DNA of 32,279 nt, from the NCBI GenBank assembly GCA_903904685.1, contig CAIVDS010000056.1:1-32279 (forward strand). Direction: 5' to 3'. Numbering within the stretch: the stretch's first letter is position 1; each line of letters begins with the position of its first letter. Source of the DNA: an uncultured Verrucomicrobiota bacterium (GTDB lineage Bacteria; Verrucomicrobiota; Verrucomicrobiia; Opitutales; Opitutaceae). The translations under genes and the position numbers were made by a program. Of the stretch, positions 1 to 32,279 are shown in pieces. The notes below the pieces were generated by a model. It was not told the DNA's origin. It saw nothing but the letters and a program-made list of their open reading frames with translations, and made no database searches.

Positions 1-605
<605 letters not shown>

Positions 606-751
606 CGAACGGGAATACCCCTGGAATCCAAAAAGTGCGCACCCGTCGAATCCCTGACGGCAAGCACGCAGCCTCCGAAATGATCTCAGGGAAACTCGCC
701 CCCGCCGTTTCCGCTGGCCGTGCGGCACGCTTGCAGGTTTAAGAGGGAACT

Positions 752-1045
752 ATGGCGATGGAGTTTGGTTGGTGGGACAAGAATCCAGAAGATGGCAAAT
801 ATCAGATCTGTGTGCGTATACACGGCGGCAACGCCGAGTGGACCCGCAAACAGGGTCATCACAATGCTTGGGAACCCTACGGCCCCATCACCGAGGCCGA
901 CTGGGACAAGCTCCTCTATGAAGCCGGGCGCCGCGTGCCCCGCCGCCTGATTTCCCCCAAGCAATTCGCCGAAATCGAATCCCTGAGGAACAAAAAAACC
1001 GTCATTGCCCGGCCTTCACGGCCCGGCCCCGGACCGACCAGATAA
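752..1045 (+). CDS. Small hypothetical protein, 97 aa
   Basis: This frame begins with ATG preceded by a GAGG-type ribosome binding site (AGAGGGAAC, 741-749), which supports it as a real gene; a second ATG two codons on (758) is an alternative start. The protein is rich in Trp and charged residues near its N-terminus (FGWWDKNPEDGKY) and carries no signal peptide, membrane helix or motif I recognise. The last 44 bases overlap, in convergent orientation, the end of the NUDIX gene, and the Pro/Arg-rich tail is written in that overlap, so the true product could be shorter if there is a sequencing error. Function unknown. Confidence 0.6.
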   Translation: MAMEFGWWDKNPEDGKYQICVRIHGGNAEWTRKQGHHNAWEPYGPITEADWDKLLYEAGRRVPRRLISPKQFAEIESLRNKKTVIARPSRPGPGPTR

Positions 1046-1547
1046 ATTTAAACGCCCGCGTGAACTCCCTCGGCCGGTCCTCGATGCCCCGGTTCACTTC
1101 CTCCTCGGAAAACCAGGCTCCGCGTTCAATCTCGGCAGGATTCAGGGCAAAGGGACCTTCGCTTCGCAGCCGGTAGACCCACACAAATTCCCAGCCGGTA
1201 TCCTTGCACGAATCGACCTTGAACAAGGCCGTCAGCCCGTATTCCGGCACAACCGTGAGGCCGATTTCCTCCTTCAGCTCGCGCACCACCGCGGCGTCAT
1301 AGCCCTCCCCGCTGTCGAGATGACCCGAGGCCGAAGAATCCCAGCAACCGGGGGACGTGTCCTTCAACATCGAGCGCTTCTGCAAAAAAACCCGACCGGC
1401 CGCGTCGAAGACAAACGCATGCACCGCGCGATGCCACAGCCGCTTGGCATGGACCTCCCCGCGCGTCGCCTGGCCGACGACCTCGTCGCGATCATTGACC
1501 ACGTCGAACACCTCGTCGTCTCGCTGGGCTGTCAGAACGGTCTCCAT
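1002..1547 (-). CDS. NUDIX hydrolase (YfcD / IPP-isomerase-like subgroup)
   Basis: The 181-residue protein carries a complete Nudix box at residues 75-97: G75, E81, then R89-E90-L91-K92-E93-E94-I95-G96-L97, matching Gx5Ex7REUxEExGU, with the Glu cluster that binds Mg2+. The N-terminal pattern (DVVNDRDEVVGQATRGEVH, then a Trp-His-Arg-Ala run) is typical of the YfcD-like branch related to isopentenyl-diphosphate isomerase, whose members hydrolyse nucleoside-diphosphate-linked substrates. The actual substrate cannot be read from sequence. It is cytoplasmic. The gene ends convergently with the 752-1045 gene (44-base overlap) and starts 62 bases from the divergent gene at 1610. The ATG is at 1547; no strong ribosome binding site is visible. 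Confidence 0.9.
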   Translation of the reverse strand: METVLTAQRDDEVFDVVNDRDEVVGQATRGEVHAKRLWHRAVHAFVFDAAGRVFLQKRSMLKDTSPGCWDSSASGHLDSGEGYDAAVVRELKEEIGLTVVPEYGLTALFKVDSCKDTGWEFVWVYRLRSEGPFALNPAEIERGAWFSEEEVNRGIEDRPREFTRAFKFIWSVRGRAVKAGQ

Positions 1548-1609
1548 GTTTTTGTTGTCGCTTCAGGAGAAGCGTGCCCTTTCGTGTGTCAAACCCGACC
1601 AAAAGTTCC

Positions 1610-2086
1610 ATGCCGAAAATTGACGTCAACAAGGTAGCCGAAATCCTGAAAAGAAACGATATCGAGCCCTCCCTCCTCCGCCAGATTGTCGAAGAGATGA
1701 ACCTGCTCGTTCAGCCCGAGGTCGACGAAGAAAAGCCGCCCGCGCTCAAAAAGCAGTTCGCCATCCTCATTTCCGATCCCGAGGGCCGCCTGCCAAAGGG
1801 CAACGATTTCGTCGGCTGGGTGCTCCAGATCCCGGAAAACGAAAGCGTGCTCACCACGCAGGAACGCATTTTCAAGGCCGTTTACGAATTCAACACGACC
1901 AAGAAGGGTCGCCTGATGCCCGCCACAACTGTCGGTGAGGCGCTCGAAAACGTCCCCGCCAAACACTTCAAGGAAACCGGCGTCTTCGTGAAAACCAAGA
2001 TTCCCGTCCTCATGCTCAAGACGGACAACGAAATTCCGTCCGACGAAGCCAAGGCCAAGGACGCCCGCCGTCACCGCCTGGAGTAA
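1610..2086 (+). CDS. Conserved-looking hypothetical protein, 158 aa
   Basis: I do not recognise this family. The protein begins MPKIDVNKVAEIL and is a soluble, charged sequence without signal peptide or membrane segments. A helical N-terminus (about residues 5-35) leads into an alternating alpha/beta-looking core (AILISDPEGRLP, FVGWVLQIPE, TGVFVKTKIPVLML) and an acidic-basic tail. A GTG at 1574 in the same frame has AGGAGA 4 bases upstream and would add 12 residues (total 170), so translation could start there. I prefer ATG 1610 because the added residues look non-native (Ser/Pro/Arg), but the AGGAGA keeps the choice open. It is divergent from the NUDIX gene and convergent with the DUF192 gene. 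Confidence 0.7.
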   Translation: MPKIDVNKVAEILKRNDIEPSLLRQIVEEMNLLVQPEVDEEKPPALKKQFAILISDPEGRLPKGNDFVGWVLQIPENESVLTTQERIFKAVYEFNTTKKGRLMPATTVGEALENVPAKHFKETGVFVKTKIPVLMLKTDNEIPSDEAKAKDARRHRLE

Positions 2087-2107
2087 AACCTTGGGGCGGC
2101 CTCCATC

Positions 2108-2647
2108 TCACTCAGCGCTCAAATACGTCGCCGCCTCAAATCCGCGCGCCTTCAACGCGGACGCAAGTGCCTTCATGTCCAGCTTTGCGCCCGGCTTCAC
2201 TCCATGCGCCGCAAACCAGCCTTGGTTCATCTCCAGCGCGAATTTCAGCGCCATGCTTCGCGAGCGCACCGGAGTCTCGTCAAAAGGATACATCGGGTAG
2301 ATTTCCTGAAGTTCGCCGGTTGCATCGAAGAACCCCACATCAAGCGGAGTCGGAGTGTTGCGCATCCAAAAGCTCTGCTGCTGGGGCTTTTCGTAAATAA
2401 AAATCATCCCCTGATCCGGCTTGAGGTCGCGCCGCCCCATCAAGCCGTGCTGCATCTCATCCATGCTGACCGCGAGCTGCATCCGCACGCTTTGCCGGCC
2501 GACCTTGATCGCAAAGAAATCCACCATCGTCTTCGGCGCCACCTGCGCCTGCGGCGCATCTCCCCGTCCGCAGCCCGTAACGGCCAGCAGAGCGACGAAA
2601 ACCATCAACATGCGAAGGAACGATGAAAGCGGATTTGCGTTTTTCAC
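2108..2647 (-). CDS. DUF192 family lipoprotein
   Basis: This 179-residue protein starts at GTG (2647) and has a lipoprotein signal: basic N-terminus, hydrophobic run at about residues 13-23 and lipobox VTGC with Cys26 as the lipidation site. The remainder matches DUF192: HGLMGRRDL, the QGMIFIYEKPQQQSFWMRNT core, PLDVGFFDATG and a terminal segment with FALEMNQGWFAAHGVKPG. DUF192 proteins are small exported beta-rich domains of unknown biochemical role; in some halophilic archaea and bacteria they are fused to or sit near secretion genes. It is divergent from the M24 peptidase gene across a 43-base gap. Membrane-anchored location is inferred from the lipobox. Confidence 0.9.
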   Translation of the reverse strand: MKNANPLSSFLRMLMVFVALLAVTGCGRGDAPQAQVAPKTMVDFFAIKVGRQSVRMQLAVSMDEMQHGLMGRRDLKPDQGMIFIYEKPQQQSFWMRNTPTPLDVGFFDATGELQEIYPMYPFDETPVRSRSMALKFALEMNQGWFAAHGVKPGAKLDMKALASALKARGFEAATYLSAE

Positions 2648-2690
2648 TGGGAGGCTGAGTAGTCATCCCGCTGGTAAATACAACTTCAAC

Positions 2691-3827
2691 GTGGTACGCA
2701 CTATCCCGTCACTCCTTCTCTACTCCGACACCGCCCGCAGCGCCGACATGCTCTACTTCGGCCGCTTCAACGTGCCGGATCCGTTCATCGCCCTCGGCAT
2801 CGGTCGCAAAAAAATCGCCGTGCTCAACGCCCTTGAGTTCGGCCGCGCCCGCAAAACCTCCGGCTTCGATGTCGTTTTCCCGCTGGAGCCGTGGCTGAAA
2901 AAAGCCCGCGAACGGCACACCGACGCCAAGGTTGGAGCCGCCGAGGTCATCGCCCTGCTCGCCCGCCACTACAAGCAACGCGGTTTTTCGGTGCCCGAAG
3001 ACTTTCCCGCCGGCCTTTGCGATCGGCTCCGTGCGCTCGGCCTCAAAATCACCCCCGTCGCCGCGCTTTTCCCCGAACGTGAGATCAAGACCGCCGCCGA
3101 AGCCGCCGCCATTCGCGAGGGCAACCGGTGCAGCGCCCTCGGCATCGCCGCCGCCGAAAAACTTCTGCGCGCCAGCAAAATCATAGGCGGCAAGCTCGTC
3201 CACAACGGCAAACCGCTCACCTCGGAAAAACTCAGAACCGCCATCGAGATCGCCTGCCTCGAAGCCGGCGCCCTCTCCATCGGCACCATCGCCGCCGGTG
3301 GCGACCAAGCCTGCGATCCGCACGAACGCGGACACGGCCCGCTGCGCGCCAACGAACTCATCATTGTGGATGTTTTCCCACGCGTGAGCGCCACCGGCTA
3401 CCACGGCGACATGACGCGCACTTTCCTCAAAGGGCGCGCCAGCGAGGCCCAACACAACCTCGTTTCCGCCGTCCGCGCCGCCCAGCTTGCATCCCTCCAC
3501 GTCGTCCGTACCGGCGTCAACGGTCGTCATGTCCACCAGCAATGTCTCGATGTCTTCGCGCGCCATGGTTTCGAAACGAAGCATACGCCAAAAGGATCGG
3601 TCGGCTTCTTCCATGGCACCGGCCATGGACTCGGTCTTGATGTACATGAACCGCCGCGCATGTCGGGCACCGTGGATTACATCTTGAAAAAAGGTTCCGT
3701 CGTCACGGTGGAACCCGGCCTCTACTATCCGGGACTTGGCGGCTGCCGCATCGAAGATGTCGTCCAAGTCACCGATGCAAAACCCAAGCTCCTCTCCTCC
3801 TTTCACTACGACTGGGAGTTGCGTTGA
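2691..3827 (+). CDS. M24 family metallopeptidase (Xaa-Pro aminopeptidase-like)
   Basis: The 378-residue product has an N-terminal creatinase-like domain (about 1-135) and a pita-bread metallopeptidase domain with all five dimetal ligands in place: D227 (IIVDVFP), D240 (GDMTRTF), H312 (GTGHGLGLDVHE), E341 (VEPGLYY) and E355 (RIEDVV). M24B enzymes remove an N-terminal residue before proline; some relatives have other substrates. I chose GTG 2691 because conserved-looking sequence (LLLYSDTARSADMLYFGRF) begins just after it; ATG 2748 would cut into that block. No strong ribosome binding site precedes it. It is the first gene of a compact plus-strand run, and its stop lies 2 bases before the Fpg start, so co-transcription is very likely. 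Cytoplasmic. Confidence 0.9.
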   Translation: MVRTIPSLLLYSDTARSADMLYFGRFNVPDPFIALGIGRKKIAVLNALEFGRARKTSGFDVVFPLEPWLKKARERHTDAKVGAAEVIALLARHYKQRGFSVPEDFPAGLCDRLRALGLKITPVAALFPEREIKTAAEAAAIREGNRCSALGIAAAEKLLRASKIIGGKLVHNGKPLTSEKLRTAIEIACLEAGALSIGTIAAGGDQACDPHERGHGPLRANELIIVDVFPRVSATGYHGDMTRTFLKGRASEAQHNLVSAVRAAQLASLHVVRTGVNGRHVHQQCLDVFARHGFETKHTPKGSVGFFHGTGHGLGLDVHEPPRMSGTVDYILKKGSVVTVEPGLYYPGLGGCRIEDVVQVTDAKPKLLSSFHYDWELR

Positions 3828-3829
3828 CC

Positions 3830-4642
3830 ATGCCCGAACTCGCCGAAGTCGATTTTTTCCGCAAACGCTGGAACCCGGGGCTGGGGCATAAAATCGAGCG
3901 TGTTTTCCTGCATGAAAATTCCGGCGTCTTCAAAACCAGCGACCCCAAGCTTATCGCCCGACACTTGACCGGCGCGATGCTGCTCTCCTCCGAAGCCGCC
4001 GCCAAACAGATGCTCTTTCGCGTCAGCAGCGATGGTTGGCTCGGTATCCATCTCGGTATGACCGGCGAACTCGCCGTGCAGCCCGCCGGCTATGCGCCGA
4101 GAAAACACGACCACCTCGTGCTCGTCCAAAAAAAGCAAAGTCTGGTGTTCTCCGATTTTCGCATGTTTGGCCGCGTGCAGTTTTCCGTCGGGCCGACCGC
4201 GCCCGACTGGTGGTCGGACATCGCCCCGCCGGTGCTCTCGAAGCTGTTCACCATCGGAGCGGTGGCCGTCTTCCTCCTGCGCCGAGCCCGCGCTCCCATC
4301 AAGGCCGTGCTGCTCATGCAGGAACGTTTTCCCGGCATCGGCAACTGGATGGCCGACGAAATCCTCTGGCGCGCCGCCATTCATCCCAAGCGCCTTGCAG
4401 GATCGCTGACCGCCGGCGAAATCGAATCGCTCCACCGCGAAACGCGCTGGGTTGCCGATCACGCGCTAAGGATCATCGGTGCCGCCAAAACCGACACCTT
4501 CCCCGATCCGCCCAAAACCTGGCTCTTCCGCCACCGCTGGGAAAACGGCGGCAAGTGCCCCAAGACCGGCGCACTCCTTGTCCGAGAAACCATCGGTGGC
4601 CGCACCACTTGCTGGTCGCCTGCCCGCCAGAAACTCCGCTAA
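3830..4642 (+). CDS. Fpg/Nei-family DNA glycosylase with zincless finger
   Basis: This 270-residue protein starts MPELAEV, leaving catalytic Pro2 and Glu3 at the mature N-terminus, as in formamidopyrimidine-DNA glycosylase, which excises oxidised purines and nicks the strand. Lys59 corresponds to the conserved Lys of E. coli Fpg; HLGMTG and GIGNWMADEIL (helix-two-turn-helix) are intact. The C-terminal zinc finger is not: of the four expected cysteines only C243 has a counterpart, and the second, third and fourth positions read T246, S263 and R266. The C-terminal GGRTT..P..QKL pattern and GIGNW resemble the plant/fungal FPG branch with a zincless finger. ATG 3830 is chosen because Pro2 must become N-terminal. 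It sits between the M24 and SGNH genes, 2 and 13 bases away. Confidence 0.9.
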   Translation: MPELAEVDFFRKRWNPGLGHKIERVFLHENSGVFKTSDPKLIARHLTGAMLLSSEAAAKQMLFRVSSDGWLGIHLGMTGELAVQPAGYAPRKHDHLVLVQKKQSLVFSDFRMFGRVQFSVGPTAPDWWSDIAPPVLSKLFTIGAVAVFLLRRARAPIKAVLLMQERFPGIGNWMADEILWRAAIHPKRLAGSLTAGEIESLHRETRWVADHALRIIGAAKTDTFPDPPKTWLFRHRWENGGKCPKTGALLVRETIGGRTTCWSPARQKLR

Positions 4643-4655
4643 ATCTTTTCCCCTT

Positions 4656-5309
4656 ATGAAAATACCTGCCTCCTCCAAATTCGTCTTCATCGGCGACTCC
4701 ATCACTGACGCCGGTCGCGATCCCTCCGGCGAAGCCACCCCTTGGGGCGCACCCGGCACCGGCCGCGGTTATGTTTCCCTGATCGAAGCCTGGTTCGGGG
4801 CCACCCGCCCCGCCGACCGCATCCGCGTCATCAACAAAGGCACTGGTGGCAATGTCGTGCGCGACCTCGCCACCAGGTGGAAAACCGACGTGCTCGATCT
4901 CAACCCCGACTGGCTCTCGATTATGATCGGGATCAATGATGTCTGGCGCCAGTTCGACACCCCTCTCCGCACCGACCTTCATGTCGGTCTTGAAGACTAT
5001 ACCCGCGTGCTCACCGGGCTCGTCGAACAAACCCGTCCCCGTGTCAAAGGACTCGTGCTCGCCGCCCCCTATCTGATCGAGCCCAACCGCGCCGACCCCA
5101 TGCGCCGCCGCATAGACGAGTATGGTGCGGTCGTCAAAGCCCTCGCCGCCCGGCACGACGCCGTCTTTGTGGACACCCAGGCCGCCTTCGACGCCCTCAC
5201 CGTTCACACCCATCCGATGACGCTCGCCTGGGACCGCATCCACCCCAATCCCACCGGCCATCTCGCGCTCGCCCGCGCCGTCCTCCAAGCCCTCGGTGAG
5301 AAAATCTGA
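4656..5309 (+). CDS. SGNH/GDSL-family hydrolase
   Basis: The 217-residue protein shows the four SGNH blocks: S15 in FIGDSITD (nucleophile), the block II glycine in KGTGGN (about 62-66), N94 in IGINDVW, and the D193-H196 pair in WDRIHPNPTGH. This makes it a small serine esterase/acetylesterase of the lysophospholipase L1/rhamnogalacturonan acetylesterase type; substrate not determinable. No signal peptide is evident, so a cytoplasmic role such as deacetylation of imported saccharides is possible, but that is inference. ATG 4656 places the GDS block close to the N-terminus as usual. It lies 13 bases after the glycosylase and 9 bases before the TlyA-type gene, inside the same apparent operon. 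Confidence 0.92.
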   Translation: MKIPASSKFVFIGDSITDAGRDPSGEATPWGAPGTGRGYVSLIEAWFGATRPADRIRVINKGTGGNVVRDLATRWKTDVLDLNPDWLSIMIGINDVWRQFDTPLRTDLHVGLEDYTRVLTGLVEQTRPRVKGLVLAAPYLIEPNRADPMRRRIDEYGAVVKALAARHDAVFVDTQAAFDALTVHTHPMTLAWDRIHPNPTGHLALARAVLQALGEKI

Positions 5310-5318
5310 CCGTCGCCC

Positions 5319-6080
5319 ATGACCTCCCCGCGTCAACGTCTCGACGAACTGCTGGTCACGCGCGGCCTCGCGGCGACCCGTTCGCAGGCCAAGGCGCTCA
5401 TCATGTCCGGTCGCGTGCTCCACGGCACCGACCGGCTCGACAAACCCGGCAAGGAATTTCCCTCCGATATCGAGCTTATCGTCGAACAACCGCCCCGCTT
5501 CGTCTCCCGTGGCGGCGAAAAACTCCAAGGATTCGTCGAAAAATTCTCGATCGATCTGCGCGGCGCCCATCTGCTCGATGTCGGCGCTTCCACCGGCGGC
5601 TTCACCGACTGCGCCCTCCAAGCCGGGGCCGCCGACGCGGTGTGTGTTGACGTGGGCCGCGCCCAACTCCACCCGAAACTCCAAGGCGACCCGCGCGTCA
5701 CCAATCACGAAAAAATCAACGCCCGCCACCTCAATCCCGGCGACCTGCCGCGCTCCGCATTCGACGCGGTGGTGATGGACCTCTCGTTCATCTCGCTCAA
5801 AAGCGTTCTACCCGCCGTGTGGCCGTTCGTCACCCCCGGCGGCATGCTCATCGCCCTCGTGAAACCCCAGTTCGAAGCCGGCAAGGCCGAGGTGGACAAA
5901 GGCCGCGGCATCATTCGGGACGCCGCCGTACAGGAAGCCGTGCTCGCCGGCATACAGATCTTCGCGCTCACCCAACTTTCCGGGGCAACGCTGATCGGCA
6001 CGATGGACTCCCCCATCACCGGCACCGACGGCAACCGCGAGTTTTTGCTGGGATTGCGTAAAGTCGCTTTATCCGCGTAA
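5319..6080 (+). CDS. tlyA: TlyA-family RNA methyltransferase (S4 + FtsJ domains)
   Basis: The 253-residue product has an N-terminal S4 RNA-binding domain (about residues 5-60: [20 protein letters not shown]) joined to an FtsJ-like SAM methyltransferase domain. The SAM-binding loop [11 protein letters not shown] is at residues 87-97, the MDLSFISL block at about 153-160, and VKPQFEAGK at 181-189; K68, D154 and K182 fit the K-D-K-E ribose methylation centre. Characterised TlyA enzymes 2'-O-methylate cytidines in 16S and/or 23S rRNA and affect capreomycin susceptibility; older annotations call it haemolysin A. A tlyA gene beside nadK is a common arrangement in bacteria, and here nadK starts 11 bases downstream. 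Confidence 0.92.
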
Positions 6081-6091
6081 TTCCTTCCGCC

Positions 6092-6940
6092 ATGCCGCCC
6101 ATCCGCCACCTCGCCTTTGTCGTCAACGAGCAGAAAGCCGGCGCCCCTGAATTGGCGGCGACGTTGATCGCCCTCGCCCGCACCTCCGGCGCCTCGGTGA
6201 AACACGTATCCACCTTTCCGATTCCGACGGGGTTCCTGAAAGGGCAGGATGCCTGTTGCGTGATCGGCGGCGACGGCACCCTCCTCGGCGTTTCCCGCGA
6301 AGCCGCCCGCGAACAGGTTCCCATCATCGGCATCAACCGCGGCAGCCTGGGATTCCTCACCACGTTCTCGGCCGATGAAGCGCGCAACCAGTTCACAACG
6401 CTGCTGGCGGGCGAGTTCCAGATCACGTACCGCACGATGCTCGCATGCTCGACCGGCCCCGGACAGCACGATCTCGCCCTCAACGACGTGCTCATCAAGG
6501 ACGAGATCAACTCCCGCATCGTGCGACTTGAAGTCTTCGCCGATGACGAACTGGTGACCAACTACCATTGCGACGGTCTTATTTTTTCCACGCCCACCGG
6601 ATCCACCGCCTACAATCTTTCCGCCGGCGGACCGCTCATCCACCCGAGCGCCGATGTGATCGCGATGACGCCCATCTGCCCGCACACGCTGAGCAACCGC
6701 TCGATCATCTTTCGCGAAGGCGTAAAGCTGCGCGTTTACAACTGCAAGCCCGACTCCCGCCTGCTCGTCGCGATGGATGGTCAGCGCAACCTCCGTGTCT
6801 GCGCCGAGTCTCCGGTGGAGATTTCCATGGCGGCCCAACGTCTGCCGTTGGCGCAGCGTCTCGACTATTCGCATTTCTCGGTGGTGCGCACCAAACTCAA
6901 GTGGAGCGGCGGTGTCATCGACCCCGGTGGCAAGGCCTGA
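6092..6940 (+). CDS. nadK: NAD kinase
   Basis: The 282-residue protein carries the NAD kinase signature GGDGT at residues 59-63, the NDVLIKD block (the conserved NE/D motif region) and PTGSTAYNLSAGGP further on, followed by the conserved HPSAD...TPICPHTLSNR stretch. NAD kinase phosphorylates NAD+ to NADP+ in the cytoplasm and is usually essential. Length is normal for bacterial NadK. It ends the plus-strand run that starts at 2691; its stop is only 10 bases from the stop of the convergent M16 gene, leaving no room for a conventional terminator between them. Confidence 0.96.
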   Translation: MPPIRHLAFVVNEQKAGAPELAATLIALARTSGASVKHVSTFPIPTGFLKGQDACCVIGGDGTLLGVSREAAREQVPIIGINRGSLGFLTTFSADEARNQFTTLLAGEFQITYRTMLACSTGPGQHDLALNDVLIKDEINSRIVRLEVFADDELVTNYHCDGLIFSTPTGSTAYNLSAGGPLIHPSADVIAMTPICPHTLSNRSIIFREGVKLRVYNCKPDSRLLVAMDGQRNLRVCAESPVEISMAAQRLPLAQRLDYSHFSVVRTKLKWSGGVIDPGGKA

Positions 6941-6950
6941 AGAATCTCCG

Positions 6951-9518
6951 TCAGGATGGTCTCACGACGAGCTGCGTGCGCAGTGTCCGCTGAAACCGTT
7001 TCTGCGCGAAGACCTGCAAATCCGAAATCGTCACCGCGTCGATGCGGGTGTCGTAGGCCGCCATGTCGTCAACCGGCAGGCCATAAAGAGCATTAAGACC
7101 GGCGTGTATCGCCCGAGCCGAGTTGGTTTGCAGCCCCATGCGCCGGGCGGCTTTCAGGCGCGTCTGGCAGCGTTGCAGTTCCCCTGGCGTCACCTCACCG
7201 GCCTGCACGCGGGCGATCTCGGCGTCGATTTCCGCGAGCACGGCGTCAGCCGTGGCGGGCGCCGTGCCGGCGTAAAAAGTGAACATGCCCGCGTCGATGC
7301 CCGTCACACGACCGGCGCGCACAAAATACGCCAGCCCTTTTTCCTCGCGTACACGTTCAAACAGCCGCGACGACATGCCGCTGAAAAGTTCATCGGCCAC
7401 CTCGCCCGCGTAATAATCCTCACCCAGCAAGCCCGGCCCCGGAAACGACTGAAAGACCACGGCCTGCTCGCGCGGCTGTTTTTCCACGAAATCGCCGACT
7501 GCGCCCGAAGCCGCAACCGGCGCGATGCGCACCGGCGCCTTGCCCTTGGGCAATCGCGCAAGGAATGCCTTGAGCTTGGGCACGAGCACTTTTGGCGCGA
7601 AGTCGCCCGCCACCACCAAAACAACATTGCCCGCCACGCCGACACGCTTCCAAAGTGCGGCGAGATCGGCCGGTTTCAACGCGGCCAGTCCTTCGATCGT
7701 TCCTTGGGCGTCAATGGCGAGCGGATAACTGCCGAAGAATTTTTCCCGGACGATTTTCCACCCCACCGTCACCACATCGTCAGCGTCCTGCTGCAAGGCG
7801 GCCACCTGAGATTCGCGTTCGATGTCAAAACTGGCGCGAGTGAAAGTCGGCGCCATGATCGCCTCGCCCAGAAGCGCGAGCGCGCGATCCCCATCGCCGG
7901 GCAGCACCTCGGCGGCGAGGCCAAAACTATTGTTTCCCGAAAAGGGATAAAACGAGCCGCCCACTTCCTCGATGAACTGAGCCACCTCGGCGGCGGTGCG
8001 CTTGCGGGTGTCGCGCGTGAGCAGGTTGGCCATCAACGCAGTCGCCCCGCGCTGCGTCGCCGGTTCATGCAGCGGCCCGCCTTCCAGCAACAATCGGATG
8101 TGAAGATTCGGCAGGCGCGAATCGGGCCGCACGAACAGACGCGCCCCGTTTGGCAGTGTATGCGTGGAGAAAACCGGCGGTGTCGCCACGTTGTCCGCAC
8201 GCTCCTTCGACGGACGGGCGACGGTCTTAGGATTGAGTGAAACCTCAGTAAGATGCGCGGCCGCGAAGTAGGTTTTAACCACGCGCTTCAGCCCGATATT
8301 CGTCACACGGGCCAGTTGCTCAAAATAAGTGCGGCTGAAATCAAGATCGCCAACCACGACCTCGGCCATGCCCAGGCGCGAAGCCTGGCCCGAAATGGTT
8401 TTGCGCGTGTTGATCTCGCTCACAACCTGCTGGCGAAGAGCCTTGCGCAATTGCACAGGGGAGAAACCGCGGGCAATCACGCGGGCCAACGTCCGGTGAA
8501 TCTCCGCCACGGCCGCCTCGCGCTTCTGCGGCTCGCAGGTAAATGAAATGTAGAACAGGCCGGCGTTGCCGGGATTCCAGCAGTGCGCATCGATGGAGTG
8601 AACGAGGCGCTTTTTTTCGCGCACGGCTTCCCAGAGAACCGAGCTGTCGCCCTGGCCAAGCAACGTGGCCAGCAAGTCCAACGCGGGCGCATCGGCATGG
8701 GTGAGTCCGGGAATTTGCCAAGCCAAACAGGCACGGGTAAGCTCGACATCCTCGTAGCCGTGCATGATGCGCGGAGCGAGTTGCACGGGTTCCGCCGATA
8801 CCACCACGGGCGCCAGCCTGCCGCGGGGAGCATCGCAAAAATGTTTTTCCACGAGTGCGCGCACAGCCGCCGGATCGACGTCGCCGGCGACCACCACGAC
8901 GAGGTTGTTGGGCACGTAACGCGCCTGATAATACGCCAGCAAATCCTCGCGTGTCACGGCGGAGAAAACATCGCGATGGCCGATGATGGGGTGGCGATAA
9001 GGGTGCTCGCGGAACGCGGTTTCAAAGAGGGTCTTCCCCAGTCTGGAATCGGGATCGTCCTGCCCCATGGCAATCTCGCGCAGGATCACGTCTTTTTCCC
9101 GTGTCACCTCGTCAGCCGGCAAAGTGGAATGCAACACGGCGTCCGCCAAAATATCGACCGCCACGCCCAGATGTTCGGACGGCAAGTCGATGTAATAAAC
9201 CGTGCGATCAAAAGTCGTGTAGGCGTTGATGTTGCCGCCATGCGCCTGTACCGTGGTGGAAATGTCGCGGCCCGCCCGGCGCGTCGTGCCCTTGAACAGC
9301 ATGTGTTCGAGGTAGTGGGAAAGCCCCGCGCCCAGCAGCGCGCCTTCATGGATGCTGCCCGTTTTCACCCAGACTTGCACGGAAGCCACCGGCGCGAATG
9401 CATCCCGTTGCACAAGCAGGGTGAGCCCGTTCGGAAGAACCGTGCGTTCGGCTGGCTGGCGCCAGAAAGATTCAAGAAGTCGAAGATCAGAAACAGACGA
9501 AGCGGCAGGCTTGGGCAT
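6951..9518 (-). CDS. M16 family zinc peptidase, two-domain (855 aa)
   Basis: The protein is a fused pair of M16 domains. The first has the inverted zinc motif HxxEH at H68-E71-H72 (LSHYLEHMLFKGT) with the distal ligand probably E148 (REIAMGQDD). The second half lacks HxxEH (GATALMANLLTRDT at the equivalent place) but has the RLFERVREEKGLAY segment holding the Arg/Tyr residues that bind substrate, so the active site is assembled from both halves, as in pitrilysin-type clamshell peptidases. No signal peptide is obvious (MPKPAASSV), so it is probably cytoplasmic, although relatives may be periplasmic. It lies 75 bases downstream of the Minf_1886 gene on the same strand; two short inverted repeats fill that gap. 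Confidence 0.93.
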   Translation of the reverse strand: MPKPAASSVSDLRLLESFWRQPAERTVLPNGLTLLVQRDAFAPVASVQVWVKTGSIHEGALLGAGLSHYLEHMLFKGTTRRAGRDISTTVQAHGGNINAYTTFDRTVYYIDLPSEHLGVAVDILADAVLHSTLPADEVTREKDVILREIAMGQDDPDSRLGKTLFETAFREHPYRHPIIGHRDVFSAVTREDLLAYYQARYVPNNLVVVVAGDVDPAAVRALVEKHFCDAPRGRLAPVVVSAEPVQLAPRIMHGYEDVELTRACLAWQIPGLTHADAPALDLLATLLGQGDSSVLWEAVREKKRLVHSIDAHCWNPGNAGLFYISFTCEPQKREAAVAEIHRTLARVIARGFSPVQLRKALRQQVVSEINTRKTISGQASRLGMAEVVVGDLDFSRTYFEQLARVTNIGLKRVVKTYFAAAHLTEVSLNPKTVARPSKERADNVATPPVFSTHTLPNGARLFVRPDSRLPNLHIRLLLEGGPLHEPATQRGATALMANLLTRDTRKRTAAEVAQFIEEVGGSFYPFSGNNSFGLAAEVLPGDGDRALALLGEAIMAPTFTRASFDIERESQVAALQQDADDVVTVGWKIVREKFFGSYPLAIDAQGTIEGLAALKPADLAALWKRVGVAGNVVLVVAGDFAPKVLVPKLKAFLARLPKGKAPVRIAPVAASGAVGDFVEKQPREQAVVFQSFPGPGLLGEDYYAGEVADELFSGMSSRLFERVREEKGLAYFVRAGRVTGIDAGMFTFYAGTAPATADAVLAEIDAEIARVQAGEVTPGELQRCQTRLKAARRMGLQTNSARAIHAGLNALYGLPVDDMAAYDTRIDAVTISDLQVFAQKRFQRTLRTQLVVRPS

Positions 9519-9593
9519 GGGAAAATCGAATCATGCTGCGGTAGCAACGTCTGCGCCGCCAGACGGAAAGTAACCGTTGAGCAAAACCACAGG

Positions 9594-10034
9594 TTACACG
9601 GACTCAACCCGCTTGACTGGAGACAAACCCGATCGACGGGGATTTCGGGGCAAAAACGGTTTTACGAAAGCATCTTCAAACGTATAAACCTCGGCGAAAT
9701 CCTCGCGGCGGTCTTTGTCGGTTTTACTGAAAACTTTATACTCGATAAGATTGAAAACAATCTCGCCAAAATCACCGCAACGCCGGATGCCCCAAGATCC
9801 CAGCACCGTGATGGCAAGAGGGCCAAACTGATCCAACGCATAGGAGCGCAATCCCATCAATAATTCTTCCCCGGAGATGTGCAAAGACTTCTTGGCGCGC
9901 TCGGAGTCCTTTTCCGCCAATTTCTTCACCGCGTAATCGAGGCCTTCACGCAAAAAGCTATACGCCTTGCGGTCATACCGCGTGTCTTCCTTGCAAATAA
10001 GACCGACCACTTCGTTGAAATCCAGATCCTGCAT
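9594..10034 (-). CDS. Minf_1886 family protein
   Basis: The 146-residue sequence (MQDLDFNEVVGLICKEDTRY...) matches the Minf_1886 family, a conserved protein of unknown function typical of Verrucomicrobia and Planctomycetes. Recognisable blocks are the DTRYDRKAYSFLREGL segment, HISGEELLMGLRSYALDQFG and GIRRCGDFGEIVFNLIE, ending with a Phe-Glu rich acidic stretch. It is a soluble mostly helical protein without signal peptide. I start at ATG 10034 because the conserved block starts there; an upstream in-frame extension to 10076 adds unconserved hydrophobic residues. The gene is divergent from the Fur-family gene, with a 147-base shared upstream region containing a perfect inverted repeat. Confidence 0.85.
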   Translation of the reverse strand: MQDLDFNEVVGLICKEDTRYDRKAYSFLREGLDYAVKKLAEKDSERAKKSLHISGEELLMGLRSYALDQFGPLAITVLGSWGIRRCGDFGEIVFNLIEYKVFSKTDKDRREDFAEVYTFEDAFVKPFLPRNPRRSGLSPVKRVESV

Positions 10035-10139
10035 ATTTATGAAAAGAAATGTGCACACGCCTCCCCACAGGTGCAACTCGCAAGCTTACCTACGGACCAT
10101 GAACATCAAAATAGCCCCATGTATTCTTTCTTTCAATTG

Positions 10140-10157
10140 CGTGACAATTATGTCACG
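10140..10157. promoter_or_regulatory. Perfect 7-bp inverted repeat, putative operator
   Basis: CGTGACA-ATTA-TGTCACG is an exact inverted repeat (7-bp arms, 4-base spacer) lying between the divergent Minf_1886 and Fur-family genes, 25 bases before the Fur start. It has the size and symmetry of a dimeric helix-turn-helix binding site. The GTGA-N8-TCAC spacing differs from a classic CRP site. The binding protein is unknown; autoregulation by the neighbouring Fur-like protein is an inference. Confidence 0.5.
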
Positions 10158-10161
10158 TTAG

Positions 10162-10185
10162 TCATTAGCATTAATATCATAATGA
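10162..10185. promoter_or_regulatory. AT-rich inverted repeat over the Fur-family start codon
   Basis: TCATTA (10162-10167) and TAATGA (10180-10185) form an inverted repeat separated by 12 AT-rich bases and include the ATG at 10182. A nested CATTA...TAATG repeat (10169-10173 and 10180-10184) strengthens the symmetry. The words resemble halves of Fur-type boxes (ATAATGAT). A protein bound here would block transcription or translation initiation, so negative autoregulation is plausible but untested. Confidence 0.35.
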
Positions 10186-10697
10186 TCTCATCAACCCAAA
10201 CGAACAATCCGCTAGGCAATTTGACCCCCTCAGAGATCAGCAACTCGCTTGAGCAAGCGCTGCAGAGCCTAAAAACAGCCGGTCATCGTATTACCAAGCC
10301 CCGCAAAGCGATTCTCACCGCTCTTCTCAAGCGCTCGCATCCCATCACCATCGAGCAAATTCACGACGATCTATCGAAACACTCGTGCGACCTCGTAACC
10401 GTTTATCGCTGTCTGGCTGCATTCGAGGAACTCAACCTTGTGCGCCGATCTTATTGTCGCAACGGCACCAGCCTCTACCAAATCCAAATGGGCAACGAAC
10501 CGGTCTACCATGTCGTCAGCAAGACCGATAATACCATCGCCGTCCTGACGCCTGAACTCACCGCCGAGCTCCGCGCCTCCATCAAAAAAATCGAAGACAA
10601 CCTCAAGGCTCAGGGCTACTCCAATATTTCCCACATGGCGGGGTTCTTTGCCACTGCGCCGGCCGCAACAGGCCAGTCGATCACTGCCCCTGTCTGA
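10182..10697 (+). CDS. Fur-family transcriptional regulator with degenerate metal sites
   Basis: The 171-residue protein has a winged-helix domain typical of Fur (about residues 28-105: GHRITKPRKAILTALL, then HPITIEQIHDDL and DLVTVYRCLAAFEELNLV). The dimerisation/metal domain is abnormal. Where Fur has a His cluster followed by CxxCG, this protein reads PVYHVVSKTDNTI (about 108-119): only H110 remains, and both cysteines are replaced (S113, D116). The C-terminal CxxC is also absent, although GY.NISHMAGFF keeps one His (H151). Hence normal Zn structural and Fe/Zn sensing sites look lost, and the signal it responds to is unclear. ATG 10182 is chosen over upstream in-frame codons because the sequence before it is unlike Fur. 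A strong terminator follows. Confidence 0.85.
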   Translation: MISSTQTNNPLGNLTPSEISNSLEQALQSLKTAGHRITKPRKAILTALLKRSHPITIEQIHDDLSKHSCDLVTVYRCLAAFEELNLVRRSYCRNGTSLYQIQMGNEPVYHVVSKTDNTIAVLTPELTAELRASIKKIEDNLKAQGYSNISHMAGFFATAPAATGQSITAPV

Positions 10698-10726
10698 GAC
10701 CTTTCGCCCTCGCTTTTTAGTCTAAG

Positions 10727-10754
10727 CCGCAGCCAGAAAGGTTGCGGTTTTTTT
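10727..10754 (+). terminator. Rho-independent terminator of the Fur-family gene
   Basis: CCGCAGCC (10727-10734), loop AGAAA and GGTTGCGG (10740-10747) form an 8-bp stem with one G-T pair, followed immediately by seven T residues (10748-10754). It lies 30 bases after the Fur-family stop codon and is correctly oriented for it. Confidence 0.88.
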
Positions 10755-10840
10755 GTGGCTGCTGATGAGGCTGTCCGTGTCCATCGGTGCAATCGGGCGG
10801 TCAAAAACCACTGCAGAACAGCCACCAAATCCGCGTTACT

Positions 10841-12295
10841 TTACTCGACAAGTAATCGACGCAGCGTTTCGTCAACGAGCTTGGGGTTGGCCTTGCCCTT
10901 CGACGCTTTCATGATCGGGCCCTTGAGTCCGTTGATCGCGCTCTCCTTGCCGGCCTTGAACTCGGCCACGGACTTCGCGTTGGCGGCAATGGCTTCGCAG
11001 CACCAGCCTTCGAGCTCGGCGCTGTCGGTCGGCGCGGCAGCAAGGCCCTTTTTGGCAACGATAGCAAACGGCGTTTCACCTGTGGCAGCCATGTCGATAA
11101 AGACTGCCTTCGCGGCGTTGGAAAGGAGAGTGCCCGCATCGATGAGCTTCACCAGCTCGGCGATGTGAGCGGGGCGGACTTTGGAGTCGGCAATATTGAT
11201 CTTGGCGACACCGAGTTCGCGCTGGAGGTCGTTGGCAATCCAGTTACCAACGGCCTGTCCTTGGCCGGGGCCGGCGATCTTGGCGGCCTCCTCGAAATAG
11301 TCGGCCAGCGCCTTGTCCCACACGAGGACGGACGTGAGCGTATAGGGCAGACCGTATTCGGATTGAAAGCGGGTTTGCTTGGCGAAAGGAAGTTCGGGAC
11401 ACTCGGCCTGAATACGAGCCTTCCACTCGGCATCTACCATCACCGGCATAAGGTCGGGATCGGGGAAGTAGCGGTAGTCGTGCGCCATTTCCTTCGAACG
11501 GAGCGACTGGCTGGTGCCGGTCTGTCCGTCGTAATCACGGGTTTCCTGCACGATGGTGCCGCCGCTTTCGACGGCGGCGATCTGACGCTTGATCTCGTAA
11601 GCGATGCCGTCGCGCACGTAGGAAATGGAGTTAAGGTTCTTCAACTCAACCTTGGTTCCGAGCTTGGTTTCGCCAACGAGGCGGATGGAGATATTGGCAT
11701 CGCAGCGAAGCTGGCCCTTCTCCATGTCGCAGTCGGAGATGCCGCCGTAGATCATCGTCGCGCGGAGCGACGTGAGATAGGCGTAGGCTTCGTCGGCGGA
11801 TTTGATGACCGGCTCCGAAACGATCTCCATGAGCGGCGTGCCGGCACGGTTATAGTCGACGAACGAGTCGAAGGCCTCGTGGTTGAGCTTGCCGACGTCT
11901 TCCTCGAGGTGGATGCGGGTGAGCGCGATTTTTTTGTGTTTGCCCTGGACGTTACGGGACGGGCCGGGGAGCTCGATCTCGACCGCGCCGTTCAGGCAGA
12001 TCGGCTGGTCGTATTGGGATATCTGATAGTTCTTCGGTGAGTCAGGGTAAAAGTAGTTTTTCCTGTCCCACTTGCAAACAGGGGCAATATCGCAGCCGAG
12101 GAGGAGGCCGGCCTTGATGACGGCATCGAGCGCAGCCTTATTCATCACGGGAAGGACCCCGGGGAGAGCGAGGACCACCGGATCGGTAAGCGTGTTCGCG
12201 GGTTGCCCATAGCCGGCGGCGACGCGGGTGAACATTTTCGAACGAGTTTTGATCTGAATGTGAACCTCAAGACCGATGACGGCTTCGTATTTCAT
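10841..12295 (-). CDS. gatB: Asp/Glu-tRNA amidotransferase subunit B
   Basis: The 484-residue protein begins MKYEAVIGLEVHIQI, the conserved GatB N-terminus; an open frame continues upstream to 12499 but that is antisense to nothing conserved and overlaps gatA. Conserved blocks include NYFYPDSPKNYQISQYDQPI, the LEEDVGKLNH kinase-like motif, DYNRAGTPLMEIVSEP and GQLRCDANISIR. The C-terminal YqeY-like tRNA-binding tail ends KGKANPKLVDETLRRLL. GatB phosphorylates the mischarged Glu- or Asp-tRNA and, with GatA and GatC, converts it to Gln-tRNA(Gln) or Asn-tRNA(Asn). It is last in the pheS-pheT-gatC-gatA-gatB run, 11 bases after gatA. Confidence 0.96.
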   Translation of the reverse strand: MKYEAVIGLEVHIQIKTRSKMFTRVAAGYGQPANTLTDPVVLALPGVLPVMNKAALDAVIKAGLLLGCDIAPVCKWDRKNYFYPDSPKNYQISQYDQPICLNGAVEIELPGPSRNVQGKHKKIALTRIHLEEDVGKLNHEAFDSFVDYNRAGTPLMEIVSEPVIKSADEAYAYLTSLRATMIYGGISDCDMEKGQLRCDANISIRLVGETKLGTKVELKNLNSISYVRDGIAYEIKRQIAAVESGGTIVQETRDYDGQTGTSQSLRSKEMAHDYRYFPDPDLMPVMVDAEWKARIQAECPELPFAKQTRFQSEYGLPYTLTSVLVWDKALADYFEEAAKIAGPGQGQAVGNWIANDLQRELGVAKINIADSKVRPAHIAELVKLIDAGTLLSNAAKAVFIDMAATGETPFAIVAKKGLAAAPTDSAELEGWCCEAIAANAKSVAEFKAGKESAINGLKGPIMKASKGKANPKLVDETLRRLLVE

Positions 12296-12306
12296 TTTTT
12301 CAACTC

Positions 12307-13785
12307 TCAGAGATTGGGAGTCCGCTTCGACCAGTCGTGAGCGGAATCGTAGGCATTGGCTATCGCAAGGAGGTCGGCTTCCTTGAAAGGCTGGCCGATG
12401 AGCTGCATGCCGATGGGAAGACCGTCCGACGAAAATCCGCACGGCACGCTGATGCCGGGGAGTCCAGCGAGATTCACGCCGATCGTATAAACGTCGCACA
12501 GATACATCGCCAGCGGATCGGCCTTGGCGCCACGCTTGAAGGCGGGCGTGGGCGTCGTGGGCGTGATGATGGCATCGACCTCGTTGTAGGCGTTAAGGAA
12601 ATCTTGGCGGATCAGTGTGCGGACTTTCTGCGCGCGGAGGTAGTAGGCGTCGTAGTAGCCGCTGCTCAGCACGTAGGTACCAAGGATGATGCGGCGCTTC
12701 ACCTCGGGGCCGAAGCCCTCGGCGCGTGATTTAAAGTAGAGATCGACGATGTCGTTGGCGTCTGCCGCACGGTGCCCATAGCGGATACCATCGTAACGGC
12801 TCAGGTTCGATGAACACTCGGCGGTCGCGATGATGTAGTAAACCCCCACGCCATACTCGGTGTGCGGCAGAGAGACGTTCTTAATCTCGCAGCCCAGTTT
12901 CTCATAGTAGGAAATCGCCTTCTCGACCGCGGCAGCGACCTCGGGGTCGAGACCTTCGCCGAAGTATTCCTTGGGGATGCCGAGACGCCACGGACCCTTT
13001 TTCTCCTTCAAGGCAGCTCGATAATCGGGGATCTCAACCTTGAACGAAGTCGAGTCGCGTTCGTCGTGACCCGCAATGGCCTGGAGGGCGATTGCCGCGT
13101 CTTCGACCGTGCGCGTGAAGGGACCGATCTGGTCGAGCGACGAGGCGAACGCTATCAATCCATAGCGCGAGACGAGTCCATAGGTTGGCTTGAGGCCGAC
13201 GACGTTGCAGAGCGCGGCGGGCTGGCGAATGGAACCGCCGGTGTCGGAGCCGAGCGTCGCGATGGCTTCGCCGGCCGCCAGTGCGGCGGCGCTGCCGCCC
13301 GATGAACCACCGGGAACACAATCGAGTTTGTAGGGGTTGCGCGTGGTATGGAACGCGGAGTTCTCCGTGGAGGAACCCATCGCGAACTCGTCGAGGTTCA
13401 GACGGCCCCAAATGACCGCGCCGGCCTTCTTCAACTTTTGCGTGACGGTCGCGTCGTAGGGCGAGACGAAGTTCGCCAGCATCTTTGACGAGGCGGTGAG
13501 CGGCTGTCCGGTGACGGCGATCACGTCCTTTATGCCGATGGGGATGCCATCGAGCGGCCCCCTCGCCTGCCCTGCGGCGCGGCGCGCGTCGGACGCGGCG
13601 GCCTGCGCGAGAGCGTCGTCGGTGTCGTAAGAGTTGAACGCCTTGACGCGCTCCTCGACGGCCTGCGTGCGGGCGATGACGGCATGCATAAGCTCGACCG
13701 AGGTGATCGTCTTCGCCTCAAGCAGCGCGGCGAGTTCGGCGATTGATTGGTTAAAAAGCGCGGCAGGCATGGCGGCGGTGCTCAT
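12307..13785 (-). CDS. gatA: Asp/Glu-tRNA amidotransferase subunit A
   Basis: This 492-residue amidase-signature protein has the Ser-cisSer-Lys catalytic triad: K86 (PIGIKDV), S161 (GGSSGGS) and nucleophile S185 ([10 protein letters not shown]). The 75- and 24-residue spacings are the same as in characterised GatA (K79-S154-S178 in S. aureus). GatA releases ammonia from glutamine or asparagine, which is channelled to GatB. The start ATG at 13785 overlaps the gatC stop by 4 bases (ATGA), indicating translational coupling; a second Met at codon 6 (13770) is possible. The C-terminus has the usual [13 protein letters not shown] block. Confidence 0.97.
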
Positions 13786-14072
13786 TCGACAACCTTGGGA
13801 ACGACGATCATGTGGTCGCGTTTCTCAGGCGCATTGAGAAGGGCATCCTCGACGGAAAGCCCGGGCGTCGCGACATCGTCGGCCCAGACGTTATAGACGG
13901 GGAATGCGTGCGCGGTCGGCTCGACGCCTGTCACATCGACCTGTTTGAGCTTCTCGATGTTGGTGAGCACATCGGCGAGTTGCGCGGAAAACTTTATCTT
14001 TTCCTCCGGCGTGAGCGCAAGGCGCGCGAGATTCGCGATGCGGTCGATGTTGAGATCTTTAGGAACAGACAT
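13782..14072 (-). CDS. gatC: Asp/Glu-tRNA amidotransferase subunit C
   Basis: The 96-residue product contains the GatC pattern: [16 protein letters not shown] near the N-terminus, the [21 protein letters not shown] helix-turn and a C-terminal block ending with [16 protein letters not shown]. GatC wraps around GatA and GatB and stabilises the complex. I start at ATG 14072 ([12 protein letters not shown]); the frame continues upstream to 14153 but overlaps pheT with unconserved sequence. It lies 7 bases after the pheT stop and overlaps gatA by 4 bases. Confidence 0.95.
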
Positions 14073-14079
14073 GGCGGCG

Positions 14080-16542
14080 TTATTTCCGGATTTGGTAAGG
14101 CGTAGTCTTGAGCAGCTCGTCCTGAATCTTGGTAAAGATGACGTTGACCTCATCGTCGGTGAGCGTGCGGTCAGAGGAGCGGAATACGAGGGAGAATGCC
14201 AGGCTCTTGGCGCCTTCAGGCAGGCCCTTGCCTTGGTAAACGTCGAACACGTTCACGGCTTCGAGCGCGAAGGCGTTGCCCACGGCAGCGCGGGCGACCT
14301 TGGTGAGAGCTTTCTGAACCTCGGAAGACGCCGTCGCCTCAGGAACGATCAGCGCGAGGTCGCGGAGGGCGGCGGGCTGCAGGCCGAAGGGCTTGTAGCT
14401 GCGACGGTCGGCGTCAGCGGTGACCTTCTCCGACACGATGGCAAAGAAGCCGGCGTAAACTTTGCCGGCGATGCCGAGAGCCTTCAGATGCGCGAGGCTC
14501 ACGAGGCCGAAGGTCGAAGTCCAACCGTGCTGGAGGTTGCCGGCGGTGGCGGCATGACCTTCCTGCCAGCCGAGCGCGGGCGCGGCGACGAGCGCCGTCG
14601 GCTGGCGTTCGAGTTCGATGCCGGCGAAGGAGCCAATGGTCGCTGTGTGGCGCTTGGCGGCGTAGAAGTCGGCGGACTCCCGTGTGCGCCAGTTGCGCTC
14701 GCCGGTTTCCTCGGCCATCACGAAGGCGGCGGCGACACACTCGGAAAGTTGGCCGTTGCGCTCGATAAACACGCGACCGGTCTCGAAGAGGCGCGAGGCG
14801 GCGACACCGCGGGACTGGTTGAGCTTCAGTGATTCGAGCAGACCACTGACAAGCGTCGGACGCAGATGTGATTGGTCTTCGACGAAGGGATTGGCGAGCG
14901 CGAGGTCTGCAACGGCAGCGGGCGTGGCCCACGCGGCAAGTTCCTTGGCGGGGCGGAGCGTGTAATTGACGCACTCGTTGAACCCCTGACCGACGAGCGC
15001 GGCGGACACGGCGCGGTTGAAGATCACGATAGGGTCGTCGTTGCCAACGAGTCCCGGGGCGGTGATCACGCTCGCTGGAATTTTTTCGGTGCCGTAAAGA
15101 CGCACGACTTCCTCGACAAGGTCGATGGGGCGATCGAGATCGTCGCGCCAACTCGGGATAGAGAACGTCCAGGCTGGACCGCGGTTTTCGGTGGGCTCTT
15201 CACGGACAACGCCGAGTTCGAGAGATTCGAGCGCGGTGCGTTGGTCGGCGGCGGGAATTTCGAAACCAAGCTTTTCGTTGATGTAGGCAGGCGTGACGGT
15301 GATCTCGCGCTGCCACGGGATATCGGCGCCAACGCGATGGATCGGTCCGGCAACTTGGCCGCCGGCATGGGCAAGAATCAAGTCGATGAAACGGTGGGCC
15401 GCTTCGTCGAGCGAGTGGACATCGACGCCGCGCTCGTAGCGGTAGGATGAATCGGAGGCGAGGCCGAGACGCTTCGAGGTGGCGCGGACGGACTGACGCT
15501 TAAAATAGGCGACTTCGAGAACGAGGTCGATCGTGTCGGACGACACGCCGGAGTCGGCGGAGCCCATGATGCCGGCGATGACGACGGGCTTTTGCGCATC
15601 GGCGATGACCAGCATGCCAGCTGAGAGAGTGCGCTCCTTGTTATCGAGCGTGACGATCTTTTCACCCTCGGCGGCATGACGAACGATGATCTCGGCGCCG
15701 GCGAGCTTCCAAAAATCGAAGGCGTGCACAGGCTGGCCGTATTCGAGCATCACGTAGTTGCCGATATCAACGACGTTGTTGATCGGACGGAGGCCGACGG
15801 CGGAGAGACGCTGCTGCATCCAGTCGGGCGACGGGCCGACTTTGACGCCAGTGACAACTGTGGCGGTGTAGAGAGGACAGTCGGAGGCGGCATCGACGCG
15901 GACGGACTTGAGCAAGTCGATGCGCGGGTTGGCGACGATGGCGGCGGGCGTGAAGCTAACCGATGGATAAGAGAGATCTTTTTTGAACCACGCGGCCAGT
16001 TCACGAGCGACACCGATGTGAGAAAGGGCATCAGGGCGGTTGGGCGTGATCTCGATGTCGAACACAACATCCCCGGCAGGCAGCACGTCGTTGATGGGCG
16101 TGCCGGCGGCGGGACGGGCGGTAAGAATGAGAAGCCCGGTGGCGTCCTCCGCAATGGCGAGTTCCTTGGCCGAGCACATCATGCCGGAGGAAGCCTCGCC
16201 GCGAACCTTGGCTTCCTTGATGACGAAGTTACCAGGGAGCACAGCGCCAACGAGGGCGATGGGGACACGGTCGCCGACAGTATAATTCTGTGCGCCGCAA
16301 ACGATGCGCTTCACGCCCTGCACGGGGCCGACATCCACGGTACAGACGGAGAGCTTGTCAGCGTTGGGGTGCTTGTCGCGGGTGAGAACCTCGCCGACAA
16401 AGACATTGTCGAGCTTGGGCGCGCCGGTGCGGATGACCTGCTCGACCTCGAAGCCGAGGAAAGTAATGGCGCGAGAAATCTCGTCATCGGCGATACCAGC
16501 GAGATCGACGTAGGACTGGAGCCAGTTACAGGAAATTTTCAT
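14080..16542 (-). CDS. pheT: Phenylalanyl-tRNA synthetase beta subunit
   Basis: The 820-residue protein begins MKISCNWLQSYVDL, the typical PheT start. An EMAP-II-like tRNA-binding domain follows at about residues 40-150 (VFVGEVLTRDKHPNADKLSVC). Next come the B3/B4 editing region, B5 domain (ITVTPAYINEKLG) and catalytic-like core, and a C-terminal ferredoxin-fold anticodon-binding domain ending with FRSSDRTLTDDEVNVIF. With PheS it forms the alpha2-beta2 enzyme that charges tRNA(Phe); the beta subunit edits Tyr-tRNA(Phe). It starts 9 bases after the pheS stop and ends 7 bases before gatC. Confidence 0.97.
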   Translation of the reverse strand: MKISCNWLQSYVDLAGIADDEISRAITFLGFEVEQVIRTGAPKLDNVFVGEVLTRDKHPNADKLSVCTVDVGPVQGVKRIVCGAQNYTVGDRVPIALVGAVLPGNFVIKEAKVRGEASSGMMCSAKELAIAEDATGLLILTARPAAGTPINDVLPAGDVVFDIEITPNRPDALSHIGVARELAAWFKKDLSYPSVSFTPAAIVANPRIDLLKSVRVDAASDCPLYTATVVTGVKVGPSPDWMQQRLSAVGLRPINNVVDIGNYVMLEYGQPVHAFDFWKLAGAEIIVRHAAEGEKIVTLDNKERTLSAGMLVIADAQKPVVIAGIMGSADSGVSSDTIDLVLEVAYFKRQSVRATSKRLGLASDSSYRYERGVDVHSLDEAAHRFIDLILAHAGGQVAGPIHRVGADIPWQREITVTPAYINEKLGFEIPAADQRTALESLELGVVREEPTENRGPAWTFSIPSWRDDLDRPIDLVEEVVRLYGTEKIPASVITAPGLVGNDDPIVIFNRAVSAALVGQGFNECVNYTLRPAKELAAWATPAAVADLALANPFVEDQSHLRPTLVSGLLESLKLNQSRGVAASRLFETGRVFIERNGQLSECVAAAFVMAEETGERNWRTRESADFYAAKRHTATIGSFAGIELERQPTALVAAPALGWQEGHAATAGNLQHGWTSTFGLVSLAHLKALGIAGKVYAGFFAIVSEKVTADADRRSYKPFGLQPAALRDLALIVPEATASSEVQKALTKVARAAVGNAFALEAVNVFDVYQGKGLPEGAKSLAFSLVFRSSDRTLTDDEVNVIFTKIQDELLKTTPYQIRK

Positions 16543-16551
16543 GGGATATGC

Positions 16552-17595
16552 TCAAGCGAATTGACGAAGAAAACGGACGTCGTTCTGGTAGAAATAGCGG
16601 ATGTCGTCGATACCGTAGAGGAGCATCGCGAGACGTTCGAGGCCCATGCCGAAGGCGTAGCCGCTCCAGACTTCCGGGTCGTAGCCGACGTCTTTGAACA
16701 CGATCGGATCGACCATGCCGCAACCACCGATCTCGATCCACGGTTTGTTGACCTTGGGGAGGTGCGTCGCCGAGAGATCCACCTCAAAACTGGGCTCGGT
16801 GTAACCGAAGTAATGCGGGCGGAAACGGGTCTTCGTATCCTTACCGAGGAGCGAGACGAAGATGTAGTCTAGCAGCGCCTTCAGGTCGCGCACGGTGACA
16901 TTCTTGTCGACGTAGAGGCACTCGATCTGCTGAAAGTTCGCCGAGTGGGTCGCGTCGGTGGTGTCGCGGCGAAAGGCGCGGCCGGGCGAGACGATGCGGA
17001 TGGGCGGCGGGCCCTTGAGCATCGTGCGGATCTGCACGGACGACGTGTGCGTACGCAGGAGGTATTTCTCGTTGGGGGTCTTTTTTGAGACGTTGCCGAA
17101 GCGGGCGAATTCTGGGAGGTAGAACGTATCCTGAGCGTCGCGGGCCGGGTGGTCGGCGGGCGTGTTGAGCGCGTCGAAACAGTAATACTCGGTCTCGACC
17201 TCGGGACCTTCGACGACGGTGAAGCCGACCTTGCGCAAAATACGGGTCATCTCCTCGCGAACGAGGGTGAGCGGGTGATGAGTGCCGAGCGTACGGTCCG
17301 GAGACGGCAGCGTGGGATCGACGGCGGGCCCGAGCTGGGCGGCGAGCGCGGCAGCCTCGATGCGGGCGAGCGCGGCGTCGAGGTGGGATTGGAGGACGGT
17401 CTTGGCCTCGTTGACGAGCTTGCCAACGACGGGCTTCTGCTCCTTGGGCACGGAGCCCATCTGCTTCATCAGGGCGGTGAGCTCACCGTGGGGTCCAACA
17501 TAGCGGGCCTTGGCGGCCTCGAAATCGGAACGCGCGGCGATGGCCGGAAATTCGGCGGCGGCTTTGGCGAGAAGGGCGGAGAGCTGGTCTTGCAT
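16552..17595 (-). CDS. pheS: Phenylalanyl-tRNA synthetase alpha subunit
   Basis: The 347-residue class II synthetase subunit has an N-terminal coiled-coil arm that contacts tRNA (about 1-90), motif 2 in GRAFRRDTTDATH and motif 3 in AFGMGLERLAML. The conserved FYLPEF...LLRTHTSSVQIR and WIEIGGCGMVDP blocks are present, and the Ala of GYAFG lines the Phe pocket. It catalyses Phe activation and transfer with PheT. The gene begins 161 bases after rplT; that gap contains a strong hairpin with T tract, so pheS may be under attenuation or have its own promoter. Confidence 0.97.
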   Translation of the reverse strand: MQDQLSALLAKAAAEFPAIAARSDFEAAKARYVGPHGELTALMKQMGSVPKEQKPVVGKLVNEAKTVLQSHLDAALARIEAAALAAQLGPAVDPTLPSPDRTLGTHHPLTLVREEMTRILRKVGFTVVEGPEVETEYYCFDALNTPADHPARDAQDTFYLPEFARFGNVSKKTPNEKYLLRTHTSSVQIRTMLKGPPPIRIVSPGRAFRRDTTDATHSANFQQIECLYVDKNVTVRDLKALLDYIFVSLLGKDTKTRFRPHYFGYTEPSFEVDLSATHLPKVNKPWIEIGGCGMVDPIVFKDVGYDPEVWSGYAFGMGLERLAMLLYGIDDIRYFYQNDVRFLRQFA

Positions 17596-17651
17596 GAAAG
17601 GTGGTGGTAAGCAGACGGGCCGCAGGCTCGGAGGTCGATTCAGATTAACAC

Positions 17652-17686
17652 AAAAAAGGACGGTGCCTCGCGGGAGGCCCGTCCTT
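17652..17686 (-). terminator. Terminator or attenuator between rplT and pheS
   Basis: Read on the minus strand, AAGGACGG then GCCTC pair with GAGGC then CCGTCCTT (13 base pairs with one bulged base and loop CCGC), ending in a run of T residues (plus-strand A run 17652-17657). The hairpin lies downstream of the rplT stop and upstream of pheS. It may terminate the rpmI-rplT transcript or regulate read-through into pheST-gatCAB. Confidence 0.8.
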
Positions 17687-17726
17687 GGGGAGGGTTGCGC
17701 ACCTTGCGATGCGCCGTCCCTTTGGA

Positions 17727-17745
17727 GCGAGCCGGCAAGGCTCGC
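17727..17745 (-). other. Hairpin just after rplT, upstream of the terminator
   Basis: GCGAGCC-loop-GGCTCGC is a perfect 7-bp stem with a 5-base loop, starting 12 bases after the rplT stop on the minus strand. No T run follows on that strand; on the plus strand GTTTTT follows, but no plus-strand gene ends here. It may be an mRNA 3'-end stabiliser or part of a two-hairpin regulatory leader for pheS. Confidence 0.45.
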
Positions 17746-17757
17746 GTTTTTCAGAGT

Positions 17758-18147
17758 TTAAGCCTTCGCCTGAGCGGCGGTGGCGGCCTTGGTCTTCAAC
17801 GCGTCCTGCACTTGCTTGACGACGCCGGCAAAAGCCACCTCGTCACGGATGGCGAGGTCGGACAGAACCTTGCGGTCGAGGCCGATGTTGGCGGCATGGA
17901 GACCCTCGATGAAGCGGCTGTAGCTGATGCCATGGGAGCGGCAAGCAGCGTTAAGACGCACGATCCAGAGACCACGGCGGTCGGCCTTCTTTTTCTTGCG
18001 GGCGGCGTAGGCATACTGCCAGGCGTGCTGGACAGCATCTTTGGCATAGCGGAAGAGCTTCGACTTGTTGCCGAAGTAACCGCGGGCGTATTTGAGGACT
18101 TTCTTATGCCGCTTACGGGAAGCGGGTGAGTTTGTTGCACGAGGCAT
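17758..18147 (-). CDS. rplT: 50S ribosomal protein L20
   Basis: The 129-residue basic protein matches bL20: the RKRHKKVLKYARGYFG N-terminal block, RYAKDAVQHAWQYAYAARKKKKADRR split across the long helix, LWIVRLNAACR, and GISYSRFIEGLHAANI. It binds 23S rRNA early in large-subunit assembly and, in several bacteria, represses its own operon by binding leader mRNA. It is about 10 residues longer than the usual 117-120, with an Ala/Lys-rich tail. It follows rpmI by 82 bases. Confidence 0.97.
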   Translation of the reverse strand: MPRATNSPASRKRHKKVLKYARGYFGNKSKLFRYAKDAVQHAWQYAYAARKKKKADRRGLWIVRLNAACRSHGISYSRFIEGLHAANIGLDRKVLSDLAIRDEVAFAGVVKQVQDALKTKAATAAQAKA

Positions 18148-18229
18148 GTTGGTGTATGTGTTTTTTATGCCGTCAGGTCGTCTCGTTAGGATTCACCCGA
18201 CTGGCTGGTTATGGTTGATGCCCTTGGCT

Positions 18230-18424
18230 TTAGATGCCGAACGGCAAGCAGCGTTTGAGCGGCTTGGCGTGGCCGGGAGCCACAAGCTTATCCTTGGAGG
18301 CACGACGCTTTTGCTTCGTGCTCTTCGCGGAAAGCAAGTGACGAAAACCGGGCGTGCGGCGCATAAGCTTACCAGTGGCGGTGAGCTTGAAGCGCTTGGC
18401 GACGGACTTTTTGGTCTTTTGCAT
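18230..18424 (-). CDS. rpmI: 50S ribosomal protein L35
   Basis: The 64-residue protein begins MQKTKKSVAKRFKLTATGK and contains the typical GFRHLLSAKSTKQKRR stretch and a KRCLPFG end, which identify bL35. ATG 18424 gives the conserved start; 15 upstream in-frame residues (to 18469) are not L35-like. No Shine-Dalgarno sequence is visible. In most bacteria rpmI-rplT follows infC (IF3); here the upstream neighbour is the divergent tRNA cluster and infC is not adjacent. Confidence 0.95.
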   Translation of the reverse strand: MQKTKKSVAKRFKLTATGKLMRRTPGFRHLLSAKSTKQKRRASKDKLVAPGHAKPLKRCLPFGI

Positions 18425-18610
18425 GGAGATAGAGCGGAAGAAAACAGAGGGAGGATGAGGCATTGGCAAGGGGAAACTTGGCGCATTTGCGCAATTATGC
18501 CACAGGCCCCGCCCTCAAGATCATCGAATATCATTGATCGGAATGATTGTGTGGATGGGGTTGAAAGGCGTAATACCTAAGATAAATTACCCGACAAAAT
18601 AAAAACACCG

Positions 18611-18616
18611 TTGACA
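18611..18616 (+). promoter_or_regulatory. Candidate -35 box for the tRNA cluster
   Basis: A consensus TTGACA occurs 39 bases before tRNA-Lys. The expected -10 position about 17 bases on (near 18634-18639) is a poor match to TATAAT, so only the -35 half is supported. No other consensus box is seen in the 231-base gap between rpmI and the first tRNA. Confidence 0.4.
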
Positions 18617-18655
18617 AAGCTGTCCGTGTTTTGAGTTTCTCACCCCTCGTTTTTT

Positions 18656-18730
<75 letters not shown>

Positions 18731-18813
18731 ATTTCCCCTTTCCGGCCTGCGCGGGGAGGGTTTCAGGTGACAGTTCTTTGATTACTTGTTTTGATCGTGT
18801 CGGCTGATTTCAC

Positions 18814-18888
18814 GCCGGCGTAGCTCAATGGTAGAGCACCTGTTTTGTAAACAGGCGGTTGCGGGTTCGAATCCCATCGCCGGCTCCA
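18814..18888 (+). tRNA. tRNA-Thr (anticodon TGT)
   Basis: The cloverleaf has acceptor GCCGGCG/CGCCGGC, D stem GCTC/GAGC, anticodon stem CCTGT/ACAGG with loop TTTGTAA (anticodon TGT, reading ACA), and T loop TTCGAAT. The T stem has one C-A mismatch (GCGGG/CCCAT). CCA is encoded. The discriminator base is T. Confidence 0.94.
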
Positions 18889-18918
18889 GTCGGCGCCCAT
18901 GCCCACGATCTTTCTCAC

Positions 18919-18992
18919 TGCCTGATGGTGTAATGGTAGCACAAGCGACTCTGACTCGCTTAGTCTAGGTTCGATCCCTAGTCGGGCAGCCA
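18919..18992 (+). tRNA. tRNA-Gln (anticodon CTG)
   Basis: Acceptor TGCCTGA/TCGGGCA, D stem GTGT/GCAC, anticodon stem AGCGA/TCGCT with loop CTCTGAC (anticodon CTG, reading CAG), T arm CTAGG-TTCGATC-CCTAG, and encoded CCA. If the organism has no glutaminyl-tRNA synthetase, this tRNA is first charged with Glu and then amidated by the GatCAB encoded nearby. Confidence 0.95.
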
Positions 18993-19049
18993 ATTTTCAT
19001 TAACCGTTTCTCTTATGAGTTACGGTAACTTTGTGTCTTATTTATTAGC

Positions 19050-19068
19050 GCACTCCCAAAAAGAGTGC
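19050..19068. terminator. Hairpin between tRNA-Gln and pilT-like gene
   Basis: GCACTC-CCAAAAA-GAGTGC is a perfect 6-bp stem with 7-base loop, 57 bases after tRNA-Gln and 8 bases from the stop codon of the convergent ATPase gene. Neither side has a clean T run, so it may be a weak bidirectional terminator. Confidence 0.4.
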
Positions 19069-19076
19069 ATTGATTC

Positions 19077-20138
19077 TTAAATGTCCGACGACGGGCGCTC
19101 GAACGAGCCTTTGTCCATCGCCTTCATGTAGGCCTCGCGCTTGGAAATACGCCCGGCGGCAAGCAGTTTTTTGAGAGAAAAATCCATGGAGACCATGCCT
19201 TCGGCCATCGAGCTTTCGATGATGTTGCGAATAGCGTTGATGTTGCCGCTGCGGATCGTGCCACCCAACGCATCGTGCGGCAGCAGGATTTCATGAACGG
19301 CTGTGCAGGTGCCATCGGTCGTCTTGCATAGCAACTGGGAAACCACGCCGCGCAGGCAGCCGCCCAGCATGACGCGAATCTGATTCTGCTCGTCGGCGGG
19401 AAAGGCGTCGATAATGCGATCGATCGTCTTGGGCGCGTTGTTGGTGTGGAGCGTGGCAAAGACCAGCATGCCCATCGAGGCGCAACTGACAGCAAGTCGC
19501 ATCGTATCCAACTCGCGCATCTCGCCGATCAAAATGACGTCGGGGTCCGCCCGCATGGCTCCCTTGAGCGCATCCGCAAACGTCTCGGTGTGCTCCAGCA
19601 CCTCGCGGTGGACGATGATGGATTTTTTGTTGGTGTGAACAAACTCCACGGGATCCTCAACCGTGATCACATGCCGGCGGGAGGTCGTGTTGATGTGATT
19701 GATGATTGCCGCGAGAGTCGTAGATTTTCCGTTGCCCGTCGGTCCAGTGACCAGCACCAAGCCTTCGCGCAACGCGCAGAATTTTTTCAGCACCTCCGGC
19801 AAGCCCAGCATTTCCAACGACTGGATCGTGGCGGGAATCTGCCGGAAAACCGCCGCCTGCCCCCAAGCGTTGTAAAGGAAGTTTACACGGAACCGCGCCT
19901 GTCCGCCGATCTCATGGGCAAAATCGATATCGTGGTGCTTCAGATAATAATCCCATCGGTGCGGAGGACAGATTTCCTTCGACAATGCTTCCATCTGCTC
20001 GGGTGTGACCACCGGAAACTCGGCCATCGTCGCGAGTGAGCCGGAGATGCGCGCCCTCGGCGACAGGCCTATAATGAGGTGAAGGTCGGAGCCCCCCATG
20101 GCGAGCATGGCGCGGAGTAGTTGATCAATCGCAGGCAT
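19077..20138 (-). CDS. PilT/PilU-type twitching motility ATPase
   Basis: The 353-residue hexameric secretion ATPase has an N-terminal PAS-like domain (GGSDLHLIIGLSPRARI) and a RecA-like core: Walker A GPTGNGKST (132-140), the Asp box VITVEDPVEFVH, Walker B DVILIGEMRELDT and the His box ATLHTNNAPKTIDRI. The C-terminal EGMVSMDFSLKKLLAAGRIS block is typical of PilT/PilU retraction ATPases, which depolymerise type IV pili at the inner membrane. I use ATG 20138; a TTG two codons upstream is in frame. It begins 18 bases after the preceding ATPase gene, so the two are co-transcribed. Confidence 0.92.
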   Translation of the reverse strand: MPAIDQLLRAMLAMGGSDLHLIIGLSPRARISGSLATMAEFPVVTPEQMEALSKEICPPHRWDYYLKHHDIDFAHEIGGQARFRVNFLYNAWGQAAVFRQIPATIQSLEMLGLPEVLKKFCALREGLVLVTGPTGNGKSTTLAAIINHINTTSRRHVITVEDPVEFVHTNKKSIIVHREVLEHTETFADALKGAMRADPDVILIGEMRELDTMRLAVSCASMGMLVFATLHTNNAPKTIDRIIDAFPADEQNQIRVMLGGCLRGVVSQLLCKTTDGTCTAVHEILLPHDALGGTIRSGNINAIRNIIESSMAEGMVSMDFSLKKLLAAGRISKREAYMKAMDKGSFERPSSDI

Positions 20139-20156
20139 GGGCAAAGGGTCGGGTGA

Positions 20157-21596
20157 TCAGGCGCCGGGAATCGCCTGACGAATATTGCGGTTGAGAATGT
20201 TGGATGCGGCGGTCTCGTCGGAAATTTTCTTTTCCTGCCAGAGATCGAGAATCGCGTTGTCCATCGAAATCATGCCCTCGCGACGCCCCGTATCGAGCGC
20301 ACTGGGTATGCCCTGGGTCTTGCCATCACGCACCATCGAGGAAACCGCGAGGGTGTTGACGAGAATCTCGCACGCCAGCACCACGCCGCCATCGAGCGCC
20401 GGCAGGAGCCGCTGGCAGATGACCCCGCGGAGACTCTCGGCCACCATGGCGCGAATCTGCGCCTGCTGGACGGGAGGGAAGACGTCCAGCAGGCGGTTGA
20501 GCGTAGTCGTGACGTCGCTCGTGTGCATGGTCCCGATGACGAGATGCCCCGTCTCAGAGGCGGTGACCGCCATCTCGATGGTGTCGAGGTCGCGCAGCTC
20601 GCCGACCACGATAACGTCGGGGTCTTCGCGCAGCGCGCTTTTGAGCGCCGTCGCAAACGTATCGGTATGCACACCCGCCTCGCGCTGGGTGATGTTGCAA
20701 CCCCGGCTGGCATGCACGAACTCGATAGGATCCTCGACCGTGATGATGTGGTCGGTGCGCGTGCGGTTGAGCTCGTGGATAAGGGAATTGAGCGTGGTCG
20801 TCTTGCCTGATCCCACCGGCCCGGTGACGAGGATGAGGCCGTTGTGATAACTGAGCAGCCGCTTGATGACATCGATATTTTTGAAGCCCAGATCCACCGG
20901 AGGCCGCACCCGCGCAGGCACGATGCGGTAGGTGCCCGTGACACCGTCTTTTTGAAGCATCAGATTCGTGCGAATGCGACGGCCGCCCAGCATGGCCAGC
21001 GCGTAATCGAAGTCATGCTTGGCCGCAAACAACGCGGCCTCATCCGGAGCCAGCAGACAGGTATTAAGCTTTTCCGCATCCTCGGCCGACAACACGTCGG
21101 AGCTGAGAAACTCAAGCACCCGCATGTTGCGCACAAACGGCGGCGATCCGGCGGAGAGATGCAAGTCGCTGGCTCCGATGCCTTGCACCGCCTCGAGCAG
21201 TCCCAGCATAAACGCCTTCAGCGGCTCGCCCGACATCTCCTTCACCCCGCTAAAATCCACCATGCCGGCCGCTATTTTAACCACTGCAGGCTTCGTGTCG
21301 GTGGTCGATGAGGCCGGCCACAGTTTTAAAACCACCTCCGGGGATGCCTCCACCTCCTTCCGGGTCAACGCAAGCTCCGGCGGTTCAGCCCCCGATGCGG
21401 CGATCTCCTTGGCCTCCTGAGCCAGTCGGCTCAGCAGGGCGAGATCAGCCCCGTAGTTTTTATCGGCCACCAAGTTCGCAAAGACTTCGGCCTCGGCGTC
21501 CACCGGAAGTGCGAAGGCCAGTTGCGCGGCCTGTTTGTCACTGAGCACTCCTTCCTGTGCACAGAGAGAGGCAAACCACTTGATTTCATTCTTCAT
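20157..21596 (-). CDS. PilT-like ATPase with N-terminal extension
   Basis: This 479-residue protein has an extra N-terminal region of about 125 residues (Ala/Glu-rich, partly helical, unknown role) before a PilT-type core. The core shows ASDLHLSAGSPPFVR, Walker A GPVGSGKTT (259-267), ITVEDPIEFVH, Walker B DVIVVGELRDLDT, and the His box GTMHTSDVTTTLNRLLD. The C-terminus (REGMISMDNAIL) also fits the retraction ATPase group rather than the PilB extension motor. It is probably a PilU- or PilT2-like accessory motor for type IV pili. Start at ATG 21596, divergent from the ABC ATPase gene. No pilin or pilus assembly gene is in the window. Confidence 0.9.
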   Translation of the reverse strand: MKNEIKWFASLCAQEGVLSDKQAAQLAFALPVDAEAEVFANLVADKNYGADLALLSRLAQEAKEIAASGAEPPELALTRKEVEASPEVVLKLWPASSTTDTKPAVVKIAAGMVDFSGVKEMSGEPLKAFMLGLLEAVQGIGASDLHLSAGSPPFVRNMRVLEFLSSDVLSAEDAEKLNTCLLAPDEAALFAAKHDFDYALAMLGGRRIRTNLMLQKDGVTGTYRIVPARVRPPVDLGFKNIDVIKRLLSYHNGLILVTGPVGSGKTTTLNSLIHELNRTRTDHIITVEDPIEFVHASRGCNITQREAGVHTDTFATALKSALREDPDVIVVGELRDLDTIEMAVTASETGHLVIGTMHTSDVTTTLNRLLDVFPPVQQAQIRAMVAESLRGVICQRLLPALDGGVVLACEILVNTLAVSSMVRDGKTQGIPSALDTGRREGMISMDNAILDLWQEKKISDETAASNILNRNIRQAIPGA

Positions 21597-21725
21597 GGGG
21601 GCGTTTGCTTATCCAAAACAAGCCGACGCCGTAGGAAAGACAAAACGCCGCCAATCAATCATCGACTCACCCGCATCTTCTCTTTGCGTCCGGCGCGCTT
21701 TGCGTTTCACTCCGCGCTTCCATCC

Positions 21726-22703
21726 ATGATCGAGGTCCAAAATCTCACCCGCATCTTTCGCACCTACAAAAAACAGCCCGGCTTCTGGGGCGGCGTGCGC
21801 GGTCTGTTCAAGCGCGAGTTCGAGGAGATCGCCGCCGCCAAGGATGTTTCCTTCTCCATCCGCGAAGGCGAGTTCGTCGGCTTCCTCGGACCCAACGGCG
21901 CAGGCAAAACTACCACGCTCAAAATGCTATCGGGGCTTATCTTCCCCACCAGTGGAACCGCCCGCGTAGCCGGCTTTGACCCCACCAAACGGGAAAACGC
22001 CTATCGTCGCCTCTTCGCTCTCGTCCTAGGGCAAAAAAACCAGCTCTGGTGGGACCTTCCCGCCATCGAATCCTTCCTGCTGCTCCGACACATCTACGGA
22101 CTCCCTGCCGCCGAGTATCAATCCACCCTCGACGAACTCGTGGACATCCTCGATGTCCGCGCCAAGCTCAACGTCATGGTGCGCGAGCTTTCGCTTGGCG
22201 AGCGCATGAAGATGGAGCTCATCGCCGCCCTCCTCCATCGCCCGCGTGTTCTCTTCCTCGACGAGCCCACCATCGGCCTCGACGTCGTTTCGCAAAAAGC
22301 CGTCCGCCAGTTTCTCCGCGAGTATAACCGCAAGCACAAGGTCACCATCCTGCTCACCAGCCACTACATGGCCGACATCAAGGAACTCTGCGACCGTGTG
22401 ATCGTCATCCACAAGGGCATCAAGATTTACGACGGCGCCCTCGACCGACTCGAAAACGCCGACGGCAGCCGCAAAAAGATCATCCGATTCATCCCCGCAG
22501 ACGGCGCCTTCCCCGAGACGTGGCAATCCCGCCATGGCGCGACCACCCGCGACGCCGCCGAGGGCAAGTTCACCGTCCGCGTCCCCCGTGAGAACGTCGT
22601 AGCCGTCTCCCAGGAAATCCTCACCACCGGCCCCGTCGCCGACATCACCATCGAAGACGTACCGCTGGAAGACGTGATCGCCGAGCTCTTCGCAGCCCAG
22701 TGA
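21726..22703 (+). CDS. ABC-2 type exporter ATP-binding protein
   Basis: The 325-residue ATPase has Walker A GPNGAGKTT (55-63), Q-loop region LGQKNQLWWDLPA, signature LSLGERMKMEL (variant of LSGGQ), Walker B VLFLDEPTIGLD and the H-loop TSHYMAD. The LSLGE signature and the GFWGGVRGLFKREFEE insertion near the N-terminus match the uncharacterised ABC-2 transporter group (COG4586), whose ATPase normally works with two membrane proteins encoded directly downstream. Here no permease gene follows: 247 bases of hairpin-rich sequence lead to minus-strand genes. Start ATG 21726 gives the usual IEVQNLT start; the frame is open further upstream. Cytoplasmic face of the inner membrane. Confidence 0.9.
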   Translation: MIEVQNLTRIFRTYKKQPGFWGGVRGLFKREFEEIAAAKDVSFSIREGEFVGFLGPNGAGKTTTLKMLSGLIFPTSGTARVAGFDPTKRENAYRRLFALVLGQKNQLWWDLPAIESFLLLRHIYGLPAAEYQSTLDELVDILDVRAKLNVMVRELSLGERMKMELIAALLHRPRVLFLDEPTIGLDVVSQKAVRQFLREYNRKHKVTILLTSHYMADIKELCDRVIVIHKGIKIYDGALDRLENADGSRKKIIRFIPADGAFPETWQSRHGATTRDAAEGKFTVRVPRENVVAVSQEILTTGPVADITIEDVPLEDVIAELFAAQ

Positions 22704-22950
22704 AGGCCAACCTCATTGCATGATCGGTCAACAACACCGTGACAAAAGCCTGCGACAGCAGGCTCGCAAACACGGCAAAAATCGCGCCATGCACCCGAGC
22801 CGCCCCATGAACACCCTAACGGTTACGGGCGCACCGAGGTTATCGGTGTTGAAAAAACACCCGGGTCAAAGAGACGCAAAAAAACACGGCGCAATGGCCG
22901 TGTTGGATCGAAAGCACCGGGCCACCCGTGCGGCCGGAGAACGGGACCGC
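22704..22950. other. Hairpin-rich intergenic region after the ABC ATPase gene
   Basis: This gap has no convincing gene. It holds inverted repeats GCCTGC-GACA-GCAGGC (22748-22763) and CACCGA-GGTTA-TCGGTG (22832-22848), neither followed by a T run, and the minus-strand terminator at 22878-22904. A seven-codon frame starting at GTG 22700 overlaps the ATPase stop and ends at 22723; it could be the stump of a lost downstream gene or chance. Confidence 0.5.
22878..22904 (-). terminator. Terminator of the 33-aa Lys-rich gene
   Basis: On the minus strand, CACGGC-CATTGC-GCCGTG is followed by seven T residues (plus-strand A run 22878-22884). A-T pairs extend the stem outward. It lies about 46 bases beyond the stop of the small gene at 22951-23052. 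Confidence 0.85.
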
Positions 22951-23052
22951 TCAGCGGCTGTTCTTCTTCTCGCGCTTGGCGGCTTTTTTCTCAGCAGGAG
23001 TCTTCAGCGGGGCTTTCTTGGTCTGTTTCTTGGAGTCTTGGTTTTTGGCCAT
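22951..23052 (-). CDS. Tiny lysine-rich protein, 33 aa
   Basis: The frame starts at ATG 23052 (MAKNQDSKKQTKKAP...) and ends in TGA at 22951. About two fifths of the residues are Lys or Arg, with a KTPAEKKAAKREKK end that should be helical or disordered. Short basic proteins of this style recur in Verrucomicrobia and other groups as hypothetical proteins; the role is unknown, and nucleic-acid binding is only suggested by charge. Support for a real gene comes from the consistent basic composition and from a strong terminator behind it in the same orientation. No ribosome binding site is visible. Confidence 0.6.
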   Translation of the reverse strand: MAKNQDSKKQTKKAPLKTPAEKKAAKREKKNSR

Positions 23053-23087
23053 GGTGGTTTTTGTGTTTGAGGGTGAATGGAAAACAG

Positions 23088-23124
23088 GGCGGCCGGTCCG
23101 CTCCGACGGGAGCGAAGGGCCGCC
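23088..23124 (-). terminator. Hairpin terminator of the 47-aa Lys-rich gene
   Basis: GGCGGCC (23088-23094) pairs with GGCCGCC (23118-23124), and an inner CGCTCC/GGAGCG stem (23099-23104 with 23109-23114) continues it. On the minus strand the structure is followed by TGTTTTCC, a short T run. It begins 16 bases after the stop at 23140. Confidence 0.7.
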
Positions 23125-23139
23125 ACTGTGAGGATCGTG

Positions 23140-23283
23140 TTACTTCTTCTTATTGGCGGCAACCTTGGCTTTGGTGGCCTGCTGCGAGGTGATGAGAGCC
23201 TGCTTCTTGCTGTTCGAGTCGTTTGATTTCGACTGTTTCTGCAATGCTTTTTTCTGAACGGATTTCGGAGACTTATCGCCCAT
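23140..23283 (-). CDS. Small basic protein, 47 aa (MGDKSPKS-type)
   Basis: Starting at ATG 23283, the product begins MGDKSPKSVQKKALQKQSKS and ends KAKVAANKKK. Proteins with the MGDKSPKS...QKQ...KK design occur as conserved hypothetical proteins in many bacteria; function unknown. It is Lys/Gln/Ser-rich, lacks hydrophobic segments and is probably disordered. Upstream in-frame codons to 23379 give Arg-rich sequence and are not used. It is followed by its own hairpin and then the similar 33-aa gene. It begins 141 bases downstream of the cytochrome-porin stop on the same strand. Confidence 0.75.
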   Translation of the reverse strand: MGDKSPKSVQKKALQKQSKSNDSNSKKQALITSQQATKAKVAANKKK

Positions 23284-23424
23284 GGTGGGGGTTTTCCTGT
23301 GTTGAGTTACCTCACCTTCGGAATGTTCGTTTCCCCGACGGCGTGGTTGGTTATCCGCGAAGACACGGATGCGGTGCAAGCTTTTGCCGGAGCGAGCACC
23401 GCAGCGAGAATCTCCCGCCGGAAC

Positions 23425-24813
23425 TCAGAACAGGATCCAGGCTTCGAGGAAGAGCGTGTTGTTGTCGCGGGCGTTGCGGCCGGTACCGTCGTAGTTGGTG
23501 CGAGCTCCGTTGAAGCGGTCGTAGACCGTATACTGCAGGAGGAACTTCACGCTGCTCTTCGGCCAGAAGGCCGGGCCGCCGCCCTTGGCAAAGGGAAGAT
23601 AGTTGACCTCCATGATCAGACCGTCGCTCAGCGGGCTGCCGTTGAGGCTGCCACCAGCAGCGCCGCTCTGATACAGAACCGGGTCGCGGGTGCCATCGGC
23701 AATGAAGTATTTGACGGCGCCGCCATAGGTCTTGTCGTAGAGATAATCGACGGTGCCCTTCAGCGCCCACAGGCTATTCGAGGCATTCGTGCTGTAGCCA
23801 CCGACCTGACTCGCCCCCAGTTTCTGGTCTTCATAAATGTAGGAAAGCATCGCGGTGACATCGTGCTGGTCGATGGAGCACTGGTATTGGGAATCAAAGC
23901 CGACGTCTACATAGTGGTCTTTGCCAACGGTGTGATCGCTTTGGGGATAAGTGTCGGCGGCCATGCCGAAGGCGCCCACCTCCCAAGTGCCGCCGCCGAC
24001 CTGACGCTGAAGCGCGACACGCCAGTAGGGTGCGAAACTAGGAATTTCAGTCTCGGTGGCAGGATCAACGCCCATGCGTTTTTGGAACTGGGTGCCCAAC
24101 GTGCGATACGCACCGACGTCGAGGTAAACGGAGTTCGCGATCATCGCATAGGTGCCGACGCCACCCACCTTTTGGGCATCATCGGTGCCCCCCGCGATCA
24201 AGGGCGCACCCGCCGGCGTGGGGGCGAGAGCGGAACCGTTGAAAGGAAAGCTCCACACGGGAGTGCTGTTCCACGGATCCTGAAGCGTGGGGTTGTTGTT
24301 AGCATAAACGCCATAGCTTACATCGCGGCCGGCAACCGTGCCGCGATCAGCGAAACGCACCTCGGCGTTGTCCCAATGCCAGGCTTTACCGACGCCGTCG
24401 TAGGTGGCCTGAATGAACACGCCAAACTTGTTGGCCAAAGCGGTGGGATCCGCGCCGGCCAGATCACCGAACAGGCGACCGGCGTAAAAGATACTGGCCT
24501 GGTTAAGCGCGAAATTGTTGTTGTCGTTGAAACCCGGTCCGGCGCCACCCGGTTGGCCCCGCTGCGTGCTGCTGTAGGTGGGCTCCAGCATGAACGAGAT
24601 CGGAGGCAACGAGGACTGTCCGGTGGACATCGTGTAGCCCGACAGCTTAAACTGGCGGCCAAAATCGTTAAGTATGGGATAATCCGTATGGCAGGCGGTG
24701 CACTGCATGTTCATCTGCCGGGCAAAACTGGGCACGGCACGGACAACCGAAGTGGCGAATAAGAGGCCCACAGTCGCAAGCACCGCAGTGAACGTGGAGG
24801 AAGGGAGTTTCAT
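23425..24813 (-). CDS. Cyc2-like outer-membrane cytochrome c-porin fusion
   Basis: The 462-residue protein has a signal peptide (about 1-26, cleavage after VVRA), then VPSFARQ and one c-type haem site CTACH (C38-H42), followed by YPILNDFGRQFKLSGY. This N-terminal pattern (A-x-P-x-FARQ, CxxCH, P-x-L, GRxFK, GY) is that of Cyc2-type fused cytochrome-porins, which pass electrons from extracellular Fe(II) into the cell in iron oxidisers. The rest alternates short amphipathic strands and Gly/Asn/Asp loops, as expected for a beta barrel, and the protein ends with Phe (LFLEAWILF), the usual outer-membrane end. Electron-transfer function is inferred; similar proteins of unknown role exist. No other cytochrome gene is in the window. 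It is divergent from an operon of exported proteins. Confidence 0.8.
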   Translation of the reverse strand: MKLPSSTFTAVLATVGLLFATSVVRAVPSFARQMNMQCTACHTDYPILNDFGRQFKLSGYTMSTGQSSLPPISFMLEPTYSSTQRGQPGGAGPGFNDNNNFALNQASIFYAGRLFGDLAGADPTALANKFGVFIQATYDGVGKAWHWDNAEVRFADRGTVAGRDVSYGVYANNNPTLQDPWNSTPVWSFPFNGSALAPTPAGAPLIAGGTDDAQKVGGVGTYAMIANSVYLDVGAYRTLGTQFQKRMGVDPATETEIPSFAPYWRVALQRQVGGGTWEVGAFGMAADTYPQSDHTVGKDHYVDVGFDSQYQCSIDQHDVTAMLSYIYEDQKLGASQVGGYSTNASNSLWALKGTVDYLYDKTYGGAVKYFIADGTRDPVLYQSGAAGGSLNGSPLSDGLIMEVNYLPFAKGGGPAFWPKSSVKFLLQYTVYDRFNGARTNYDGTGRNARDNNTLFLEAWILF

Positions 24814-25092
24814 GAATTTTACTGTCGGTTAAGGATGGATGTTTAAATTTTTGGCCGCTTCAACCCAACTAAAGGGAAATCGACACAAACAAGAGCGCGA
24901 TTTCTTATCGGTCGCAGGTAATAGGACGCGAGCAGGAAATCATACAGCCATGACTTTACACTGGCTTAACACATTTCCGGCTCTGGCTTCATCAAATCAT
25001 TACACCAGATGATAATAATGACATCTAGCCGTAAAAGCCGCATACCCCTGTCGCCACACCCATTCGACGAAGAACACTCCATAACCACCACT
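24814..25092. promoter_or_regulatory. Divergent regulatory region between cytochrome-porin and exported operon
   Basis: This 279-base gap, more AT-rich to the eye than its flanks, must hold the promoters of both directions. I see no consensus TTGACA-TATAAT pair. An inverted repeat TCATTA (24997-25002) and TAATGA (25016-25021) with a 13-base spacer uses the same two words as the repeat over the Fur-family start codon. Neither flanking gene has a clear Shine-Dalgarno sequence. Confidence 0.5.
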
Positions 25093-26337
25093 ATGAAAAT
25101 ATCATATCAGCTCACACCGCTCGTTCTCTTTGTCACGGCAATCCCCGGCCTACTGGCGCAAGAACCACCCCAAGCTGCGCCAAGGCAGCGCATGCGTTAT
25201 TCGATTGAACAGGCCGTTTCGGACAATGCCCAGCTTCATACCATCGCCTTCGACGGGCTGGCTTTCCTGACGGGCGATTTCGGCGGAGACACCTTCCTGC
25301 CCCCGGGAAAAGTTTCCGACTATTTCGGCTTTCAATACATGAGGGACATCGATGCCAAGGAGGGCGGGCACAACACCTCGTTTCTGACCCGAATCGCCCA
25401 CAACATGCTGGCGGTTCTGAACGCCGGCCAAAAGGCCCAACTGCTCGCACTGGCCAAGGAACAGGAAAATGATATCCGTATTTTCGCCGAGCAGCGTTTC
25501 CCGTTGATCAAGGCCTTCCGTCGAAATCTAGCCGGGGATGTGCCCGCCGGCAGTCACGGCCTGAACCGGAGCGCGGTGATGAAGTGCTCGGCCGATTTGT
25601 ATGAGCTCGATGGCAAGCTGGCCTTTCAACGCGCCAAGGTCATGGGAGCGATTATCCGAAGCTTCGACGAGTCGCAAAAGGCAACTCTGGCCAAGCTGAA
25701 GTTTGGCGATTCCCGCACTTGGCCGGACCTGCCGGAGCAACTGGACAAGCGAAACATGTCGCACGAGGTGAACGTGGCCGTCATGACCTACGCCAGCGAG
25801 ATGTTCTCCTGGTATGCCGGATCCTTGGAGGCCGACACCTATTTCTGCCCCGAACGACATGGCATGTATTTCGGCGGATTCGGTATGAAAACCGCACCGG
25901 CAATGGGGAAAAAAGACTATTCCATCAGCACGTCGCTCACCGGCGACAGCGGCGAAAATTTCCTCACTGCGCTGACAACCACCCAACGAAAGCTCGTGTC
26001 CGACCTGATTGACCAACAACGCAAGAACCTGACGGAAATCGTGCAGACGCGGCGCGCCATCGCATCCGAGCTGAGGCGCTTTCAAAGCAGAGAGGCGGTT
26101 GACTCCGCCAAGGTTCTGGCGCTCTCACGGCGCTATGGCGAACTCGATGGAGAAATGTCGTTTCTTTACGCGACGGCCTTCGCCTCGGTCGACCAATCCC
26201 TGACCTCCCAGCAAAAAGAAAGGTTGCAGAGCCTGCGCACCACCAATCCGGCGGACCCCAAGGGACCGTTTCTCTATTCGATCCCGATCTCATCACCCAA
26301 GATCAAGGATACCGATTTCCTATTCGCCCTGCGGTAA
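25093..26337 (+). CDS. Exported helical protein with internal duplication, unknown function
   Basis: The 414-residue protein has a signal peptide (about 1-22, cleavage near LLAQ). I do not recognise a named family. It appears to be two copies of one unit of about 145 residues: residues 57-203 and 238-382. Paired blocks are FLTGDFGGDTFLPPGKVSDYFGF with SWYAGSLEADTYFCPERHGMYFGG (each split here only for comparison), LNAGQKAQLLALAKEQ with LTTTQRKLVSDLIDQQ, ELDGKLAFQ with ELDGEMSFL, and FDESQKATLAKLK with LTSQQKERLQSLR. The L-x-x-x-Q-K-x-x-L segments resemble LTxxQ (Spy/CpxP-type) helices. ATG 25093 is chosen because it begins the signal peptide. First gene of a four-gene exported operon. Confidence 0.8.
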   Translation: MKISYQLTPLVLFVTAIPGLLAQEPPQAAPRQRMRYSIEQAVSDNAQLHTIAFDGLAFLTGDFGGDTFLPPGKVSDYFGFQYMRDIDAKEGGHNTSFLTRIAHNMLAVLNAGQKAQLLALAKEQENDIRIFAEQRFPLIKAFRRNLAGDVPAGSHGLNRSAVMKCSADLYELDGKLAFQRAKVMGAIIRSFDESQKATLAKLKFGDSRTWPDLPEQLDKRNMSHEVNVAVMTYASEMFSWYAGSLEADTYFCPERHGMYFGGFGMKTAPAMGKKDYSISTSLTGDSGENFLTALTTTQRKLVSDLIDQQRKNLTEIVQTRRAIASELRRFQSREAVDSAKVLALSRRYGELDGEMSFLYATAFASVDQSLTSQQKERLQSLRTTNPADPKGPFLYSIPISSPKIKDTDFLFALR

Positions 26338-26372
26338 CACCGGAGACCGATACGTCGTCAAAAGAGGAGATC

Positions 26373-27926
26373 ATGACAACCGAGACCACTCGGCGGAAAT
26401 TTCTCAATCTTCTGGCCGTATCATTCGGCTGGTTCTTACTGCCGGCACGCGCACAGGTGGACGCTCTGCAAGAGCATAAACGAAACGGCAAAGACAAACG
26501 GAGACGAATGGAAGAGGGAGACTATGTGCTGCCCCCGGAACTGGCTGATTTCGCAACGTTGTCCCTTGTGCTGGGACGGGGCAGCGACCGGTCGGTCACC
26601 GTGAGCATTCTATCCACGAAGGCGCTTGAAGGTTATTTCGAATACGGCACGGACGCCCAACTCCCCATCCAGAAAACACGTCCGCTCTCCATAGCCGGCG
26701 GAAATCCGGTGGAAGTGATTTTCGAGGCGCTCAAACCTGACACGGAATACTTTTACCGTCTGCTTTCGCGGAATACGGAAGACGTCCGGTTTTCCGTACG
26801 CAGGGAAGGACGTTTTCACACACAACGCGCAATCGGAAGCACCTTCACATTCGGAGTGCAAGGCGACTCACACCCGGAGCGTCCCCAGATGAGCGATCCC
26901 CGCCTTTATGCACGCACGCTGCTTCACGCGGCGGCGGGGAAACCTGATTTCTATCTCTGCATGGGCGATGATTTCAGCGTGGCCAAGCTGAAGACGTTCG
27001 ATCCCGGTTCACTCGCGCAACCTTACCTGCTCCAGCGACCGTTTCTCGGCCTGGTCGCGCAATCGGCACCGCTCTTCCTGCTTAATGGCAATCACGAGCA
27101 GGCGTCGCTTTTCAATTTCAACCAAACGGACATCCGTCACGCCGTCGCCGTCGGAGCTCAAAACGCCCGCAACCACTATTATCCCACGCCATCGCCCGAT
27201 GGTTTTTACACTGGCGACACCTCACCGTTGCCCGACATCGGCCTGCTGAGGGATTATTATGCCTGGCACTGGGGAGACGCGCTTTTCGTGGTGCTGGATA
27301 ACTACTGGCAATCTCCTGCTCTCGTGGACAGCGGCTTTCAGGAAGTCGATGTCGGTGGCGATAAAAAAGGCCACGCCGGCCACAAGGATCGCGACTGGTG
27401 GAGTCTCACGCTAGGCGACGCGCAATATCACTGGTTCAAACGGACGCTGGAACAGAGCGGAGCCAAATATAAATTCGTTTTTGCGCATCATGTGCTGGGC
27501 TCCGGACGAGGCGGCGTTGACCAATGCGAACTCTACGAATGGGGTGGCCGGAACAAGCGCGGCGAGTGGGAGTTTGGCGAAAAGCGCCCCGGCTGGGAAC
27601 TGCCCGTGCACCAACTCATGGTCAAACATGGCGTCACCATTTTCTTCCAAGGTCACGATCATCTTTTCGCCAAACAGGAACGAGATGGTATTGTCTACCA
27701 AGAAGCGCCCATGCCTGCCGACCAAGGTTATTTCGCGTACAATCAAGATCGCTATCAATCCGGAACGAAGTTACCCAACTCGGGTCATCTGCGTGTGACC
27801 GTGGCACCAGCCGGGGTGACGGTCGATTACCTGCGATGCTTTCTTCCCGAGGACGAAAGCGGACAACAACAGACGGGGACCGTGGCCTGCAGCTATACCA
27901 TCAAGCCAAAGGAAAACCATGCGTAG
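26373..27926 (+). CDS. Exported metallophosphoesterase (purple acid phosphatase-like)
   Basis: The 517-residue protein has a twin-arginine-like signal (TTRRKFLNLLAVSFG, residues 5-19), a fibronectin-like N-terminal domain (about 60-150; LKPDTEYFYRLL) and a calcineurin-like phosphoesterase core. All dimetal motifs are present: D165-x-H167, G198-D199, G239-N240-H241-E242, H372 (FAHHVLG) and G427-H428-D429-H430. It should hydrolyse phosphate mono- or diesters in the periplasm or outside; substrate unknown. The start ATG 26373 has AGGAG 3 bases upstream. Its stop overlaps the next gene's start by 8 bases, indicating coupled translation with a paralogue that has lost metal ligands. Confidence 0.9.
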   Translation: MTTETTRRKFLNLLAVSFGWFLLPARAQVDALQEHKRNGKDKRRRMEEGDYVLPPELADFATLSLVLGRGSDRSVTVSILSTKALEGYFEYGTDAQLPIQKTRPLSIAGGNPVEVIFEALKPDTEYFYRLLSRNTEDVRFSVRREGRFHTQRAIGSTFTFGVQGDSHPERPQMSDPRLYARTLLHAAAGKPDFYLCMGDDFSVAKLKTFDPGSLAQPYLLQRPFLGLVAQSAPLFLLNGNHEQASLFNFNQTDIRHAVAVGAQNARNHYYPTPSPDGFYTGDTSPLPDIGLLRDYYAWHWGDALFVVLDNYWQSPALVDSGFQEVDVGGDKKGHAGHKDRDWWSLTLGDAQYHWFKRTLEQSGAKYKFVFAHHVLGSGRGGVDQCELYEWGGRNKRGEWEFGEKRPGWELPVHQLMVKHGVTIFFQGHDHLFAKQERDGIVYQEAPMPADQGYFAYNQDRYQSGTKLPNSGHLRVTVAPAGVTVDYLRCFLPEDESGQQQTGTVACSYTIKPKENHA

Positions 27927-29430
27927 CGCATCACTCCACTTTTCCGGCTTTCCTTTCATCCTGCTGCTGACCGCACTCGTTGCGACCAGAGGCGAAGACA
28001 AGTCCGCGACGACTCGTGGCCACCGTCCAAACATCGCGGCAAACGTGTTTAATGTCAGTGTGCCTGATCATCTGTTCGACCTGATTTTGTCACGACCTGA
28101 AAAACACTCCATCACGGCAAGCGTCCTGACCTATAAGGATGTCGAAGGCTTTTTGACCTACGGTCCAGAGAACAGTGCCGTGATGGCGCAGACGCCACTC
28201 CGGCAGTTCAAAACAGGAGAATCCGCCGAAGTTCTACTGGCTGGCCTGCAGGCCGACACCCGCTACCGCTACCAACTCAACCTGCGCACGGCTGAGAGCG
28301 GACCGTTTACCCGAAGTCAGGATAATTCATTCCATACAGCGCGCCCGCCTGGGGGCACCTTTTGCTTCACCCTCTCGGCAGATGCGCATCTTGATGAGCA
28401 CACCAGTCCGGCCATGTATGAGAGAACACTCGACAACATCCTAGCCGATCAACCCGACTTTCACCTCGATCTCGGCAATCTCTTCATGACGGACAAGCAC
28501 TCCAGCCGGGATGAGGCTGCCAGCCAATATCTGGCGCAGCGCTATTACCTCGGTCGCATCGGATGCTCCATCCCGATCTTACTCGCGCTGGGCACGCACG
28601 ACGGCGAAAGCGCCAAATACGACGACGGATCAACCGACTGCCTTGCGGTATGGTCAAATCGGATGCGCGAACGCCTGTTTCCCAACCCCGTGCCTGACTC
28701 GTTTTATACGGGCAACAACGTATCGCATCCGCATTCCGGATTGTTGCAGAATTACTATGCTTGGGAATGGGGTGACGTGCTCTTTGTCGTGCTCGATCCC
28801 TTCCGTTATTCCACCCGTCAGCATGGTGGAGGCGATGGCTGGGGATGGTCGCTGGGATTGACCCAATACCAATGGCTGGCGCAGACGCTCGCGCAGAGCC
28901 GGGCCAAGGTTAAATTTGTTTTCATCCACAATCTGCTTTGCGGGGATCAAGCGGCGCGCGGCGGAGTGGAGGTCGCAGCCTTCAACGAATGGGGTGGGAA
29001 AAACCCGGGTGGCAGCGATGGTTTCAAGGCCCACCGCCCCGGCTGGCCGGAACCGGTCCACCAATTACTGCTCCGCCACCACGTCACCGCCGTCTTCAAG
29101 GCCCACGACAATTTCTACGCCCGGCAGGAACTCGACGGGATCGTTTACCAAATGGTGCCCCAGCCAAGCTTTGCAGGAAACGATCGCATCCGGGATCTCG
29201 ACACCTACGGCTACAAACACGGCGTGTTTCTGGGTAATTCGGGTCATGTGCGCGTCACGGTCACAGCGGACCACGTGGCGCTGGATTATATTCGTGCCCG
29301 CCTCCCTGCCGACGAAACTGCCACGCACAAAAATGGAGAGATCGCCAGCCACTGCGATATTGCGAGCGACGGCACCCGGCACGACTCCACGCCGCCCACC
29401 AATGCTTCCATTTCAGCTCATTCGTTATGA
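27919..29430 (+). CDS. Metallophosphoesterase paralogue with degraded active site
   Basis: This 503-residue exported protein (hydrophobic signal about 8-22) aligns along its length with the preceding phosphoesterase: the same FN3-like domain (LQADTRYRYQL), NYYAWEWGDVLFVVLD, and the ending GNSGHVRVTV. Metal ligands differ. D155 and H157 are kept, but the bridging Asp of GD becomes N187 (DLGN), GNHE becomes G225-T226-H227-D228, and GHDH becomes A395-H396-D397-N398; H337 is kept. Three of seven usual ligands are thus changed, so it is probably a non-catalytic partner or works with altered metals. AAGGA lies 5 bases before ATG 27919. It overlaps the next gene by 4 bases (ATGA). Confidence 0.85.
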   Translation: MRSASLHFSGFPFILLLTALVATRGEDKSATTRGHRPNIAANVFNVSVPDHLFDLILSRPEKHSITASVLTYKDVEGFLTYGPENSAVMAQTPLRQFKTGESAEVLLAGLQADTRYRYQLNLRTAESGPFTRSQDNSFHTARPPGGTFCFTLSADAHLDEHTSPAMYERTLDNILADQPDFHLDLGNLFMTDKHSSRDEAASQYLAQRYYLGRIGCSIPILLALGTHDGESAKYDDGSTDCLAVWSNRMRERLFPNPVPDSFYTGNNVSHPHSGLLQNYYAWEWGDVLFVVLDPFRYSTRQHGGGDGWGWSLGLTQYQWLAQTLAQSRAKVKFVFIHNLLCGDQAARGGVEVAAFNEWGGKNPGGSDGFKAHRPGWPEPVHQLLLRHHVTAVFKAHDNFYARQELDGIVYQMVPQPSFAGNDRIRDLDTYGYKHGVFLGNSGHVRVTVTADHVALDYIRARLPADETATHKNGEIASHCDIASDGTRHDSTPPTNASISAHSL

Positions 29431-30770
29431 TCTCGCACGCCATCAAATCTCTGAAACTCGCGGCCCTGCTTTTGACCGCCGGTGCATTATGGGCGGAACC
29501 CGTATTGCCATTACCTTATGCCATCGTTTCCACAGGTCAGACGAAATGCTACGATAACCATCAGGTAGTCGCCCCGCCCACGCCCAGCCAGCCCTTCTAC
29601 GGTCAGGATGCGCAAACCCACACTCATCCAGCCAGCTATACACTCAGCGCCGATGGACTCACCGTCCGCGACAACGTCACCGGACTGGTTTGGCAGCACA
29701 GTCCTGACACCGATGGCGACGGCGTTCTCACCCGGCACGACAAATTGACTCTATCCCAGGAATTGGAACTCCCCGCAAAACTTAACGCCGCCAAATTTGG
29801 CGGATTCACCGACTGGCGTCTCCCTTCGATAAAAGAGTTGTATTCCCTCTTTGACACACGCGGCACCGATCCCAGCGGCTACACAGGCACGGACACCAGC
29901 GGCCTCACGCCGTTCATTGATGCGCGTTTTTTCAAATTCGCCTACGGCAATACGCGCAACGGCGAACGAATCATCGATTCGCAATACGCCTCCAACACGA
30001 AGCATGTCGGCAAATCCGCACGCGGTTGCGACAAGCTCTTCGGCGTCAATTTTGCCGACGGCCGCATCAAGGGATACGACTTGCAGATGCCCGGCGGCCG
30101 CGCCGAAAAAACCTTCTTCGTCCAGTGTGTGCGAGGAAACACCGCCTACGGGAAAAATGATTTCAGCGACAATCGCGACGGCACCATCACCGACCGCGCC
30201 ACCGGCCTGATGTGGGCACGAACGGATAGCGGCAAGGGCCTCGACTGGCCTGCTGCGCTCGCGTGGGTGCAAACCCAAAACACGCAAAAATATCTCGGTT
30301 ACGATGATTGGCGTCTGCCCAGCATAAAGGAGCTACACAGCATCGTGGACTACAGCCGATCCCCCGACACCACTCACTCGCCCGCCATCGATCCGCTCTT
30401 CACCTGCACTCAAATTACCAACGAAGGAGGCCAGTCCGATTATCCGTATTACTGGTCCTCAACGACGCACGTCAGTTTCCGAGGAGGCAACGCCGCGATG
30501 TATTTCGCCTTCGGACGTGCAGGCGGTTGGATGACCGAACGCAGCCTCGCGGGCGGTCCACCCGACCGAGGCCCACCGGGATCGCAAGGCATGGAACCAC
30601 CGGAAGGCATGATAGGCAACTATCACTGGGTCGATGTCCATGGCGCGGGAGCGCAACGCAGCGACCCCAAAGCTGGCGATCCTGCACAGTTCCCGCATGG
30701 TCGTGGCCCGCAAGGTGACGTCATCCGTATCTACAACTACGCCCGGCTAGTGCGGGATATCACCAAATGA
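29427..30770 (+). CDS. Exported DUF1566 (Lcl-like) protein with two repeats and EF-hand-like loop
   Basis: The 447-residue protein has a signal peptide (about 1-23, cleavage after LWA). It carries two DUF1566/Lcl C-terminal units: TGLVWQH...DWRLPSIKEL (85-138) and TGLMWAR...DWRLPSIKEL (259-303, then YYWSSTT). Between the halves of the first unit lies D94-T-D-G-D-G-V-L-T-R-H-D105, a 12-residue calcium-binding-type loop like those in dockerins and EF-hands. Near the C-terminus is a Pro/Gly-rich insert (GGPPDRGPPGSQG). DUF1566 domains occur in surface adhesins such as the Legionella collagen-like protein, so a cell-surface or matrix role is likely but inferred. ATG overlaps the preceding stop by 4 bases; last gene of the operon. 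Confidence 0.88.
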   Translation: MISHAIKSLKLAALLLTAGALWAEPVLPLPYAIVSTGQTKCYDNHQVVAPPTPSQPFYGQDAQTHTHPASYTLSADGLTVRDNVTGLVWQHSPDTDGDGVLTRHDKLTLSQELELPAKLNAAKFGGFTDWRLPSIKELYSLFDTRGTDPSGYTGTDTSGLTPFIDARFFKFAYGNTRNGERIIDSQYASNTKHVGKSARGCDKLFGVNFADGRIKGYDLQMPGGRAEKTFFVQCVRGNTAYGKNDFSDNRDGTITDRATGLMWARTDSGKGLDWPAALAWVQTQNTQKYLGYDDWRLPSIKELHSIVDYSRSPDTTHSPAIDPLFTCTQITNEGGQSDYPYYWSSTTHVSFRGGNAAMYFAFGRAGGWMTERSLAGGPPDRGPPGSQGMEPPEGMIGNYHWVDVHGAGAQRSDPKAGDPAQFPHGRGPQGDVIRIYNYARLVRDITK

Positions 30771-30781
30771 ACCAAGCACGT

Positions 30782-30806
30782 GAGCGCCGGAGACAATCCG
30801 CCGCTC
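30782..30806. other. Imperfect hairpin between convergent genes
   Basis: GAGCG-C-CGG, loop AGACAAT, CCG-C-CGCTC forms an 8-bp stem with one C-C mismatch in the 47-base gap between the DUF1566 gene and ahcY. No T run follows on either strand, so termination function is uncertain. Confidence 0.3.
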
Positions 30807-30817
30807 TCTGTTCGCAA

Positions 30818-32257
30818 TCAGTAACGGTAGTGCTCAGACTTGTAAGGCCCGCCGACGGGCACGCCGAGGTATTCGGCCTGGGCCTTCGACAATGTCGTGA
30901 GCTTGGCCCCGATCTTCTCGAGGTGCAGGCGGGCGACTTCTTCGTCAAGGTGCTTGGGCAGGCGGTAGACGCCGATGCCGTAGGTGTCCTTGTTGGCCCA
31001 CAGATCGAGTTGGGCGAGCGTCTGATTGGTGAAGCTGTTTGACATCACGAACGACGGGTGGCCGGTGGCGCAGCCGAGATTCACGAGACGCCCTTCGGCA
31101 AGCAGGTAGATCGTGTTGCCCTTCGGGAAAGTGAACTGGTCGTATTGCGGCTTGATGGTGACGCGCTTCACGCCCTTGGACTTGTAGAGGCGGTCGACCT
31201 GAATCTCGTTATCGAAGTGACCGATGTTACAGACGATGGCCTGATCCTTCATCTTCTGCATATGCTCAAGCGTGATCACGTCCTTGTTCCCGGTGGTGGT
31301 CACATAGATGTCGGCGACACCAAGGGTGCTTTCGACGGTGTTCACCTCGAAGCCTTCCATGGCAGCTTGGAGAGCGTTGATCGGATCGACCTCGGTGACG
31401 ATGACGCGGGCGCCAAAGCCCTTGAGCGAAAACGCGGAGCCCTTGCCCACGTCGCCATAACCGCACACGCAGGCGACCTTGCCGGCGATCATGACGTCGG
31501 TGGCGCGCTTGAGTCCGTCGGCAAGCGACTCGCGGCAGCCGTAGAGATTGTCGAACTTCGACTTGGTGACGGAGTCGTTAACGTTGATCGCGGGGACAAG
31601 CAGCTTGCCCTTCTCGTGGAGCTGGTAGAGGCGGTGAACGCCGGTGGTGGTCTCCTCGGAAACACCGCGCCACTCCTTCACCATGGCGGTGAAGATGCCC
31701 TTCTGGGTTTTGCCGATCTTCTTGAGGAGGTCCTTGACGACCTGCTCTTCGTGGGAACCGGAGGCGGTGGTGTGCCAGTCGCTGCCCTGCTCCATCTCGT
31801 AGCCTTTGTGGAGGAGGAGCGTGACGTCACCGCCGTCGTCAACGACGAGCTGAGGGCCCTTGCCACCGGGAAAGCTGACGGCCTTCCAGGTGAGGTCCCA
31901 GTATTCTTCGAGCGTCTCGCCCTTCCAGGCGAAGACGGGCACGCCGGTCTTCGCGATGGCCGCGGCGGCGTGGTCCTGCGTCGAGAAGATGTTGCACGAG
32001 GCCCAGCGCACGTCGGCGCCCAGCGAAACGAGGGTCTCGATGAGGACGGCGGTCTGGATCGTCATGTGCAACGAGCCGGTGATGCGCACTCCCTTGAGGG
32101 GCTTCTTGGCGCCATATTTTTTACGGAGGGAAACGAGGCCGGGCATCTCGTGCTCGGCGACGTTGAGTTCCTTGCGGCCCCAGTCGGCGAGCTTGATATC
32201 GCGGACGATGAAGTCCTGGCCTTTAGGAACGTTTTTCAGAAGGGAGACGGATGACAT
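30818..32257 (-). CDS. ahcY: S-adenosylhomocysteinase
   Basis: The 479-residue protein is full-length SAH hydrolase. The NAD-binding loop GYGDVGKG is at residues 266-273, the conserved [20 protein letters not shown] block precedes it, and the C-terminus [11 protein letters not shown] supplies the Lys473 and Tyr477 that reach the NAD of the neighbouring subunit. It cleaves S-adenosylhomocysteine to adenosine and homocysteine, relieving methyltransferase inhibition in the activated methyl cycle. ATG at 32257 lies 22 bases from the window edge, so a promoter or SAH riboswitch cannot be assessed. It converges with the DUF1566 gene. Confidence 0.98.
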
Positions 32258-32279
32258 TAGAAGTTGAGAGCTGGGTGTT

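Follow-up and report, generated by a model that had tools for sequence, protein, structure and literature searches.

Cyc2 is predicted, in the available portion of the article by Keffer et al. (PMC8406198), to be a 16-strand porin that resembles OprO and OprP, with the cytochrome as its likely plug, and the function of divergent Cyc2 homologs is treated there as unsettled. In 2019, He et al. reported that 29 MAGs from Trout Bog, with Verrucomicrobia among them, have Cyc2 homologs (PMC6344600, available text). Cyc2-like fused cytochrome-porins, also in Verrucomicrobia, are already known, and the freshest part of the present results is the azurin pairing in relatives; this conduit-azurin gene pair was not found in the open full-text literature, for which coverage was partial (PMC10367259 included) and from which subscription papers are excluded. 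Within the same partly available open literature, no link between Opitutae and Cyc2 was found, and the full-text literature yielded nothing on Opitutaceae and extracellular electron transfer.

The DNA analyzed herein (the window) is a stretch of 32,279 nucleotides from an uncultured bacterium of the Opitutaceae (assembly GCA_903904685.1, contig CAIVDS010000056.1). An initial annotation of its gene at 23425..24813 had regarded the metabolism suggested by a Cyc2-like protein as unexpected in this group; this view is right only in part, given the Verrucomicrobia homologs published in 2019 (PMC6344600, in its available portion) and the presence of the gene in 15 of the 149 other genomes of the family. 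Of the rest, the Cyc2-like fused cytochrome-porin architecture is supported, and Fe(II) oxidation is a putative function.

Cytochrome motif and coding integrity

The gene (23425..24813, minus strand; stop codon at 23425-23427) starts with ATG and encodes a protein of 462 amino acid residues with a C-terminal Phe. Its hydrophobic leader, with a helix at residues 5-19 in the AlphaFold2 model, is followed by AVPSFARQMNMQCTACHTDYPILNDFGRQFKLSGYT, and the C-terminal end is NNTLFLEAWILF. Residues 1-26 (24736..24813, minus strand) constitute a putative signal peptide, for which cleavage is predicted between VVRA and VPSF, in a region of low pLDDT (residues 21-33). The conserved cytochrome motif, AVPSFARQ...CTACH...PIL, occupies residues 26-48 (24670..24738, minus strand), and the protein carries AVPSFARQMNMQCTACHTDYPIL...GRQFKLSGYT. 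The single CxxCH haem-attachment motif (residues 38-42; 24688..24702, minus strand) is the only CxxCH in the protein and is followed by PXL (P46-I-L48), in which P is the fourth residue past H42. All of the elements from which a Cyc2-pattern N-terminus had been proposed were present: AVPSFARQ, the single CxxCH, PxL, and GRQFKLSGY. When compared with the consensus AXPXFAR[Q/K][T/Y] (PMC8406198, available portion), AVPSFARQM matched at all fixed positions except the last: T or Y is expected at residue 34, which is M in the window protein, so that the strict motif is broken there. The same-clade relatives L007 and L013 have T at this residue, and the window motif was conserved except at residues 34-35; the motif search among the collected copies did not pick up L016, L019, L021, L023, L025, and L026. 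CxxCH was found in all 88 rows of the alignment (A4), 87 of which were picked by a pattern containing CxxCH; the columns of this pattern (P-x-FARQTG-xx-CxxCH-xxx-P) are invariant in A4 by construction, the pattern being the selection criterion.

Neither a frameshift nor an internal stop was found in the gene. In pairwise comparisons between the window copy and four relatives, dN was 0.26-0.32 and dS 1.17-1.66; the dN/dS ratios, which are rough because dS is high, were 0.18-0.24 in these four pairs vs 0.14-0.23 in six other pairs. The gene appears to be under purifying selection, and we regard it as real, not a product of chance, because of a full-length relative with 64% identity, dN far below dS, and a confident barrel prediction. 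An overlapping ORF of 487 aa on the plus strand (23299-24762) was also considered as a real gene and rejected: shadow ORFs are common in GC-rich DNA, and this ORF was taken for one because homology tracks the minus-strand frame.

Barrel model and place in the Cyc2-like family

The 16-strand beta barrel (residues 72-462; 23428..24600, minus strand) was delineated using AlphaFold2, Foldseek, and VIA-align. The AlphaFold2 model (88 aligned sequences; pLDDT 90.4, pTM 0.86) contained 16 long strands within residues 72-461 and placed the haem motif in an N-terminal plug, flanked by short helices at residues 38-41 and 50-57; residues 21-33 were poor, and the block means of pLDDT were 63 and 87 for residues 31-40 and 41-50, respectively. 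The top Foldseek matches were outer-membrane barrels, OmpT and AlgE first, with modest TM-scores of about 0.4-0.6; OprO and OprP also matched (E ~1e-6), at TM-scores of only ~0.45-0.5, and VIA-align gave a Z of ~22 to OmpF/OmpC-type porins. No invariant His or Met as a second haem ligand was found among the 88 aligned rows. The best candidate was Met75 in the first strand (conserved in 74 of the 88 rows), and the suggestion that it could be the distal ligand is only a guess because the Acidithiobacillus-type rows (L035, L041, L060, and L137), like the A. ferrianus protein, have Phe at position 75 and ten further rows deviate as well.

The fused cytochrome-porin architecture and the barrel ending in Phe, both put forward in the initial annotation, are borne out by this barrel/plug model and by homology with the presumed Cyc2 of Acidithiobacillus ferrianus: 29% identity along the whole length (BLASTP, E=4.5e-44). 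The A. ferrianus gene is taken for Cyc2 because of its operon order, not its annotation: cyc2, dihaem cytochrome c, ORF, COX2, and COX1, which we take to be the order of the rus operon. With 462 aa and this E value, the window protein is within the limits for Cyc2-like proteins (at least 365 aa and E 1e-5 to Cyc2; PMC8406198, in the portion available).

Pfam and NCBIfam searches (E 1) assigned no family to the window protein, nor did NCBIfam assign one to the presumed A. ferrianus Cyc2 or to one Gallionellaceae-family protein; a PDB sequence search yielded merely weak matches to succinate dehydrogenase subunits (E of at least 0.27). Scanning of the genome contigs with P-x-FARQTG-xx-CxxCH-xxx-P gave at least 119 loci, belonging (among the matches listed) to Pseudomonadota, Acidobacteriota, Bacteroidota/Chlorobiota, Ignavibacteriota, Rokubacteria, and others. 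All members of a set of 112 full-length sequences, 20 from genome and plasmid searches (query included) and 92 from the pattern scan, matched the window protein by BLASTP; 87 of the 92 scan sequences (among the matches listed) did so with at least 90% query coverage and 27-45% identity, and only partial matches were obtained for L043, L094, L099, L104, and L128. Identities were 64% with the full-length relative from its own family, 45% with Rokubacteria, and 35% with a Gallionella MAG. The window protein belongs to this large family of Cyc2-like fused cytochrome-porins. The family may travel on mobile DNA, and nine plasmid records contained relatives with 30-39% identity.

Acidithiobacillus Cyc2 (Cluster 2 of McAllister/Keffer) resembles the window protein in its full-length homology, one N-terminal CxxCH, PxL, and 16-strand porin, the last as predicted for Cyc2 generally by Keffer et al. 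(available text), and differs in having a dihaem cytochrome-oxidase operon, in contrast to the solitary window gene, and T instead of M at residue 34. Gallionellaceae-family Cyc2 (Cluster 1) shares the N-terminal FARQ...CxxCH...FGRxFK segment, but has an additional residue between CH and P (CHxQHFPxLNGFGRAFK, e.g. in L196), another C-terminus, and a separate branch in the tree; we assume that these Gallionellaceae-type proteins are Cluster 1 Cyc2, following the Gallionellaceae assignments in the available portions of published work. In the family to which the Gallionella MAG belongs, 42 of 60 genomes matched a profile of the window family (A1) at E 1e-8, and the later positions of A1 were reached only in G150, along the full length, and in G160, in two pieces, other matches stopping at 119-168; a profile-profile comparison between A1 and the Gallionellaceae-type gave a probability of 99.8% over 377 columns. 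Judging from these profiles, the window protein is related only remotely to Gallionellaceae-type Cyc2, and, because the A1 match is mostly limited to the N-terminal part, the window protein lies outside the best-validated Cyc2 cluster. Uncharacterised fused cytochrome-porins, for which 'cytochrome C' is a frequent annotation, are found in Pseudomonadota, Acidobacteriota, and other phyla; they have the same plug as the window protein and a similar DNNTLYLxxW C-terminus. In the Gallionella MAG G150, a fused cytochrome-porin of the window type coexists with one of the Gallionellaceae type (L138 and L185).

A quick maximum-likelihood analysis of 115 rows (L016, L019, L025, and L215 left out) placed the window sequence in a single clade (SH-aLRT 100) with 16 of the other 17 family sequences used. 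This clade was a loose neighbour of Rokubacteria and Alphaproteobacteria (85) and stood apart from the Acidithiobacillus clade and the Gallionellaceae-type sequences. The seventeenth family sequence, L020 (genome G131), fell with Acidobacteriota (99), and the end branch of the window copy (0.31) was among the longer ones of its clade. The gene was found in 16 of 150 family genomes (its own included) and was absent from the four congeners shown; 6 of 387 genomes in the phylum matched, its own included, one with an N-terminal match only. The spread is patchy, and lateral transfer of the gene is likely, although a quick tree that contains long rows is no proof of it.

Electron carriers beside relatives of the gene and redox proteins of the window genome

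Of the 19 family copies other than the window gene, 18 had their neighbourhoods fetched, a fragment in G114 being left out. In 12 of these 18, an azurin-like cupredoxin gene was found immediately downstream on the same strand, the match beginning 31-192 bases away. His67, Cys132, His137, and Met142, which are presumably the copper ligands, were invariant in these cupredoxins; one of these cupredoxins matched the NCBIfam azurin model with E=1.4e-21, under the model cut-off, and rusticyanin weakly. Five of the 18 neighbourhoods had instead a bc-type cluster, in which Rieske and cytochrome b are joined by a 6-CxxCH protein, a flavoprotein carrying Fe-S domains, a small protein with CxxCH, and a regulator of the PocR-AraC type, and L158, whose contig ends on the downstream side, had neither. 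The azurin profile at E 1e-10 matched all 15 other conduit-bearing family genomes and also 23 of 32 chosen conduit-less genomes; its presence in a genome is therefore little informative, and only adjacency counts. A close bc-operon cytochrome b (73%) was also found in G093, a genome without the conduit. In a second copy in genome G021 (L161, 8469-9904), the gene was broken (one TAG in the match, two pieces), and the azurin-like gene that adjoins it is one of the 12.

Of the 119 ORFs among the pattern-scan matches listed, 94 were uncut, and a downstream stretch of 1.5 kb or more was available for 74 of the 94. Unlike the window gene, 48 of the 74 fused cytochrome-porin genes were followed by a same-strand CxxCH ORF starting within 1.5 kb, vs 2 of 74 in a reversed-motif control; three such ORFs were scanned, and proved to be two dihaem c cytochromes and one cytochrome b/c fusion. 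The gene order in the family thus supports a putative role in electron transfer.

The window gene was the sole match in its 3.2 Mb genome (completeness given as 99.98%). No electron carrier was found on its downstream side (22704..23424, minus strand), where an azurin or bc-type operon stands in 17 of the 18 neighbourhoods of relatives: two small Lys-rich minus-strand ORFs are directly downstream (22954-23052 and 23143-23283; 33 and 47 codons), followed by an ABC transporter gene on the opposite strand. A partner was also sought in the divergent cluster at 25009-30770, and its proteins were unmatched in the other loci compared with it; one of them (25009-26337) had weak, below-cut-off similarity to the LTXXQ and Metal_resist models. 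The azurin profile (E 0.01) and the bc-operon cytochrome b both gave no match in the window genome, while the same queries were positive in 38 and 14 of 48 genomes, respectively, looser kin included. RuBisCO large subunit likewise had no match in the window genome (controls positive in 5 of 14 genomes). Terminal oxidases, for which the initial annotation had proposed a search, were found: three COX1 genes, with COX2-cytochrome c and FixO/CcoP-type neighbours. An inventory of multihaem proteins (the first 100 of 247 CxxCH places, up to contig C54) revealed a cluster on C54 (L167, 8379-16303), which encodes a 568-aa 10-CxxCH protein, a 780-aa protein with weak similarity to Alginate_exp and an aromatic C-terminal residue (a candidate barrel), and a 1291-aa 10-CxxCH protein with LVIVD repeats, and is preceded by flavin/Fe-S and cNMP-binding/Fe-S proteins. 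This cluster may be a second, multihaem conduit of the porin-cytochrome-like type.

Proposed direction of electron flow and alternative roles

There is good support for the protein acting as a one-haem electron conduit in the outer membrane, and conduction in one direction or the other is highly probable. The window protein probably works like a Cyc2 iron oxidase; it is not classed as one because the strict motif breaks at residue 34 and the function is putative. In the full reading, which we favor with moderate confidence, this fused cytochrome-porin is an inward one-electron conduit to terminal oxidases and an energy supplement. The protein would be exported and c-type haem attached at CxxCH; the barrel would span the outer membrane, plugged by the one-haem N-terminal segment, and single electrons would pass through it, linking a redox partner outside the cell with a carrier in the periplasm. 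The likelier direction would be inward: dissolved Fe(II), or a comparable donor of single electrons (reduced humics, for example), would supply the electrons, and a soluble cytochrome c would relay them to the terminal oxidases of the window genome, supplementing energy in a bacterium with no detectable Calvin cycle. The proposed direction and donor follow those of characterised Cyc2 proteins (PMC8406198 and PMC7029218, available portions). Fe(II) is plausible as a donor and may be the main natural one, at somewhat less than even odds. Iron-oxidising Calvin-cycle autotrophy is unlikely in this bacterium, and, since no RuBisCO gene was found, the conduit probably supplements another lifestyle.

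The A. ferrianus homology and oxidase locus, porin fold, carrier neighbours, three COX1 genes, and purifying selection argue for this inward reading; the lack of a carrier adjacent to the gene, the lack of azurin, bc-operon cytochrome b, and RuBisCO matches in the genome, residue 34, and the lack of an invariant second ligand argue against it. A more specific scenario, which we consider doubtful, is that a lineage, probably opitutaceal, rewired a Cyc2-type conduit to a dedicated azurin or bc-type operon, which would make a compact inlet for electrons, and that the window genome is a further variant, with no detectable Calvin cycle, in which the conduit lacks a dedicated carrier and works on general cytochromes or alongside the C54 cluster.

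Outward flow, from a bc-type complex or periplasmic cytochromes through the haem plug to Fe(III), humics, or an electrode when oxygen is scarce, is a serious rival, albeit an unlikely one. It is consistent with the bc-type operon and PocR-AraC regulator beside five of the 18 family neighbourhoods, the cytochrome b/c fusion adjoining an Acidobacteria relative, the separate porin-cytochrome-like cluster on C54 in the same genome, and the suggestion by He et al. of Fe(III)/humic reduction for methylotrophs with Cyc2 and porin-cytochrome genes (PMC6344600, available text); however, characterised Cyc2 proteins accept electrons from Fe(II) (PMC8406198, available portion), the relative in A. ferrianus forms part of an oxidase operon, and the bc-operon cytochrome b was not found in the window genome. 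The haem-plugged porin may alternatively have a non-respiratory role, such as sensing metals or redox state at the cell surface or detoxifying metals, to which the orphan position of the gene and the weakly LTXXQ/Metal_resist-like divergent neighbour (25009-26337, below cut-off) would point; we consider this improbable, as electron-carrier neighbours recur across the family and the cluster of the divergent neighbour had no match in the other loci compared with it. Least probable of all is a stranded copy, intact but out of use after its dedicated carrier was lost or never present, for although azurin and bc partners were found neither nearby nor in the genome search and the end branch is long for its clade, the gene is free of frameshifts and stops, its dN/dS ratios (at high dS) are close to those of other pairs, and its motif is kept except at residues 34-35.

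If the fused cytochrome-porin works as a conduit, electrons from Fe(II) or humics could feed supposed plain heterotrophs, and surveys equating Cyc2 matches with iron-oxidising autotrophy would misread such bacteria. The azurin pairing in relatives is a small, concrete system for testing the function of divergent Cyc2 homologs.

Two plasmid-borne relatives (L023, CP084173.1), one from Acidiphilium cryptum, on a plasmid typed conjugative, and one from A. ferrooxidans, have identical match scores; the Acidiphilium cryptum copy is adjoined by a transposase and a c-type cytochrome. At 25009-29430, the window contains a Spy/LTXXQ-like protein followed by two metallophosphoesterase-like proteins; a Spy-like protein with 52.6% identity over 90% is encoded on the Candidatus Chlorohelix allophototropha plasmid NZ_CP128401.1, in the order Spy-like gene, YbhB/YbcL-like gene, and two metallophosphoesterases.
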